DNA from: Acididesulfobacillus acetoxydans
GTDB taxonomy: Bacteria; Bacillota; Desulfitobacteriia; Desulfitobacteriales; Desulfitobacteriaceae
NCBI RefSeq assembly: GCF_902729405.1
Contig: NZ_LR746496.1
Location: 4,402,001 to 4,466,000, forward strand
Reading direction: 5' to 3'
DNA length: 64,000 bases
This document shows positions 1 through 64,000 of this stretch, piece after piece (positions within the stretch are counted from its first letter, which is position 1; every line of letters begins with the position of its first letter). A model generated the notes under the pieces. It ran no database searches. It was not told where the DNA came from and saw only the letters and a list, made by a program, of their open reading frames with translations. A program made the position numbers and the translations under genes.

Positions 1-320
1 GCACAAAGCGGTAACGGATCTTTCCAATATTACGGCTGACAAGTTGGGTACAACACCGGTGTTTGCCGTTTTCTTGCTCACCCTAACCTGAGCGCAGAAA
101 CGTTAAAGGCATGTCCGCAACTTCCACAATATAATGTATAGCATTCTCGGCCGCAAGATGCAAATTAAAGTTTTCTTAAATACCAGACGTTTCCACTTTG
201 CGGACCTTTGGCTGGAGCCGAGTCGCCATGGCTAAGCGTAATCGCTGATGATAGGTCTTGCGCTTGTAGCCGTTCTGGCTGTTGCCGGAATTGTTTCCTT
301 CAATGCGGCGCTATTAGGGT
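1..320. other. Window edge, no certain gene
   Basis: Positions 2-91 on the plus strand are open in one frame and end in TGA with a hydrophobic tail. This could be the last 29 codons of a gene beginning outside the window, but I recognise no family. The rest, up to the stop of the glycosidase gene at 321, shows no convincing coding frame, RNA or repeat. Confidence 0.3.
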
Positions 321-1265
321 TTAAGGGGTGGTTTGAGCGTTAAGTGGTTTGAGCGTTAGATAGAAGAAATCCCTGGTGTCGGGTGTTAAATATCGCGCAG
401 CCGACCTTCTCATAGAGGGGTCAAGTTTTGTACCCTCCAAAGTGGCACCCTGTTTACCGGCAGTGCGCCGGAAAAAGTTAAAAGTCACCCAATAACTGTT
501 GATATCAAGTTCCATGGCCCTGACGCAACCCGCACTTAGCAAGGCTCTGGCCAGGGTTTCGGCCGTCAGACTGTCCCCGGCGGCGTAAATAATTCGGCCT
601 TGTTTATCTATGCCAATGCCGGAACGCCATACCCGGACCGCATTATTGACCGTTGTGCCCCATTTTGCCTGATCGTTAATCAGGGGATTTAGCCTGCCGT
701 TATCAATGAGGAGATGTAAGTTTTGTCTCAAAGAAACTATGCCCGCGTCCGACTTTATTTCATTGCCCCAGGACCCTATATCAACCTTTCCGTTCCCATA
801 TATACAGAACGTAGCCAAACCCGCTGCCGGTGATTGGTAAACCCTTTGCTCCGCCATAAAACCGTAGATGCCGTCTCTGGACTGAAAGCCCGCGTTAAAA
901 GCGGCTATGACATTCCCCTGCCGTTGAACGCTCAACGGGATCCTGCCGGATCCGTGAATGCCCGTTACTGAGACAGGGTCTTTAGTGCCCGCAACCAGAT
1001 GAAAGTTTACCAAAGCGGGATTAATTTTCACTAGGCTAACTTTAACATAGGGTCGAGAGGGATCGGGAAATGTGATTGATTTCTCCAGGGGCGGGCTGCT
1101 GACCGGCCCCGTTGAGGCCGGTTTGGAGGACCCGCCTGCTTGCGCTTTGCCGGCATTGGTCAGGCCGGGGCGCTCTGCGCCGCTGTTTACGGAATACAAC
1201 AGGCTTGTGAAGGTGTCTTTGCTTTGGTACCAGGTATTTTCCAAGAAGGCGACTGTACCGTTACC
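321..1265 (-). pseudogene. Phosphodiester glycosidase (NAGPA-like) gene, 3' part, interrupted by IS66
   Basis: This is the C-terminal part of a phosphodiester glycosidase family protein (NAGPA/DUF2233 type), enzymes that act on sugar-phosphodiester bonds in envelope or exopolysaccharide metabolism. The stretch with AFNAGFQSRDG, FCIYGNGKVDIGSW and RVWRSGIGIDKQGRIIYAAG is typical of the family. It has no signal peptide and no good start of its own. An ATG at 1307 lies inside the IS66 terminal repeat. Its 5' part lies at 3980-4719: joining the two across one copy of the 8-bp target duplication restores a single frame (KKIMGNG followed by TVAFLENTW). The 3' piece could still be expressed from the element end, but it would lack the membrane anchor. 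Family call is good; loss of function is inferred. Confidence 0.8.
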
Positions 1266-1322
1266 GTAAATGTTCAGTGAACCATTCAATGAACATTTAA
1301 AAGTCAACGAAACGGGCCGGAC

Positions 1323-2198
1323 TTAGTCCGACCCGGCGAGAATTTGACGAAAGTTCTTATGGAGTGGATAGAGGTAAATACTTTTAACGGGCAGTTTGTA
1401 CTCGTTGAGCCGATCCCATTTACCCCGTCCCTGCGTTTCCCCCACGTAAGACCAGTTGGCCGCTTTGTAACAGGTTCCCCTATAGCGCTCTTTGTCAACA
1501 AACGTTTCGAGTAATACGGGGGTGTGGCCATAGGTCGCTTGCCATTCTTGCGGCAGGCGCTTGGCAGTGAGGGATAGGATTTTGGATGCCAAGTTCTTGA
1601 CGTGAACCCAGGGTAGAAGTAAAAAGCGGGAATTGTTTACCACTAGGTTCAAGTGCTTCAGGCGTTGCTCCTTAGTCCAGCCGACGAGTTCGTCGCGAGG
1701 CCGCAAAGCCCAGGCCGGTGATGAAAAGCCGATGGCTCCCAGAAGCACGCCGGAGTCGGTATAAATGAGGTAGCGAATTTGAGCTCCGGGCAAGCGCGTG
1801 TAGCCGAGATAGTGATAACGCTCAATCAGTTCGTTCCAAAAGCGCGATTGTTTTGACCCACTGACTCGGATGAACCGGATAGAGCCCAAGTGATGGAGGG
1901 GGACCGTGATCGGTTCTCCGGGGTCACTCGCCGGGGTAAACTGAATTGGGCGCAGCCGGTTGTTATCTTTGCTTAGGGGAGGAGGGAGTTCGATGATGCC
2001 GTCTCGATGCAAACGCAACAAGGCCACACGGCAGCTCATGTCTTTGAGTCCTCCGTCCGGCTTACGCCAATTCAAAGCACGGCAGACCTCCTGAGAGATT
2101 CGCTGCCGGTTCAGATTCCCTTGGCGGATAAGGCTGCGGATGAGTTCCAGATCCTCCGCGCTGAAGGTGCGTCCCCTGGCTTTCACAACGGATATCAT
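1323..2198 (-). CDS. DUF4338 (DruA-like) protein of IS66 element
   Basis: This 291-residue protein matches the DUF4338 family, the family of DruA from the Druantia anti-phage system. Typical features are a helical N-terminus (roughly 1-70), a central stretch around IERYHYLGYTRLPGAQIRY, and a C-terminal block with GYTRL, GAIGFSSPAW, LPWVHVKNLASK and ETFVDKERYRGTCYKAANW. The start ATG overlaps the tnpC stop in an ATGA junction, so translation is probably coupled. Members of this family are known next to transposase genes as well as in defence loci. Here no druB-druE neighbours are present, so it is best read as an accessory gene of the element. Its role in transposition is unknown. Confidence 0.8.
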   Translation of the reverse strand: MISVVKARGRTFSAEDLELIRSLIRQGNLNRQRISQEVCRALNWRKPDGGLKDMSCRVALLRLHRDGIIELPPPLSKDNNRLRPIQFTPASDPGEPITVPLHHLGSIRFIRVSGSKQSRFWNELIERYHYLGYTRLPGAQIRYLIYTDSGVLLGAIGFSSPAWALRPRDELVGWTKEQRLKHLNLVVNNSRFLLLPWVHVKNLASKILSLTAKRLPQEWQATYGHTPVLLETFVDKERYRGTCYKAANWSYVGETQGRGKWDRLNEYKLPVKSIYLYPLHKNFRQILAGSD

Positions 2199-3865
2199 GG
2201 GCTCTTTCCTTTCTTTAAAAGGAGCGCCTCACGGTCCGGGCCGGTGATGTTCCAGGGTAGGAAGGAGGCGAACTCCTCGGGTTTCTGGGGGGCTTTACCC
2301 AAACGGGCACAGGCCTCTAAGTAGTAAAGGAGATATGCTTGGGGGTTTAGACCGTTTTGAACAGCGCTCTGAAGAATGGACAGACTCATCGCCGCAAACT
2401 GGCCACCCCGTTCGGAATGGTTTCCGTAGTAGTTGTTACGCCCGACCGCCGCACCGCGCAGGGCTGATTCTGCGACATTATTGTGCATAGGAATATCGGC
2501 ATGATCGACAAAGACCGTTAAGTGCGCCCAGTTACGGCTTAAGCTCTTAAGGATCTTGGTTTGCACCGGTTTATTCGTGGTCAGTGTCTGTTGAGCATCC
2601 CGTTTAGCCGCCATTTTCTCCAACTGACCTTCCAGTTCCGCTTGCTTCTCGGCGAATTGAACCGGATGATTCTGGCACGCGACCCGTTTATCATTGACTG
2701 CCATTAGGGTATGAATGTCATCAATCCAGTCATCCGCCCAGTCTCTCAGGGATAAAAGGCCTTCTTTTGCCCGGATGAAGTCCCGACGGACATGAAGCCA
2801 ACACAGCTGACGCAGCATCTGACCGTCTAAAACGCAGTAGGCACCGTAACGGTCGACATTGATAATGCCCCGGGCTGTCTGACCAAAGAACTTCTGAGGG
2901 ACCTCTTTCGAACGGTGGGGATCCAGGACGAACACGGTGGCCCGCTTTGATACGAACGTCCAGAGCCACCAGCGATACCCCTGCTTCCCTTCCTTCTCAG
3001 CGAAGACCATCCAGCGTGTCTCATCGACGTGCCAGTGGGTTTCACTGCGGCTCGTCTCGATCAGCAAGGCATACAGGGGGACGAGAAAAGCACCGATCGT
3101 CTGAAAACAGCCGGTCAGCGTCCCGGCATGGATATCTAAGCCTTCAAGCTCCCACTGCCGGATCTGACGGTTCAGTGGGATCTGAAAGAAGTATTTCTGC
3201 ACAATCGTAAACACCAAAAAGTCGAGACTAAATAGGCCCTTGGGAATAAGCTGCGGCGGCTTGGGGGCCGTAATGATGGCCGGTCCTAGGCACTCACAGG
3301 TCTTGGCTGCCTTACGCCGAACGTGCTTCTTGAGGATGACCCCGACTTCATAGTCGATCTCAATTGAGTCTTCCGTGAGATTCAGATCACGATAGGGCTT
3401 GCCGCAGTGAGGACAAACCTTCTGCTCCGGCGGAATCTCGTGAATCACTTCTGTCAGTGGAAGGTCCTTGGGAATTTGGCGGCCGTGACCCCGATGACCT
3501 TTCTGAGCGCCCCGTTTCTTCTTCTCTTTCTTCGGAAAAGCGCAGGAGGAATCCGCACTGTCACTTGGAGGTTCAACCGTCACGCCATCCTTCGTCGCTA
3601 AATGGAGGTTTTCTGGCTGAGACTTTTCCGAAGAAGCCCCAAACAAATCACCGCGCAGGTTGCGCAGTTGTGCTTCCAGTTTTTCAATCCGGGCATCCCG
3701 GTCCGCCAGCTGCTGCTGAAGCCGAGCGTTCTCTTCTGCGAGCTTCTTAACATGCTCTTTCAGTGCTTTGACCGGCCCACACTTTGGAAACGTGCACAGG
3801 GACTTCTCCGATCTGGGTTTCCTCTTCGATTCAGTTTTTGACAGCTTCTTCTCATCTGTATCCAT
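2195..3865 (-). CDS. tnpC: IS66 family transposase (TnpC)
   Basis: A full-length IS66 transposase of 556 residues. In order it has a leucine-zipper-like coiled coil with repeated KLAEEN and LEAQLRNLRG (about 35-75), a cysteine zinc-binding segment VCPHCGKPY, the HVDETRW and NVDRYGAYC stretches of the DDE catalytic core, the QLCWLHVRRDF helix, and the NVAESALRGAAVGRNNYYGNH block with the last acidic residue. It ends in the usual IS66 C-terminal domain (FASFLPWNI). It is the first gene of the element and is translationally coupled to the DUF4338 gene. All expected catalytic blocks are present, so it is probably active. Confidence 0.95.
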   Translation of the reverse strand: MDTDEKKLSKTESKRKPRSEKSLCTFPKCGPVKALKEHVKKLAEENARLQQQLADRDARIEKLEAQLRNLRGDLFGASSEKSQPENLHLATKDGVTVEPPSDSADSSCAFPKKEKKKRGAQKGHRGHGRQIPKDLPLTEVIHEIPPEQKVCPHCGKPYRDLNLTEDSIEIDYEVGVILKKHVRRKAAKTCECLGPAIITAPKPPQLIPKGLFSLDFLVFTIVQKYFFQIPLNRQIRQWELEGLDIHAGTLTGCFQTIGAFLVPLYALLIETSRSETHWHVDETRWMVFAEKEGKQGYRWWLWTFVSKRATVFVLDPHRSKEVPQKFFGQTARGIINVDRYGAYCVLDGQMLRQLCWLHVRRDFIRAKEGLLSLRDWADDWIDDIHTLMAVNDKRVACQNHPVQFAEKQAELEGQLEKMAAKRDAQQTLTTNKPVQTKILKSLSRNWAHLTVFVDHADIPMHNNVAESALRGAAVGRNNYYGNHSERGGQFAAMSLSILQSAVQNGLNPQAYLLYYLEACARLGKAPQKPEEFASFLPWNITGPDREALLLKKGKSP

Positions 3866-3979
3866 GACCTTATTCTAGCAAAGAACAGGCCACGTCGCCA
3901 GTCAAAAAATACCAATTGGCCAAAATTTAAGAGAAAAGTTAAAAGGGCAATTTACATGAATGGTTCAGTGAATACTTAC

Positions 3980-4719
3980 CCGTTACCCATAATTTTCTTT
4001 ACACCTTCCACTAAGCGGATAAAAGCAGACGTATTATCGGTTGGGCTGTGCATGAGCTTTAATGTCGGAGAACTGCTGGAGATGCCATTTTTACCGATAT
4101 TGAGGAATGCCTCCATACTTTGGTTACTTTCAACAAGCTGCACTTTTACCTGATTTGTACTTACCGGTACTAGATTTGCCTTTTTAATCATACCGGTGAA
4201 GGCAAAAACAGTCCTTTTGTTGTCATTCAAGTTGTAAGCGTTGATGGATTGCGGTTGTCCGTCAAAAGAACTGACATAAAAGATATATGGATATTGCATA
4301 GTCAGCCCCGTATCATTGACCCCAGACCCGCTGCTTAAAGATTTTGGCGGCAGAACAATGGTGTAGCCTTGGCCGGTGTCCGTGGTTTTAAATCTGTATA
4401 TGTGGTATGGATAGCCGCTCTTATGCGCGTCCACGAGAATTTCTCTCATTTTACCGGCATTGCCCAAGGCGTATATGGGCAAAGTACCGTTTGTGGGTCC
4501 GTCCAGTACTTGGTATTGCCCCAAATGATCTATGAGCCGGGCAACCTGTCCGGCTGTATCAGCCGAGAGATTAACGGGAGACAGGAGGTTGTTGGTACGG
4601 CTGCGCCCGATCAGAACCAAGACAGCTGCGAGTAAGACAGCCACGAGGATCATCAACCGCTCGGGTTTGTAGAGGTTTTTTCTGCTATTTTTCTTTGGCA
4701 TCCTTCTGCTATTATTCAC
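3980..4719 (-). pseudogene. Phosphodiester glycosidase gene, 5' part
   Basis: This is the N-terminal part of the gene split by the IS66 element. The protein begins with a lysine/arginine-rich cytoplasmic segment, then one hydrophobic anchor (LMILVAVLLAAVLVLIG), then about 200 residues of exported sequence with no family I recognise. In its present state the frame runs to a TAA supplied by the element end at 3976-3978, after EGVKKIMGNG. The ATG at 4719 is used because the hydrophobic helix follows directly; a closer ATG at 4701 is also possible. Before the insertion the protein would have been about 560 residues, anchored by its N-terminus with the catalytic domain outside the cell. Confidence 0.75.
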
Positions 4720-4743
4720 TTTATCACCTTATTGCTATCCTTC

Positions 4744-5499
4744 TTATAAGCTGAGCCTTTTAAAAATACTCTCGGGAATGTGCCGGATAATTAACATGAT
4801 CCAGCGCCACATTCCGGACAGGTAAACGATATCCCTTCTCTTTTCAACGGCTGTCACAATACCGTAAGCTACGGTTTCAGGCTCCGCCCAGAGGGGACCT
4901 TTCTTCTCAAAACGAGCGGTCATCGGAGTATCCACAAAGCCCGGCTTGATCGTAATGACTGTCACTCCCCGTTTGGCCAGACGATTACGCAATCCCTGCA
5001 AGAATAGGATCACCATGCCTTTCGCCGCCCCGTACACATAGTTACTTGCGCGGCCCCGGTCTCCGGCCACTGAAGTGATCACGGCCAGACAGCCTCTTCC
5101 CCGGGCCTCCATTCTGTTAGCCGCGCCGGTCAGCAAAGCAATGACGCTCAGCCCATTGGTACGCATCTCTGCCATAGTCAAGGGCACGGAATTTTCGCAG
5201 GCTTGTTGGTCCGGCAGAGTGCCGTGGGCGATGAGTACCACATCAATCTCGCCCAGAGCGTGTTCGGCGCGGGCAAAAAGTTCCTCGTGCTGCTCAAAAT
5301 CGTTCAGGTCGGCAATTGCCCCTTCTATCTGTTGTCCCGTCGAACTTTGTACTCGGAGGTTAGCCATCAGGCTCTCCAACTTGTTCTCGTTACGTCCAAC
5401 CAAGAAAAGGCTGTCGCCACGCCTCACCCATTGCCGGGCACAGGCGGAAGCTATAGCAGAGGTGGCGCCGAAAATAACAATCCGCTGCCGATTACTCAT
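4744..5499 (-). CDS. SDR oxidoreductase, DprE2-like
   Basis: A 251-residue short-chain dehydrogenase/reductase. The N-terminal nucleotide-binding motif appears as IFGATSAIASACARQW, the catalytic YxxxK as YVYGAAKG, and NPG-like KPGFVDTPM follows. The C-terminal LIIRHIPESIFKRLSL fits the membrane-associated tail of the decaprenylphospho-erythro-pentofuranosid-2-ulose reductase (DprE2) type. The start overlaps the end of the FAD oxidase gene by 8 bp, and the UbiA-like gene lies just upstream. Together the three would convert a polyprenyl-phosphoryl ribose to the arabinose epimer: DprE1 oxidises C2 and DprE2 reduces it. The assignment depends on the gene order as well as the fold. A reductase for another lipid-linked sugar is possible. 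Confidence 0.75.
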   Translation of the reverse strand: MSNRQRIVIFGATSAIASACARQWVRRGDSLFLVGRNENKLESLMANLRVQSSTGQQIEGAIADLNDFEQHEELFARAEHALGEIDVVLIAHGTLPDQQACENSVPLTMAEMRTNGLSVIALLTGAANRMEARGRGCLAVITSVAGDRGRASNYVYGAAKGMVILFLQGLRNRLAKRGVTVITIKPGFVDTPMTARFEKKGPLWAEPETVAYGIVTAVEKRRDIVYLSGMWRWIMLIIRHIPESIFKRLSL

Positions 5500-6787
5500 G
5501 GGTTACCCTCCTCCAAAAACTGGATGAGAATTTGGGATCAATATAGGCGGCAAAACGTTCCCAATTGGGAAAGCCGGTTTTGAACATCAAGGCCGGCATG
5601 CGCGCGTCTTTGGAAGGGTTGAGCGCACCGCCCGTATCGCGCACAATAGCGTCCAACTCATTAAACAACCGAAACGTTTTTGGGCCGCAGTTAGGAAAAT
5701 CCAAGGCCAGTGTTACTCCCGGGCGGGCAAATGACAGCAGGCCTCGGGATGGAACTCTCCCAAGGGTCTTAAGCACCGCCAAGAACGAACCCTGTCCGCT
5801 GGCTGAGATCTTCTTTAACATCGCGGCGATCCCCGCTTGAGCGGCTGCCGGCGGCAAAACGCATTGATACTGAAAAAAGCCCTTTCTTCCATAAATGCGG
5901 TTCCATTCCAGCACCCCATCCAAAGGGTAAAAGAACTTTGCGTAATGAGATAAAGCCGGTTTCTTCTTTAATGGCTGGTGGAAGTAAAGGCTATTGATAA
6001 GACGCAAACTGAAGGGATTGATCAACGAAAACGGCGGGTCCAAGGGAAACAGCAAAGATCGCGGGCGGCTGCCCGGCAGGCTCTCTGTCCAAAGGGCATG
6101 CCTTCCGGCCATATAGATGCCCCTTCCTTGGCCTCGCCCGGCTGACAGGCAATCGAGCCATGCTACTGTGTAAGGCCAATGATCCTCAGCCTCTTTATTG
6201 ATCTGCCAAAATTCATCGAGGCTGGAAAAACGCCGGGACTCTACCATCATCCACGGATTATGCGCCGGTATAAGCTGTATCTCCGCCCAAGTAATCAAAC
6301 CCGTCAGACCCAAACCGCCAATGGTCGCGGCGAACCACTCCCCGGCTTCCTCTATAGAGCATCGGATCCGCTGCCCGTCAGAGCGCAACAGTTCCAGACA
6401 AGTTACATGGTTGCCAAAAGATCCTGCCCAGTGATGATTCTTACCGTGAACATCGTTGGCAATAGCTCCGCCAACCGTAACATACTGCGTACCTGGTGTG
6501 ACCGGTAAAAACCAGTTCCGTGGCAATACTAAATCGAGAATTTCTTTCAACAGTACGCCGGATTCGCAACTGATACGGCCTGTCACCGGATCGAAAGCAA
6601 TGATGCGATTAAGCCGGCGGGTATCCAGCAATACCCCGTCTTCATTCAGGCAAACATCTCCATAACTTCGGCCGTTTCCGTGGGGCAAGCAGAATCCCGC
6701 CCTTTCGGGCAAACCGGCAGACAGATCAAACAAGGTTAATATTTCGCGGTGCTCTAAGCGGGGATAGCGGTTCCAAGAAAGTTCCAT
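5492..6787 (-). CDS. FAD-binding oxidoreductase, DprE1-like
   Basis: A 431-residue vanillyl-alcohol-oxidase-type flavoprotein. The FAD-binding loop is LPHGNGRSYGDVCLNEDG near residue 35-52, followed by TPGTQYVTVGGAIANDVHGKNHH, both characteristic of DprE1/decaprenylphosphoryl-ribose 2-oxidase. The C-terminal substrate domain holds KDARMPALMF. In mycobacterial DprE1 the cysteine attacked by benzothiazinone drugs lies in a CVDFP motif; here the matching stretch reads ALDFP, so that position appears to be alanine (alignment from memory). It is followed by the DprE2-like gene with an 8-bp overlap, an operon arrangement. Lipid-linked ribose is the likely substrate because of the neighbours. Confidence 0.8.
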   Translation of the reverse strand: MELSWNRYPRLEHREILTLFDLSAGLPERAGFCLPHGNGRSYGDVCLNEDGVLLDTRRLNRIIAFDPVTGRISCESGVLLKEILDLVLPRNWFLPVTPGTQYVTVGGAIANDVHGKNHHWAGSFGNHVTCLELLRSDGQRIRCSIEEAGEWFAATIGGLGLTGLITWAEIQLIPAHNPWMMVESRRFSSLDEFWQINKEAEDHWPYTVAWLDCLSAGRGQGRGIYMAGRHALWTESLPGSRPRSLLFPLDPPFSLINPFSLRLINSLYFHQPLKKKPALSHYAKFFYPLDGVLEWNRIYGRKGFFQYQCVLPPAAAQAGIAAMLKKISASGQGSFLAVLKTLGRVPSRGLLSFARPGVTLALDFPNCGPKTFRLFNELDAIVRDTGGALNPSKDARMPALMFKTGFPNWERFAAYIDPKFSSSFWRRVTHE

Positions 6788-6844
6788 GGTGATATACCAT
6801 CCTTCAAAGCTATATTCTGTAACGGTCGCTCGGCGAGGACATGC

Positions 6845-7786
6845 TCATGATAAAACCACCAGGGTGACCACACCCCAGGCGAGAACCGTCAACAATAAGT
6901 GGGCATCCGAATAAAGGTCAAGTGCTGTGTCGCTCCCCTTACCCAAGCGGTGAACAAGAAAAATATAGCGAAACAGCCCATAAACAACGAAAGGCAAGGT
7001 ATAGATCAGAGCTTTCGTGCCATACCGGGCAATGGTTTCCGCGTTGACCGTATAAAGAGCATAGCTAATAATTGTGCAGGCCGCGCTGATAGCCATAAAC
7101 TGGTCAACTATCAACGGACTGTAATCTTTTAGTACCAGACGGGCCGACGCTCGGGTTTCAGGCGACCCGTCGTATTCAATGCTAAGGAGTTCCGCGCGGC
7201 GCTTGCCAAAACCCAGAAATAAGGACAGCATAAACCCGCACAAAAAAAGCCAGGACGAAGGTGCAATACCCAAACCCATTGTTCCCGCAAGAATACGCAA
7301 GATAAATCCCGTGGAAATAATAAATACGTCCAAAACCGCAATGTGTTTTAATCGTAACGAGTAACTCACATTCAAAGCAGCATATATCAGAACAAAGACA
7401 GCAACCCCTCGTCCCGTCATCGCAGCAAGTAATAAAGCCAGCGCGGCCAACCCACCCGAGATTATCCAGCCTCCCCGGATAGAGATTGCCCCGCTGGCCA
7501 GCGGCCGGATTCTCTTTGTGGGGTGTTGCCTATCCGCCTCGATATCCTGGATATCGTTGAAGACATATACACTGCTTGAGATGGCGCAAAAGGCCAGAAA
7601 TGCCGAGATGGCAGCCAATATTGCCGGTGGCTGCCATTGCCTGGAGAACATCAAGCCAAGCAACACAAACCCATTCTTGCTCCATTGGTGCGGTCGCAGC
7701 AACCTGAGCCATTCCGTAATGACACCCAAAAAACCCTGCCGTTTTATTTCCTTATTGCCTGGCGCCAACCTCAAAAATTCCATCAT
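6845..7786 (-). CDS. UbiA-type polyprenyl-phosphate phosphoribosyltransferase
   Basis: A 313-residue integral membrane prenyltransferase-fold protein with about eight or nine hydrophobic helices. The first aspartate motif is FNDIQDIEADRQHPTKRIRPLASG, the form found in decaprenyl-phosphate 5-phosphoribosyltransferases (mycobacterial Rv3806c/UbiA group) rather than in menaquinone enzymes. The start has AGGAG seven bases upstream. It precedes the DprE1-like and DprE2-like genes in the same direction and would make the polyprenyl-phosphoryl-ribose-5-phosphate they act on. A phosphatase for the 5-phosphate is not seen here. Confidence 0.8.
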   Translation of the reverse strand: MMEFLRLAPGNKEIKRQGFLGVITEWLRLLRPHQWSKNGFVLLGLMFSRQWQPPAILAAISAFLAFCAISSSVYVFNDIQDIEADRQHPTKRIRPLASGAISIRGGWIISGGLAALALLLAAMTGRGVAVFVLIYAALNVSYSLRLKHIAVLDVFIISTGFILRILAGTMGLGIAPSSWLFLCGFMLSLFLGFGKRRAELLSIEYDGSPETRASARLVLKDYSPLIVDQFMAISAACTIISYALYTVNAETIARYGTKALIYTLPFVVYGLFRYIFLVHRLGKGSDTALDLYSDAHLLLTVLAWGVVTLVVLS

Positions 7787-7930
7787 TACTCATCGCTCCT
7801 CCTAGGTCCTGATATAAGGTTAGCATCCAAGCATTAATGACTGCTTAAGTTTGGATTAATATCGTATGAAAAACTTCCGCACCGGCCTATGGCCTTGCCA
7901 TATTCAAGTATTCATCTGGGATAGGAAATT

Positions 7931-7963
7931 TTTCAGCTAACTTTCAGCTGAAGTTCAGCCCCG
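7931..7963 (+). promoter_or_regulatory. Three 11-bp direct repeats, likely OmpR-type operator
   Basis: Three consecutive units TTTCAGCTAAC, TTTCAGCTGAA and GTTCAGCCCCG have an exact 11-bp period, about 80-110 bp upstream of the DUF5666 gene start. Tandem direct repeats at one helical turn are the usual binding pattern of winged-helix OmpR/PhoB regulators, and such a regulator is encoded at 9327. The link is inferred. Confidence 0.55.
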
Positions 7964-8041
7964 TCTCAGACTGATCCCGCACAATAGCATTGTCAAGACA
8001 GGTCACAGAAGAGAATTTGCGCAAGGAGGTAATAACTAAAC

Positions 8042-9151
8042 ATGAACAAACTCACTAAAGTGGCGGCTGTAACTTTTTCCTCGTTCCTCGTGGTCGGGCT
8101 TGGAAGTGTTGCAGCGTTGGCCGACACTTCACCGGCAGGCCTTCCTTCGGTCCCTCCTCCCCCAGTCAAAGCTCCACTTCGTCCCCACGTTCACGGCACT
8201 ATCGAGTCAGTCAGCGGCGATGTGATGACACTCAAAACCGCAAGTAAAACCGTGACTGTGAAGCTCTCCTCAGGCACGGTGTATGACCGGGGGCCCGCTC
8301 AAACGTTAAATCTGTCCGATCTGAAGGCCGGAGCAGAAGTCGACGTGGACGGCAACTGGGACAACGGGACCTTTGACGCGCTTCATGTTCATCTCGAAGT
8401 TCCTCATGTTCACGGTACCATCACATCGATCAGTAACGGTCGGTTGACACTCAAAACTCCAGATAAAACCGTCACTGTGAAGCTCTCCTCAGGCACTGTG
8501 TATGACCGGGGGCCGGCTCAAACGTTAAATCTGTCCGATCTGAAGGCCGGAGAAGAAGTCGGCGTGGACGGCAGTTGGAACAACGGGACCTTTGACGCGC
8601 TTCACGTTCATCTGGCTCCCCCCCACCGGGATGGGCTGCCAGGTCACCCCGGCAAGAAGCCAGACGGGCTGGGCGGAAAGATCACCGGCATTACCAGCCG
8701 GTCCTTGACGGTCAGGACGCCGGACGGACGGACCTTCGTCGTCAGCTTGACCGGAAACACCAAACTTGAGAGCGGTCCCCAATCCATCGGCACTTCGGCG
8801 TTACAAGCCGGAAAAGACGTTCACATCCGCCTGGTCGGTGGGGAGCAAGTTCCCCCGCCCTCGCCCTCCTCGACCTCGACCCTCTCGAAAACCATCTCCA
8901 ATCTGACAGCTGCAGAGGTGGACCTCGTTCCACCTCATTGGGACGGGACGATTACGGGGGTCCAGGCTGCATCCGTGACAGTAAAAACCAACAGCGGTCA
9001 GACGGTAACATTAAATCTCAATTCACATCCCCTCATCCAGCGTGGCCCAGGCAATACATCCAGCCAATTGACCGTCGGAATGAAGGTTCATGTCGAAGGA
9101 ACCGCAGACGGTTCAACAGTTTCTCCTACCAGAATCGATATTCATCCGTAA
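8042..9151 (+). CDS. Secreted DUF5666 repeat protein
   Basis: A 369-residue exported protein. A signal peptide (MNKLTKVAAVTFSSFLVVGLG, cut after ALAD) is followed by a proline-rich linker and four copies of a 65-75-residue DUF5666-like module. Each starts HGTI/GGKI/DGTI, then hydrophobic strands LTLKT and VTVKLSSGTVYDRGP. Modules one and two (about 50-122 and 123-192) are nearly identical even at DNA level, a recent tandem duplication. The third and fourth have diverged. No lipobox or LPXTG anchor is seen. AGGAGG lies well placed before the ATG. The protein is followed by a terminator and by a two-component system that probably controls it through the repeats at 7931. The ligand is unknown; the fold resembles small beta-barrel binding modules. 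Confidence 0.8.
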   Translation: MNKLTKVAAVTFSSFLVVGLGSVAALADTSPAGLPSVPPPPVKAPLRPHVHGTIESVSGDVMTLKTASKTVTVKLSSGTVYDRGPAQTLNLSDLKAGAEVDVDGNWDNGTFDALHVHLEVPHVHGTITSISNGRLTLKTPDKTVTVKLSSGTVYDRGPAQTLNLSDLKAGEEVGVDGSWNNGTFDALHVHLAPPHRDGLPGHPGKKPDGLGGKITGITSRSLTVRTPDGRTFVVSLTGNTKLESGPQSIGTSALQAGKDVHIRLVGGEQVPPPSPSSTSTLSKTISNLTAAEVDLVPPHWDGTITGVQAASVTVKTNSGQTVTLNLNSHPLIQRGPGNTSSQLTVGMKVHVEGTADGSTVSPTRIDIHP

Positions 9152-9202
9152 CCCGAATCCGGACATTGCGCCAAAAGAATTGAGTTCAAGCCCCTTCAGG
9201 CC

Positions 9203-9233
9203 AAAACCGCACCGGGACGCCGGTGCGGTTTTA
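9203..9233 (+). terminator. Rho-independent terminator after DUF5666 gene
   Basis: A perfect 13-bp stem (AAAACCGCACCGG and its complement) with a four-base loop ends in TTTT. It separates the secreted protein gene from the two-component genes. Confidence 0.85.
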
Positions 9234-9326
9234 CATATCTTCGCCGAGATGTTAAGATCCTCCTAATGGAACAATTCGCATGAAGAATGACCGGATGAGA
9301 AAGCAGACAAGGGAAGGAGTAAAGAA

Positions 9327-10010
9327 ATGGCCGCCTTAAACCGGTTTCGCGTTTTGGTTATTGATGATGAGCCAAATATTCTCCAGTTCCTCGACATGGG
9401 TCTCGGCAATGAAGGCTATATCGTCCGCACCGCTAAAGACGGCGTGGCTGCCCTCAACCAAGCCCTGGAATTTCAACCCCACGTGGTGGTCCTGGATATC
9501 ATGATGCCAGGCATGAACGGGTTTGAGGTCTGCCGTCAACTTAAGTCTCAGATTCGCACCGCCGTGATTATGCTGACGGCCCGCGATGAAGTCGACGATC
9601 GGGTGCACGGTCTGAACCTGGGAGCCGATGATTACATGATCAAACCCTTCAGTTTCCAAGAGCTGCTGGCCCGTATACAAGCCCGTCTGCGCAATCAATT
9701 CCCCGAACTTGGGGGAATCCAGTTCCTGGGCTTGTTTCAGCTTGATGCGGCTAAACGTGAAATCCATTACCGAGGGACATTGCTCGAACTATCTCCGACA
9801 GAATATGAACTCCTTTACTACCTGCTGATTAACCACGGTGCGGTATTGAGTAAACGACAGATCCTGGAAGAGGTCTGGGGCTATGATTTTAATGGGGAAG
9901 AAAATATTGTGGAAGTCTATGTGCGCGCCCTGCGCGAAAAACTTGGAGATACGGAACACAAGCGCATTCGCACGCTTCGTGGAGCAGGCTATCGCGTTGA
10001 ATTAGCTTAA
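9327..10010 (+). CDS. OmpR-family response regulator
   Basis: A 227-residue response regulator. The receiver domain (about 8-120) has the acidic pair IDDEP, the phospho-accepting Asp57 in VVVLDIMMPG, the threonine of MLTA and the lysine of DYMIKPF. The C-terminal winged helix (about 130-227) has LSPTEYELLYYLL and the recognition helix VEVYVRALREKL. GGAAGGAG precedes the ATG. Its histidine kinase follows at 10309, but a transposon remnant sits between them and starts right at the regulator's stop codon, so coupling may have been weakened. Likely targets are the direct repeats at 7931. Confidence 0.92.
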   Translation: MAALNRFRVLVIDDEPNILQFLDMGLGNEGYIVRTAKDGVAALNQALEFQPHVVVLDIMMPGMNGFEVCRQLKSQIRTAVIMLTARDEVDDRVHGLNLGADDYMIKPFSFQELLARIQARLRNQFPELGGIQFLGLFQLDAAKREIHYRGTLLELSPTEYELLYYLLINHGAVLSKRQILEEVWGYDFNGEENIVEVYVRALREKLGDTEHKRIRTLRGAGYRVELA

Positions 10011-10266
10011 TGTCGGTATTAACACCGGCATACTCATACACCAACCGGCCAGGAAAGGGACTGCTCTTCACCTGCGAAGCTTGCGGTTATACGCTGCATG
10101 CTGACTTGGTAGGCGGACGTAATGTAAGGCTTAGAACGTTGGTCGCCCGGCAGGACCGGACGATTACGGGGCGCGTTTCAACCGTCCCTGATGTGGATTC
10201 CAATGATACTGGGCCGGACCCGGTGGAGGAAAGCCGCAATCCTCTGACTTTAGTCAGGGGTAGTTG
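10010..10266 (+). pseudogene. TnpB (IS200/IS605) C-terminal remnant
   Basis: The frame after the response-regulator stop encodes the end of a TnpB nuclease: the second half of its zinc ribbon (FTCEACGYTLHADLVGGRNV) and the tail typical of these proteins (GRVSTVPDV). It stops after NPLTLVRGS. The DNA at the end, with CCTCTGACTTTAGTCAGGGG, is the hairpin normally found at IS200/IS605 right ends. The front half of tnpB, including the RuvC residues, is gone. A similar right-end scar lies near 41960. Confidence 0.8.
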
Positions 10267-10308
10267 AATGCCCTAACAGATCGTAATAGATGAGGAGGCC
10301 GATGGAAA

Positions 10309-11784
10309 ATGATCCGCAGGGTGCTCCGCTCGTTTCGTTTCAGACTGCTCAGCGGCTCTCTCTTGCTTCTTGCCCTCCTCCTCCTGACCATGGGGCTCTT
10401 TGAGTATACCGTCATGCAGGAATACCTAAATCGCACGGCCGCCGCAAATCTGCAAGATCAGATTCGCGCTGTTGGTCCCCAGGTCTGGGATCAACTTGCG
10501 GCCGGCTCCCCTGCCGCCCAATTCGCCTTGCCCAAACTCTTGGGTCCGGACGTTTCCCTGGTCCTGGTCGGCAAAGACGGTACCCTGCAACCTCTTCGTC
10601 CCGGGGAAGATCAGCGGCACTCTGTCCCTGTTCTAACTCCCGAACAATACAAAAGCCTCTTTATGCCTGGCAGCAAACCGGATTGGTCCGGAATAGCCCT
10701 GGACAATCAAGGGCGACGGGAAACGGTCGTACTCTTACGCTTTGGTCCTCCCGGAGAAGCGGCCTATCTGATTCAGGCGAGCACTTTCCTCAAGCCCACG
10801 GAAGACATTCTGCGCGGATCTATGGCCGTCTATGGTTTGGGAGCGCTGGTCACCCTCCTATTAGGCGGCTTGGCATTCAGTTTCCTGATCCGCCGCTTGC
10901 TTTTTCCCCTGTCCGGCATGATTCAATCTCTGGAAGGGATTGATGCAGGCACTTTACAGGACCGCTTGCCCTCTCAGGAGACGGAAGAGCTCAATCGTCT
11001 CGCTCGTTCCTTCAATTCCTTGCTTACCCGATTGGAGACAGCTTTCATTAGAGAAAAGGAAGCCCGGGAAACGCTCAGGCGGTTTGTGGCCGATGCCTCG
11101 CACGAACTCCGCACGCCTTTAACCGCTTTGCACGGCTTTCTCGAAGTTCTCCTTCTTGGAGCTGAGGACAACCCGAATCAACTGCATTCTGCCTTGCAAA
11201 GCATGCGGATGGAATCAGAACGACTGATCAAGCTTGTGAATGAACTTCTGCTCTTAGCCCGTTTCGACCGTGAGCCCACCTTGAACAAAGAAGAAGCTTC
11301 ACTGGCCGACCTGCTGAAAACTATGGAGCCGGAACTTCACCTTCTGGCAGGAAAGCGCTCCCTGAAGGTAGAAATTCACGGCCCCAGCTGCCTCTCTTGT
11401 GACAAGCAACACCTAAAACAAGTCATTCTAAACCTTTTTCAAAACGCTGTCCATTACACCGACCCCTTGACCGGGGAAATTGAACTGATCCTCCATCCTT
11501 TCGCTTCAGACCTGTCTTCCGGAAAAACCTCCGCCTGCGCTTTCGGTTCTGGTTCCTTTCTCGTTCTGGAGGTTCGCGACAACGGCAGCGGCATCTCACC
11601 TCAAGATCTCCCCCACGTCTTTGAACGGTTTTACCGGGGTGAAAAATCCCGCAACCGTGAGCAAGGTGGAACCGGTCTGGGCCTGTCCATTGTAAAATCC
11701 CTGGTTGAGGCCCATGGGGGACGCATCCGTGTGGAAAGTGTTACAGGACATGGGACAGTTTTCCGGGTGGAACTGCCGCTCTAA
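10309..11784 (+). CDS. Sensor histidine kinase
   Basis: A 491-residue membrane kinase. One transmembrane helix is near residues 12-30, followed by an extracytoplasmic domain of about 140 residues with no known sensor family, a second helix near 176-196, HAMP (about 197-250), then HisKA with the phospho-accepting His265 in FVADASHELRTPL. The ATP domain has the N box (LKQVILNLFQNAVHYT), G1 (VRDNGSGI), F (FERFYRG) and G2 (GGTGLGLSIV) boxes. It partners the response regulator at 9327, from which a TnpB remnant separates it. The DUF5666 protein is the likely regulated gene and could also be the sensed component; this is inferred. Confidence 0.92.
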   Translation: MIRRVLRSFRFRLLSGSLLLLALLLLTMGLFEYTVMQEYLNRTAAANLQDQIRAVGPQVWDQLAAGSPAAQFALPKLLGPDVSLVLVGKDGTLQPLRPGEDQRHSVPVLTPEQYKSLFMPGSKPDWSGIALDNQGRRETVVLLRFGPPGEAAYLIQASTFLKPTEDILRGSMAVYGLGALVTLLLGGLAFSFLIRRLLFPLSGMIQSLEGIDAGTLQDRLPSQETEELNRLARSFNSLLTRLETAFIREKEARETLRRFVADASHELRTPLTALHGFLEVLLLGAEDNPNQLHSALQSMRMESERLIKLVNELLLLARFDREPTLNKEEASLADLLKTMEPELHLLAGKRSLKVEIHGPSCLSCDKQHLKQVILNLFQNAVHYTDPLTGEIELILHPFASDLSSGKTSACAFGSGSFLVLEVRDNGSGISPQDLPHVFERFYRGEKSRNREQGGTGLGLSIVKSLVEAHGGRIRVESVTGHGTVFRVELPL

Positions 11785-11882
11785 CGCGCTTGTTTCAGAG
11801 ACAGGAATACCGCAAAAGACCCCTTCGCGGCACACGGATTCCCAAAAGGACCATTAAAAGCCAAGAAAACCCTTTGACACCG

Positions 11883-12230
11883 TCAAGCTTGAACGTCGAT
11901 GTGTCTGCTAAGATTGTTTGTCATCTTTCCACTGCTTACCGGCTGAGCCGCGGCCGAGTGCATGTCGGCTTGTCTTTCCCGCGCAAGCCGTTGCTGCTGC
12001 TGAATTCTATCCTTCACCATCTGCAACACTTGCTGAAGCTTCTGCACCTGTTGTGCGCTGCCATTCTTACCCTGCAATTGGGTTATTTGGTTGGTTAGTT
12101 GTTGTGCCTGCCTCGCCAAGAGGGTGGGATCACTTGCAGTAACCGTCATAGACACATTCGATGCGTTCAGAGAGCTAAATAGACTAGGGGACGGGTTCGC
12201 TTGACCACTTATGGCGGATATTACCATTTT
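11883..12230 (-). CDS. Small coiled-coil protein, FlxA-like
   Basis: A 115-residue protein starting at the ATG (12230) that follows AGGAGG. The serine/alanine-rich N-terminus (MVISAISGQANPSPSL) is followed by a predicted coiled coil, roughly residues 35-95, with many glutamines (LARQAQQLTNQITQLQGK and QKLQQVLQMVKDRIQQQQR). This layout resembles the FlxA-like family of small proteins, whose function is poorly known. It stands alone between the kinase gene and a decayed hprK-like gene. No signal peptide. Family call is tentative. Confidence 0.55.
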   Translation of the reverse strand, partial: KMVISAISGQANPSPSLFSSLNASNVSMTVTASDPTLLARQAQQLTNQITQLQGKNGSAQQVQKLQQVLQMVKDRIQQQQRLARERQADMHSAAAQPVSSGKMTNNLSRHIDVQA

Positions 12231-12351
12231 AAGCCTCCTCTCGATTTTTTTCGCCGGTCCCACAAAATAAATATCGGGCTAAACAGAAGGACGGTTTAGG
12301 CATTTGGGGCTTTTTAATCATTTTCTAATCGTTTTTTAATGAAGTGCCCTC

Positions 12352-12822
12352 TTACCTCGGCGGCCTCTTCCCCATGTGAACGGCAAGGTTGCCTGACAAA
12401 TTATTATACGAGTCAATAGTAAGAAATGGATCAATTTCCGGGGAAAAGATGATAGATATCCTTCTCGTCACGCGAATCAGCACAAAAAAGAGACGGGTGG
12501 TCGACTTATTGGTCGTCATTAAGGGGATTTCCCGCTCGTCGGCGAGAACCCTAAGTTCCTCAATGACCGGAAGGCCGCGCGTCACAATAAGCCCCGGCAC
12601 CTCTGGCACCAGCACCTTCTCCAGATGATTCATCCGCACCGTCGGTCCAAGCTGTTCAATCAGACCCATTTCCGTACGCCCGTAGACCTGAAGCCGGGAG
12701 GGAGTAAGATAAGTCAGAAAACCCGCCAGTTCCGCACTGGGCCGTTTTAAGGTCGGATCCGTAATCTCCTTGCCGAGGCCCTTAAAACCTGCAACAACAT
12801 CAAAGGCGAATTCATCGACCAA
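12352..12822 (-). pseudogene. HPr kinase/phosphorylase N-terminal fragment
   Basis: The first 110 residues match the N-terminal domain of HPr kinase/phosphorylase: GLGKEITDPTLKRPSAELAGFLTYLTPSRLQVYGRTE, then GLIVTRGLPVIEEL and LMTTNKSTTRL. In a complete enzyme of about 310 residues this is followed by the P-loop kinase domain. Here the next 45 residues are unrelated and the kinase domain is missing. The sequence therefore looks like a truncated hprK, or a stand-alone DRTGG-like domain protein derived from it. There is no clear ribosome binding site. I favour a decayed gene. Confidence 0.65.
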
Positions 12823-12914
12823 TCGTTATACTGTCAGCATACCCAATCGACCCTTCCCGCCAATATAAGTTGATTCCCTGGCTTCATTCATTTTCGCCAG
12901 CTATTTCGTCCTGC

Positions 12915-13060
12915 CAATCTTAGCATATTTAGGGGGCATGAGCCACGATAACCACGCCATAGACAAACACTGCACCGGCCAGCAGCCGAGAAACCAATGC
13001 GTGCGGCCTGTTTCATATCTGCCACAGCACACCCCTGGGGGGACCGGCAAATAATCGTCG
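12915..13060 (-). pseudogene. Remnant of DUF5658-like membrane protein gene
   Basis: On the minus strand this reads as a hydrophobic stretch matching the end of the protein at 42560 (NRPHALVSRLL, then YGVVIVAHA) but with a TGA before NRPHAL and no upstream half. At DNA level the block beginning at CCGAGAAACCAATGCG is nearly identical in both places. It appears to be a fragment of a duplicated gene. Confidence 0.55.
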
Positions 13061-13154
13061 CTCTCCTACCCCGGGCCGTCTGCACTTGATAGCGTGGTTT
13101 TTGGTTAGAACGTTCTTTTATCTCAGGATTCGAAGGAATTGTTGATGTCAAATT

Positions 13155-13784
13155 TTACGGCAAAGGAGCTTGCTTCCTTATAGTAATCCATAGGCCGATA
13201 TTATCTCTCGCTATCTCGAAAGCCGGTATTTGTGCCTCTTCTAATATTTTACGAAAATCTTGGACGGACTGTTCTCCCATAATGGTTTTTGCCTTTTTGA
13301 CCCAATCCTTGTCCGCTTCTGCCATCTTGGCGGTAATGTCCTCTTGTAGCTCAGCAGTGCCAAAGCCCATGCCAATGTATGCCACCCCTCCCGACGCGAG
13401 GACCCTGTAAATTTCTAGGAATGCCTTTTTGCGATCTTTCCACAAAAACATAGATCCCCTACTGACAGCCAGGTTCACAGCTTGATTTTCCAACGGGATC
13501 TCATCCACGTCACCAAGAAGAGTTTGGACCCTTGCGTTTAAACCAAGGTCGATGATGTTTTTTCTGGCAATTCTCAGCATGTCATGATTATTATCCAGCA
13601 AGTTGACGCTAAGATCTGTGATTTTGGCTAAGGCAATACCCAGGTACCCGCCACCGCAGCCGATATCTAAACATACTCCCTCAGTGATGCCTGTTCGTTC
13701 CTTGATCTGCGCCGCTATCAGAGGATAGGTCGGTGCAAACACCTCACGTGCAAATTTATCAAAAGCCATCGCGTTCATTTCCAT
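13155..13784 (-). CDS. Class I SAM-dependent methyltransferase
   Basis: A protein of about 209 residues starting at the ATG at 13784, which follows GGAGGTG. Motif I of the SAM-binding Rossmann fold is CLDIGCGGGYLGIAL (about 39-53), the acidic residue after strand 2 is in NLLDNN, and a later block reads LAVSRGSMFLWKDRKKAF, where D/N-hydrophobic motif IV would be. RVLASGGVAYIGM is the post-motif strand. This is the UbiE/COQ5-like small-molecule group, and the substrate cannot be read from sequence. It is downstream of the aldehyde ferredoxin oxidoreductase gene in the same direction, about 370 bp apart, so co-transcription is uncertain. Confidence 0.75.
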   Translation of the reverse strand: MEMNAMAFDKFAREVFAPTYPLIAAQIKERTGITEGVCLDIGCGGGYLGIALAKITDLSVNLLDNNHDMLRIARKNIIDLGLNARVQTLLGDVDEIPLENQAVNLAVSRGSMFLWKDRKKAFLEIYRVLASGGVAYIGMGFGTAELQEDITAKMAEADKDWVKKAKTIMGEQSVQDFRKILEEAQIPAFEIARDNIGLWITIRKQAPLP

Positions 13785-14157
13785 ACAGTGCACCTCCAAG
13801 TTGATTTTGTTTAATTTGGGTTGCGGCAACCTATCCCTTACTCTACTTGCCTTAGTATACTGCTCCCGTAGAGAAAATACCTGCCTAACCTTCCCCTTTA
13901 TTATCAGTTTTATTATCAGTTTCCCCTTTAGTCCTGGGCCGCATGGGAACAATGGTGCCCCTCCGGGCAGGCTGCGGTTCGCGCCCAGAGCATTGGCGAG
14001 CAGCAATTCCTCCTCACCTGAAAGCGGAGGCTTCCTTGCAGCTTATTTGTGAACGGCTTTCCTCGCGGGGAGTTGGCGATGATTTTGCTAGTGTTTTTCC
14101 TTCCCGGGATTCCATTGTAATCACGGTCTCAACTCCCGTTTCCAAGCTCCCTCGACA

Positions 14158-15945
14158 TCAAATAACATCTGCCGTCGCCTTATTGATTTCATCGGTCAAG
14201 GGGTAGCCTTGGTCATCCCAGCCTCTTAAGCGATAGTAATTATCAACCATGTACTGGAGTTCCTTTGGGGTGATCCTGTTTGCTCCCTCGTTGATGGGTT
14301 CCCGAAACAAGCGGGCCGGGAGGGTGTCCAAGTCCTTCGTCGCCCCTTCCCGCGCGTTGAAAACCCGAGTAAGCGTCACGATGCGGTTAGCCGCCGCTTC
14401 CAACTCCGCCTGCGTGCAGTCCCGGCCTGTAATCCCTTTCACTAACTGCACGAGGTCCGGCCAGAGAATCAAGTCTCGATAAAAGACACAAAGGATTTGG
14501 GTGTTAAATAGGGTTAACCGGTTTTCAAAATCGATAAAGAGTTCTGCTTTGCCCTCTACGATCCCCGGGTCGATCAGCCCACCCAACTCAGCCTTGTAAA
14601 AAGTGGCTCTGAGGTGACAGGCTCCACGCGTCGAAGTAGCGTACGCTAACCCCATCCCCTTTAAAACCCTTGGATCATAGCCCGGCGGCTCCAAACCTTT
14701 GACATGGATGGCCATATCCTCCATATGCCAGACTTGTGCAGCTTGCTTGATCCCTTGCGCCAGAACGGCTCCCAGTCCCCGCCGCCCTGCTATGTCGTAC
14801 AGCAAAGCGGCCACCGCGGCCGCATCCCCGTAAGCGAGCTCAGCCTCTATTTTCCCCATTTTCACGGCTTCCATGGTAAAAGCGGCCAAGTTTGCCGCTG
14901 TAATCGTATCCATGCCCAAGCGATCACAGAGGTCATTGAGGTGGATGATTTCCGCCAGATCACTAATCTGGCACAACCCACCAAACGCAAAAATGGTCTC
15001 ATATTCCGGCCCTTCCACCTTGAGTCCCTGATGGCGTCCCGAACGCACTTTGCTCAGTTTGCCGCAAGCCAAAAAACAATGGGGACAGGCGGTTGTCTTG
15101 ACCTCCTGTTTTTCTAGCAGAGAGTCGCCGCTGATTTCCGGCCAATGCTCGTAGACCCCCTCTGACCAGTACTGAGTCGGAAAAGTCTCCGCCAAATTCA
15201 TCGTCTTCACCATCTGGGTCGTGCCGTATTTCTGGTAATTCTTGACGCCCGCATTGTTCTTCGCTTTGGCCGCGATATTCTTGAGCAAAGTTTTGACCCG
15301 CTCGGGTTCGGCGATCTCGCAAGCCGCCCCTCCATAGAAAACAATCCCTTTGACCCTTTTTGAACCCATGACCGCCCCCATCCCCGTCCGCCCCGCCGAA
15401 CGCCAATAGTTGTTTTCAATACAGGCGAAGCGCACCAAATTCTCCCCCGCCGGCCCGATCACGACTGCCTGAGCCTGGGGCACGCCCACTTGGGCCAAAA
15501 CCTCATCCTCAGTGGTATAAGTGTCTTTGCCCCAGAGATGTGCCGCAGCGTGGAAAATGACCGCAGTCTCATTAATCTCCAGGAAAACGGGGTCTGCCGA
15601 AACTCCTTGGAGGATAATGGCATCATACCCTGTGCCGTGTATCTGGGGAGCGACTTTTCCGCCTGCATAAGATTCCCCGTAAAAGCCCGTCTGCGGCGAT
15701 TTGCTATACGCCCCATAACGGCTGGATCCCCACATGTCCACCCCGGTGGCCGGACCGACAACAAAGATCAATTTATTGTCGGCTGACAACGGGTCAACGC
15801 CCCCCGGTACCTCTTTCAAAAGAAGGTATGAACCCAGCCCTTTTCCCCCAAGATAGCGAAAAAATACCTCGTCCGGAATAAGCTCCTGCACATAGGTCTT
15901 TCGCGTCAAGTCAATCCGCAGCAGTTTGCCGAAAAACCCCTTCAT
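14158..15945 (-). CDS. aor: Aldehyde:ferredoxin oxidoreductase (tungsten)
   Basis: A protein of about 595 residues of the tungstopterin AOR family, oxidising aldehydes to acids with ferredoxin or the reverse. The ATG at 15945 follows AAAGGGG. The N-terminal MKGFFGKLLRIDLTRK and YLGGKGLGSYLL are typical. The pterin-binding region has GPATGVDMWGSSRYGAYSKSP, and the [4Fe-4S] ligands appear in CPHCFLACGK with the last cysteine in LCVFYRD. The neighbours (two aminotransferases, glutamate dehydrogenase, aldehyde dehydrogenase) make semialdehydes or keto-acid-derived aldehydes from amines and amino acids plausible substrates. No sigma-54 promoter was found upstream. Confidence 0.92.
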   Translation of the reverse strand: MKGFFGKLLRIDLTRKTYVQELIPDEVFFRYLGGKGLGSYLLLKEVPGGVDPLSADNKLIFVVGPATGVDMWGSSRYGAYSKSPQTGFYGESYAGGKVAPQIHGTGYDAIILQGVSADPVFLEINETAVIFHAAAHLWGKDTYTTEDEVLAQVGVPQAQAVVIGPAGENLVRFACIENNYWRSAGRTGMGAVMGSKRVKGIVFYGGAACEIAEPERVKTLLKNIAAKAKNNAGVKNYQKYGTTQMVKTMNLAETFPTQYWSEGVYEHWPEISGDSLLEKQEVKTTACPHCFLACGKLSKVRSGRHQGLKVEGPEYETIFAFGGLCQISDLAEIIHLNDLCDRLGMDTITAANLAAFTMEAVKMGKIEAELAYGDAAAVAALLYDIAGRRGLGAVLAQGIKQAAQVWHMEDMAIHVKGLEPPGYDPRVLKGMGLAYATSTRGACHLRATFYKAELGGLIDPGIVEGKAELFIDFENRLTLFNTQILCVFYRDLILWPDLVQLVKGITGRDCTQAELEAAANRIVTLTRVFNAREGATKDLDTLPARLFREPINEGANRITPKELQYMVDNYYRLRGWDDQGYPLTDEINKATADVI

Positions 15946-16109
15946 TTCCAGACCCCTTTCTTGTATACTATCCTGTCTCTGACCTGAGCGCGCCAACTTG
16001 CCTGCTTACCGACCGTAAACTCATCTATCCTTTCCTCAAATATTTGCGCCCAGGCGGAAAACATCGGCATAATTGGTCGCCAGCGGTCCTTTTCCTTTAG
16101 CATGTAAGT

Positions 16110-17462
16110 TCAGCGAGCGACTTGGGTTCCCCGCGCTTTCTCCACCTTATTCAGAGCCGATTCCAGAATATCCAACCCTTGCTCCAACTCGGCATCCGTA
16201 ATCACCAGCGGCATCAACATCCGCACCACGTTGCCGAAGACTCCCGCCCCGATAATGATAAGGCCTTGCCTGGCACACTCCTCAATGACCTGAGCGGTTT
16301 CTTTCTTGGCGGGTTCTTTGGTTCGGCGATCTTGCACCAACTCGATTGCCGTCATAGCCCCCAAACCGCGCACATCCCCGATCAGGGAGTATTTCTCTTG
16401 CAGCCGCCGCAGGCGCTCCATGACCTTGGCCCCAATCTCAGCCGCCCGCTCCGCCAGTCTCTCCCGTTCGATGTAGTCGATCGTCGCTAAGGCCGCCGCA
16501 CAAGCCAAAGGATTACCCGCGTAAGTTCCCCCCAGTCCGCCGGGGCCGGGAGCGTCCATGATTTCGCTTTTTCCCGTCACCGCGCTGAGCGGCAAGCCGG
16601 AGGCGAGCGATTTTGCCATCGTCATCAGATCCGGCTCCAGGCCGTAATGTTCAGAGGCAAACATCTTCCCCGTCCGGCCGAAACCCGTCTGAACCTCATC
16701 CACAATAAAGAGTATACCATGCTTCCTGGCAATCTTCTCTACCCCGGGTAAGAACTCCGGCGGAGGCACAATAAATCCGCCTTCTCCCTGCACCGGTTCG
16801 GCAATCACAGCCGCGATTCCGTCCGGATCCGCCTCGGCCGCAAAAAACCGTTCGAACTGCTCCAGACAATGCAGCCCGCAACCGGGATAAGAGGCCTGGT
16901 AATAACAGCGATAACAGTAAGCGGAAGGCAGCTTGTAAACTTCCGGCGCAAAGGGGCCGAAGCCATACTTATAAGGCTTCACCTTGCTCGTTAAAGCCAT
17001 GGCCAGGTTGGTCCGCCCGTGGAAGGCCATCTCCAAGGCCACAAGGCCGCTCTTCTTCGTCGCCGCCCGTGCGATTTTCACGGCGCTTTCAACGGACTCC
17101 GCCCCGCTGTTAACGAGCACCGTCTTTTTCTCATAATTTCCGGGGGTAATCTGGGCCAGTTTCTCCGCCAGAGAAACAAAACCTTCGTACATCGTGATCA
17201 TAAAACAGCTGTGAAGCAGCTTATCCGCCTGCTCTTTGATCGCTTGGACGACCGGCGGGGGACAGTGACCGGCGTTCAAAACGCCAATACCTCCGTAAAA
17301 ATCGATGTATTCATTACCATCCACATCGGTAAGGCACGCACCCTCGGCCCGCTCAATGAAGATGGGCACGCCGTGGGCAATGCCACGAGCCACATACTTG
17401 TTTTTTTTCTCCAAGAGAGCCTGCGATTTTGGCCCCGGTATTTCTCTGTTCGGCATATTCAT
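16110..17462 (-). CDS. gabT: 4-aminobutyrate aminotransferase-like enzyme
   Basis: A class III PLP-dependent aminotransferase of about 450 residues. The ATG at 17462 follows AAGGAG; the frame is open further upstream, but without a ribosome site. Seen are NSGAESVESAVKIARAAT (cofactor phosphate site), EPVQGEGGFIVPP, FIVDEVQTGFGRTGKMF with the cofactor aspartate, and the Schiff-base lysine in TMAKSLASGLPLSAV. GABA is the best guess, since putrescine aminotransferase and an aldehyde dehydrogenase that would produce GABA lie close by. Other omega-amino acids are possible. It lies between the aor and gdh genes, all in one direction. Confidence 0.82.
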   Translation of the reverse strand: MNMPNREIPGPKSQALLEKKNKYVARGIAHGVPIFIERAEGACLTDVDGNEYIDFYGGIGVLNAGHCPPPVVQAIKEQADKLLHSCFMITMYEGFVSLAEKLAQITPGNYEKKTVLVNSGAESVESAVKIARAATKKSGLVALEMAFHGRTNLAMALTSKVKPYKYGFGPFAPEVYKLPSAYCYRCYYQASYPGCGLHCLEQFERFFAAEADPDGIAAVIAEPVQGEGGFIVPPPEFLPGVEKIARKHGILFIVDEVQTGFGRTGKMFASEHYGLEPDLMTMAKSLASGLPLSAVTGKSEIMDAPGPGGLGGTYAGNPLACAAALATIDYIERERLAERAAEIGAKVMERLRRLQEKYSLIGDVRGLGAMTAIELVQDRRTKEPAKKETAQVIEECARQGLIIIGAGVFGNVVRMLMPLVITDAELEQGLDILESALNKVEKARGTQVAR

Positions 17463-17517
17463 ACTCCTTCCCAAAGAAAACACAGTGAACCTGTTGTGCT
17501 TAAGCTGAACATTGAGT

Positions 17518-17558
17518 CTTCGGTGGGGGAGTCTACCAAAATCTACCCCCACCGAAGG
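17518..17558 (-). terminator. Strong hairpin downstream of glutamate dehydrogenase gene
   Basis: CTTCGGTGGGGG and CCCCCACCGAAG form a perfect 12-bp stem with a loop of about 15 bases. There is no clear T run, so it may be a terminator needing a factor or an mRNA-stabilising hairpin between gdh and gabT. Confidence 0.5.
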
Positions 17559-17645
17559 AGGATGCGCGGGACCCGCTCTCAGTTGTAGAAGTGGAAGCCT
17601 GACGATGGAATCAAGCTATCTATCCGGCCTAGCCGAAGTCACACC

Positions 17646-18941
17646 TTACTTGGCGCTTATTTTAACAGTTTCCTGTTCAGCCTCGACTTCTCCGAGCCAG
17701 CCACGAACCTGCATCGCTTCGCTCACTCTCTTGACCGCTAACATATAGGCGGCCGCCCGCATATCGATGTCGGGGTACTCGCGGTAAAGATCATAAACCC
17801 TATGGAAAGCTTCTTTCATGATGCGTCTAAGGTGTTTCTCGACCTCCTCTTCGGCCCAATAATAACCCATGTTATTTTGCACCCACTCGAAATATGAAAC
17901 CGTCACCCCACCGGCATTAGCCAAGATATCCGGCACAACCCATATGCCTTTATCCACCAATATCCTGTCGGCTTCCGGGGTAGTGGGTCCGTTCGCCGCT
18001 TCTATAATAATTTTCGCCTTGATTCCCGCGGCATTTTGATCTGTGATCTGATTTTCTAAAGCCGAAGGCACCAAAACATCACAGGGCAAGGTTAACAACT
18101 CGGCATTGGTAATGGTTTTTGCCCCTAAATAATTGATCACCGACCCAGTTGCCGCTTTGTGTTCACTGATCTTGAAGGGATTAAGCCCCTTAGGATTATA
18201 AATCCCTCCCTGGCTATCACTGACTGCGACGATTTTTGCCTTCTTGTCGAAAAGGATCTTGGCCGCGTAACTGCCCGCATTTCCGTAGCCCTGAATGACC
18301 ACATTCGCTCCCTCTAAGGTTAACTTCAATGCCTGCATCGCTTCTTCCAGCACGTAAACCATACCTTGTGCCGTAGCCGGAACCCGACCCGCCGAACCAC
18401 CGATTATCAGGGGTTTGCCCGTGATCACACCAAAGGAATTATGCTGCTGAATAATACTGAACTCATCCATCATCCAGGACATAATCTGAGGATTGGTATT
18501 AACATCCGGAGCCGGAATGTCCTTTTCCGGCCCAATCAGCGGGGCAATAGCCTGCACATAAGCCCTGCTCAATCTCTCCATTTCGGAGCGGGAGAGTTGT
18601 TTGGGATCCACCATAACTCCGCCCTTGGCTCCGCCATAAGAAATTCCTACCACCGCACATTTAAACGTCATCCATGTGGCCAGTGCCTTGACCTCGTCTA
18701 AAGAAACCTCTGGGTGGAAACGGATCCCTCCTTTTCCGGGCCCTAACGCATCATTGTGCACCACCCGATAGCCTGTAAAAACCTTGATCCCGCCATTGTC
18801 CATTTTCACCGGTACTAAAACAGTTAGGGTCCGTTTCGGCTCTTTGAGCAGTTCATACACGCTGCCGGCAAGTCCAAGTTTATGGATAGCCGTCTTGATC
18901 TGTCGTTGGGCCATGGCAAATGAATTCAATGTTTCCGTCAT
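17646..18941 (-). CDS. gdhA: Glutamate dehydrogenase
   Basis: A Glu/Leu/Phe/Val dehydrogenase of about 431 residues, the usual length for the hexameric enzyme. Seen are GPGKGGIRFHP, the catalytic lysine region MTFKCAVVGISYGGAKGGV, DVNTNPQIMSWMMDEF, the NAD(P) fold GYGNAGSYAAKIL, and the C-terminal ANAGGVTVSYFEWVQN. It interconverts glutamate and 2-oxoglutarate plus ammonia. In this setting it recycles the glutamate produced by the nearby aminotransferases. I start it at the ATG at 18941. A textbook sigma-54 promoter lies about 45-60 bp upstream, so it is probably switched on by one of the nearby sigma-54 activators. Confidence 0.93.
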   Translation of the reverse strand: MTETLNSFAMAQRQIKTAIHKLGLAGSVYELLKEPKRTLTVLVPVKMDNGGIKVFTGYRVVHNDALGPGKGGIRFHPEVSLDEVKALATWMTFKCAVVGISYGGAKGGVMVDPKQLSRSEMERLSRAYVQAIAPLIGPEKDIPAPDVNTNPQIMSWMMDEFSIIQQHNSFGVITGKPLIIGGSAGRVPATAQGMVYVLEEAMQALKLTLEGANVVIQGYGNAGSYAAKILFDKKAKIVAVSDSQGGIYNPKGLNPFKISEHKAATGSVINYLGAKTITNAELLTLPCDVLVPSALENQITDQNAAGIKAKIIIEAANGPTTPEADRILVDKGIWVVPDILANAGGVTVSYFEWVQNNMGYYWAEEEVEKHLRRIMKEAFHRVYDLYREYPDIDMRAAAYMLAVKRVSEAMQVRGWLGEVEAEQETVKISAK

Positions 18942-18983
18942 AACCAACACACCCTTCGTTTAAATCGTTATGACAGAATACTT

Positions 18984-19001
18984 TGCAATCTGCGTGCCAA
19001 C
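18984..19001 (-). promoter_or_regulatory. Sigma-54 promoter of glutamate dehydrogenase gene
   Basis: Read on the minus strand the site is TTGGCACGCAGATTGCA. The -24 GG and -12 GC are 10 bases apart and both boxes match the consensus TGGCAC-N5-TTGCA exactly. It lies just upstream of the gdhA start and 200 bp downstream of the sigma-54 activator gene's stop. Confidence 0.85.
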
Positions 19002-19201
19002 AGCAACAGAGTCGTGGGTGCTTCTATTTATCCCGCAAAAGCGCCTTGCCGGCGCCGTCGCTTTTCTTATCTGTTCCGTCCTTAATGCGCTTGCGCCCTT
19101 TTCGCATGCCGAAGCGCATTCAAGGTTCCCCGGAAGCGAAAGCGGCCCCTGGGAGCAAAATTCAGAAGTGTAGGTGGACACCCTTGCGTTAGGTTAATGG
19201 A

Positions 19202-20950
19202 TTAGTTGTTACATACCCCATAACGAGATCTTCCATATTGCTGCTTGAGAATCCCGTAGCGATGCAATTTTCGTACAATCGTCGATTGATTAACTTGCAA
19301 AGCTTCCGCCATGCGGTAGGTATTGTGAAAACGGCCCAATGCGATTCTCAGAAGTTGTCGTTCCAACTCCTCCATGGCCTCTCTCAACGGCAAAATATCC
19401 AAAACCATGAGTTTTTCATTACTATCCTCACCTTGCAGGACGTAGTCCGGCAGGTGCAGAGGGAGGATTTCCGGGGAATCCACGGTCACAAGAAGCCGTT
19501 CGATTAAATTCTCCAGCTCCCGTACGTTGCCTGGCCACTTGTACGCGACCAGATAGTCCAGTGCCTCCGAGGAAATCCGCTTGCGCAGCTCGTACTTGCT
19601 CATAAAAGCGGCTAGGAAATACTCGACCAGGGGCGGAATGTCTTCCCTGCGCTGGCGCAGGGGCGGTACAACCAGAGGAACGACATTTAAGCGATAGTAC
19701 AAGTCCTCGCGAAATCTATTCTCTTTGACCAGTTTCTTGATATCACGGTTCGTCGCCGTTATAATGCGTACATTAACTTCAACCGGATGGTTCCCGCCCA
19801 CACGAGTAACCTTTTTTGCTTGTATGACGTCTAGCAGCTTTACTTGGAGCTTGAGGGGCAGTTCAGTAATTTCGTCCAAGAAAACAGTGCCACCCTCGGC
19901 CGTTTCGAGAAGCCCCTTTTTGCCGTCCTTCTTGGCCCCGGTGAAGGCCCCGGCTTCGTAGCCAAATAGCTCAGATTCCATTAGATTTTCCGGGATAGCG
20001 CCACAGTTAATCGTAATCAAAGGTCCAGCACCGCGTTTACTGAAATGATGGATTCTTGACGCCAGAACTCCTTTGCCAACCCCCGATTCTCCTTCGATCA
20101 ACACCGTGGAATCCACCCTCGCCACCTTTTCCACCAGTTCCAAAATGCTCTGCATGGCCGGGCTTCCACTGACCACATCCGTCATTTTGATTCTTTCTTG
20201 GCGCAATTTTATGATTTCGCTACGGTAACGGTCCATTAATTTTTCGCTTTCTTCCAGCCGCTGCCGTAGGTTACTCAGTTCAGTAATATCCCTCGAATTC
20301 GTAACAATGCGAGTAATTTCGCCTTTTTCATCAAAGACGGGATTACCCGTTACGATAATCCTCTGACCATTTTTCGTAAGCTGAACCGAAGTCAGCCGTT
20401 TCTTCTGCTTGATCACCTCAGGTGTAATGCTCGGTGAAAAGAGACCCCGCTCTTCCAGGATACTCACATGCTTACCGATGATCTCCGCTTCGTCAAGACC
20501 ATAAAAGCGTTGGCCGGCTTTGTTTACGCGAAGGGCGTAGCCTTGACCGTCCGTCACAAATATCTCGTCGTATGAAGCATCGAAAATGGCCTCGAGTTCA
20601 CGGTTAAGTTGTTTGGCCGACTCTAGTTCCTGAGCTAAAACATCCCACTCGGTAATATCCAGAAAAGAGGTCACCGCCCCATGGAATGTATTTTCCTCGA
20701 ACAGGGGTTGGTGGTAGAAAACCAAGACACGACCGTCAACAAGCACTCTCTCCCGCCATACAGCCTTACCCGTAGCTAATGTCTGCTTAATCCCGGAACA
20801 AGGCAGGATGCTGTTTACCGACTGACCCGTAAGCTGACCTGGGCTCTTTAGAAGATTGTCCGCGGCCTTGTTAGCGGCCAGGATACATCCTTTTGAATCG
20901 ACCGTCATAACCCCAAAATAGATTTCGCGAAACGCCTTTTCCAAGCTCAC
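19202..20950 (-). CDS. PAS-domain sigma-54 activator
   Basis: An enhancer-binding protein of about 582 residues. The GTG at 20950 is chosen because AGGAGG lies eight bases ahead. Domains: PAS (about 1-75), coiled linker, second PAS (about 120-235, with YDEIFVTDGQGYALRVN), coiled coil, AAA+ domain (about 255-490) with Walker A GESGVGKG, the sigma-54-contact loop GAFTGA, Walker B TVFLDEI and the GNVRELENLIERL sensor II, and a Fis-type HTH at the end (NTYRMAEALQVNQSTIVRKLHRYG). It probably senses a small molecule through PAS. Convergent or adjacent targets include the gdhA promoter at 18984 and possibly patA. Confidence 0.92.
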   Translation of the reverse strand: MSLEKAFREIYFGVMTVDSKGCILAANKAADNLLKSPGQLTGQSVNSILPCSGIKQTLATGKAVWRERVLVDGRVLVFYHQPLFEENTFHGAVTSFLDITEWDVLAQELESAKQLNRELEAIFDASYDEIFVTDGQGYALRVNKAGQRFYGLDEAEIIGKHVSILEERGLFSPSITPEVIKQKKRLTSVQLTKNGQRIIVTGNPVFDEKGEITRIVTNSRDITELSNLRQRLEESEKLMDRYRSEIIKLRQERIKMTDVVSGSPAMQSILELVEKVARVDSTVLIEGESGVGKGVLASRIHHFSKRGAGPLITINCGAIPENLMESELFGYEAGAFTGAKKDGKKGLLETAEGGTVFLDEITELPLKLQVKLLDVIQAKKVTRVGGNHPVEVNVRIITATNRDIKKLVKENRFREDLYYRLNVVPLVVPPLRQRREDIPPLVEYFLAAFMSKYELRKRISSEALDYLVAYKWPGNVRELENLIERLLVTVDSPEILPLHLPDYVLQGEDSNEKLMVLDILPLREAMEELERQLLRIALGRFHNTYRMAEALQVNQSTIVRKLHRYGILKQQYGRSRYGVCNN

Positions 20951-21107
20951 ACTCCACACCTCCTGACAAATAGGCCGCTGACTCTCGTACTCAGCTTTTT
21001 TCCTCCATAAACCCAGACGGATCCGAACAACGGCAATCCCAAGTGGAAAGCCGGACTTCCTAAGCCTACAAGAGCCTACAAGCTTTCGCTAGCGGCGCGG
21101 CCATTTT

Positions 21108-21150
21108 GAAAAAAAGCCCGCTCGCTAACGTGCAAACGGGAGCTTTATTC
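21108..21150 (-). terminator. Terminator after aldehyde dehydrogenase gene
   Basis: On the minus strand GCTCCCGTTTGC and GCGAGCGGGC form an imperfect stem followed by TTTTTTTC. It lies about 45 bp after the aldehyde dehydrogenase stop. Confidence 0.6.
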
Positions 21151-21193
21151 CTTCAGGTAGGAATTTACACTTTCTTTTTTCTATTACCAGCCT

Positions 21194-22702
21194 TTAATGC
21201 CGGAACCAGCCCGTCGGCTCGACCGCCAGATTGACGTTTATCTGCTTAACCTCGGTATATTCTTCATACCCAAACGTGCCAAGCTCGCGGCCAATGCCCG
21301 ATTGCTTATACCCGCCCCAAGGGGCTTCATTATACGTGGGGTGATAGGTATTGATCCAAGTGATTCCGGCGCGCAGTTTCTTAATGACCCGATGGGCTTT
21401 GCTAATGTCTTGGGTAAATACCGCGCCGGCCAGCCCATAAGCGCAATCATTGGCGATCCTCACGGCATCCTCTTCATCTTTGAAAGTTTGGATCACAAGC
21501 ACCGGCCCAAAGATTTCCTCTTGAACTATTCGCATCTCAGGACGGGTATTGGTAAAAATCGTCGGCAGCAGATAATTTCCCCGCTTGCCCAGTTCCCCAT
21601 TCGGCCGCTTCCCCCCACAAAGTAACCTGGCTCCTTCTGCCTGACCTACCTCAATATAGCTCTGGACCTTCTCTAAGTGCTGCGCTGAAACGAGGGGTCC
21701 CATTTCCGTCTCAGCGTCAAGACCATAGCCCACTCGGATCTGCCTGGCCCGCTCAACCAGCCTCTCGACAAACCGGTCGTGCACAGATGCTTCAACTAGG
21801 AGGCGGGAGCCGGCTGAGCATACTTGCCCGGCGTTGACGTAAATCCCATAAAGCGCATAGTCTACGGCCACTTCAAAGTCAGCATCCGCAAATACGATAT
21901 TCGGTGATTTTCCCCCCAACTCGAGAGCCACTTTCTTGATATTACTCGCCGCGGCCTTCATTACCTTGCGTCCCGTATCCGTACCTCCGGTCAGGGCAAT
22001 CATGTCCACCAAAGGGCTCTCCGCCAAGTACTGACCGACGCTGGAACCGGGTCCTAAGAGAATGTTCACCACACCCTTGGGAAATCCGGCCTGTTCGATC
22101 AGCGTCCCTAAACGCAAAGCTGTCAACGGGGTCCAACTGGCGGGTTTTAAGACACTGACGTTACCGGCCGCCAGTGCCGGAGCTAACTTCCATGCGCACA
22201 TCAGGAGCGGAAAATTCCAAGGAACGATTTGCCCGCAAACCCCAACCGGTTCCCTCACCACAAAGGATTGGGACGGAGCGGAAACATCGAAGGTCTGTCC
22301 GTGAGGTTTCGTGGCTAAGCCGGCATAGTAACGGAAGCAACCAGCGGCATCCGCGACATCGAATTCCGCTTCCCGCAAAGGCTTCCCGTTCGACAAAGTT
22401 TCCAGGGTCGCTAACTCCGGAGCGATCGCTTCGATCGCATCCGCCAACTTAAACAAGAGGCGCGCACGTTCTTGGGCCGACGTCTCCGGCCACCCATCCT
22501 GATCAAACGCGCGTCTGGCCGCGCGGATTGCGCGCTCAGCGTCGTCCGTGGTTCCAACGGTGACAGAACCAAGGATCTCTCCCGTCCCCGGGTCCACGAG
22601 TTCCTCGCTTTGCCCGTCCGATGAAGAAACCCATTCACCGTCAATATACATAAGAAACGTCCTATCCCCCGCCCGCCTTAGGTTTTTTAACACATCGTTC
22701 AT
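21194..22702 (-). CDS. NAD(P)-dependent aldehyde dehydrogenase
   Basis: An aldehyde dehydrogenase of about 502 residues. Seen are PWNFPLLMCAWKLAPALAAGN (cofactor binding), LTGGTDTGRKVM, the general-base glutamate in LELGGKSPNIVF, the nucleophilic cysteine in NAGQVCSAGSRLL, and EEIFGPVLVIQTF. The C-terminal PWGGYKQSGIGRELG is typical of betaine/aminobutyraldehyde dehydrogenases. With putrescine aminotransferase 200 bp upstream, 4-aminobutanal (to GABA) is the most likely substrate. Betaine aldehyde is an alternative given the betaine genes at the other end of the window. The sequence 22784-22802 resembles a sigma-54 promoter but has a 9-base gap. Confidence 0.88.
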   Translation of the reverse strand: MNDVLKNLRRAGDRTFLMYIDGEWVSSSDGQSEELVDPGTGEILGSVTVGTTDDAERAIRAARRAFDQDGWPETSAQERARLLFKLADAIEAIAPELATLETLSNGKPLREAEFDVADAAGCFRYYAGLATKPHGQTFDVSAPSQSFVVREPVGVCGQIVPWNFPLLMCAWKLAPALAAGNVSVLKPASWTPLTALRLGTLIEQAGFPKGVVNILLGPGSSVGQYLAESPLVDMIALTGGTDTGRKVMKAAASNIKKVALELGGKSPNIVFADADFEVAVDYALYGIYVNAGQVCSAGSRLLVEASVHDRFVERLVERARQIRVGYGLDAETEMGPLVSAQHLEKVQSYIEVGQAEGARLLCGGKRPNGELGKRGNYLLPTIFTNTRPEMRIVQEEIFGPVLVIQTFKDEEDAVRIANDCAYGLAGAVFTQDISKAHRVIKKLRAGITWINTYHPTYNEAPWGGYKQSGIGRELGTFGYEEYTEVKQINVNLAVEPTGWFRH

Positions 22703-22897
22703 TAATAACAACCCCCTATAATCAAAGCTATTCCCTGATTACCAAAAGGACGCAAACCCAGCCAACTCACAATAGCAACATATTTCCAACACTATCGCGT
22801 TCATTGCACCAAACATCAGTGTGTTGACACCGGAATGAGATTACGGCTGATGCCCCAGTTGACCCCAGGGCAAGGCTTGACATGCGGGTGACGGATG

Positions 22898-24268
<1,371 letters not shown>

Positions 24269-24296
24269 TCATGTGTTGTTTCTGTCACACCTACCA

Positions 24297-24315
24297 AGCA
24301 AATCTCATGCCATCC
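24297..24315 (-). promoter_or_regulatory. Sigma-54 promoter of patA
   Basis: The minus strand reads TGGCATGAGATTTGCTT, with GG and GC 10 bases apart and a full match to the -24/-12 consensus. Upstream, 24344-24415 contains GTGAGC and GCTCAC in inverted arrangement, candidate enhancer half-sites. Confidence 0.85.
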
Positions 24316-24539
24316 GGTATAATCCTAAACTACTGCGCTTTGTAAGTGAGCAACCCTTCACCTCTATCTGAGGGATACTGCTGCTGCAAGGGCGTTGCTT
24401 AACGCTCACATAAATAACTTTCATGGCGCTATGAATATTCAGAGTATTGCCACGCCTTGGTTTCTCTGCTATATTGGGCACAGATACTTATTCACTCCTG
24501 CATAAGCTAGTCATCGACGTATCAAATGGGGGCGCCAGC

Positions 24540-26648
24540 ATGGATTTACGAACATTTTTGCGTGATCCAATTTTTGTGGATAGGATGACAAGTTTAGCCG
24601 CCGTCTCCGAGCGCCTGCGGACCGAGGACCATGTTTATGTATTCATTGTAAACGGTGGGGAAATCTTTGCCGTGAAGAGTTTCAATTTCTTATTGGGGCA
24701 GCAAGAACCGCTGGAACAAATCCTTGATCGGTTAGCCAGCGAGTCGTCTCTTAAAATCATACCCTTCGCCGATCTTACGGAGCGCGTATTGGATGTGCTT
24801 GCTGAATCAGTGACTTTGGTAAAGTATGAAGGGAACTTGAAATACATCTTGCGCGAAGACTTTTTGTTAACCATGATGTCCACCGGCACCAACAGTGAGA
24901 TTGCCTGGTTGCGCAATCTGTTTGCCTCTATCCCGCGCGGCTTGATGATCGTTGACCTTAATTATGCAGTAGTAAATAGCAATGCGGAAGCAATGCGTAT
25001 GCTGCGCATCTCGGAAAAGGAATTACCCAAAATGCGCATGCATGAACTCTTTGGCCTGCAGAATTTCCTGTACGTAGCCGACACACACAACTCACTGCTT
25101 AACCAAATTGTTACCACACCCACAAGCCAAGCCGCCGTATTGGTGGATTTTGTCCCCCTGACCATGTATCAGGTGGTTACCGGATTCGCCCTAGTCTTGC
25201 AGGATCTGCCCTCCGTTGAAGCCATGGCTATGGAGTTGGATTCGGTTAAACAACTGAATCAGGACCTTGAAGCAATTTTATCAACGATCTATGACGAGTT
25301 GATCGTTGTCGATTCGCGAGGTAAACTTTTGCGCGCCAGTGATCACTACATCTCTTCACAGTGGCAACAACCGCCCAATACACTAATAGGGCAGCAAATA
25401 CTAAAACTGGACTCAGTGGATGAACTTATCCACAAAGTGATTCGAGAAGTACAAAAGAAAAAGCGGAAAGTTTCTTTAATGCAGAGTAACGGTGATTATC
25501 CGCGGCTTTCCGTAGGGAATCCGCTCTTTCATAAAGCAGGAGGGTTAGAACGTATTGTCATTGCCTCACGTGATCTAACTGAAGTGTCACGGCTTCGGCG
25601 GGAACTGGAACAAACCCGAAAACAAAGCGAAGATTACCGCCAAGAACTTGAGCGTTTGCGCGATCGCGTTACGAAAGTTCACGGGGTACTGCCAATCTAC
25701 GCCAGCCCGCTAATGCATGAAGTTATGCAGGAGGTTGAACGTGTGGCACAGTTTTCGGCAACCGTACTCTTAAGTGGCGAATCCGGAGTCGGCAAGGAGA
25801 TCATTGCCAACACAATTCACTCCTTAAGTGAACGTCGCGATCACCCTTTTGTTAAGATCAACTGCGCCGCAATTCCTGATACCCTGCTGGAGAGTGAGCT
25901 GTTCGGATATGAAAAGGGTGCCTTCTCAGGCGCCAGCCAGCAAGGCAAAACCGGTTTGATCATTAAAGCGCATAAGGGCAGTCTGTTCCTTGACGAGATT
26001 TCCGAATTGCCCCCCATAATCCAGGGAAAGCTGTTGAGAGCAATCCAAGAACGCGAAGTATATCCGGTTGGAGCCACTGTACCCTTAAAATTTGACATCC
26101 AAATCATAGCGGCAACCAACCGTTCCCTTGCGGAACTGGTTGCCCAGGGCAAGTTCCGTGAAGACTTGTTTTACCGCATAAATGTCTTTCCGATAACAAT
26201 ACCACCCCTGCGTGAGCGCAAAGAGGATATTGCCTTGTTGGCCAACGTCTTCTTAACCCAATTTAATCAGACCTACAAGCGTAGTCTTCGGCTTTCTGGA
26301 GCGGCAATTGAATTATTGGAGGCGTATCCGTTTCCAGGGAATGTACGAGAGCTGCAAAACCTAATACAAAGAATTGCCATAAAAAATGATGGAGAGGTAA
26401 TCGACTCTATGGTAGTTGAACGGATCTTGATGAAACAGGACCCTATAACGGTAAGACAACCCGGGAGGTTTCCCCAAGTAATACCCTTAGAACAGGCGTT
26501 TGCTCAGGTTGAGGAAGAGCTTGTCACATTGGCGATCAAGCAATTCCATTCTACAACTAAAGCCGCTAAAGCCCTGGGTGTCAGCCAAGCTACGGTTAGC
26601 CGTAAATACAGACAAATCCTAAACCGTGCCCCGCAGAGAAGAGCATAG
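24540..26648 (+). CDS. Sigma-54 activator with GAFSGA loop
   Basis: An enhancer-binding protein of about 702 residues. I start it at MDLRTFLRD (24540), since the 31 codons before it lack a ribosome site. The N-terminus (about 1-110) looks like a CBS-type ligand domain. It is followed by two PAS-like domains (about 115-240 and 240-360), a coiled coil, an AAA+ domain with GESGVGKE, Walker B SLFLDEI and GNVRELQNLIQRI, and a Fis-type HTH (TTKAAKALGVSQATVSRKYRQ). The sigma-54-contact loop reads GAFSGA instead of GAFTGA. It is divergent from patA and upstream of potD, both with sigma-54 promoters, so it is the likely activator of putrescine uptake and breakdown. It ends in TAG. Confidence 0.9.
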   Translation: MDLRTFLRDPIFVDRMTSLAAVSERLRTEDHVYVFIVNGGEIFAVKSFNFLLGQQEPLEQILDRLASESSLKIIPFADLTERVLDVLAESVTLVKYEGNLKYILREDFLLTMMSTGTNSEIAWLRNLFASIPRGLMIVDLNYAVVNSNAEAMRMLRISEKELPKMRMHELFGLQNFLYVADTHNSLLNQIVTTPTSQAAVLVDFVPLTMYQVVTGFALVLQDLPSVEAMAMELDSVKQLNQDLEAILSTIYDELIVVDSRGKLLRASDHYISSQWQQPPNTLIGQQILKLDSVDELIHKVIREVQKKKRKVSLMQSNGDYPRLSVGNPLFHKAGGLERIVIASRDLTEVSRLRRELEQTRKQSEDYRQELERLRDRVTKVHGVLPIYASPLMHEVMQEVERVAQFSATVLLSGESGVGKEIIANTIHSLSERRDHPFVKINCAAIPDTLLESELFGYEKGAFSGASQQGKTGLIIKAHKGSLFLDEISELPPIIQGKLLRAIQEREVYPVGATVPLKFDIQIIAATNRSLAELVAQGKFREDLFYRINVFPITIPPLRERKEDIALLANVFLTQFNQTYKRSLRLSGAAIELLEAYPFPGNVRELQNLIQRIAIKNDGEVIDSMVVERILMKQDPITVRQPGRFPQVIPLEQAFAQVEEELVTLAIKQFHSTTKAAKALGVSQATVSRKYRQILNRAPQRRA

Positions 26649-26869
26649 TTCCCAGCCAAATCACGGGGCGATCCGACTTCGCGAGTTTGGGGACGTGCTT
26701 TATGAAGCAGGACATTACACAAATGAGGTCTCCGCAAACTTAAAGAAGATGTTTTACAGTCATACGCCTCTTTTATGCACGAGTGAATAACTTATTCAAT
26801 TGGGCATAACACAAGAACCCCAAATACATGCCGGATCGGCCCGTTACAGGGAGTCAGGCAACTCGTAAT

Positions 26870-26888
26870 ATTGGTACTATTCTTGCGT
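26870..26888 (+). promoter_or_regulatory. Sigma-54 promoter of potD operon
   Basis: TTGGTACTATTCTTGCG has GG and GC exactly 10 bases apart, matching -24/-12. It ends about 43 bases ahead of the potD GTG start. It lies between the sigma-54 activator gene and potD, so the activator probably drives the importer. Confidence 0.8.
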
Positions 26889-26929
26889 ATAAGGTACATA
26901 AAAAATTTATTAATGAGGGGGAAAAAGTT

Positions 26930-28012
26930 GTGAAACGTCTTCTATCCTTACTTACGGTAGCCTTATTTGTTGCTGTACTGGTAGCGCTGGGCGGTTGTGG
27001 TTCAGGTGCCACGACACCCGTGAGCACCACATCCAAAGAAGGCCAAGCCAAACAGATTAATTTTTTCCAGTGGACAGAGTATACTCCCCAGTCTGTACTC
27101 GATTCCTTCAAGGCGAAGTATGGCATCACCGTCAAGATGTCCAATTTCTCCTCAAACGAGGAGATGATGGCCAAACTTCAGGCGGGCGGACTCTCCGAGT
27201 ATGATGTGGTCGTGCCCAGCAACTATGTCGTTAAGGCCATGATTGCCCTGAATCTAATCGAGCCCCTTAACAAGGACAGTATTCCCAACCTGAAGAACAT
27301 TTACGGCGCCTTCTTAAATCGGAGTTACGACCCCGGCAATAAATACTGCGTCCCCTATATGTCATCCCCTGTCGTCCTCGCGGTCAACACCAAAAAGGTG
27401 AAAGAGCCGATCAACAGTTATAACGACCTGCTTAATCCAGCTTTGAGAAATCAGATCGTAGTTGTCGATGACGAGCGGCCCATCATCGGAGCAGCCTTGC
27501 TGGCCACGGGCCACTCCCTTAACTCTACCAAAGCCAGTGCTCTAAAAGACGCGGAAAACTGGTTGAAGAGGCTCAGGCCGAATATCAAGGTTTTTGACTC
27601 CGACAGCCCCAAGACCGAGTTGATCAACGGCGAGTGCTCAGTTGGTCTCATTTACAATGGTGAGGCAGCTCTGGCGATTAGGCAAAACCCTGATATCAAA
27701 ATCGTGTGGCCTAAAGAAGGTATTGCCGGTCTTACCATTGATAATCTTTGTGTCGTTAAGGGCACCAAGCACGAGAAAGAAGCTAACCTATTCATCAACT
27801 ACCTCCTGGATCCCGAGGCAAGTAAAGCCATTTCAGACGTCTATCCATACACCAATCCTAACAAAGCAGCCCATTCTCTGTTATCAAAGACCTATTTAGA
27901 CAATCCGGCCAGCAACATACCATTAGATAAAATTAAAAATAGCGAATTAATTGGTGATCTCGGTAGCGCCCTTAGGCAATACGACAGGATTTGGACCGAA
28001 TTCAAGGGCTAA
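26930..28012 (+). CDS. potD: Spermidine/putrescine-binding lipoprotein PotD
   Basis: A periplasmic-type binding protein of 360 residues anchored as a lipoprotein: the signal VKRLLSLLTVALFVAVL ends in a LGGC lipobox. The GTG at 26930 is chosen because GAGGGGG precedes it and the signal peptide then starts properly. Mature-protein blocks typical of PotD/PotF are INFFQWTEYTPQSVLDSF, YDVVVPSNYVVKAMI, LIYNGEAALA and KGTKHEKEANLFINYLLDPE. It delivers polyamines to the PotABC transporter encoded downstream. Having the binding-protein gene first in the operon is less usual than potABCD. Function of the system is doubtful because potA is broken by an insertion. Confidence 0.92.
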   Translation: MKRLLSLLTVALFVAVLVALGGCGSGATTPVSTTSKEGQAKQINFFQWTEYTPQSVLDSFKAKYGITVKMSNFSSNEEMMAKLQAGGLSEYDVVVPSNYVVKAMIALNLIEPLNKDSIPNLKNIYGAFLNRSYDPGNKYCVPYMSSPVVLAVNTKKVKEPINSYNDLLNPALRNQIVVVDDERPIIGAALLATGHSLNSTKASALKDAENWLKRLRPNIKVFDSDSPKTELINGECSVGLIYNGEAALAIRQNPDIKIVWPKEGIAGLTIDNLCVVKGTKHEKEANLFINYLLDPEASKAISDVYPYTNPNKAAHSLLSKTYLDNPASNIPLDKIKNSELIGDLGSALRQYDRIWTEFKG

Positions 28013-28058
28013 GCGGTAAAGCGGCTATCACGAAATCAAACAGAGGGGGAGGCCGATA

Positions 28059-28771
28059 ATGATAGAATTATCTGACAAGGTTATGGTTGAACTGCGCAAT
28101 GTGGATAAATCATTTGGTGGAATCAAGGTTGTGAAAAATCTAAGTCTCAAGATACGGGAGGGTGAGTTTTTAACCCTGCTCGGCCCTTCCGGCTGCGGCA
28201 AGACGACGACATTGCGCATGATAGCAGGTTTTGAGGAGGTAACCGCCGGCATCATCATGATTGAGGGCGAAAATGTGGTGAACAAGCCACCCTACCGGCG
28301 CGATGTTAATACCGTTTTCCAAAGCTATGCTTTGTTTCCGCATATGAATGTCTACGATAATATCGCGTTCGGACTAACCGAAAAGAAAGTAAAGAAAGAG
28401 GAAATTCGTCAACGCGTGGCTGAGGCGCTTTCGTTAGTACAGATGGGCGGATATGACAAGCGAATGCCTTCCCAGATGTCGGGCGGCCAGAGACAGCGTG
28501 TGGCAATTGCGAGAGCACTTGTCAACAGGCCCAAAGTTTTACTGTTAGATGAACCGCTCGGCGCGCTGGATCTTAAATTGCGCAAACAGATGCAAGTTGA
28601 GCTCAAACACCTTCAGCGCAAACTCGGCATCACTTTCATCTACGTGACCCATGACCAGGAAGAGTCATTAACTATGAGCGACCGTATCGCTGTTGTAAAT
28701 AACGGCGTCTTACAGCAGGTCGGTTCACCCGATGAAATCTATAACCGACCGCAGACAAAGTTCGTAGCGGA
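28059..28771 (+). pseudogene. potA: potA, 5' part, interrupted by IS256
   Basis: This is the N-terminal ATPase domain of the polyamine importer ATPase: Walker [17 protein letters not shown]-loop [13 protein letters not shown], signature [15 protein letters not shown], Walker [13 protein letters not shown] and switch [10 protein letters not shown], up to QTKFVA. At that point an IS256 element enters, and the frame runs on into the element for about 17 codons (stop at 28823). The regulatory C-terminal part continues at 30272. One copy of the 9-bp duplication joins KFVA to DFIGESNILEA without loss. The truncated ATPase might still hydrolyse ATP, but the gene is no longer intact. Confidence 0.9.
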
Positions 28772-30271
28772 GAGGACGTATGAAGTTTTGTGTAAATGGT
28801 TAAAACTACCAATAAGGAGTTGATCATTTATGCAAGATGTTAAAGACCGGTTAGCCCGTGAAGTCGCCAAGGACTGTAAGACCGTCGAAGACGTCCACAA
28901 CACGCTCAAAGACCTCTTCAGACGCACCCTGCAGGAGATTCTGGAAACCGAGATGAGCGACCATCTTGGTTATGAAAAACACAGTGTTGAGGGCAACAAT
29001 TCAGGCAACAGTCGCAATGGATATTCGAGAAAGACCATTCAAACACGTATGGGTGAAACAGAACTGGCGATTCCCCGGGATCGCAACGGCGAGTTTGAAC
29101 CACACATCATCAAGAAGTACGAGAAAAACGCCAGTGAACTCGAACAACAGATTATCGCGATGTATGCCAAAAGCATGTCGACCCGGGATATTGAAGCCCA
29201 TATGCGCGATATCTACGGCATTGATGTCTCAGCCGAGTTGGTCAGTAAAATCACGGACAAGGTCATGCCACTCGTCACAGAATGGCAATGCAGACCCCTT
29301 GAGCGTATCTATCCCATCGTCTTTCTGGACGCGATTCACTTCAAGGTTCGCAAAGATAATCGGATTGTCACCAAAGCCGCTTACTCTGTTTTGGGCCTGG
29401 ATGTACAAGGCCGTAAAGATATTCTTGGAATCTGGATTGGCGAAAGTGAAAGTGCCAGCTTCTGGCTCAGTGTCTGCAACGACTTAAAGAATCGGGGCGT
29501 AGAAGACATCCTAATTGCCAGCAAAGACGGGCTGACAGGCTTCTCAGAGGCCATAAACAGCGTTTTTCCCCGAACATCGATTCAACTGTGCGTGATTCAT
29601 CAGATTCGCAACTCCATGAAGTATATTTCCTTCAAAGATCGAAAGCCGGTGATGGCTGACTTAAAACAGGTTTACCAAGCGGCGACTTTGGATGAAGCCG
29701 AATTTGCTTTCGAAATGTTCAAAGAAAAATGGGGTAAGAAATTTCCATTGGTAATTCGTTCCTGGGAAAACAACTGGCTGGAGCTCACCACTTACTTTGC
29801 TTTCCCCCGAGAAATCCGCCGGCTGATTTATACAACCAATACAGTGGAAGCCTATCACCGACAACTGCGGAAAATCACGAAAACGAAAACGGCTTTTCCC
29901 ACGGATGATGCCCTACGAAAAATCGTTTACCTGGCAACCATGGAAATCACGAAGAAATGGACTATGCCCGTTCAAAATTGGGCAGAATGTATCTCACAGT
30001 TTGCGATACAATATGGGGACCGGCTCAGCGGTGCCCTCTAGTCAGGGGCTTCGCCCCTGGAGTTTATCGCCTTGGTTCTGCCCGTGAGGAAATGGAGTTG
30101 GAAAGGGAAACCTCGAACAGACAGTTCCCATTTCCTCCGGCAGAAACCAGCTGGGCGCTCAGGTTGCTCTCCAGCAGAGCCCTGCCCTCCCAGATTGGCA
30201 AGAGCCAGCTATATTCTAACCCAAAAATCTTTTGGGTAGAAATACCATTTACACAAAATAATTTACATTCC
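28772..30271 (+). mobile_element. IS256-family insertion in potA
   Basis: A 1500-bp element flanked by the direct repeat CGTAGCGGA (28763-28771 and 30272-30280); IS256 elements make 8-9-bp duplications. Its ends are imperfect inverted repeats sharing TTTTGTGTAAATGGT about 14 bases in. It contains one intact Mutator-type transposase. The perfect target repeat suggests a recent event. Confidence 0.9.
28830..30041 (+). CDS. IS256 family (Mutator-type) transposase
   Basis: A transposase of 403 residues, the usual size. The N-terminal region has EILETEMSDHLGYEKH and NSRNGYSRKTIQT. The DDE core has the first aspartate in YPIVFLDAIHFKVR, the CxxH-type block VIHQIRNSMKYI, and the glutamate in TTNTVEAYHRQLRK. 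The ATG is preceded by AAGGAG. It is in the same direction as the pot genes. All recognisable blocks are intact. Confidence 0.95.
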   Translation: MQDVKDRLAREVAKDCKTVEDVHNTLKDLFRRTLQEILETEMSDHLGYEKHSVEGNNSGNSRNGYSRKTIQTRMGETELAIPRDRNGEFEPHIIKKYEKNASELEQQIIAMYAKSMSTRDIEAHMRDIYGIDVSAELVSKITDKVMPLVTEWQCRPLERIYPIVFLDAIHFKVRKDNRIVTKAAYSVLGLDVQGRKDILGIWIGESESASFWLSVCNDLKNRGVEDILIASKDGLTGFSEAINSVFPRTSIQLCVIHQIRNSMKYISFKDRKPVMADLKQVYQAATLDEAEFAFEMFKEKWGKKFPLVIRSWENNWLELTTYFAFPREIRRLIYTTNTVEAYHRQLRKITKTKTAFPTDDALRKIVYLATMEITKKWTMPVQNWAECISQFAIQYGDRLSGAL

Positions 30272-30704
30272 CGTAGCGGATTTCATTGGTGAATCGAATA
30301 TCCTGGAAGCCAAAGTGGGAAATCGGGATGGCGCTGATCTCATCAGGGTTATCTTTGCTACAGGCCATGCCGCAGTCAAAGCCACAGGGCTTAAACCAGA
30401 CAAGACCGTATACGTATCTGTTCGCCCCGAAAAGCTTAAATGTGCCACCACTTCAGTACCTGGCTTCAACCTCAGAGGCCTTGTCAAGGAACATATCTAT
30501 GTTGGCTCGGTGATCAAGACCATAATTGAGTTGTCGAATAGGCAAGAGGTTACCATGAGTTTGCTCGCAGGCGCACCACTGATTCCGCTCGGCGAAACCG
30601 TGTGGGTTTATTGGGAAAAAGAAGACACCGTTGTCTTGCACGCCAATGAAGAGACTCCCAGTAGTCTCTGCGAGCAGGTGCCGAAAATCGAGGTGAGAGC
30701 ATGA
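30272..30704 (+). pseudogene. potA: potA, 3' part (TOBE domain)
   Basis: This is the C-terminal regulatory part of PotA downstream of the IS256 element: VADFIGESNILEAKVG, then the TOBE-like segments VYVSVRPEKLKC and GLVKEHIYVGSVIKTIIEL, and GETVWVYWEKEDTVVL. There is no suitable start near 30272. An internal ATG exists at 30315 without a ribosome site. Its stop overlaps the potB start (ATGA), so potB lost its natural coupling when the element entered. Confidence 0.88.
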
Positions 30705-31618
30705 GCACAATGACTACGCCTGAAGTTATGTTGTTGCCACCCGATGCAAACCACCAAAGGAAAGGGATACGTCTTTCGCGGCTCGCTCCTCTCATTCTAA
30801 TGGTCAGTCCCGCAATTCTTTGGCTGCTGCTTTTTGTTGTCGCTCCTCTCGTTTATGTACTTGTGATCAGCTTTTTGAAAAGGGGAACTTACGGCGGTGT
30901 TGTGGCAAGTTTCAACTTTCATAATTACTTGCGGATATGTGATCCCCTCTACCTAAACATTTACATTCTGTCCGTCATTATCGCGGCCGGTACAACTATG
31001 CTTTGCCTTTTAATCGGCTATCCATTCGCCTACATCATCGCCAAAGCAAACCCCCGCAATAAGAATATCCTGTTGACGCTCGTTATGCTCCCTTTCTGGA
31101 CCAACTCGCTCATCCGAACATATGGCTGGATTATCCTGTTGCGTACCGACGGCACCTTCAACACATTGCTAACTTGCGTCCACCTAATCAGTCATCCTAT
31201 TCAAATGCTTTATACAAACGGCGCGGTCATGCTCGGGATGGTATACACCCTATTTCCCTTCATGGTGTTGCCGCTCTACAGTTCCATTGAGAAACTCGAT
31301 CACTCCCTGCTTGAAGCTGCGAGTGATCTCGGCGCCGAGCCATGGCGGGCCTTTTTGCGGATAACCCTCCCCCTCACCGTACCAGGTATCTTTGCCGGCT
31401 GTATTCAAGTCTTTGTCCCTACACTTGGCTACTTCTTCATTAGTGACCTGTTAGGCGGCGGCAATTCCATGCTTGTCGGCAGCCTAATCCGGAATCAATT
31501 CCTGGCAGCAAGAGATTGGCCGTTCGGTGCGGCGTTATCCATCCTCCTGATTGCTTTCACCATCGCGGTGATCAGGATTTACAACCACTTCAGTGGCAGC
31601 AGTCTGGGAAATATATAA
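30701..31618 (+). CDS. potB: Polyamine ABC transporter permease PotB
   Basis: A membrane permease of 305 residues with six predicted helices. The cytoplasmic EAA loop that touches the ATPase is LLEAASDLGAEPWRAFLRITLPLTVPGIF. NSLIRTYGWIILLRTDGTFN is typical of PotB/PotH. The ATG overlaps the potA stop. It is followed by potC after 17 bp. Expression may now depend on readthrough from the IS256 element. Confidence 0.92.
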   Translation: MSTMTTPEVMLLPPDANHQRKGIRLSRLAPLILMVSPAILWLLLFVVAPLVYVLVISFLKRGTYGGVVASFNFHNYLRICDPLYLNIYILSVIIAAGTTMLCLLIGYPFAYIIAKANPRNKNILLTLVMLPFWTNSLIRTYGWIILLRTDGTFNTLLTCVHLISHPIQMLYTNGAVMLGMVYTLFPFMVLPLYSSIEKLDHSLLEAASDLGAEPWRAFLRITLPLTVPGIFAGCIQVFVPTLGYFFISDLLGGGNSMLVGSLIRNQFLAARDWPFGAALSILLIAFTIAVIRIYNHFSGSSLGNI

Positions 31619-31635
31619 CTAGAGGAGGGTGGACG

Positions 31636-32439
31636 TTGAGCGGACAGAAAAAAACATTGACCTACCTTCTGAAGGCAGCTTTCGTCACTTTGATCTATAT
31701 TTTCCTCTATCTTCCTATTACCATGATTATCTTTTTCTCGTTTAACACTTCAAAACTTAACATTGTCTTTAAGGGTTTCACCTTCCGCTGGTACAGCGTA
31801 ATGTTACAGAATACGGGTTTGATGTCTGCCCTGTGGAATACCGTAATAGTTGCCGTTTCTAACGTCGTCATCTCCGTATTCATCGGCACGCTTGCCGCAA
31901 TTGGTATGTTCCGCTATGAATTCAAGGGCAAAAACATCGTCGACTCATTTCTATATATCCCCATCGTTATACCTGAGATCGTCATGGGCATATCCCTGCT
32001 CGCATTCTTTCACATCATTAAGCTAAATCCGGGTATTATCACGCTAATCATAGCCCACGTTACCTTTTCCATGCCCTTCCTTGTAGTTACGGTACGCTCA
32101 CGTATTGCCGGGTACGACATGGCCGTAGAAGAGGCGGCGATGGATCTGGGTGCCACTCGCCTGCACACCCTTTTACGCGTCACCCTGCCCATAATCGCCC
32201 CAGGCGTTCTCGCCGGTGCTATGTTAGCATTCTCGCTGTCGCTCGACGACGTCATCGTCAGCTATTTTACTACAGGTCCAGATAGCACGACTCTTCCCAT
32301 CTATATCTATAACAAAGTTAAATGCGGGGTCTCCCCGGATGTAAATGCCATGATTACGGTGATTGTCATTGCCACCATGCTAATCTTATTTGTTCTGCGC
32401 ACTTTCGAGACCAAGAACTCCAAAAACGATCAGATCTAG
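31636..32439 (+). CDS. potC: Polyamine ABC transporter permease PotC
   Basis: A permease of 267 residues with six predicted helices. I start it at TTG 31636, six bases after GAGGAGGGT; a longer frame overlapping potB has no support. Typical PotC/PotI segments are LYLPITMIIFFSFN, the EAA loop AVEEAAMDLGATRLHTLLRVTLPIIAPG, and SLSLDDVIVSYFTTGPDSTTLPIYIYNKVK. It ends in TAG. The C-terminal helix ends in a short charged tail (FETKNSKNDQI). It is the last gene of the potDABC operon. Confidence 0.92.
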   Translation: MSGQKKTLTYLLKAAFVTLIYIFLYLPITMIIFFSFNTSKLNIVFKGFTFRWYSVMLQNTGLMSALWNTVIVAVSNVVISVFIGTLAAIGMFRYEFKGKNIVDSFLYIPIVIPEIVMGISLLAFFHIIKLNPGIITLIIAHVTFSMPFLVVTVRSRIAGYDMAVEEAAMDLGATRLHTLLRVTLPIIAPGVLAGAMLAFSLSLDDVIVSYFTTGPDSTTLPIYIYNKVKCGVSPDVNAMITVIVIATMLILFVLRTFETKNSKNDQI

Positions 32440-32880
32440 TGCCGCCCCGGGCGAAAAGTGGTGCCGCCTGTCCCACAGGAACCATTACAGTAGCGACGGA
32501 CACCTCGTTTATAATGACGCAAACTGTACAAATTGCAATCAATCTTTATCTCGGAATGCATCCTATTCTCTGGGGTCACGGAACCAAAGATACTGAACCG
32601 GCACTACGTAAATAAATCGACGGGAAGATTAAAGTTCTAACCATCGGGCCGGCGGGAAACACCTACTTGCGATGGCTTGCATCACTTCGGAGTTTTACCG
32701 GCAAGCCGGTAATGGAGGCATTGGAGCGGTTCTACAAGGAGTCTTTTGGCAGATTTCCATTTTCGTCAAAAATGATCGGTAGGGGATCTCCCATGATCTT
32801 AAGTCTCGGATCTAGGCGCGCTTGGTCCAGGAGATGTTCGGAAATCAGGATTTCGTCCAGCTTTAAAGTATTCTTAATCC
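32440..32880. other. Non-coding or decayed stretch after potC
   Basis: I see no intact gene here. Short open frames have no family resemblance. The minus-strand piece 32735-32880 continues, in a shifted frame, the GntR fragment next to it (LKLDEILISEHLLDQARLD) and may be the rest of that decayed gene. Confidence 0.4.
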
Positions 32881-33009
32881 TCACCATTCTGATCTTAGTG
32901 CCAATTCGTTTTCTGACAGCAAACGATCTCCCTGGGCATAATGCCCGTACTGGATCATTCTTATCAATTCTTCAGCAATCTGCTCCGAGGCTTTACGTCT
33001 GGCAATCAT
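32881..33009 (-). pseudogene. GntR-type regulator N-terminal fragment
   Basis: Translation gives MIARRKASEQIAEELIRMI, then a short GHYAQGDRLLSENELA. This matches the first winged-helix part of GntR regulators (usually YxQIAxxLRxxIxxGxYxPGDRLPSExELA). It stops at a TGA after 42 codons, before the recognition helix. No GGAGG precedes it. It is a decayed gene. Confidence 0.6.
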
Positions 33010-33178
33010 AGGCACCTAACCTTTACACGATCCATCTTAATTCATTATCCTGTTCGTCCGCTCTTTTGAGCCTTGCCCTACCGCGATTTTAGCACAAAAT
33101 CGGACTTTCTCCAAATTATTACCCCAGTCCAGCGTTCCGGAAATTCCTTCCCTGATTTTGTTGCCTAGCTAGTTTACA

Positions 33179-33508
33179 ATGTTGCCGGCTTTTCTTTCTT
33201 TTGCCGGTCACTTCACCTACCCCGTGCTCATGCCCTTCTACTTGCAAACCGTCTTGAACTATTCCGCCACTCAGGTGGGCATCCTGATGGCTGCTTTTCC
33301 CCTGGCCATGGCAATAGCCGCTCCTTTGAGCGGCTACGCTTCGGATAAATATGGTCCGGTCGCCGGCGGCCTCAACGCCCTCGTGCGCAACGTGGGAATG
33401 ATCGTACGTGAGCCCGCTCCGGCCGCTTTAAGGAAGGCGCCAGTTTGCCTGTTCCAACCGCAAGAAATCATTACGTTCTTTTCCAGTCATCGTCAAAGAC
33501 AGAGTTGA
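33179..33508 (+). pseudogene. MFS transporter fragment (DHA2-like)
   Basis: About 75 residues from the middle of a drug:H+ antiporter of the EmrB/QacA group: PVLMPFYLQTVLNYSATQVGIL, then a third helix and the typical GYASDKYGPV loop. Both ends are missing. The last 30 residues are unrelated, so a rearrangement has joined it to other DNA. Confidence 0.7.
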
Positions 33509-33597
33509 CTTGGAAGACACCTAGTCTTTTCAGCTCCTTGAGTGTTTCCAGCGACATCGCCGCTCCGCAGTTAACCTGGATCGCCCTTATTTGTATA

Positions 33598-33642
33598 ACT
33601 GCCAGCACCCGTCCTTAATGTCGAACAGGGTGCTGGCAGTAA
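33598..33642 (+). terminator. Hairpin in decayed region
   Basis: CTGCCAGCACCC and GGGTGCTGGCAG form a perfect 12-bp stem around a loop of about 20 bases. It may be the terminator of a former gene. There is no T run. Confidence 0.4.
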
Positions 33643-33687
33643 GTTTGAACTAACAGGATGAAAGAAAGTTGCAGCGAGGAGACAAGA

Positions 33688-33890
33688 ATGAGGAAAATCG
33701 CAATGCGCACCCCTTTAGTCGAGATGGATGGAGACGAAATGACCCGGATTATCTGGCAAGCCATCAAGGACATATTGCTTTACCCCTATATCGATTTACA
33801 GACGGAGTACTACGATCTTGGCCTAAAGAAGAGAGATGAGACCGGAGAATTTACGATGAGGAATATCGGGAAAAATTCCAAGCAGCCGGG
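33688..33890 (+). pseudogene. icd: Isocitrate dehydrogenase N-terminal fragment
   Basis: The ATG at 33688 follows GAGGAG and starts a protein matching the first 60 residues of eukaryote-type NADP isocitrate dehydrogenase: MRTPLVEMDGDEMTRIIWQ, then YIDLQTEYYDLGLKKRDETG. Homology then stops at FTMRNIGKNSKQ, where the DNA runs into a decayed ATPase gene on the other strand. The full enzyme has about 400 residues. It is clearly a truncated gene with its ribosome site left intact. Confidence 0.85.
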
Positions 33891-33892
33891 AT

Positions 33893-34192
33893 CGCTAAGG
33901 CTCTTTCACAAGCCTGTATCTCATCAAAAACAATCAGGGTCTCCCCCTCTTTGTCCGCTTTTGGCCGAAAGCTCCCTTATAATCCTTTCGGGGTTTAAAT
34001 CACGCTCAAAGATGGCGGCGATTTCAGCCGAATCTTCCATACTGAAATAGACAGTGTTCTTAATAATACTCCTTGCCAAAGGTAAGAGCGCTGTAAGTCT
34101 TGCCTACCTGCCTGGCCCCATACAAGATTAAGGGCATTCTGTTCTTCCTGTTTTCTCCATTCCAGAAGTTTCTTTGTTATTTTTCGTTCCAT
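33893..34192 (-). pseudogene. AAA ATPase (DUF4143-type) fragment with frameshifts
   Basis: Starting at ATG 34192 the protein reads MERKITKKLLEWRKQEEQNAL and then, in shifted frames, LILYGARQVGKTYSALTFGK (the P-loop), NTVYFSMEDSAEIAAIFERD and LIVFDEIQA. These are the first blocks of the AAA family with a C-terminal DUF4143 domain, often encoded near toxin or mobile genes. At least two frameshifts and loss of the 3' two thirds make it a pseudogene. Confidence 0.75.
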
Positions 34193-34418
34193 AAAGTATT
34201 TACCTCTTACACTTATTGTACCCATATCATGTGTTCGGTCAACGCGCTTAAACGAAGAGGGCAAACACTAGGAGAGACTCGGCTGGCGCCAAGACATTCG
34301 GTCGATCCGTCCAACTTTTAATCGGGGTTTAATTCCACTTGCAGGGAGAATTAATCTTCCGGGGTTATGATTACTTTGGGGTCAAAAATAAGCCCCAAAT
34401 TAAAGGAGGTATGTTTGC

Positions 34419-34790
34419 ATGAAGAAATCTCTGATCGCCACTACCGGAACTCTTGCCCTGGCCGGTGCCTTGGCCGGTCTCGGCGCTTTCGGCGGCATGG
34501 CTCTCGCCGCCACACCCACCCCCGTTGCCAATCCAACCGCCGTGGTCAGCCCTTCCGCCCCCGGAACAGCAGCGGTTCAAACGGCCGCCAAGTCCGACAC
34601 AGAAAAATCCACGGAAAGTAAAAAAGCCGAAACCGACAAAATCAACTACCAGTACCAAGAGCAGGGTAACCACCAAGGGAACAATGGGACCCCCGATAAG
34701 GCGGGAACTTCTTCCGCTGAAAAGAAGTCCGCGGAAGCATCTCCTTCCGGCCCGGACACAGACACTTTACAAGTGCAAGTTCAGCAATAG
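34419..34790 (+). CDS. Small secreted low-complexity protein
   Basis: A 123-residue protein with a clear signal peptide (MKKSLIATTGTLALAGALAG, continuing to a likely cut after ALAA). The mature part is rich in Pro, Thr, Ser, Ala, Lys and Glu and is probably unstructured, with no cysteines and no anchor. AAAGGAGG lies eight bases ahead of the ATG, and a strong terminator follows, so it is a single-gene unit. I do not recognise a family. The signal-peptide style resembles that of the DUF5666 protein at 8042. Confidence 0.7.
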   Translation: MKKSLIATTGTLALAGALAGLGAFGGMALAATPTPVANPTAVVSPSAPGTAAVQTAAKSDTEKSTESKKAETDKINYQYQEQGNHQGNNGTPDKAGTSSAEKKSAEASPSGPDTDTLQVQVQQ

Positions 34791-34810
34791 CCATTAAAGA
34801 AGAATAAATC

Positions 34811-34841
34811 AAAGAGGACGCCCCCTGGGGCGTCCTCTTTG
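34811..34841. terminator. Bidirectional terminator
   Basis: AAAGAGGACGCCCC and GGGGCGTCCTCTTT form a perfect 14-bp stem with a two-base loop and a short T or A run on either side. It serves the small secreted protein gene and possibly the opposing ChrB genes. Confidence 0.85.
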
Positions 34842-34902
34842 CCGGGCCGGAGTCGCTGCTTCACCCAGGACCGCTTGAACGATTTCCCATATTCATGACC
34901 GA

Positions 34903-35328
34903 TCATAGCCCCTTTTCATCGCCAAGATAGGCATAGAGGCCATCAAAGATCGAGTAACCTTTCCGCAACGCTTCCGCATCGTCCCGACAGATCTTGCGCA
35001 GGCCCCGGCAGACCCAGTCAAGGCCGACCGCCGCCGCTTCCAGGGATACTTCCTGAATGGTGTCGGCCTCGTCGACAAGACGCGCCAGGCGTTCCAAGAT
35101 AGGATCCTGAATGCCGTACTCCCGCAAGATCGTGTGAAAGGTACAGTGACCGCGCCGATGAGAGAGACGGACCCCGGGAATATCAAAAAGCTCGGCGCCC
35201 GCGGGAGCCGGCGGGGCTGCCTGTTTGGGGAGAAAGGCAAACTCAGCGTCTGGATCAATATGCCGGACGATCAACCATGCGCTGGCCATCCGATCAATCC
35301 CCACAGTTTCCCACGTAACCCATTGCAT
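34903..35328 (-). CDS. ChrB-type protein, C-terminal domain
   Basis: A 141-residue protein matching the C-terminal domain of ChrB, linked to chromate resistance. Features are WVTWETVGIDRMASAWLIVRHIDPDAEFAFLP, the HCTFHTILREYG segment with metal-type histidines, and LARLVDEAD. In many bacteria this domain is fused to the ChrB N-terminal domain; here the N-terminal domain is a separate gene ending 6 bp upstream. It lies in a region of decayed genes and mobile elements with a second copy of the domain at 36017, consistent with transfer. No ChrA transporter is in view. Confidence 0.82.
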   Translation of the reverse strand: MQWVTWETVGIDRMASAWLIVRHIDPDAEFAFLPKQAAPPAPAGAELFDIPGVRLSHRRGHCTFHTILREYGIQDPILERLARLVDEADTIQEVSLEAAAVGLDWVCRGLRKICRDDAEALRKGYSIFDGLYAYLGDEKGL

Positions 35329-35334
35329 GGTGGT

Positions 35335-35760
35335 CTATTCCTCCCGTGCGCGCGTAAGCGCATCATAGATTTGCTGTCCCAGAGAGCAGGCGAAATAATC
35401 CCGGCGGCGCACTTCTTGAAATTGACGCGATAGGGCGGACAGATCGGGGGCATCCTGCTGGAGCGCCTGCCAGAGTGGCTCGTATTCCCGCTCGCTGGCA
35501 GCCAGGAATCGATTGATGAGGGTCTGCTCCTGGCCAGGAAGCGTTAAATGGGCTTGCCACAGCATCGCCTCTCCATGCACGTCCGCAATTTCAGTGACGA
35601 GCCACTGAAATTGTTCGTAGGTCCAAGCCGTATCCGGCAGCACCCACACCGAATCATGCAACAAGATAGCGCCGAGATTCTTCAATTTGCGCCAGACGTA
35701 AACACGTCTGGCGCTCGGGCTCGGTGGCACCCGATAGTGCAACAAAACCCATTGACGCAC
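35335..35760 (-). CDS. ChrB-type protein, N-terminal domain
   Basis: A 141-residue protein like the N-terminal domain of ChrB: WVLLHYRVPPSPSARRVYVWRKLKNLGAILLHDSVWVLP, EQFQWLVTEI, and ARRRDYF-like QEVRRRDYF. This half is the regulatory part in chromate-responsive ChrB. Only 6 bp separate it from the gene for the C-terminal half, so both halves are probably made together and may associate. The split looks natural rather than a recent frameshift, since both ends carry good start and stop signals. Confidence 0.8.
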   Translation of the reverse strand: MRQWVLLHYRVPPSPSARRVYVWRKLKNLGAILLHDSVWVLPDTAWTYEQFQWLVTEIADVHGEAMLWQAHLTLPGQEQTLINRFLAASEREYEPLWQALQQDAPDLSALSRQFQEVRRRDYFACSLGQQIYDALTRAREE

Positions 35761-36016
35761 AGGAACCCTCCTCGGTGATTATCCCGGCTAACCTCACGAT
35801 AAGCCGGTTCTTCTCCCAGCTTGGTTTGGGGACCATCCCATTTAGCCGCGCAATACAAGCTTGAATGAAATCAGCATATCATATTTGACCCCGATCTTCC
35901 AATCAGGCCGTCATTATAGAAAAGATTGCTGCGATAGGACGATAGGATTGACACCGGCACTGGGGCCGAGTACACTGTAACAGTGGTTACATTAATTGCT
36001 GAGGAGGACGAAAGTA

Positions 36017-36460
36017 ATGAAATGGGTAACGCACGAGAGCGCCAACGTGGATCGGGTAGCCTGTCCCTGGTTGATTAAACGCTTCGTGGACCCCGACGCC
36101 GAGTTCTTCTATGTCCCTGCCGCGGAGGTGCATGCCATCGCCGAACGGGACGGAGCGATCTCCTATGATGTTCCCAATGTGGAACTCGGGCATGTCGACG
36201 GCCGCTGCTCCTTTGAGTCGATTATCCTGAAGTATGACTTGGGCGGGGATCCCGCGCTTGCCGCACTGGCCCGGGTAGTACACGCGGCGGACGTGAAGAG
36301 CGATCTCGACTCCTCACCGTTGGGCCCTGGTCTCAAAGCCATTGCCCGGGGCTTTAAGGAGATGTTGGGAACTGATGATCATCGGAAGATTGAGTTGGAA
36401 AGCCCGATGTATGATGCGTTGTACCGGTATTTCCAACTGGAATTAGACACCGCCCGGTAG
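36017..36460 (+). CDS. ChrB C-terminal-domain protein, second copy
   Basis: A 147-residue protein starting at MKWVTHES (GAGGAGG precedes). It has the same domain as the protein at 34903: DRVACPWLIKRFVDPDAEFFYVP, CSFESIILKYDLGGD, and LARVVHAAD. The two copies are divergent in sequence and in orientation. An MFS transporter gene follows on the same strand after 180 bp. That pairing is known in chromate-type loci, but here the transporter gene is cut short. Confidence 0.82.
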   Translation: MKWVTHESANVDRVACPWLIKRFVDPDAEFFYVPAAEVHAIAERDGAISYDVPNVELGHVDGRCSFESIILKYDLGGDPALAALARVVHAADVKSDLDSSPLGPGLKAIARGFKEMLGTDDHRKIELESPMYDALYRYFQLELDTAR

Positions 36461-36637
36461 CACAGAAAGAGACGGAGGAAACTGCATGTTACGGCGGTTA
36501 ATCGGGAAAATCACAAGAAAACCCGGAATGCACACCCTCGCCTTCGATGCCGTCCGCCAGCACCTGTATGTGTTCTTGCCGCTATCCGACCGGTCCGCTG
36601 TATATCGGAAAACGGATAGGGAGGATGAATCCCCGGC

Positions 36638-37477
36638 ATGAATGAACCGCAGAGACTGCCCTTCGGAGTCGTTGGCCAATTGTTGCTTGCTCGTACCCTT
36701 CGTGAGATGGCGTTTGGCGCGATGGCCATCATCTTGCCGGTCTATTGGCGCAAAACTGGGCTTTCGCTTCCCGCTATTGGGGTGCTTTTCACGCTTGCGC
36801 TTCTGGGATCGTCGACGCTCGCCGTGCTGTTGGGACGCTACGTGAACCGGGTGGGACGACGGCGCGTGCTCCTCGTGGCCAGCGCTTTATGGGTGATCAC
36901 TACGCCCTTGTTGTTCCTGGGCAACCTGGGAGGGCTGGCGATTGTCGCGGTGCTGGGGACGCTCAGTCCGAACGGCAAGGAAGTCGGACCGTTTCTGGCG
37001 GTTGAACAGGCGGCGCTCGCCCGGCTTTATTCGGGCCAGACGCGGGTGCGCGCCTACGCCTGGTTTAACCTAGTCGGGTACACCGCCACTGCGGCTGGGG
37101 CTGTGCTGGCCGGAGTTTTGGGATTGGTAGGCGGTGGCGGCGGGTCGGTCTGGCCGTTCCATCTGGCCATCGCGGGCTACGGGGTCATAGGACTAGTTCA
37201 GATGATTCTGTACTTGCGTCTGCCGGCCGCCGTCGAGCTGCCGGTGCAGGAACACGGATCCACTAACCGGCCGGCTGCCGCGTACACGCCGTCAAGCCCC
37301 GTTCGTCGGTTTGTCTATACACTCTCGGGACTCTTTGCGCTGGACGCGCTGGGCGCCGGATTCCTATCTAAAACTTATTATGGTGGGGATTGCCAAGACA
37401 TCTTGGACATGTCCGGATATACGCATGCCCCTTTTCGGCTGAAAAAGGGTAAACGAAAGGCAGCCGCCTTGGATTAA
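36638..37477 (+). pseudogene. MFS transporter, truncated
   Basis: About 240 residues of a 12-helix MFS transporter (RTLREMAFGAMAIILPVYW, loop VNRVGRRRVLLV, FVYTLSGLFALDALGAGFL). Only seven helices are present. After GFLSKT the frame enters unrelated DNA and ends 35 codons later with a basic, non-membrane tail. The ATG at 36638 lacks a strong ribosome site. It is a 3'-truncated gene, joined to foreign DNA near 37365. Confidence 0.75.
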
Positions 37478-37489
37478 GCGGCTGCCATG
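37458..37489 (+). terminator. Hairpin after truncated MFS gene
   Basis: GGCAGCCGC and GCGGCTGCC form a perfect 9-bp stem with a nine-base loop, overlapping the last codons of the open frame. Confidence 0.5.
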
Positions 37490-37866
37490 TGTTTCCACTA
37501 ATTTAGGGTAGGCTTCGCCTCCCTTGTTTAAGTCTATTTAATCGCGATTTCGGGCGATTTACAAGGCTTTTCGGGGGGATTGCGAAAATATTCTTGGGGC
37601 AGTGCTTTTGGGACGCGCTTCCGGTCAATTTGATTTTTTGCCCGGCCTACTTTGCATTTTCTCAAGGGGAAGTGACCGAAGGGGCACCCGGGGGCAAAAG
37701 CAGAGTAAACAAAAAAAGCCGGGAAGTAACTCCCCGCTCACGTCTTATCCCTCTTATTCTTTTGTGAGCTTACCCCCATTGTGGTTAAATTCAGTGGTCA
37801 AAATGTCCTTACTGGAAATAAGTAGAAGCGGGCTTTCTTCAAACCCGCTTCCCATAAGGCTTTAGA
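37490..37866. other. Non-coding stretch with terminator hairpin
   Basis: No gene is seen. The block near 37566 (GGGGATTGC...) resembles the one near 37383, perhaps short repeats left by an element. At 37826-37852 GAAGCGGG and CCCGCTTC form a stem with an 11-base loop, probably the terminator of the tRNA locus that follows. Confidence 0.4.
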
Positions 37867-37913
37867 TGGTGGGCGATACTGGGATCGAACCAGTGACCTC
37901 ATCCGTGTGAAGG
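37867..37913 (-). tRNA. tRNA-Val(CAC) 3' fragment, likely integration scar
   Basis: The minus strand holds the 3' half of a tRNA. It includes the anticodon loop TTCACAC (CAC, valine), the 3' side of the anticodon stem, the variable loop, a perfect T arm (ACTGG TTCGATC CCAGT), the acceptor 3' strand ATCGCCC, discriminator A and CCA. The 5' half is absent: sequence upstream of the anticodon loop no longer pairs. Such 3' halves are what site-specific integrases leave as attachment sites. No integrase gene remains nearby. Confidence 0.75.
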
Positions 37914-38080
37914 AAAGTGTGCGGCTTGTTAAAACTCAATGAGATTTGTTAAAAGCCCTTATCTACCGGGTGTTCGAGCGTCATTTTGCATGACGCTCTT
38001 TTTATTTATGTTATGATTTGTTACCGCTTAATGGTCACGTTGCATTACCCGTTGCATTACCTCGGGAGAGCTACGTTGAT
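37914..38080. other. Possible attachment-site flank
   Basis: It contains a tandem repeat of GTTGCATTACC (about 38038-38060), often seen close to tyrosine-integrase genes, and an A/T-rich hairpin (GCGTCATTTTGCATGACGC) at about 37979-37997. No coding frame is visible. Confidence 0.35.
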
Positions 38081-38117
38081 AGAGTAGGCCGACCTCTTAC
38101 AAGGCCAGCCCCTCAAT

Positions 38118-38150
38118 GAACGGCTCGTGCGGTTTTCCCGCAAACCGCTC
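38118..38150 (-). ncRNA. Group II intron domain V
   Basis: The minus strand folds into the short, highly conserved domain V hairpin: GAGCGGTTTGCGGG, the AAAA-type terminal loop, then CCGCACGAGCCGTTC. The catalytic triad region and bulge are in the expected places. Domain VI follows at once (38083-38112). Confidence 0.85.
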
Positions 38151-38154
38151 TACG

Positions 38155-39645
38155 TTACTTACTCTCGAACTTGTGGATACGTTCCTGCGCTCGCTCGTAC
38201 GCTGCAGCCCGCTTGGCCCAGTATATTGTGTCGCCAGCTTTGTGCTGCCGTTTGGCTAAGGCTGCCTTCTCCCTGCGCTGACGGATGATCGCTAAATACT
38301 CCTCATCTGTCAGCGACAGGCCCGTGGCTGCATCCCGAATGATTCTCTCGGCATATCGAAGTCCCGCTCCGATAAGGCGTTCATGGGTGTAGATTACGCT
38401 GAGCATGTTGGTTCTCCTGTACGTCTTGCTGCCACCACGTTGAGGTAGACGGCAACGTCGAATACGTTGACGGACATACGTGTCTAGCTTGGTCGCCTGT
38501 TGACCGAGCAAGGCTGTGGAACAGCGGCATTGGCCCCGGATGGATTTGTATACCTGTACCGCCTTGGCGGCCTGCGCCCAATATGCTGCCTTGCCCAGAA
38601 TTACCGGGTTCACTCTCTCTACCAGTGCGTCCAAGCTCAGCGTATGGGTTTTCGGAGTTTGCTCCTTGATGGCCTCTCGAAAATCCTTCACGGCATCAGG
38701 AATGCATTTGAGTCCCATACTCCAAGTCCCGTCTCGTTTCCGGAACCATCCTTGAATAGCCACTCCCAGGTATTCTAATTCGGGTATCATCCTTCCGTTT
38801 GCAGTGCGTTTCTCCATCAGGTTTAGAGTCTTCGTTTTCTCGGCTGAGAGGTCGAGTTTCAATCTTCTCATGACACCCTGCACTATAGCTTCTCCATGCT
38901 TGACGCCTTCCTCGTTCTTCGCAAAGACCAGAAAGTCATCGGCGTATCGTACAAATTGCACGCCCGCCTTGTTGAGTTCCCAGTCCAATTCATTCAGATA
39001 GATATTGGCAAGCAATGGAGAAATCACTCCACCCTGCGGAGAACCGGCCTTTGAGAAGCTTCTCACTCCATCCTCCATTACCCCAGCCTTTAGCCACTGC
39101 CAAATGAGGTCCAGAATGGAGCGGTCGGCAATCCTTCGCTTCATAATCCCCAGGAGTATTCGATGGTCTATACAGTCAAAATAACCCTTGATGTCAGCAT
39201 CGTACACCCACACATAGCCTTGTTCCATCAAATGAATGATGCGCCCGAAAGCATTGAACGCACCTTTTCCGGGACGGAAACCAACAGAGGCCGCATGAAA
39301 CTCCGTCTCGTACAGAGGTTGGAGTATGCCAGCCACCGCCTGCTGCACGACCTTGTCCCGGATAGATGGAAGACCAAGCGGACGCTTCTTGCCGTTTCGT
39401 TTCGGGATGTATCGTCTGAGTACTGGTACTGGCTTATACGTCTTGGCTTTGAGGTCGCTCAAAAGCTCTTGGAGATTCCCTTCCAGTTTGCTTTCGAAGG
39501 CAGACAGACTTATTCCGTCTACTCCGCCGGCCCCCTGATTTGCCTTCACTTTCAGCCACGCCTCATACAACCGCTGATAACTAAGCAAGCGTCCATAAAG
39601 ATTGTGCCATTTCAAGTTCGATCGTCTCCTCGCAAGCAGAACCAT
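38155..39645 (-). CDS. ltrA: Group II intron reverse transcriptase/maturase
   Basis: A 496-residue intron-encoded protein. The reverse transcriptase domain includes GVDGISLSAFE, RRYIPKRNGKKRPLGLPS, VQQAVAGILQPLYE, FRPGKGAFNA, VYDADIKGYFD (first catalytic aspartate), SPQGGVISPLLANIYL and the catalytic pair in FVRYADDFLVF. The maturase (X) domain follows, and then a basic C-terminal DNA-binding region. No HNH endonuclease zinc motif is seen. The ORF is intact, so the intron is probably mobile. Confidence 0.95.
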   Translation of the reverse strand: MVLLARRRSNLKWHNLYGRLLSYQRLYEAWLKVKANQGAGGVDGISLSAFESKLEGNLQELLSDLKAKTYKPVPVLRRYIPKRNGKKRPLGLPSIRDKVVQQAVAGILQPLYETEFHAASVGFRPGKGAFNAFGRIIHLMEQGYVWVYDADIKGYFDCIDHRILLGIMKRRIADRSILDLIWQWLKAGVMEDGVRSFSKAGSPQGGVISPLLANIYLNELDWELNKAGVQFVRYADDFLVFAKNEEGVKHGEAIVQGVMRRLKLDLSAEKTKTLNLMEKRTANGRMIPELEYLGVAIQGWFRKRDGTWSMGLKCIPDAVKDFREAIKEQTPKTHTLSLDALVERVNPVILGKAAYWAQAAKAVQVYKSIRGQCRCSTALLGQQATKLDTYVRQRIRRCRLPQRGGSKTYRRTNMLSVIYTHERLIGAGLRYAERIIRDAATGLSLTDEEYLAIIRQRREKAALAKRQHKAGDTIYWAKRAAAYERAQERIHKFESK

Positions 39646-39971
39646 CTCGGCAGTGTTTCACGGCGGAGGCTTACAGATTAGCATGTCTGCTTCTGAATCA
39701 ACTTTTCAGTAACGACGCCTTCCTTCACTTCACACCGAGTTATGGTCTCGGGGCTACTTCGCTACTATGAAGGCGCTCTGACTTCTCCTGGCACACGGGC
39801 AACTTCGGATTCCCTTATATGCCCATGTCCACCGACCCACGGACTTAGCTCCCCCTATCCGTTTTCCCGCCTTTCGGCTTGGGTGTCTCACTAGGTTCTG
39901 CACTATAAAGCCCCCTAACCGAACTTGAGCCATAGCCCCTTATAGGGTACACTGAAGATGTGGAGGGGGAT

Positions 39972-40301
39972 ATGGTGAAGCGTAATCGATACTCAAAAGA
40001 ATTTAAGACCGAGGTTCTTCGAGAGGTACGGGAGGTCGGCAACGCGGTTCCCGTAGCCAAAAAACACGGGATAAGCGTTGGGCTAATCTACCGTTGGGGA
40101 AAGCAGAGTGAGCACAAGGCGTGGGAACAGGCTTCGGACGAGGCAAAGAAGATAGCGGAGTACCTTCCGTCACCCAAGGAATTTCGCGAGCTCGAGGAGG
40201 AAAACGGAAGGCTCAAATCGATTCTTGGAGAAAAGGACCTTGAGATCGCAATTTATCAGGATCTTCTAAAAAACCGCCAGCCCGGCTTTCCGAAAAAATA
40301 G
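39972..40301 (+). CDS. IS3 family transposase OrfA
   Basis: A 109-residue HTH protein (IS3/IS911 OrfA): MVKRNRYSKEFKTEVLREV, then the turn VPVAKKHGISVGLIYRWGK, followed by a leucine-zipper-like segment FRELEEENGRLKSILGEKD. It ends ...FPKK at a TAG directly after a run of six A. A -1 slip there would continue into the OrfB frame, the normal way IS3 elements make the OrfAB transposase. Confidence 0.92.
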   Translation: MVKRNRYSKEFKTEVLREVREVGNAVPVAKKHGISVGLIYRWGKQSEHKAWEQASDEAKKIAEYLPSPKEFRELEEENGRLKSILGEKDLEIAIYQDLLKNRQPGFPKK

Positions 40302-41233
40302 AGGTTGCTGAGCAATGGATTGACCGGGGATATGCAGTAGCTCATGTGCTCAGAATTGTTGGTGTCAGCGAAGCAACATACTACAACCGAAGGAAATCGG
40401 AACAGGTACCTAAGCAGGAGCGTGAAAACAAGGGGGGACGCCCACGTCCAGGTTATTGCCGAACCCAAGAGGGCAAGCTAATCAGTGACGAAGAGATCAA
40501 AGAATGGCTCCTGGAACTTGTGGCCGGAGAGGAGGCTGCGTATGGCTACCGAAAGCTCACCTTAAGCTTAAGAAGGCAAAGGAATCTGGTTATCAGCTTT
40601 AAAAAAGGCTATCGGCTCTGCAAAGAGCTGGATATTCCGGAGGCGGCTAAGCGTTTACGAGTCAAGCATCCCCGCCGGATCGCAAGAAATCGAGAGATAA
40701 CCGCACCGAATCAACTCTGGGAAATGGACATCAAGTACGGATACATCCGCGGAGAAGACCGATTCTTCTTTCTCATGGGCATTCTTGACGTGTATGACCG
40801 CAGTCTGGTCGATTACCATATTGGTTTAAGCTGCGAAGGCAAACACGCCGCCCAGACCTTGGAAAGAGCTCTCTGGCGTCGGCGAATATTTGGAAGCTCA
40901 AATGAGCCCGTGATCCGGACAGATAATGGGCCGCAGTTTATTAGTCATATCTTTGAGACCGCTTGTGAAAGTTGGGGTGGAGAGCACGAGAGAATTCCGC
41001 CGAAGACACCGAACAAGAACGCTCACATCGAATCGTTTCACTCCAACCTAGAACGGGAATGCCTCTCAAAACATGAATTTGGCAGTTACGCCGAAGCGTA
41101 TGAGGTAATCGTTAACTATCTTGACTTCTACAACAAACGCCGTTATCACGACAGCCTTTACGACCTGTCGCCTGAAGAATTCCAAGAGAAGCTCAGCAAA
41201 GGAGAAATCAAACGCTTTGTGGTGAAAGTTTAA
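40292..41233 (+). CDS. IS3 family transposase OrfB (via -1 frameshift)
   Basis: The integrase core of the IS3 element. The frame is open from the A6 slip site (40293-40298), giving EKIEVAEQWIDRGYAVAHVL and onwards, so it is probably made as an OrfAB fusion. An internal ATG at 40346 lies within it. DDE residues are in LWEMDIKYGYI, VIRTDNGPQFISH and the final glutamate in NAHIESFHSNLERECL. The HTH_21 segment EEAAYGYRKLTLSLRR precedes them. Element ends could not be fixed. Confidence 0.92.
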   Translation, partial: EKIEVAEQWIDRGYAVAHVLRIVGVSEATYYNRRKSEQVPKQERENKGGRPRPGYCRTQEGKLISDEEIKEWLLELVAGEEAAYGYRKLTLSLRRQRNLVISFKKGYRLCKELDIPEAAKRLRVKHPRRIARNREITAPNQLWEMDIKYGYIRGEDRFFFLMGILDVYDRSLVDYHIGLSCEGKHAAQTLERALWRRRIFGSSNEPVIRTDNGPQFISHIFETACESWGGEHERIPPKTPNKNAHIESFHSNLERECLSKHEFGSYAEAYEVIVNYLDFYNKRRYHDSLYDLSPEEFQEKLSKGEIKRFVVKV

Positions 41234-42206
41234 GTGTGCTGATGTGCAGCAGAGGGCAGATTCCATCTGCGGATAAACCCTTGACAACCGCTTGATTGCG
41301 CACAACGGCTGGAGGACTTCAATGTCAAGGGCGGGCGTAAGCCCGGCAAAGCGGACCCTTTACATTGAGAGGCCGGAAGTTGTAAACTCGGCCAAGCGGT
41401 GTCAAGTGAGCTTATGCTAAGCCTTCTTGGACAAAATCATAAAACTATGAAATCACGAGAATAAGGGAGTAAGGCTCTAAAATTAGGGGGTTGCCCCGCT
41501 GCATATCCGCCCGTCCTAACGATGGTGACCAGGAGACCTCGACGGGTCACCCGCACTGGCTGCAGCGTGCATGTCTCACCCTCCACGTGATGAGCCGCAT
41601 ACCCCGTTTCAGTAGCTTACAGGGCTGCCTCACCCTTGCCCGTAGGTTCAGCCTACTCAGTTTGCCCCGGGTTTCCCCATTGGGGTGTCTCACTAGCCTC
41701 ACCGTAGCACAGGTTTTGGGTTCCGCAGAGGTCGTAGCGTCCCCAACTCATCCCGCCGCTTTGGCATTCAGCGTATCGCTTTCAACCTGCACACCTCGGA
41801 TAGGGACCTCTCGGTTACCCCTCTCTCCTCCGTCACGTCCCTCACGGGAGCGCGCTAGATGTATCCTTTGCTGTGCTTGCCACCGCGCAGCGCCGGCCTG
41901 CCCAGCCTTACGGCAGGGTGTCCGACATCCAGTGCGGGCTGCCGCCCGCACAACCTCCCTTCACTAAAGTCAGGGGATTCCCGGTTGACTCAGGGGACTT
42001 CGCTTCTGCCTGGAGGCAACAAAATCCATCACGCAGATCTATCGCTCTCATTGAGAATAAGTCAATCTGGGAGCATAGAGACACCCAGCCGGAGTGACAG
42101 AATCGTAACCCGCCGCAAGCCCAGAAGTTGTTCACCCAAATGCCGATCTTGGCTTCCCGTTGTGCTTTCGGGGTCTCCTCTTTTTGGGGAGAACAAGTAT
42201 ATACGG
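41234..42206. other. Mobile-element debris
   Basis: No intact gene. On the minus strand, 41500-41720 resembles the 5' (domain I) part of a group II intron: CTAGTGAGACACCC is shared with the start of the intron at 39.9 kb, but there is no maturase. At 41955-41985 CCCCTGACTTTAGT and the neighbouring frame (PLTLVKGG) match the right end of an IS200/IS605-type element, like the one at 10240. The open frames here look accidental. Confidence 0.45.
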
Positions 42207-42338
42207 TTACTCATCCTCTTCGTATGTTGCCTCTTCGCTCGTAACGTCCTTCGTACCACCGCCAAAATATTCGCCACGTGACTCCAGCCAGTCGATGAAA
42301 TCGTCGAGCCATTGATCATGGCTCAGGTCGGTTTCCAC
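42207..42338 (-). CDS. Small acidic protein
   Basis: A 43-residue frame from GTG 42338: VETDLSHDQWLDDFIDWLES, then a Gly-rich turn and an acidic tail (TYEEDE). It overlaps the end of the HTH gene upstream in another frame. Its composition (aromatic and acidic helix, no stop for the whole overlap) looks like a real small protein, but no family is recognised and the ribosome site is weak. Confidence 0.35.
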   Translation of the reverse strand: METDLSHDQWLDDFIDWLESRGEYFGGGTKDVTSEEATYEEDE

Positions 42339-42528
42339 GCAGCCACACTTCTTCCAGAGGCACGTCGAGCACCACTGCCAGCTTCGCGAGAAGTGCAATA
42401 CTGCCCGGCTTCCCGCGCTCCAGATCGCAGATGTGATTCGCGGTTGTCCCGACCAGTTTAGCCAGTTCTGCCTAGGAAAGGCCCTTCTCGCTACGTAGTC
42501 GTGCCAATAATTGACCGACGCTGTCCAT
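42316..42528 (-). pseudogene. XRE-type HTH regulator with in-frame TAG
   Basis: From ATG 42528 the frame reads MDSVGQLLARLRSEKGLS, then TAG (42472-42474), then AELAKLVGTTANHICDLERG and on through VPLEEVWLRG to TGA (42316). This is a complete 70-codon XRE helix-turn-helix. At the TAG position family members almost always have glutamine (LSQAELA), and CAG to TAG is a single base change. The simplest reading is a nonsense mutation. However, this genome encodes an amber-decoding tRNA-Pyl, so occasional readthrough is possible. Confidence 0.7.
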
Positions 42529-42559
42529 AAGCTTCCTAGATTCCTTCCTCGGTGTTCCA

Positions 42560-42868
42560 TTATCGCCCGCGCAGAATCCACTGGGCATGAGTCACGAGGA
42601 CCACGCCATATGCCAACACCCCTATAACCACCAGCCGAGAAACCAATGCGTGCGGCCTGTTTCCTATCCGCCACAGCAGGACCCCCAGGAGGACCGGCAG
42701 TGCCAGCTTGACCGCCATGAACGCCACGACGTTTTGGTCGATCAACCATCGCATCAAGGGGTTGGCTTCCTCGATTGCGCCAAGACGAAGCCCCCAGGGC
42801 GTTAGCGCACCGTCAAGGAGGGTGAGAACGGCTAGGGCTGCTGGGAGTAGCAGGGATTTTCTGTTGTG
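42560..42868 (-). pseudogene. DUF5658-like membrane protein, 5' end lost
   Basis: The minus strand encodes a small membrane protein with three hydrophobic helices: LLLPAALAVLTLLDGALTPW, then LGAIEEANPLMRWLIDQNV, VKLALPVLLGVLLWRI and VVIGVLAYGVVLVTHA. The LLDG...EEANPLM pattern is that of DUF5658-type proteins. In frame there is a stop upstream and no normal start before SLLLP. The upstream DNA is the remnant of an IS66 end. A decayed piece of a related gene is at 12915. Confidence 0.6.
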
Positions 42869-42884
42869 GGGTGGAGAGAAAGCC

Positions 42885-42998
42885 AGTTACTACTATCCCC
42901 TGCATAAGAACTTTCGTCAAATTCTCGCCGGGTCGGACTAAGTCCGGTCCATTTTGTTAACCTCTAAATGTTCATCGGACGGTTCACTGAACATTTAC
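42885..42998 (+). mobile_element. Remnant of IS66/DruA-like element end
   Basis: This block repeats, in opposite orientation, the outer end of the element at 1266. It encodes the last residues of the DUF4338 protein (YYYPLHKNFRQILAGSD), then non-coding sequence, then the terminal repeat ending ...TGAACATTTAC at 42998. The rest of that copy is gone. Confidence 0.85.
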
Positions 42999-43061
42999 AG
43001 CGTCTCTTTACAACGGTAAAGGAAATACCCGCAATGGAATCTTAGGTGTAGTTTTGCCAGT

Positions 43062-43330
43062 ATGATTAATTCGATTTTTAAAGGATCTTATACCTGTAGC
43101 AAGTGCGGAGAAACCCATAACTGGATAAATGTTAATGATTATACAACCATCAAAGAGTTTAGTGTTAATTATTATCTGCCCGGGAACGATAAGTGCGGTT
43201 ATGCCGAAGAAGATAGATATTGCGTCCTTGTAAAGTGGAAGAATTTTTGTGCTGACCCATTAACTTATATTGAAAAAGCATTTGAAAAGAGGGAGGCTGA
43301 AATTAGCGAAAAGGTAATCTCGCTTTCGAC
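43062..43330 (+). CDS. Zinc-ribbon hypothetical protein, possibly truncated
   Basis: The first 85 residues look like a real protein: MINSIFKGSYTCSKCGETHN with a CxxC zinc knuckle, then IEKAFEKREAEISEKVI. After about codon 88 the frame enters the end of an IS1634-type element and runs on to 43469 with unrelated sequence. I place the native part up to about 43330. No family recognised. Confidence 0.4.
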
Positions 43331-43407
43331 AGTCCGTAGACACGGGAAGTGCCTCAAACCCTTATGGCATCTGGGCTTCAGGCACTTGTGGATAACGTAC
43401 CGTGTAC

Positions 43408-45063
43408 CTACACTTTTTGTCCCTTGGGAAGCGAAATATCCCATATTCTCGGGGGTTCCGGCAATTTGAGTGCTGAAAAAATACCCGTTTGCTCTTGGGT
43501 TAATTCTGTCCTTTGAAAGACTTTCCCGTCCGTCGATTCCCACTCGACGAGATAAATTTTCTCCAGTTCGAAACGAAGGTTGGCCCAGGTTTGTTGAGTC
43601 TCTACTTCTGCCAGGCGTACCAGGAGCAAAGCCAGCCAACACAGCAGGACATGGGCACAGATCCGATCGTCTTTTCGGTGGTAAACAGGCCGTAGCTCCA
43701 GAGTCGTTTTGAGCGTGCGAAAAGCCCGCTCCACTTCCCAAAGCTGTTTGAAGCCCAAGGTGATATCCTCTATCGAGAGGGTGTCATCCGAGGTGCGGAT
43801 AAGGTATTTCCCGTCCAGCCTTTCCGCGGCTTTGACCGCTTTCTGGTTAATCCTAAGGTTGCCTTTAGCATCGATTTGCAAATATCGCTTGTAGACGATA
43901 TGGCTGTAGAGGGCACAGTGGGCTTTGGTGTGCGCTTCTCCGTCCAGCTCCTTCAGCTTCGCGAGCTTCTGCTTCAGCTTCTCCAGGTGCTTGGTGCGGG
44001 TATGGGCATCACGCTTGGCTTCCGCAGGGTTACGGACCAGAACGTAGCGGATGCGGGCCTCACCGTGGCCGACAACGACTTCTTTCGCCTCCAGATTCTC
44101 TTGAAGCGTGCGAAACCTTCCGGGATGGGAGAGGGCCTCCTCGACTTCGGGCTTACCGGCTCTAAGACGTTCTCCAGCGATGTAGTGGCCCCCGGTCCTT
44201 TGCAGAATCCGCAAGTTCTCCTCGGAGGAAAAACCCCTATCCATCACACTCACGACCCGCCCCAACTTCCAACCCGCCAGATCCCGCTTGACTTCCGGGA
44301 TAACCGACATATCGGAGGTATTGCCGGGCCAGACCCAAGAGCGAATCGGGATCCCGTCCCGTGTGACCGCCAGGCCGATCACAATTTGGGGCAAATCGGG
44401 CCGGCTGTCCTTTGAGTGACCCAGCGCCTTTAAGTCCTGTTCCTCATCGTCCCACGCGTCCATTTCAAAGTAAGTCGAGGTGGTATCGAAGAACAGGAGA
44501 TCGACTTCAAGATAGAACAAGTCCGCTACGGCATAAAACACCTCTCGCTCAACGTCTTCCTGGGATTCCAAGAGGAAATCCATCGCGCGATAGCAGTGCT
44601 GAACCTCCACGTTCGCAAGGCCGGGAATGACTACCTTTTCGGGCACCCATTTCTCCAATTGCAGCTTGCTCAAAGGTGCCAAAGCCCGGTTAGCCACCAT
44701 CGCGAACAGAGCGCGTTCCACCTCCGTGCGATACTCGCGCTCTTTCAAGCGGCGCTTCAAAATGCTATCGATTCCGAGTTTCCGCCAGAGCTGATCCAGA
44801 AACCAGGCACCGCCCAGCGGGCGACAGGAGAGGAGCTCCGGTTTCGGGGCCTCCACCGGATCGAGCGGTTCCCCGAGGAAACGCCGGATACTGCGTTCCA
44901 GCCGGCGAAGGGACTCCATATCCAACCGATCCAAACGTCCGAAATTAAAAAGGACATTCGCCTGCGGAGAGCCGGTTTCCGGATTACGAACGTTATGAGC
45001 TAACTGAACGTACTTAACCACACTATTATCTTTGTTCTTACGAGACGTCATACGTATATACAT
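43408..45063 (-). CDS. IS1634 family transposase
   Basis: A 551-residue DDE transposase of the IS1634 group (IS4 superfamily). Seen are LLFFDTTSTYFE (first aspartate), LPQIVIGLAVTRDGIPI, VWPGNTSDMSVI, VVSVMDRGFSSEENL (second aspartate), HYIAGERLR, DGKYLIRTSDDTLS, and LWEVERAFRTLKTTLELRPVYHR with the final glutamate and the YREK-like signature. It is a full-length, intact gene. The element ends were not resolved; nearby GTGTACCTACAC (43403) and GTGTGCCTACAC (45130) resemble each other in both flanks. Confidence 0.93.
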   Translation of the reverse strand: MYIRMTSRKNKDNSVVKYVQLAHNVRNPETGSPQANVLFNFGRLDRLDMESLRRLERSIRRFLGEPLDPVEAPKPELLSCRPLGGAWFLDQLWRKLGIDSILKRRLKEREYRTEVERALFAMVANRALAPLSKLQLEKWVPEKVVIPGLANVEVQHCYRAMDFLLESQEDVEREVFYAVADLFYLEVDLLFFDTTSTYFEMDAWDDEEQDLKALGHSKDSRPDLPQIVIGLAVTRDGIPIRSWVWPGNTSDMSVIPEVKRDLAGWKLGRVVSVMDRGFSSEENLRILQRTGGHYIAGERLRAGKPEVEEALSHPGRFRTLQENLEAKEVVVGHGEARIRYVLVRNPAEAKRDAHTRTKHLEKLKQKLAKLKELDGEAHTKAHCALYSHIVYKRYLQIDAKGNLRINQKAVKAAERLDGKYLIRTSDDTLSIEDITLGFKQLWEVERAFRTLKTTLELRPVYHRKDDRICAHVLLCWLALLLVRLAEVETQQTWANLRFELEKIYLVEWESTDGKVFQRTELTQEQTGIFSALKLPEPPRIWDISLPKGQKV

Positions 45064-45196
45064 GCCTACATTTTACCACAAGTCAGACATACCTTCAAGT
45101 ATTCATAAGGGCTATCCACAGCTTATCCACATAATCGTGTGCCTACACATTTTCACTGTTTTTGCCTGTGGATAAACCCTGAAACCCGCATGAATA

Positions 45197-45226
45197 AAGG
45201 CATCCATTTTTTAACGGATGCCTAAA
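45197..45226. terminator. Hairpin next to IS1634 element
   Basis: GGCATCC and GGATGCC form a stem around ATTTTTTAAC. The flanking CCCGCATGAATAAAGG at 45184-45199 also occurs inside the short inverted-repeat element at 56.07 kb. Confidence 0.5.
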
Positions 45227-45339
45227 TCCACGAAAAACTGTCGAAGCCGAGGTCTAGACGTGCACTGTATGGACGCCAGCACCTCCATCGTTGAGCAACC
45301 TATGGTCTTTGACCGGGGCAAAACAAACGACCGCTGGTT

Positions 45340-45645
45340 TCACTCCCGCGCATCTGTCGTCTCTGCCTTTTCCCTCCAGTCGTAGACTACATCTGGCACA
45401 ACCTGCCCTGGGTGCCAGGATACGGTCTCTCTCGCCCAGGTGTCCCCCTCCGGGGAGTCGTAAGTCTGGACGTGAAAGGACCAGCGGTTTTTCTCGATCG
45501 GCTCAAATTCGCTCTTGTGAGTTCGATACCCATCCAGATACGCGAAAAGCTGTTCGGCGATGTACTCTTTCTCTTCGGACACTCCGCTGCGAACATGGAT
45601 GATGATTTCTCCACCGCAATGAGGGCATTTCCTGGAAACGCCTTC
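45340..45645 (-). CDS. Hypothetical zinc-ribbon protein
   Basis: The minus-strand frame reads KCPHCGGEIIIHVRSGVSEE, then EYIAEQLFAYLDGYRTHKSE and a Trp-rich C-terminus (WARETVSWHPG). The CxxC near the front suggests a zinc knuckle whose partner cysteines are absent. The beginning is unclear: the frame is open further upstream with no good start, and an ATG at 45582 would leave out the CxxC. It is a small unknown protein or a fragment. Confidence 0.35.
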   Translation of the reverse strand, partial: EGVSRKCPHCGGEIIIHVRSGVSEEKEYIAEQLFAYLDGYRTHKSEFEPIEKNRWSFHVQTYDSPEGDTWARETVSWHPGQVVPDVVYDWREKAETTDARE

Positions 45646-45887
45646 TTTCTGTCGCGTTTTAGGATGAATCCACCTTCTTTCCCACGCCGAGCCTATGGAT
45701 AAATTAAAAGAAAGCCACTCCTTCGAGTGACTTCCCCTGAGTCATGCATTCTCAGTTAGGCTTCCTACACGGTAGCGCATCAGCGCATTAGGTGATCAAT
45801 CTGCAGTTGTCTCTGTACGACACTGAATACACTTTTTTTAATATCTTTCGAAACAGTCAGTCGCCTCATGGCACATTATGCTCCAAA
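45646..45887. other. Intergenic stretch
   Basis: No gene or RNA recognised between the zinc-ribbon frame and the corrinoid-protein stump. GAGTGACTTCC and its complement near 45710-45735 form a weak hairpin. Confidence 0.3.
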
Positions 45888-45992
45888 TCAAGCCAAGAGC
45901 TTATCTGCCATCTCCACCGCCGTAGCTGCGTCGGGGGCATAGGCATCGGCCCCGATCTCATCGGCAAACGTTGAGCACCAGGGGTCACTTAG
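45888..45992 (-). pseudogene. mttC: Corrinoid protein (MttC-like) C-terminal remnant
   Basis: The last 27 codons before TGA read FADEIGADAYAPDAATAVEM and end ADKLLA. This matches the end of the complete corrinoid protein at 56143 (FADEIGADAYCADAMAAKDT). Just upstream a GGTGCT in another frame recalls the GGAPVS that should precede it, so there is a small deletion or frameshift, and then homology is lost. It lies downstream of the Pyl-mttB and permease genes, where mttC is found in other methylamine operons. Confidence 0.75.
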
Positions 45993-46219
45993 TTGCAGCC
46001 CGCTCGGCCCGCGCGTCGATCTACATTGTCGGATAGTACAAGTAAACAAAGGCAGGATGTAGTTCGCATCATGAACTGAGCGAAGCCACTATATTTCGTT
46101 TGAAGGCGTATCCGGGAAGCCACAAGTGCCTAAAGCCCAGATGCCATAAGGATTTGAGGCCGTGTAATCATTAAAAGGATAGATATTTGTTAAAGATATT
46201 CCGTCAGATAGTCCCCTGG
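45993..46219. other. Spacer between permease gene and corrinoid stump
   Basis: The minus-strand sequence after the permease stop shows no gene. It is presumably where the body of the mttC-like gene was lost. Confidence 0.3.
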
Positions 46220-47098
46220 CTAGGAATAGCTCTTTGCATGTGCGCCATAAATAAGCGTAATCCCGCCAGCTACCACCAACATCCCCAAAATCTGAGCCAT
46301 ATTGATCCTTTCGTGTAACCACCAGGCACTCGTAACCATGGCTATAATCGGTGTGATTAAATGAACAACCCGGACCAACCAAGTTGGCAATCCATCCAAC
46401 GAGCGATAATAACACCGGTACTGGATGACCTGAAAAATAATGCTCGTGAACACCAACACCCAAATTAACATGCCAGCCCGCGGAAATGCTCCTAACTCCC
46501 CCGTCCACGCGGCCCCGCTTAGGAGGAGAATAAGAGACATACCAGAATTAAAATAGGCCACTATCATATTTTCTACCTGACCCAGCCTATGTTTAATGAT
46601 CTCAGCATTAACTGCCACTAAAAAAGCACTGCCAAGAAATAAGATGTTGCCGCCGGAGCCAAGGCGAAATCTTTGCCAGGAGATTTGCAAAACCAGAGTA
46701 ACACCCACTAGCATGGTCCCCATACCTGCCCACTCCAAACGACGCAACTTTTGCTTCCACAAAAGGTAGCCAATTATGAGACTGAACAGCAAATCACCCC
46801 GCAACAGGATGGCGGCATTGACGGGTGAACTAAGATCTAGCCCCCAATTCTGCAACAACCTCAAGGTAGTACCCAAGACACCCACTAAATACAGCTCCGG
46901 ATAACGCTTACCGGCTGACAAAACCTGTCGGCCTTCTCGTCGCACTAACAGAATAGCTAGAAGCGTAAGATGCGTTCCACCCAGTACGATCAACATGAAC
47001 AGGATAACCGACATTCCAGAGAAGCAGATCTTCGCTAGGCTGAGTAAAACTCCCACCAGAGTTGCGGAAACAATTCCGTTAATCATCGCAGTTTTCAT
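46220..47098 (-). CDS. EamA/DMT-family permease
   Basis: A 292-residue inner-membrane protein with ten predicted helices in two EamA repeats. The first repeat contains NWGLDLSSPVNAAILLRGDLLFSLIIG and LEWAGMGTMLVGVTLVL; the second contains PTWLVRVVHLITPIIAMVTSAWWL and QILGMLVVAGGITLIYG. It follows the Pyl-mttB gene by 276 bp on the same strand. In other organisms a permease gene of a different kind (mttP) occupies this place, so uptake of trimethylamine or a related amine is a fair guess, but EamA proteins also export. It ends in TAG with a TAA nine codons later. Confidence 0.8.
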   Translation of the reverse strand: MKTAMINGIVSATLVGVLLSLAKICFSGMSVILFMLIVLGGTHLTLLAILLVRREGRQVLSAGKRYPELYLVGVLGTTLRLLQNWGLDLSSPVNAAILLRGDLLFSLIIGYLLWKQKLRRLEWAGMGTMLVGVTLVLQISWQRFRLGSGGNILFLGSAFLVAVNAEIIKHRLGQVENMIVAYFNSGMSLILLLSGAAWTGELGAFPRAGMLIWVLVFTSIIFQVIQYRCYYRSLDGLPTWLVRVVHLITPIIAMVTSAWWLHERINMAQILGMLVVAGGITLIYGAHAKSYS

Positions 47099-47374
47099 GT
47101 CCCCGAGGCCGCCTCTTTCTTATCCCGCCTTTTCCACGAGGGCCAGTTCAGCCTATGGCCTTTTCAGCAGGCTTTAGCCTGACCTGCGACTTTCAGTCAC
47201 AATGAAACCCACCGTCTTCAGACTGTGGTGAGTTTAGTGACATAGGGAGAGATGCTACCAAACTGCAAATCTCCCTATGTTGTATTGATCACTTTGTAAC
47301 ATTAATCCTGTTGAGCAGAAAAGCTGCTCTTTTTAGACCCGATACAGGGAGGAGGATAGTATGGTCATCTCTCA
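47099..47374 (-). promoter_or_regulatory. mttB-permease spacer with hairpins
   Basis: On the minus strand there are two hairpins: GAGCAG/CTGCTC (47313-47329; its T run is on the plus strand) and CATAGGGAGA/TCTCCCTATG (47240-47279). At 47189-47202 lies CAGTCACAATGA, which matches one half of the AGTCACAATGACT operator sites upstream of the two sigma-54 promoters of this module. No convincing -24/-12 element was found here. Confidence 0.4.
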
Positions 47375-48847
47375 TTATTTCTTAATACCATACTCTACCT
47401 CAGTTTCCTCTACAATGGCCCGTAATTGTGCAACAACTTTATCCGGAAGAGGCTCTGGCCTATGGTTTTCCAGAATCGAAATTGCTTCGGCATAGGCTCT
47501 TTCTGTAAAATCTTTGCCACCTTCCGCGAGCCAGTTTTCCCGCATGCGTCGATCGATTAGTTTACTTTGGGACTGTGTCCGCATATGTGTAAATGTGTGA
47601 TCTTGACTGATGAAGTTGCCGGCGGTACCTACCTCCTTAACAACGTCCACTGCCAAGGTCTCATCGGAAACCCTAATCCCTCTAACCGCTTGTTTAACCA
47701 TCCTGGCCATCTCGTTATCCATCAACATCTGAGCATAATCAAATGTGATGCCAAGTTCCAGCATACCCGCCCCATAGATGAGGTTAGCGCCGGCCAGGGC
47801 AGTCAATAAGGCCGTTAACGTAAACTCGTGCGCAGCTTGAGCATCCGGCACTTTACTATCTGCCTACCCACCGGCCACCCAGCTGGGCAGCAAGTAATAT
47901 TGAGCCAGTTTAGCCACTCCAGCATTGATCATGCCAAGTTCAGGCGAACCAACAGGTGCTGTGGCAGTTCGCATGTCCATAATCGTCGTAGAACTCCCAT
48001 AAAGTACGGGGGCTCCTTTACAGGTGAGTTGACTTAACACAATAGAGCCAAGAACCTCTGCATTGTGCGTAACAAGGCTCCCGGCTAGGGTGATGGGTGC
48101 TGTGGCACCAGACATAGCCATGGACAGCATGTTGACGGCAATTCCCGCCCTTGCCCCTTCAATAATAACCTCCGCAGCATGATCAACAAGTTGCAATGGG
48201 CTGGTAGGACAAATATTACATGAGAAAATCGGCCGTTCCCGAAGTTTTTCTTCCCCACCGACGATCGCCGCCGCCATCTTTAAAACCTTCTTGAAGTTGC
48301 GTCCACCTTCAACCCCGATAAATACATGCTTGGTGGTATTATTAAAGATAACTTCAGCATTATGGACCACTGCTACTTTTGCCGGCACATCATGAGGAGC
48401 CACCGGTCTTAATATGGCATCCATTTCGTCCATCGCATCACAGAACCGAGTAATATTCGCTACGTCCTGCTTCGTAGTAGGCCTATAATCTCTTGTGTAA
48501 GGGTCAATAATGGAGATCCCCTCACCAAAATTAATGAACCCTACCCTTTTCCCGTCCAGCACTATGTCATTTTTGGGATTTCTCCCGGCTAGCAGTAGAG
48601 TTCTGGGAGCAGAGCGAATAGCTTCCTCTACCACGTACTGTGGGATTTTTACAACACCCGTCTCGAAATCAACCCGAGCTCCGCCTTTGGCAAAGATCTC
48701 CAACGCTTCCTTGCAGCGCACTTTAAGCCCCGTGTGCTCGAGAACCTCCAGAGTGGCACAGTGAATCGCGTACAGCTCCTCCTGGGAAAATACATTGAGC
48801 CCAAACCCTGCTAACTCAGCCACACCTGCTTGCGTTGCAGTTCTCAT
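47375..48847 (-). CDS. mttB: Trimethylamine methyltransferase MttB with pyrrolysine (TAG)
   Basis: One 490-residue protein if the in-frame TAG at 47864-47866 is read as pyrrolysine (residue 328). The start is ATG 48847, six bases after GGAGGTG. The upstream part ends [11 protein letters not shown]; the downstream part, in the same frame, begins [20 protein letters not shown]. This is the MttB context, and length and amber position agree with known MttB (about 495 residues, Pyl near 334). It transfers a methyl from trimethylamine to a corrinoid protein, with the Pyl ring binding the amine. The gene ends in TAA. The pyl genes lie directly upstream. Its usual partner mttC survives only as a stump at 45888, so the corrinoid protein at 56143 or one elsewhere must serve it. 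Confidence 0.95.
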
Positions 48848-48971
48848 ACCTTTCACCTCCATCTTAGAAGATTTGAATTTGGAATAAGACCCTGAGCTTT
48901 GCTCCCAACCACCACCCCCTCCCAAAGTCTCCTTTTACATTTCTCTGGCTTACCGGGAACTCGTTATACAC

Positions 48972-49316
48972 TCATCGTCTCCGCACATCAGCCTCTGTCG
49001 TAAGATCGGAACCATAATGGGGTGTAAATACACTTTGAGAGTATTTCACCAGCTTCCATTGCGGTATCCGGCATTGAGTACAGGTATCGAAAAACCACTT
49101 ATTTCGTAGCCACCGCGCTACACGACTCCTCTTGGAGTTGTGTACGATTATGACATGATCGCAATGGGTTGTTATTTCGGCATATTCACCTTTCTCTACC
49201 ATAGATTTAATTCCATGCAGGGTTCCTGAGTGGGAAGGCCAGAGCTTTAATTTGTGCAAAAGCCGAAAGAGATCGACTCTTTTGCGAAAATATCTTTTAA
49301 CCGGCTCACTGCTCAT
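48972..49316 (-). CDS. pylSn: Pyrrolysyl-tRNA synthetase N-terminal protein PylSn
   Basis: A 114-residue protein starting at ATG 49316 (GAGGGGG precedes). It matches the tRNA-Pyl-binding N-terminal domain that bacteria encode separately: VKRYFRKRVDLFRLLHKLKLWPSHSGTLHGI, then HCDHVIIVHNSKRSRVARWLRNK, and the zinc-site cysteines in FDTCTQCRIP. It holds the T-arm/variable-loop side of tRNA-Pyl so that the separate catalytic subunit (52691) can charge it. It lies between pylC and mttB. It ends in TGA. Confidence 0.93.
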   Translation of the reverse strand: MSSEPVKRYFRKRVDLFRLLHKLKLWPSHSGTLHGIKSMVEKGEYAEITTHCDHVIIVHNSKRSRVARWLRNKWFFDTCTQCRIPQWKLVKYSQSVFTPHYGSDLTTEADVRRR

Positions 49317-49384
49317 TTTTAGTCCCCCTCTCGTTTCATCCTCGCTTTGAGGGCCGTGGGCACCTTTACTGCTCACAAAGCCCA

Positions 49385-50575
49385 CTAGTCCGACTCGTAC
49401 CCAGTGGATACCTCCGCATCGTCAGGCGTCAAATCAAGGTGGTACTCCAGCCCAAAATGTCTCTTAATATTATGCAGAGTTTGGCTGCGTTTAGTTTCTA
49501 CTTCCACCCGGTTCGCTTCGGTGAAGATTAAGGTCGCTACCCAGGATGACCGGCCAGGCCGATAGTTAGTTAAAGCCACATCTGCTCCCCAAAAGCCGGA
49601 TATAACTTGCAGCGGTCCGACTGTAGCCATCATGTGTTCCCCCAGGCTCTCCATCTTTCCCTCAGTCACCTTCACCTGTTCCAACACCACCGTGCGCTGG
49701 GCATCAACATTTGGTTGGTTCGGCAGCCTGCTTTCCACGAATACGTCCTTGATATGTTCCAGCATATTAATTCCCGTGGAATGCCACACCGTGACAGGAG
49801 TTTGACTTGGCAAGCGTGCATCAATTTCCAGTATGCGCAAAGATCCCCCATGCTCAATTACTTCAATGTCCATGATTCCAGTGAGGTTCAACATATGCGC
49901 TATCTGGGCGGCTATCGTACGCAATTGGGCTTGAAATCCGGGCCCTAAGCCAGCCGGAGCCCATACCCGTTTGCAGTCGAAATGGGCATCCATCTCCAAT
50001 TCCGTCACCTGATAGCTTATCACTTCGCCCCCGCAACCCATGACTTCCAAAGAGTAAGAAGGCCCGGACAGATATTCTTGAATCACCCAGTTGTTCGTGT
50101 GACCAGAACGTTCCATAAATTTGGCCAAGTCTACCTTTGAGTTGATTTTTAGGACACCTTGGCTGCCACTGGCTCCCGAGGGTTTAACAATGAGCGGCGG
50201 TTTAGCCATTGGCCAGTAGAGTGGTGTCGGAATGCCGCTTTCCTGGAAAAGGCAATCAGAAGCCAGTTTAGAGGAAGAGACTGCATACGCTTCTGAATCA
50301 TATGCCATCGGTACGTCTACCGCACAAGCTGTAGCTTGAATCTGGAGCAGCGCAGCTTTATTTTCAACAGCCGGCAACACCAAATCGGAACCCCGCAATG
50401 TCCGTTTTAGTTGATCTCTTGCGGTCAGCACATCCAGGTTAACAAACTCGTCGCAAATTCCTGCGGCCGGTACTGAACAGTCTTTATCCACCAGCACGGT
50501 GTGCCAGCCTATTTGGCGCGCCAAATAGGCTGCCTCGAGTCCTTGTAGCTTACCCCCCACGATCACAACTTTCAT
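49385..50575 (-). CDS. pylC: 3-methylornithine-lysine ligase PylC
   Basis: An ATP-grasp ligase of 396 residues that joins 3-methylornithine to the side-chain amine of lysine, the second step of pyrrolysine synthesis. The N-terminal Rossmann-type start is MKVVIVGGKLQGLEAAYLAR; the ATP-grasp part has PLIVKPSGASGSQGVLKI and GIMDIEVIEHGGSLRILEIDARLPSQTPVTVW, where the metal-binding acidic residues lie. I start it at ATG 50575, two bases after the pylB stop. It ends in TAG, backed by TGA after three more codons. Similar in length to known PylC. Confidence 0.95.
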   Translation of the reverse strand: MKVVIVGGKLQGLEAAYLARQIGWHTVLVDKDCSVPAAGICDEFVNLDVLTARDQLKRTLRGSDLVLPAVENKAALLQIQATACAVDVPMAYDSEAYAVSSSKLASDCLFQESGIPTPLYWPMAKPPLIVKPSGASGSQGVLKINSKVDLAKFMERSGHTNNWVIQEYLSGPSYSLEVMGCGGEVISYQVTELEMDAHFDCKRVWAPAGLGPGFQAQLRTIAAQIAHMLNLTGIMDIEVIEHGGSLRILEIDARLPSQTPVTVWHSTGINMLEHIKDVFVESRLPNQPNVDAQRTVVLEQVKVTEGKMESLGEHMMATVGPLQVISGFWGADVALTNYRPGRSSWVATLIFTEANRVEVETKRSQTLHNIKRHFGLEYHLDLTPDDAEVSTGYESD

Positions 50576-50577
50576 TA

Positions 50578-51684
50578 CTACCACTCACCGTCTATAAAAT
50601 TCTTCGGGTCGGCTCTTTTCTGGTTTTCCAGCCATTCTCGGTACTCTGCACGAGTAGCTGCTTTAAGTTCCATGGCCTCCAGAACCTCCGCCACTCCAGC
50701 CACAGTACGATAACCATCATCTATATCCTTACTATGCTGAGCTACGCCAGCTAATCCGGCATGAGGTGGAATTAATGAAGTAACCACATTAGCTCCTGCC
50801 GCTAGCCGAGCAGCCAAGCCATCAATTCCGTCCACATCTAAAGATGCTGGAATCAGTTTATCAGGAAACACTAGGCGTAACACCGCGATCACCGTCAGTT
50901 CCAATTGGCGATTTGGCGATGGAATATTTTCCAATGGAATCCCTCTCTGAGGAACAAAACTCATTACCCGCACCTGACGTGCTCCCAGGGCCCGCATGTT
51001 CTCTATCGCCGCCGCAATGTCCTCCTGCGTTTCTCCAACCCCCAGTAGAAGCCCTTCTTCGACCAATAGTCCGGCCCTCACAGCCTGATATTTACTTAAG
51101 AGCCGCTCAGCGAAACTTTGGTCCAGCCGCAGTTGCGCAAATAACCGTTGATTATAAGTTTCCTGGTAACAAGCATACCAGTCGGCTCCGGCTTGCGCGA
51201 AATCCTGGATGGTCGTCTCGGAAATCACCCCGGGAGATATCATGACCGGCAGTCCATCGGTCTCCTGTTTAATCTGTTTAACCAATTTAAAGAGATCTGC
51301 CAAACCCTGTCCGCTCCGATAAAAGGGATCTTCACCCATGGTAAGGTCAACCAGATGCACTCCTGATTTCAGCAAACCCAGAACTGCTGCGTGAATTTCT
51401 GCCTGACTCTTTCTGTAGCGCGGAGCCAACCCGTTGGCACTCCGATAGGCGCAAAACGTGCAAGAATTTCTGCACCAAGTGGAAAAGTAAATGAAGCCAT
51501 ATAAGAAGATCTTCTTGTAGAAATATCTATCACGTAAACCGCAAGCTGTATCATACAGACTCTGCAGATCCTTTTTATCAGTCAATCTCAGTAGAGTAAG
51601 AATTTCTGCCCTTCCCAAGTGTTCCAGGTTAGTAGCTTTCTGCAGAATTCGTTTGACATCACTCCGTCTGGTTTCGCTGTCCAT
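50578..51684 (-). CDS. pylB: 3-methylornithine synthase PylB (radical SAM)
   Basis: A radical SAM mutase of 368 residues that rearranges lysine to 3-methylornithine. The [4Fe-4S] ligands are Cys71, Cys75 and Cys78 in FSTWCRNSCTFCAYR. Further PylB features are VDLTMGEDPFYRSGQG and the SAM-binding QRGIPLENIPSPN stretch. A good ribosome site (GGAGGGA) precedes the ATG. It follows tRNA-Pyl and precedes pylC. The stop is a tandem TAG-TAA-TGA in frame, so amber suppression cannot extend it. Confidence 0.95.
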   Translation of the reverse strand: MDSETRRSDVKRILQKATNLEHLGRAEILTLLRLTDKKDLQSLYDTACGLRDRYFYKKIFLYGFIYFSTWCRNSCTFCAYRSANGLAPRYRKSQAEIHAAVLGLLKSGVHLVDLTMGEDPFYRSGQGLADLFKLVKQIKQETDGLPVMISPGVISETTIQDFAQAGADWYACYQETYNQRLFAQLRLDQSFAERLLSKYQAVRAGLLVEEGLLLGVGETQEDIAAAIENMRALGARQVRVMSFVPQRGIPLENIPSPNRQLELTVIAVLRLVFPDKLIPASLDVDGIDGLAARLAAGANVVTSLIPPHAGLAGVAQHSKDIDDGYRTVAGVAEVLEAMELKAATRAEYREWLENQKRADPKNFIDGEW

Positions 51685-51750
51685 CGTTCCCTCCGCTGCC
51701 CAAAGAGCTCACTGTAGAGTAAATCATTTCATAGTAGTCGCCGGATTTAA

Positions 51751-51822
51751 TGGCGGGGAGTCCGGGAGTTGCACCCGGCAACATAGATTTAGAGTCTGTG
51801 CGATCCATCCGATCAACCCCCC
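51751..51822 (-). tRNA. pylT: tRNA-Pyl (anticodon CUA)
   Basis: A 72-nt tRNA with encoded CCA that has the unusual tRNA-Pyl architecture. A 7-bp acceptor stem (GGGGGGT with ACTCCCC) is followed by only one base, a 4-bp D stem (GATC/GATC) with a 5-base loop, one base, and then a 6-bp anticodon stem with loop CTCTAAA (anticodon CTA). A 3-base variable loop and a 5-bp T stem (CCGGG/CCCGG) with a 7-base loop follow. Length and layout equal those of the Desulfitobacterium tRNA-Pyl as I remember it. The third anticodon-stem pair is a C-A mismatch. It sits between pylD and pylB in the same direction. Confidence 0.95.
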
Positions 51823-51857
51823 CCAATTGTTAAAACACGGCTCTGAGCTATCCCCCA

Positions 51858-52667
51858 TCAAGACAGGGACAGAGCCAACATTGTCCCCACGCCTATTTGC
51901 AAAGGATCGTGAACAATCCTATCTTGCAAGACTTCATAGGCACCTCCCGTCAGCCCCATGGGAATGCCTGGAGCCGCAATCGATACCTGAGGGTGCAAAT
52001 CCTTTAAGTGTAAGAACCCCCCTACTGGAGCCGCGATAAGAATGTAGCGAAAATCAGGAAATACCTCTTTTCCACCAGACACCAATTGAACACCTGCCTC
52101 ATGAAGACTGGCTGCTCTATCATGTTTAATTTCTGCCACAACAACCTTAGCACCCAGCTCCTGCAAGTCAGAGATCGCCTTACCGCCAACCTCTCCGGCA
52201 CCAATCACCAGAACCTCCTGTCCACGCAATCCGCGACCCATACAGTTCAGAGCTGTCACGTAACCGCGCGCCGTCGCCGCTGCATTATCGACCATAACCT
52301 GGTTGCCCAAATTCAGTGCAATAAATTTGCGATCGTCAGCCATAAACAGGATTGTTGCTCCCTTGTCCACTGCTTCAGCAACACCTGCAACGTCACTCTG
52401 CCTGGTAACGATAGCATTAAATCCCAGGTGGCTTAAAACTGTTCGCACGGATTGTGCAAAAAACGGAATAATCCCAGCACCGGATGTCACCGGCACCACA
52501 GCAACCAGATGACTTTGCCTGGCCGCCACGAAATCGTCAGCTGTGATCCGGGCCGCCAAACAGACCAGTTCGAGCAACCCGATTCCGATAATTTTACCCA
52601 AATTGGTATCATATTGCTCGATGTTCAGTTCTAAATCTGCTAAATCCGTCCCTGTCAGACGTGTCAT
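51858..52667 (-). CDS. pylD: Pyrrolysine synthase dehydrogenase PylD
   Basis: A 269-residue NAD-dependent dehydrogenase that oxidises 3-methylornithyl-lysine, after which the ring closes to pyrrolysine. The start is MTRLTGTDL (ATG 52667), seven bases after GAGGG; an ATG two codons earlier is too close to that site. N-terminal helical part LADLELNIEQYDTNLGKI, substrate part VAVVPVTSGAGIIPFFAQSV, and the Rossmann motif VLVIGAGEVGGKAISDL. It lies 23 bp after pylSc and ends in TGA just upstream of pylT. Confidence 0.95.
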   Translation of the reverse strand: MTRLTGTDLADLELNIEQYDTNLGKIIGIGLLELVCLAARITADDFVAARQSHLVAVVPVTSGAGIIPFFAQSVRTVLSHLGFNAIVTRQSDVAGVAEAVDKGATILFMADDRKFIALNLGNQVMVDNAAATARGYVTALNCMGRGLRGQEVLVIGAGEVGGKAISDLQELGAKVVVAEIKHDRAASLHEAGVQLVSGGKEVFPDFRYILIAAPVGGFLHLKDLHPQVSIAAPGIPMGLTGGAYEVLQDRIVHDPLQIGVGTMLALSLS

Positions 52668-52690
52668 GCTCATACCCTCACTAGTTGTTT

Positions 52691-53530
52691 CTATATATTG
52701 AGTCGGAAACCATTCCAATACGACAAACTCCGACCCACCCGTTTAATGTTACGATGCCCTTCCAGGGCCATTGCTAGCCTTTCCACGCCAATTCCCAGCC
52801 CAACCCAAGGTGTAAAGACACCCCACAAATTATCAAGGCTGTGCGGCCCATAAGCCCCTGAACTTAGCTCCAAATCTCCGCAGACAACATCAATCGTTTC
52901 ACCGTAGACTTCTGAACTATTTTTCTCTACTTTGTAATTTGTCATACCAACAGCCTTCATTACCATGCTAATTAATGCGCGCAGCCTGTTCTCCTGCTGC
53001 CCGTCGGCTACCCCCATCTCTACCAAGTTTAACATCGTAAACTCATTCAAGTGGTATTTGCCTTGCGATTCTTTACGAAAACAGGACCCAATCTCAAATA
53101 TACGCACCGGGTCACCCCACTGCCTGTATAAATCCTTCATAACGGAGTATAAATTAGGAGCTAACATGGGGCGTAAGCACTTATTGTGGTCCACCCAAAA
53201 GACCTGTTCCGCCAGAGGGGAATCATCTGTAATAGTCATCCTCTCCAGCGTACTTTTAGCGATAATGATCGGCGTGTTAACCTGGGAGAATCCCTGCCGC
53301 CGGAGGCAATCGATCAGTTTATCTCCCAATTCATTGAGCACCGGACGAGAACCCTGACCTTTATGAGCCATTAAGGCCTGCTTGTTAGCTCCCACCAGTT
53401 CACTCTCAATGCGCTGAAAAGATTGATCGCGGTCGGCTGCATCCCCAAAAGTGCGCGTAGCCAACTCCTGAACTGCCCCTAATTCCATAAGCCGCTGTTT
53501 CTGAGTTGTCGTCCACGTGATGCTCACCAT
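52691..53530 (-). CDS. pylSc: Pyrrolysyl-tRNA synthetase catalytic subunit PylSc
   Basis: A class II synthetase catalytic protein of about 279 residues that charges tRNA-Pyl with pyrrolysine. The start is ATG (53530) or the next-codon GTG (53527), after AAGGAGGG. Motif 2 is seen in FEIGSCFRKESQGKYHLNEFTMLNL, motif 3 in WVGLGIGVERLAMALEG, and the substrate pocket region in CLRPMLAPNLY. The end RSLSYWNGFRLNI is as in other PylSc. The separate PylSn supplies tRNA binding. It ends in TAG with a TGA six codons later, so it may itself be extended slightly when the suppressor is active. Confidence 0.95.
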   Translation of the reverse strand: MVSITWTTTQKQRLMELGAVQELATRTFGDAADRDQSFQRIESELVGANKQALMAHKGQGSRPVLNELGDKLIDCLRRQGFSQVNTPIIIAKSTLERMTITDDSPLAEQVFWVDHNKCLRPMLAPNLYSVMKDLYRQWGDPVRIFEIGSCFRKESQGKYHLNEFTMLNLVEMGVADGQQENRLRALISMVMKAVGMTNYKVEKNSSEVYGETIDVVCGDLELSSGAYGPHSLDNLWGVFTPWVGLGIGVERLAMALEGHRNIKRVGRSLSYWNGFRLNI

Positions 53531-53682
53531 AACCCTCCTTGTTGATCTCCCCTGATCCTTCCAAATGCTCAGCCGGATTTGATCCTTACGAGGTAAAGCG
53601 AGCTTCACGCTTGGTTTAACTTGTAACGGTCCTCAGCCCAGACTTACCACGAAACGCAGCAATTGAAGCGTTAGTCCTGCTG

Positions 53683-55104
53683 TTAGGACTTCGCCTTTTC
53701 TATATAAGCCTGCAGTTCTTGGTCAGTGGCCGGATCAAGCAACGAATCAGAGGCTTCTTGCAAGATTTTCTTGTATCTGCGATTGGCTTTGCTGACTACA
53801 TCTTCGGCCCCGGCTTCTTTCCAATCGTCAAAAGACTCCCAGTCCGATATCGTCGGCGTCCAGATGGTCCGAAACTGTTCAAAGGTACTCATGTGCATTA
53901 AATAGCTTCCGTCATGTCCCACTTCTTGGATTACATCCACTGCCAGCGCTTCATCGGAGGTATCTATTCCCTGCTGAATGCGTAAAACCCGCCGGATTAA
54001 TTCTTCATCGATAATGAATTTCTCATAGGATGTTGTCATAATAGCATCCAGAACACCCAGGCACTGTACCGCCATATGAGCTCCGCTTAACATGCCCAAC
54101 AATAAACTCTGCATGGTTTCATAGCCTGCTTGAGCATCCACTACTTTGGAATGGGTAATCCCTGTCATTGTCCGGGTGGGCAAATGATAGAAATCCAAAC
54201 CCATTTGCAAATTAGCTGTATTGATCAACATAGCTTCCGGTGCACCGGCAGCATAGCTGGCTGTTTTCATGTAGGCCGAAGTGGAGGCAGTAGCGTAAAC
54301 CACCGGAGTACCAGGATTAACCATCTGCATTAAGACCAAGCCTGCCAAAATTTCAGCGTTTTGCAATACCGCTGTGCCCAGAGGGGTAACTGGCCCGCTC
54401 ACTCCCGCCATAATACAGGGAGCCAGCAAAATTACCTGATTGCGTTTGGCGTACTCAATCATGGTCTCCAAAGTTTCCGGCGCATAGCCCAAAGGGCTGA
54501 GCGAGTTAACCAACACAGCTACACAATGGTTATCGCGAAGAAATTCTGATTGCCCCATCGAAAGTTCTACCATATCAAGTTGTTCGCGGGCTTGTTTTGC
54601 ATTGGTCGTAAAGCCAATTACCGGTTTGTCTGTATATTTTAGGGTTTCATACATCATAGTCAAATACTTATCACCACGCGGCACATCACTGGGATCAACC
54701 GGAATTGTTCCAACCAGATGAACAACGTCACTGGCCTGACATAGTTTTTGGATATTAGCATAATCAGCAAGAGTAGCCTTGCGCCGGCCTTGGTCCAAGT
54801 TTTGGATATATACCGGTCCGACATTCGGCTGGATCAAGAATCCTTCGCCCACCGTTATCGAATTATCCTCATTACGGGCTCGCATCCGGAAAGTTTTGGG
54901 AGCCGTTGCTAAGGCCTGTTCGATCATTTTCTCCGTAAAGAACACCGTCTTGCCTACCACTCTGGCCCCATGCTTTTTAAATACCTCCAGGGCTTCATCG
55001 CACAGAAACCTGGCGCCCGTCTCGCGTAGAATTTTGAGCGATGCCTCATGAACGCGCGCAAAGTCTTCTTTCTTAAGAACTTCTAATCTGGAGTTTAAAG
55101 CCAT
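53683..55104 (-). CDS. mtgB: MttB-superfamily methyltransferase without pyrrolysine (MtgB type)
   Basis: A full 473-residue MttB homologue with no amber codon. Where Pyl would lie the sequence reads TRTMTGITHSKVVDAQAGYE; aligned with the Pyl-MttB (GG[13 protein letters not shown]), isoleucine takes the Pyl place. Known non-Pyl members demethylate quaternary amines (glycine betaine in MtgB, also proline betaine, carnitine and others). The betaine-type transporters upstream point to glycine betaine or a close relative. AGGAGGGAG precedes the ATG. It lies between the methyl-THF methyltransferase and pylSc genes and ends in TAA. The exact substrate is not readable from sequence. Confidence 0.88.
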   Translation of the reverse strand: MALNSRLEVLKKEDFARVHEASLKILRETGARFLCDEALEVFKKHGARVVGKTVFFTEKMIEQALATAPKTFRMRARNEDNSITVGEGFLIQPNVGPVYIQNLDQGRRKATLADYANIQKLCQASDVVHLVGTIPVDPSDVPRGDKYLTMMYETLKYTDKPVIGFTTNAKQAREQLDMVELSMGQSEFLRDNHCVAVLVNSLSPLGYAPETLETMIEYAKRNQVILLAPCIMAGVSGPVTPLGTAVLQNAEILAGLVLMQMVNPGTPVVYATASTSAYMKTASYAAGAPEAMLINTANLQMGLDFYHLPTRTMTGITHSKVVDAQAGYETMQSLLLGMLSGAHMAVQCLGVLDAIMTTSYEKFIIDEELIRRVLRIQQGIDTSDEALAVDVIQEVGHDGSYLMHMSTFEQFRTIWTPTISDWESFDDWKEAGAEDVVSKANRRYKKILQEASDSLLDPATDQELQAYIEKAKS

Positions 55105-55165
55105 CTCGAACTCCCTCCTTCTACCATTGTCGATACAAGTTCAAATTTTCGAATCAGCATATTCC

Positions 55166-55966
55166 TTATTCTGCATACAGCCCTTCACGATGAGCCTTCA
55201 GGTAATTTACACAAAACGAATCTTGCCCTAATAATGCCTTTGAAGCAGCGATCGTGCCCATCATCCCCTTGTCAGTGGGGTTCAAGATATACCCGTCCAT
55301 TCCTAAAGTCATTGTCTGGACCACGAATAGGCGATTGAGCACCTTACGATTAGGCAGGCCGTAAGAAACATTACTTAATCCGCACATAAAGTGCACCTCT
55401 GGATGGGTGGATTTAATACCTTTAATTGTCCCCAATACCTCTTCACCCGCTGTATCAACACTGCTAATCGGCTTGATCAGTGGGTCAAAATAGATATCCT
55501 CATCCGGAATCCCCTGGTTGCTTAACTTAGCATATAAGCTATCAACGACGCGCATCCGGTCGGCAGCTGTTTCCGGCATCCCCGTATCATCCATGCACAG
55601 AGCCACTAGTTTAGCTTTGTATTGCACGGCCAGCGGCAAGACGGCTTTGACCCGTTCCTTCTCATCGGTAATCGAGTTAATCATCGGTTGGCCATACTTG
55701 CACAAAGCGAGTCCGGCCGCCAAAGCCTTTGGGTTGGGGCTATCGATACACAGCGGTATCTGGACTAATTCCTGAATGGCATTGACAAGCCATTCCATAC
55801 TTTCTACTTCATTAAAAACCTGGGTGCCGCAATTAACGTCCAGATAATTAGCTCCGGAATCCACCTGCTCCTGCGCAATCTTTTTGATATACTCTGCGTC
55901 CTTGTTATCGACAGCTTCAGCGATGGCCTTACGGCTTGTATTGATCAGTTCGCCAACAATTAACAC
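55166..55966 (-). CDS. mtgA: Methyltetrahydrofolate:corrinoid methyltransferase (MtgA-like)
   Basis: A pterin-binding TIM-barrel protein of 266 residues. I start it at GTG 55966, seven bases after GGGAGG; the frame is open 11 codons further up. Seen are LIVGELINTSRKAIAEAV, GANYLDVNCGTQ, PLCIDSPNPKALAAGL, MINSITDEKERV, and the FMCGLSNVSYGLPNRKVLN segment typical of AcsE/MtgA/MtvA. It moves the methyl from the methylated corrinoid protein to tetrahydrofolate, feeding the Wood-Ljungdahl or C1 pathway. It sits between the corrinoid protein and the MtgB-type methyltransferase. Confidence 0.93.
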   Translation of the reverse strand: MLIVGELINTSRKAIAEAVDNKDAEYIKKIAQEQVDSGANYLDVNCGTQVFNEVESMEWLVNAIQELVQIPLCIDSPNPKALAAGLALCKYGQPMINSITDEKERVKAVLPLAVQYKAKLVALCMDDTGMPETAADRMRVVDSLYAKLSNQGIPDEDIYFDPLIKPISSVDTAGEEVLGTIKGIKSTHPEVHFMCGLSNVSYGLPNRKVLNRLFVVQTMTLGMDGYILNPTDKGMMGTIAASKALLGQDSFCVNYLKAHREGLYAE

Positions 55967-56010
55967 GTCTGTTCCTCCCTGCCCTTTAAGAATGTTCACA
56001 ACTGTTTAGT

Positions 56011-56145
56011 TAGAGTCCCCTGAAAAACTGCTAATTCGAAGAAATTTCGGCCAAAGATATCCAACCCAACCCGCATGAATAAAGGGTTTACCAGCGGAGG
56101 CGTTGGCTGGATGTTATAAAATACGGACTTTTTCAGGGGAATCTA
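56011..56145. repeat. 135-bp inverted-repeat element (MITE-like)
   Basis: The two ends are 21-bp inverted repeats agreeing at 18 positions (TAGA-T-CCCCTGAAAAA). The inside has no gene and contains CCCGCATGAATAAAGG, also found beside the IS1634 transposase at 45.18 kb. Size and structure fit a miniature inverted-repeat transposable element. The outermost TAG of one end is the stop codon of the corrinoid protein gene. No exact target duplication could be fixed. Confidence 0.6.
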
Positions 56146-56775
56146 TTTAAGAAACTTTCCCGCTGTATCTTTAGCCGCCATAGCGTCAGCACAATAAGCG
56201 TCTGCCCCAATTTCGTCAGCGAAGCTTTGCGAAACTGGTGCTCCGCCAATCATTATCTTTACCTGATCGCGCAATCCCTCTTCCTTCATCAGGTCGATAG
56301 TTTCCTTCATGTTTAGCATTGTTGTCGTTAGCAGGGCTGACATGCCGACCACCTGAGCATTATTCTCTTTTACCGCTGCCACGAATTTGGCTGGTGACAC
56401 ATCAACCCCGAGGTCGACAACATTAAATCCACCACTTTCCAGAATCATGACCACTAAGTTCTTGCCAATGTCATGGAGGTCGCCGCTAACGGTCCCTATC
56501 ACGATTGTCTTAGCCACGGAAACATCCTCACCGGAGATTAACGGCTTAAGGATCTTCATTCCTTCACCCAGTGCCCGTGCAGACATCATGACTTCCGGCA
56601 CAAACATTTCACCATTCTTAAACTTAGGCGAAACAATATCCATCCCCGCGAGCAAGCCATTTGTGATGATTTCCATAGGGCTAGTCCCACTATCAACCAT
56701 CTTTTGAGTTAACTCTTTAACGGAGGGGGCTGCCCCTTTGTAGACAAACTGAGCTAATTGAGCAAATTCACTCAT
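56143..56775 (-). CDS. mtgC: Corrinoid protein for methyl transfer (MtgC/MttC-like)
   Basis: A 210-residue B12 protein. The N-terminal four-helix cap (about 1-85) is followed by the Rossmann B12-binding domain with the lower-ligand histidine in GDLHDIGKNLV (Asp99, His101, Gly104), then VDLGVDVSPAKFV, GMSALLTTTMLNM and MIGGAPVSQSFADEIGADAY. It accepts the methyl from the MtgB-type (and perhaps the Pyl) methyltransferase and passes it to the MtgA-like enzyme. It is the only intact corrinoid protein in the window. It ends in TAG; beyond that the frame stays open for about 48 codons, through a MITE-like element. Confidence 0.93.
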   Translation of the reverse strand: MSEFAQLAQFVYKGAAPSVKELTQKMVDSGTSPMEIITNGLLAGMDIVSPKFKNGEMFVPEVMMSARALGEGMKILKPLISGEDVSVAKTIVIGTVSGDLHDIGKNLVVMILESGGFNVVDLGVDVSPAKFVAAVKENNAQVVGMSALLTTTMLNMKETIDLMKEEGLRDQVKIMIGGAPVSQSFADEIGADAYCADAMAAKDTAGKFLK

Positions 56776-56809
56776 CGAACTAATTCCTCCTTCAAATGAT
56801 TAGAGTCTC

Positions 56810-57457
56810 TCACAGAAACTGACGTTGCATAACCATGTGCCCAGGGGGCACAACCACAAATTCCTTATCCCAATCACCCTGAACCAACTTAGTCAGTAGT
56901 CGTAGTGAACCTACCTGTCTCTGAAATTCCACCTTGATAAATTGGGCAACTTCCCGGCCATAATTTTCATAATGCTCTCTATCACCGACTTCAGTGTCAA
57001 TGAAAACTAGCCTCTGGTAGTGACAATATTGGTTATCGATGATCCACTGGGCGTTTTTCTGTCCATATTTTTCGCTATGGCGTTGGAATTCAGCGTACGG
57101 CTCCGCTCCCTGGTCGACCCAGCCTTTGCTCACATAAAAGGTAGCTGGGACTTTGGCAAACTCCCGATCGTAAATCTCCCGAGCACCCATTAACAGGCTG
57201 ATGCAGTCGTGTACCCGGGGAATCACCAATGTGTGCCGCTCAGAGTGCAAATTGACAACACCGTAAGAGCACAGTCCGTAGCCAAAGAGCAGAACATCAT
57301 GCTCCATATCTGCATCGATCCGCTCCTGCAATTCCTTACGCAACTTGTCAGGCGTAAGATGCAAGGCGTAAGGCAGTAATTCTAAATCTAAGTCCGGCGG
57401 CAAAACCTTTCGTATTTCATCCGCTAAGGTATAGCAGGCAAAGACTTTCCCCTTCAT
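56810..57457 (-). CDS. DUF1638 protein
   Basis: A 215-residue cytoplasmic protein of the DUF1638 family: LLFGYGLCSYGVVNLHSERHTLVIPRVHDCISLLMGAREIYDREF is characteristic. The family is commonly encoded beside MttB-type methyltransferases and corrinoid proteins, but its role is unknown to me. Conserved Cys and His (GLCSYG, RVHDC, QYCHYQ) hint at a metal or corrinoid role; this is inference. The ATG overlaps the hydantoinase-like gene's stop (ATGA), so the two are translationally coupled. It is followed by the corrinoid protein gene 34 bp on. Confidence 0.88.
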   Translation of the reverse strand: MKGKVFACYTLADEIRKVLPPDLDLELLPYALHLTPDKLRKELQERIDADMEHDVLLFGYGLCSYGVVNLHSERHTLVIPRVHDCISLLMGAREIYDREFAKVPATFYVSKGWVDQGAEPYAEFQRHSEKYGQKNAQWIIDNQYCHYQRLVFIDTEVGDREHYENYGREVAQFIKVEFQRQVGSLRLLTKLVQGDWDKEFVVVPPGHMVMQRQFL

Positions 57458-59424
57458 TCTTTTCCAACTCCCCAGCCTGGCCTCCCAACGGCAGTTACCT
57501 CAATGCGCATTTCTACAAAGAGCTCACCATCAGTGACCGCTGAATGCGCAATCGCCTCTTCTTTAGTAACGACAAGGTATGGTTCAATGGCCCCTGCTCT
57601 CTTAGCGTTGCGGTGAGCGACTTTCCTAGCTCTATCAACAGCCCACTTCTCCGCTTCATCAAGATATAGGAATGCTTCCCGCTCCCCGGGGGCATGAACC
57701 AAAAATCCGCCCTCGTCGCCCGCCTTTATTAACACTCGCACCGTCTCGACAATCTGCCCTACGGCGGCCCCCACTGCGTTCGCCACTTCGGCGTGTTCGG
57801 GAATAAACACGTCTGTATGGAACCCGTTTCCAACATCCGGCAGGTAGGCCGATACCGGAGCGCCTACAGCGACGATCGGATAATCCAAGTGCATCTCCAC
57901 GCCAAGTCCGCCCTGAGTCTGTCCTGCCAAAAAACGTTCGAGGAATACTTTAGCTCCGGGAGCGCTGGATATGTCGATATTAAGACCCTGACGGTATAGC
58001 AAGCTTTGTAAGATGGAGCATGATACCGCATTTTGCACCTTACACAAACCCGCCGCAACAAAGTCATCCAGAGGCATGCGTATTCGCTCAGCCTGTAAAC
58101 GTGCAGCAGCTATGGATGGCGCCGCACTCCACCTCGTGAACTTCCCTGCAGCATGCAATAAATCGGTAGGTGTCAGCGAAATCCGACCTACAACCTGCGC
58201 CTGTTCCAAGCGCGCCATCGGCAATAAATTAACGTGCTGACCAGTCCGTTCAGCTAACACAAAAATGTTATGGGCCCCGTCCTGCAAAGCCTGAATCACT
58301 TGTCGCTCGTCTTCCGACCAATTGTCCCCGGTTCCTGTGCCTTTGACCAACATCCAACAGTCAACCGGTTGGTACCCAGTGACCTCATTTCTGACAGATA
58401 ACTCCATCAACTCGTCAACTAGGTGAGGAAAGTACTCCGCACTCGCTGCCAACGACCAAACTCTTTTCGGCCCTATACTCATTTTGCCGTCACGCGATAC
58501 TTGAATGTAGCTGTCTCCTCCCAGCCCGAAGGTACTGATTTCGGCAGCTTCTACCCTAGTCTTCCATCCGCCGACGGTGGCACCCTCGATGTTCAAACCC
58601 GGCCGGCCCTTCTCAATGATCGCTATATCAGTTGTTGTGCCTCCCATATCCAGAACTAGCGCTTGCTCACAGCCGGTCAAGAATGTAGCGCCCACAATAC
58701 TGGCTGCCGGGCCGGAAAGAATAGTCTGAATCGGCTTTTCTCTGGCCACTTCTTCGCTCATCAAAGATCCGTCGCCCTTAACTACCATAAGTGGTGCCTT
58801 AATATTCTTACCGGCCAAAACACTTTTGACGGCAACCAGCCACTCGGCAATAATCGGCAAGAGACGGGCATTGAGACAGGCAGTAACAGTGCGCTCGTAA
58901 AAACCTAAAGCAGTTGTTAATTGGTGGGCACACACTACTGGCAGTTGCCACAAATTTTTGACTTCTTCTAAAGCTTGGAGTTCATGTTCTGGATTTCTAA
59001 CACTAAGAAATCCGGAGATAGCCAAAGTATCAACTTTGCCCTGCATATTGGTAAGCGCTTGGTTTAAAGCCAACACATCTAATTTCGCCAACGGGTTCCC
59101 CTTAATGTCATGCCCTCCCGCCACCGCAACAATTTCTTGGGCTGGCAGATCCCCGGTGGGCTCATGTCCAATGAGAATTAGACCCACCCGACAGCCACGA
59201 TCTTCGATTATCGCGTTGGTAGCTAACGTTGTGGATAAAGCTACCAGGCTCACGTCATCCAAGTGTGACCAATGCAAATTCTCAATACAACCCAGAATCC
59301 CGATGGACAAGTCCTCCCTTGTGGTAAAAGCCTTAGCCTTTCTCATGACTTGCTCCGACTCTAAATCCAACAGGACACCATCCGTATACGTACCACCTGT
59401 ATCAATCCCTAATGCCAAAGACAC
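57454..59424 (-). CDS. Hydantoinase/oxoprolinase-family (ASKHA) protein
   Basis: A protein of about 656 residues of the hydantoinase A/5-oxoprolinase family. I start it at the GTG giving VSLALGIDTGGTYTDG, eight bases after GGAG. The ASKHA nucleotide-binding motifs are GIDTGGTYTDGVLLD and the second phosphate loop LVLDMGGTTTDIAIIE; VKGDGSLMSEEVAREKPIQTILSGPAAS is typical. There is no hydantoinase B partner. Such orphan members occur in methyltransferase clusters. Because no RamA-like activator is present here, an ATP-dependent role in keeping the corrinoid active is conceivable, but no Fe-S cysteine motif is seen. It is the first gene after the sigma-54 promoter at 59572. Confidence 0.85.
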   Translation of the reverse strand: MSLALGIDTGGTYTDGVLLDLESEQVMRKAKAFTTREDLSIGILGCIENLHWSHLDDVSLVALSTTLATNAIIEDRGCRVGLILIGHEPTGDLPAQEIVAVAGGHDIKGNPLAKLDVLALNQALTNMQGKVDTLAISGFLSVRNPEHELQALEEVKNLWQLPVVCAHQLTTALGFYERTVTACLNARLLPIIAEWLVAVKSVLAGKNIKAPLMVVKGDGSLMSEEVAREKPIQTILSGPAASIVGATFLTGCEQALVLDMGGTTTDIAIIEKGRPGLNIEGATVGGWKTRVEAAEISTFGLGGDSYIQVSRDGKMSIGPKRVWSLAASAEYFPHLVDELMELSVRNEVTGYQPVDCWMLVKGTGTGDNWSEDERQVIQALQDGAHNIFVLAERTGQHVNLLPMARLEQAQVVGRISLTPTDLLHAAGKFTRWSAAPSIAAARLQAERIRMPLDDFVAAGLCKVQNAVSCSILQSLLYRQGLNIDISSAPGAKVFLERFLAGQTQGGLGVEMHLDYPIVAVGAPVSAYLPDVGNGFHTDVFIPEHAEVANAVGAAVGQIVETVRVLIKAGDEGGFLVHAPGEREAFLYLDEAEKWAVDRARKVAHRNAKRAGAIEPYLVVTKEEAIAHSAVTDGELFVEMRIEVTAVGRPGWGVGKE

Positions 59425-59571
59425 ATCGCATTCTCCATTCTGTCGTTCAAACACAAAGAAATGCGTTTTTAATAGCTCTCAGCTCCCCCCTTAAACTTCA
59501 CCATAATTAATTAATAACAGCTACCAACACCTCCTGCTGAGTAAATCCAGAACCTTTCCGAAGACTTGTCA

Positions 59572-59588
59572 TTGCAATTTACAGGCCA
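59572..59588 (-). promoter_or_regulatory. Sigma-54 promoter of the methyltransferase operon
   Basis: The minus strand reads TTGGCCTGTAAATTGCA. GG and GC are 10 bases apart; the -12 box is perfect and the -24 box close to TGGCAC. It lies 150 bp before the hydantoinase-like start and about 80 bp downstream of the paired AGTC-N5-GACT sites. Confidence 0.82.
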
Positions 59589-59653
59589 AGTCCTCACATA
59601 CGTCTAAACGTCCGGAATCTCACCGAGAATGTGCCGTTGGAAATATCTTTCTG

Positions 59654-59687
59654 AGTCACAATGACTTAATCTAAGTCTGTTTGACTC
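59654..59687. promoter_or_regulatory. Paired AGTC-N5-GACT enhancer sites
   Basis: AGTCACAATGACT (59654-59666) and AGTCTGTTTGACT (59674-59686) are inverted repeats with the same half-site and spacing, set 20 bp apart. They overlap the end of the ATPase gene. An identical first site occurs upstream of the BCCT promoter. Confidence 0.72.
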
Positions 59688-60522
59688 GCCCTCCCTCGTT
59701 GGCCAACTGAGCCATACGCCTTTCATCCTGTACAAAGCGCCGCACATAATCATCAGCCGGCTGCTTGACAATTTCATGCGGCTTACCCACTTGGACAAAG
59801 GTGCCATCGCGCATGACAGCCATTCGGTCGCCCAACAATAGTGCTTCTTGTAAATCATGCGTAACAAATAGCATTGTCGTTTGAAATTCGGCCTGCAGCC
59901 TCATCAATTCATCTTGCAGTTCCCGCCGAATTAAAGGATCCAGACCGCTAAACGGTTCATCCAGCAGAAGTATATTCGGGTCTTGCAGCAGGGCGCGGGC
60001 AATACCCACCCGCTGCTGCATGCCACCAGACAAATCGCCCGGATATCGTTTCTCCCACCCTGCCAGGCCAACGCTCTCAATGGCTTTCAGGGCTGCCTCT
60101 TCCCGTTCCGCCTTGTTCACACCGCGTAGCTTCAAGCCAAAGCCCACATTTTCCAGCACGGTTCGGTGGGGTAACAGCCCGTAGTGTTGAAAAACCATAG
60201 CTACGCGATAGCGCCGAAATTCTCTCAGCTGTTGAATATTCATGGCCGTTACATCCTGCCCGTCAGCCATAATAGTGCCGGCCGTCGGTTCAATGAGACG
60301 CAATAAACAGCGAATAAGTGTAGATTTTCCACTACCGGAAAGGCCCATAATTACGAAGACCTCACCGCGTTCTACCTGAAACGAAACATCACGTACAGCA
60401 GTGACTGCTCCCCGTTGCACGGCATTGGTCACCATGGCCGGCTCCTTGATATTAATCCCCTCTGCCGCTCTTCCATACAATTTCCATAAGTTTTGGATCT
60501 GTAGCGCCGGTTCAGGTGCCAC
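59671..60522 (-). CDS. Glycine betaine/proline-type ABC transporter ATPase
   Basis: A 283-residue ATPase of the ProV/OpuAA group. Walker A IMGLSGSGKSTLIRC, Q-loop VFQHYGLLPHRTV, signature LSGGMQQRVGIARAL, Walker B NILLLDEPFSGLDPLIR and switch LFVTHDLQEAL are all present. It is shorter than ProV (no C-terminal CBS pair). The GTG start directly follows the TAG stop of the binding-protein gene, in the same frame. It also ends in TAG, with TGA four codons later. No permease gene (ProW/OpuAB) is present in the cluster. Confidence 0.92.
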   Translation of the reverse strand: MAPEPALQIQNLWKLYGRAAEGINIKEPAMVTNAVQRGAVTAVRDVSFQVERGEVFVIMGLSGSGKSTLIRCLLRLIEPTAGTIMADGQDVTAMNIQQLREFRRYRVAMVFQHYGLLPHRTVLENVGFGLKLRGVNKAEREEAALKAIESVGLAGWEKRYPGDLSGGMQQRVGIARALLQDPNILLLDEPFSGLDPLIRRELQDELMRLQAEFQTTMLFVTHDLQEALLLGDRMAVMRDGTFVQVGKPHEIVKQPADDYVRRFVQDERRMAQLANEGGRVKQT

Positions 60523-61563
60523 CTATTTCACCTCGCTCAATGCCTTGGTTACCCGCGTTGCAACATCGGCCGGTACCCATTGTTTCCACACATTGGGATA
60601 GTTTCTCAGGTACCAGATGGCCGCGAGCTGTGGATCGCTGTTGTGATCATGCATATAAGCCAAAGCAGCGCTGGTTTGGTCTAATGTCGTATGATACTTT
60701 TCTAAGAAACTGACTACATCAGGAGCTGTACTTGCCAGTTTACTGTTGATGGCTTTATGCACCGGTGCTGGTGGAAAAGCACAACCATAATTTTTTTTCC
60801 ACTGGGTGGCGCTGTACGGTGGTTCTGCCAACAACGTCATGTTCAGTTTTCCTAAGATCCAGGTCGGTGCCCAATAATAGCCAACCCACGGTTTTCCTTG
60901 CTGATAGGCCGTTAGCAGTGACGTGTCCAGAGCAGTCTGAGAACCAGGATCAAAGACTTTAAAATACTTGTCCAGGCCGTAAACCGTCATCTTCTTTTGA
61001 TCGATTGTAGATACTGCCCATCCAGAGGGAGCATTATAAAACCGGCCCTTACTGGGATCCTCAGGATCCTTGAATAAATTCCAATACTTCGCCAAATCAC
61101 TGACTGATTTCAAATCCGGTGCCATAGGCGCGATGCCTCTAGCAGGATCACCCTTAATCAGATAAGTTGGCACATACCATCCTTGCGGTGCATCACTGTA
61201 ATTACTCCCCAAATCCTTGACGGTACCAGACTTGAGAAACTGTCGCCAGGATGTTTGGAAGTTTTGATACCACACTTCCATCATGACTTGAATGTCCCCT
61301 TTACTGAGACCTTCCAATAGTGGAATAGTATCTCCGAACTGATAAGCGACTGGATGACCGTAACCGTGCTCAATAATAAATCCTGCCACTCGATCATGAA
61401 TCTGAGCACTGTCCCAACTGGCATCACCAAACACGATTTGTGGTTTTTCTGTCATCCCACCCACTGAGGCGCATCCGCTGAGCAAAAGTAGCAAGATAAC
61501 CGAGATCAAACTCAACCAGCCTGGAAACCGGGCCAAACCGGAGGCCCGTTTATACATTGTCAA
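60523..61563 (-). CDS. Betaine-type substrate-binding lipoprotein
   Basis: A 346-residue binding protein of the OpuAC/ProX family. The signal peptide LARFPGWLSLISVILLLLLSG ends in a SGCA lipobox. Mature blocks: IVFGDASWDSAQIHDRVAGF, FGDTIPLLEGLSKGDIQVMME, DAPQGWYVPTYLI and GKPWVGYYWAPTWIL, with tryptophans and tyrosines that form the aromatic cage for quaternary amines. The TTG start at 61563 is seven bases after GGAGG. It ends in TAG, which is immediately followed by the ATPase start in frame. Confidence 0.92.
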   Translation of the reverse strand: MTMYKRASGLARFPGWLSLISVILLLLLSGCASVGGMTEKPQIVFGDASWDSAQIHDRVAGFIIEHGYGHPVAYQFGDTIPLLEGLSKGDIQVMMEVWYQNFQTSWRQFLKSGTVKDLGSNYSDAPQGWYVPTYLIKGDPARGIAPMAPDLKSVSDLAKYWNLFKDPEDPSKGRFYNAPSGWAVSTIDQKKMTVYGLDKYFKVFDPGSQTALDTSLLTAYQQGKPWVGYYWAPTWILGKLNMTLLAEPPYSATQWKKNYGCAFPPAPVHKAINSKLASTAPDVVSFLEKYHTTLDQTSAALAYMHDHNSDPQLAAIWYLRNYPNVWKQWVPADVATRVTKALSEVK

Positions 61564-61814
61564 AGAGATTCCTCCTCTCTGTCGTCAGGGATATTTTTTC
61601 CTGTCTGCCATGATCGCTCGTGGTACTATTGTAGACCAAGCAAGGCTTTATACAAAGTACTTTCCAATTCTACCTCAAGACCACGAGCTTTGACTAGCGC
61701 TCAAAAAACACCATGGCAGAAAGAGAGCAAGTGCACCGTGACAAAACGATCAGTGAGTTGATCCGCCATGTTCGGATTTCGCTGGCTGCGGGAACAGGTT
61801 TTCCTGCTTCAGGT
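61564..61814 (-). other. Spacer between BCCT and binding-protein genes
   Basis: About 250 bases without a gene. I found no -24/-12 element and no AGTC-N5-GACT site. Transcription of the ABC genes may continue from the BCCT promoter. Confidence 0.4.
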
Positions 61815-63377
61815 CTAGGAAATATCTTCAGACTTGCTGGTAGGCCAATTCTTAAGATCCTTGAAAAATGCGACCAAAATCAATACCGTAATCACAAACA
61901 TCGGCACAGCACCAATGATAGTCATAGTTTGTGATGGCCTTATACCCCCGATATACGCCATCGCCACAGCTATAACTCCCAAAGTGATGGACCAGAAAAT
62001 CCGGTTCCATTTAGGCGGTTCCTCTTCTCCACTCAGTTCTTGTGTCGTTACCATGGAAAGTGTATACGTGGCACCGTTTAATAAAGTCTGCATAGCAATA
62101 AACCCATAAATTAGAAGAATCACGAGCATAATGCCAGCAAGCGGTAGTTTATCCCAGATGGCCACGATCGCGGCCCCTTGCCCGCCTTTAGCCATAATAT
62201 CGGCAATGGGCACGATTCCCTGCTGAAGAACATGCATAGAAAAGCCGGAAAAGACTGCAAAGAAAATCCAGCTTCCGGCGGTCGCTGCCGCTAAGGACCC
62301 GATTACGTATTCCCGTACGGTGCGTCCCTTGGATATTCGGCCCATGAAAATACCGCACTGAATAACCAGGGCCAAATACCAAGCCCAGTAAAAAATGGTC
62401 CAGGACTGGGGAACACCGGTCTTGTAATAAGGGTCAGTATACATACTCATTCTAACGAAATTCCCCATTAATTTGCCCAGGCTGTCTGTGAAGGTATTCA
62501 GAATAGACGCAGTCGGCCCAAATACGAAAATGAAAGCCAGGATGCCGAAGCCGAAATAGACCCGAAAATCGCTCAAGTAGCGAATTCCTTTTTTCAGACC
62601 AGTATAGAGAAGAATGGCCATAAGAAAGGACCAGGACAAAATAACACCCGTATCCAAACGGAGATTGTCTTGAAGTCCAAATATTTTGGTAACCAAGGCA
62701 ATAATCGTGGGAAGATTAACCCCAATACAAGTGGTAACTCCGCAGACAAAGCCGATTACAAACAGGGCATCAATGAGCTTTCCCAGCCACCTCTTGACTA
62801 GCCGTTCTCCAAATAAAGGTTCGCAGGCGGTACTAGGCCTAATGACATCTTTCTTCTTCACAAAAAACAGATAAGCAAACACCAAACCGAAAATCGTATT
62901 CATAGCCCATGCTGTGAAGCCCCAGTGAAACAGCGGATAGGCCATCGACCACGAATAAGCAGCCGTACTAAAGGGTTTAATTCCAAACGGCGGCGTCTGA
63001 ATATAGTAGAAAAACTCTATAGAACCCCATGTCAGCACGCCCAGCCCGGCAAAAGATGTAAAGATCATTCCCAACCAGGACATGGTGCTGAAGTCCGGTT
63101 TTTCGTCCCCTAGTCGTTTATTGGCTTGTGGGCCGAAAATGAAATAGAGGCACAGGATAAACAGGACAACCACATAGAGTTCCAGAATGCCGCCAAATTT
63201 ATCTGTCACAAAACTGTAGGCGACTGCCAGCTGCTTTGCCACCACCGCTGGACTGTTCTTAAATACCCATATTATAAAGGCTACTACGAAGAGCAAAGGC
63301 GGGAAAAAGACCCATGGCTCCATTTTCTGTTTTTGTTTTATTGATGTACTTGATGTACTTATTTTAATCTCCTCCAT
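61815..63377 (-). CDS. BCCT-family betaine/carnitine/choline transporter
   Basis: A 520-residue secondary transporter with 12 predicted helices. Family motifs are GLGVLTWGSIEFFYYIQTPP, the MAYPLFHWGFTAWAMNTIF stretch with the conserved tryptophans, and WTIFYWAWYLALVIQCGIFMGRISKGRTVRE, which contains the signature of helix 8 and the following loop. The typical FxGRISxGRTxRE motif is complete. Substrates of the family are betaine, choline, carnitine and relatives. It is the first gene of the methylated-amine module and has its own sigma-54 promoter. It ends in TAG, backed by TGA one codon later. Confidence 0.93.
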   Translation of the reverse strand: MEEIKISTSSTSIKQKQKMEPWVFFPPLLFVVAFIIWVFKNSPAVVAKQLAVAYSFVTDKFGGILELYVVVLFILCLYFIFGPQANKRLGDEKPDFSTMSWLGMIFTSFAGLGVLTWGSIEFFYYIQTPPFGIKPFSTAAYSWSMAYPLFHWGFTAWAMNTIFGLVFAYLFFVKKKDVIRPSTACEPLFGERLVKRWLGKLIDALFVIGFVCGVTTCIGVNLPTIIALVTKIFGLQDNLRLDTGVILSWSFLMAILLYTGLKKGIRYLSDFRVYFGFGILAFIFVFGPTASILNTFTDSLGKLMGNFVRMSMYTDPYYKTGVPQSWTIFYWAWYLALVIQCGIFMGRISKGRTVREYVIGSLAAATAGSWIFFAVFSGFSMHVLQQGIVPIADIMAKGGQGAAIVAIWDKLPLAGIMLVILLIYGFIAMQTLLNGATYTLSMVTTQELSGEEEPPKWNRIFWSITLGVIAVAMAYIGGIRPSQTMTIIGAVPMFVITVLILVAFFKDLKNWPTSKSEDIS

Positions 63378-63501
63378 TTCAGTTTTTACGCTTTGGCGAA
63401 TCTCCGAAAATGTTTCTCATTTATACTTAGGCTTTACCGAATCAATCAGAATTCCACCTCCGTCCTTTACCTTTTGCCCGCCGCTCACCATCTGAGATTT
63501 A

Positions 63502-63519
63502 TTGCAATTTTCATACCAG
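63502..63519 (-). promoter_or_regulatory. Sigma-54 promoter of the BCCT gene
   Basis: The minus strand reads CTGGTATGAAAATTGCAA with GG and GC 10 bases apart, a good -24/-12 match. It lies about 125 bp upstream of the BCCT start. Confidence 0.8.
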
Positions 63520-63570
63520 ACTCTTTTCCCGGATTAACTGCCTAAAATTGCTGCTTGACAAATGTCCTCA

Positions 63571-63604
63571 AGTCGTACAGACTTAGGTAAAAGTCACAAT
63601 GACT
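63571..63604. promoter_or_regulatory. Paired AGTC-N5-GACT enhancer sites
   Basis: AGTCGTACAGACT (63571-63583) and AGTCACAATGACT (63592-63604), 21 bp apart, lie about 75-100 bp upstream of the -24/-12 promoter. A further half-site ATGACT follows at about 63619. Same layout as at 59654. Confidence 0.72.
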
Positions 63605-63735
63605 CATATGCTCTCATAATGACTTAAACTAACGAACTCTTGCGAATACTTACCTCTCGGAGTCGGGCATACCTGCCACGCCAAATATGACAAAGATGGC
63701 CTGTGCTCAATTTGACACGAAGGGAGTTTACTCAT

Positions 63736-64000
63736 TTGGCAAATCAACATACTTTGTCCAAAGATGACTTGAGGAAAATACTGGACAATTCATTCGATGA
63801 AATTTTTGTCGTCAACAGAAGTGGCACGGTAGTTTACGTCAATGATGCCTGCGAACGACACTATGGATTAAAACCATCCGAGGTTATTGGGAAGACTGTT
63901 CATCATTTGGTCAGCGAAGGGTATTATTCGCCTGTTCTCGCGCCTATTGTGTTTAGGGACAAAAAACAAGTGACTTTGGAGCAAAAAACACATTTGGGGA
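63736..64000 (+). CDS. PAS-domain regulator, N-terminal part (cut by window end)
   Basis: The frame starts at TTG 63736, nine bases after AAGGGAG, and is open to the window end. The 88 visible residues are a PAS domain: LRKILDNSFDEIFVVNRSGT, then VVYVNDACERHYGLKPSEVIGKTVHHL. This is very like the second PAS domain of the sigma-54 activator at 19202 (YDEIFVTDGQGYALRVNKAGQ), so the full gene most likely encodes a sigma-54 activator. Divergent from the BCCT gene, it is the natural candidate to bind the AGTC-N5-GACT sites. Confidence 0.8.
   Translation, partial: MANQHTLSKDDLRKILDNSFDEIFVVNRSGTVVYVNDACERHYGLKPSEVIGKTVHHLVSEGYYSPVLAPIVFRDKKQVTLEQKTHLG

Follow-up and report, generated by a model that had tools for sequence, protein, structure and literature searches.

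The window, that is, the whole 64,000-nucleotide stretch of DNA analysed here, belongs to the genome of Acididesulfobacillus acetoxydans (single contig, 4.52 Mb) and carries at positions 47375-53530, all on the minus strand, six pyl features and an mttB gene in the order Sc-D-T-B-C-Sn-mttB:

52691..53530, minus strand: pylSc, catalytic subunit of the pyrrolysyl-tRNA synthetase (PylRS), 279 aa, stop TAG; TIGR02367 326.5 bits (cut-off 178)
51858..52673, minus strand: pylD, 3-methylornithyl-lysine dehydrogenase; TIGR03911 208 bits (cut-off 150)
51751..51822, minus strand: pylT, tRNA-Pyl with anticodon CUA and encoded CCA; ARAGORN and covariance model R1
50578..51684, minus strand: pylB, methylornithine synthase (radical SAM); TIGR03910 461 bits (cut-off 348)
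49385..50575, minus strand: pylC, 3-methylornithine-lysine ligase (ATP-grasp), stop TAG; TIGR03909 407 bits (cut-off 248)
48972..49316, minus strand: pylSn, tRNA-binding N-terminal PylRS subunit, 114 aa; TIGR03912 116.5 bits (cut-off 51)
47375..48847, minus strand: mttB, trimethylamine:corrinoid methyltransferase with an in-frame TAG (Pyl) at codon 328; TIGR02369, TAG column, selection
47864..47866, minus strand: the TAG codon, predicted to be read as pyrrolysine

Every pyl protein, as well as MttB, lies above its NCBIfam equivalog cut-off, and these matches, together with ARAGORN and the covariance model, bear out the identities that a first-pass annotation had assigned to all seven genes. 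PylRS is split, as TIGR02367 and TIGR03912 match separate genes. The best PDB match of PylSc is the Desulfitobacterium hafniense PylSc (3dsq, E 7.5e-90), while PylB matches 3t7v (E 3e-81) and PylSn 5ud5 (E 8e-9). The likely starts are 53530 for pylSc and ATG codons at 52673 for pylD (open frame from 52718), 50575 for pylC and 49316 for pylSn. Three of the five pyl genes stop with TAG, namely pylSc (52691-52693), pylB (50575-50580, a tandem TAG TAA) and pylC (49385-49387); were these codons read as Pyl, the next TAA or TGA would lie 7, 1 and 4 codons further on, respectively. No striking TAG-stop bias emerged among pyl genes generally (19 of 54 pylSc and 24 of 81 pylB, the window included).

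The mttB frame (48847-47375) comprises 490 codons, with the TAG as codon 328 (47866-47864), and its read-through product scores 761 bits against TIGR02369, where the cut-off is 525. It aligns end to end with Methanosarcina barkeri MttB (7xcl, 7xcm), codon 328 falling on Pyl334, and the M. barkeri residues Tyr364, Gly110, Met249 and Gly372 are all conserved. The roles of the active-site residues have been described (PMC9842639); Gly110 and Tyr364 of that enzyme correspond to Gly108 and Tyr358 here. Thr111, for which a bond to the corrinoid was reported (PMC9842639), is replaced by Glu (residue 109, window 48521-48523), as it is in most of the bacterial Pyl-MttBs compared (FGEG, FGEA). Three other loci (L101, L102 and L109) have Ser where Gly110 was described as invariant.

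Upstream and in the same direction lie BCCT, OpuAC and ABC-transporter genes and genes for an ASKHA protein, a DUF1638 protein, a corrinoid protein, an MtrH-like protein and a betaine-type MttB homologue. The methyltransferase part of this neighbourhood is as follows:

53683..55104, minus strand: MttB-superfamily methyltransferase without Pyl, glycine-betaine (MtgB) type; PDB 2qne and 9yce, E ~1e-103
55166..55999, minus strand: MtrH/MtgA-like methylcorrinoid:tetrahydrofolate methyltransferase; NF005719 370 bits
56143..56775, minus strand: corrinoid protein, candidate methyl acceptor; NF047996, TIGR02370
57454..59454, minus strand: ASKHA-type protein, putative corrinoid reactivase; Pfam Hydantoinase_A/Hydant_A_N

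The first of these proteins has Ile at the Pyl column, and its gene is possibly on the same transcript as the pyl-mttB set. Homologues of the MtrH-like protein (66-67% identical) adjoin the Pyl-mttB clusters of Candidatus Formimonas warabiya DCMF (L041) and of Paradesulfitobacterium ferrireducens (L145), which suggests that tetrahydrofolate receives the methyl group from it. The corrinoid protein scores 219 bits with NF047996, under the cut-off of 370, and 215.4 bits with TIGR02370, barely above the cut-off of 215.3. Homologues of the putative reactivase (60-70%) adjoin other mttB-corrinoid gene pairs of the same genome. Since many corrinoid proteins of this kind are encoded in the genome, the partner of the Pyl MttB is uncertain: it may be the protein at 56143-56775 or one from elsewhere.

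This neighbourhood gives rise to a variant of the main reading that differs in substrate only, in which Pyl would be inserted as proposed and the enzyme would demethylate some other methylated amine instead of trimethylamine, with the betaine-type corrinoid protein and MtrH of the adjacent operon as its partners. The BCCT and OpuAC transporters and the betaine-type methyltransferase fit such a role, and no dedicated mttC was found beside mttB. The variant nevertheless appears unlikely in view of an MttB score far above the TIGR02369 equivalog cut-off and of the full-length alignment with M. barkeri MttB, active-site residues included; trimethylamine is the likelier substrate.

The mttB frame is open on either side of its single in-frame TAG. 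Sixty MttB-superfamily rows were aligned, the window's own copies among them: every one of the 27 rows with at least 47% identity (25 once the window's own copies are removed) has TAG in the exact column, and all 33 rows below 39% lack it there. Selection was assessed against the nearest relative, L032 (85% identical), separately before and after the TAG: nonsynonymous divergence (pN) is 0.09 before it and 0.10 after, synonymous sites are saturated (pS 0.74-0.80), and both genes have the TAG. With synonymous sites saturated and nonsynonymous divergence near 0.1 on both sides, the part of mttB downstream of the TAG is under purifying selection. The proposal of the first-pass annotation that two halves in the same frame are joined by a Pyl codon thus stands, given the conserved TAG column, the equal selection on both sides and the read-through score. 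By contrast, a pseudogene or split gene, in which translation really ends at the TAG and the 158-aa frame beginning at GTG 47851 is a separate or dead gene, is very improbable: that GTG does lie 12 bases past the TAG codon, but the TAG sits in the exact column of 25 relatives, a complete pyl set adjoins, and a dead downstream half is excluded by pN/pS against L032 together with the retained TAG.

Rfam PYLIS_3 (RF02510) matches just after the mttB TAG. The same model also matches, over its cut-off, two TAG-free mttB homologues of the same genome, and RNA folding after the TAG is no better than in shuffles (z 0.30). The match reflects mttB homology rather than a recoding element, and we rejected it as independent evidence of recoding; earlier work found no common structure in the mttB region after the TAG (PMC3639795).

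ARAGORN identifies 51822-51751 as tRNA-Pyl(CTA). A bacterial tRNA-Pyl covariance model, built from 32 genes of other genomes with the window tRNA left out, gives it 83.8 bits (E 3e-16), so that the covariance-model check suggested in the first pass returned a match, although a few pairs of the tRNA are non-standard against the model; the model also finds the L032 tRNA-Pyl overlooked by ARAGORN. With the general Rfam tRNA model the gene reaches 20.8 bits, under the cut-off of 29, and general tRNA finders could therefore miss it. The idea that near-cognate tRNAs suppress the TAG or that some other amino acid is inserted there, while the pyl genes decay, draws on the divergence of pylD (33-49% identity to homologues), but merits hardly any credence, as all pyl genes are open and above their cut-offs, tRNA-Pyl is intact and conforms to the model, and PylSc aligns throughout with its D. 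hafniense counterpart. Direct support exists for the identities of the genes, for a conserved tRNA and TAG, and for selection on both sides of the TAG, and the locus is almost certainly a complete bacterial pyrrolysine cassette with a split PylRS, serving a Pyl MttB.

Genome-wide reassignment of TAG was considered and rejected, since RF1 is present and 15 of 45 long ORFs of the window (an approximate ORF count) end in TAG. A search for genes with an in-frame TAG, covering the methyltransferase families of the genome, found 11 MttB-superfamily genes, only one of them TAG-bearing, and neither MtmB nor MtbB. With both of these enzymes missing and a single Pyl methyltransferase, trimethylamine is probably demethylated only as far as dimethylamine, the predicted end product.

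The first-pass annotation had placed all genes consecutively on the minus strand in one operon. The consecutive arrangement is plain; a single transcript is likely, judging from the common strand and intergenic gaps of 2 to 152 nt. Promoter-like and terminator-like sites of the region are not commoner than in shuffles. A 16-nt inverted repeat with a 9-nt spacer and no T run follows mttB (47240-47280), a possible transcript end.

As noted in the first pass, the tRNA gene lies inside the cluster, between pylD and pylB, and the order Sc-D-T-B-C-Sn differs from the archaeal pylTSBCD. It also matches neither of the usual bacterial orders, pylTScBCDSn and pylSnScBCD (PMC3941956), and most other loci compared here read T-Sc-B-C-D-Sn. 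The order is unusual, yet not unique: L098 has an identical one, and L032, whose contig begins inside pylD so that pylSc lies beyond its reach, shows D-T-B-C-Sn-mttB. Two further loci (L036 and L060) have B-C-Sn-Sc-D-T, a cyclic permutation of the window order. Because the L098 PylB is distant (50%), the order it shares with the window may be old or convergent. A single genome scan yielded 126 PylB relatives. In the PylB tree the window groups with L032 (100/99), and both belong to a set of 15 Bacillota rows that has weak support (88/92) and does not include Desulfosporosinus.

In the genus-mate G001, neither PylSn nor PylSc gave a match above the cut-off. When it was compared as an empty site, no flanking synteny that would mark an insertion event was found around the cassette. 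A plasmid origin was likewise considered and dropped, as the plasmid collection held no PylB match at E 1e-60. G001, which has no pyl cassette, carries two genes with 75-76% identity to an EamA-family transporter of the window (46220-47098) and a DNA copy 85% identical to the DDE transposase downstream of the cassette (43408-45063); a group II intron RNA domain (RF00029) adjoins a reverse transcriptase/maturase gene at 38079-39645.

The system resembles the D. hafniense type (pylTScBCDSn; PMC3941956) in its gene families, with a split PylRS, PylB, PylC, PylD, a 72-nt tRNA-Pyl and a Pyl-mttB, and differs from it in that pylT lies within the cluster and pylSn comes immediately after pylC. P. ferrireducens (L034/L145) and DCMF (PMC6778437) carry Pyl-mttB genes 64-70% identical to that of the window, with the MtrH-like homologues nearby and PylB in the same 15-row set, but, unlike in the window, no pylSc, pylD or pylT turned up within ~10 kb of their pylB. 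For DCMF 23 Pyl methyltransferases were reported (PMC6778437), against the one found here. As in Methanosarcina (pylTSBCD with mttB/mttC), where the MttB aligns end to end and Pyl occupies the same place, the same biochemistry is expected; the archaeal PylS, however, is one chain, whereas that of the window is split, and the gene order is different. Methanogens also use MtbB and MtmB, both absent from this genome, and transfer the methyl group to coenzyme M, while the system described here would transfer it to tetrahydrofolate.

The steps from pyrrolysine synthesis through tRNA charging and insertion to the choice of substrate and the path of the methyl group are inferred from known Pyl biology. 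PylB, PylC and PylD would convert two lysines into pyrrolysine, with which PylSc and PylSn, as a split synthetase, would charge tRNA-Pyl(CUA). The charged tRNA would compete with release factor 1 at the mttB UAG, so that the whole MttB chain would be made, with Pyl as residue 328. From trimethylamine, this enzyme would take a single methyl group and load it onto a corrinoid protein, with the product of 56143-56775 as the probable acceptor and a corrinoid protein from elsewhere as the alternative; the MtrH-like protein would then pass the methyl on to tetrahydrofolate. It is tempting to speculate, albeit tentatively and with the odds rather against it, that pylT is cut out of the interior of a polycistronic mRNA of a cassette cyclically rearranged in a Bacillota sub-lineage, so that tRNA-Pyl, the synthetase and the single target mttB would rise together with methylamines, TAG being otherwise an ordinary stop.

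There are repeated earlier reports of bacterial Pyl systems whose PylRS is split (PMC3941956, PMC6778437, PMC7593587, PMC8318568), and the reading proposed here is supported but ordinary: a split-PylRS cassette adjoining a glycine-betaine-type methyltransferase operon. It also carries a warning for annotation, in that standard gene callers split mttB and tRNA-Pyl falls under the Rfam tRNA cut-off. The locus extends the list of bacteria whose code has 22 amino acids by one well-supported genome, and its compact seven-gene set of ~6 kb with one known target gene could help to test how bacteria tolerate a suppressor tRNA when TAG terminates roughly one in three long ORFs of the window.
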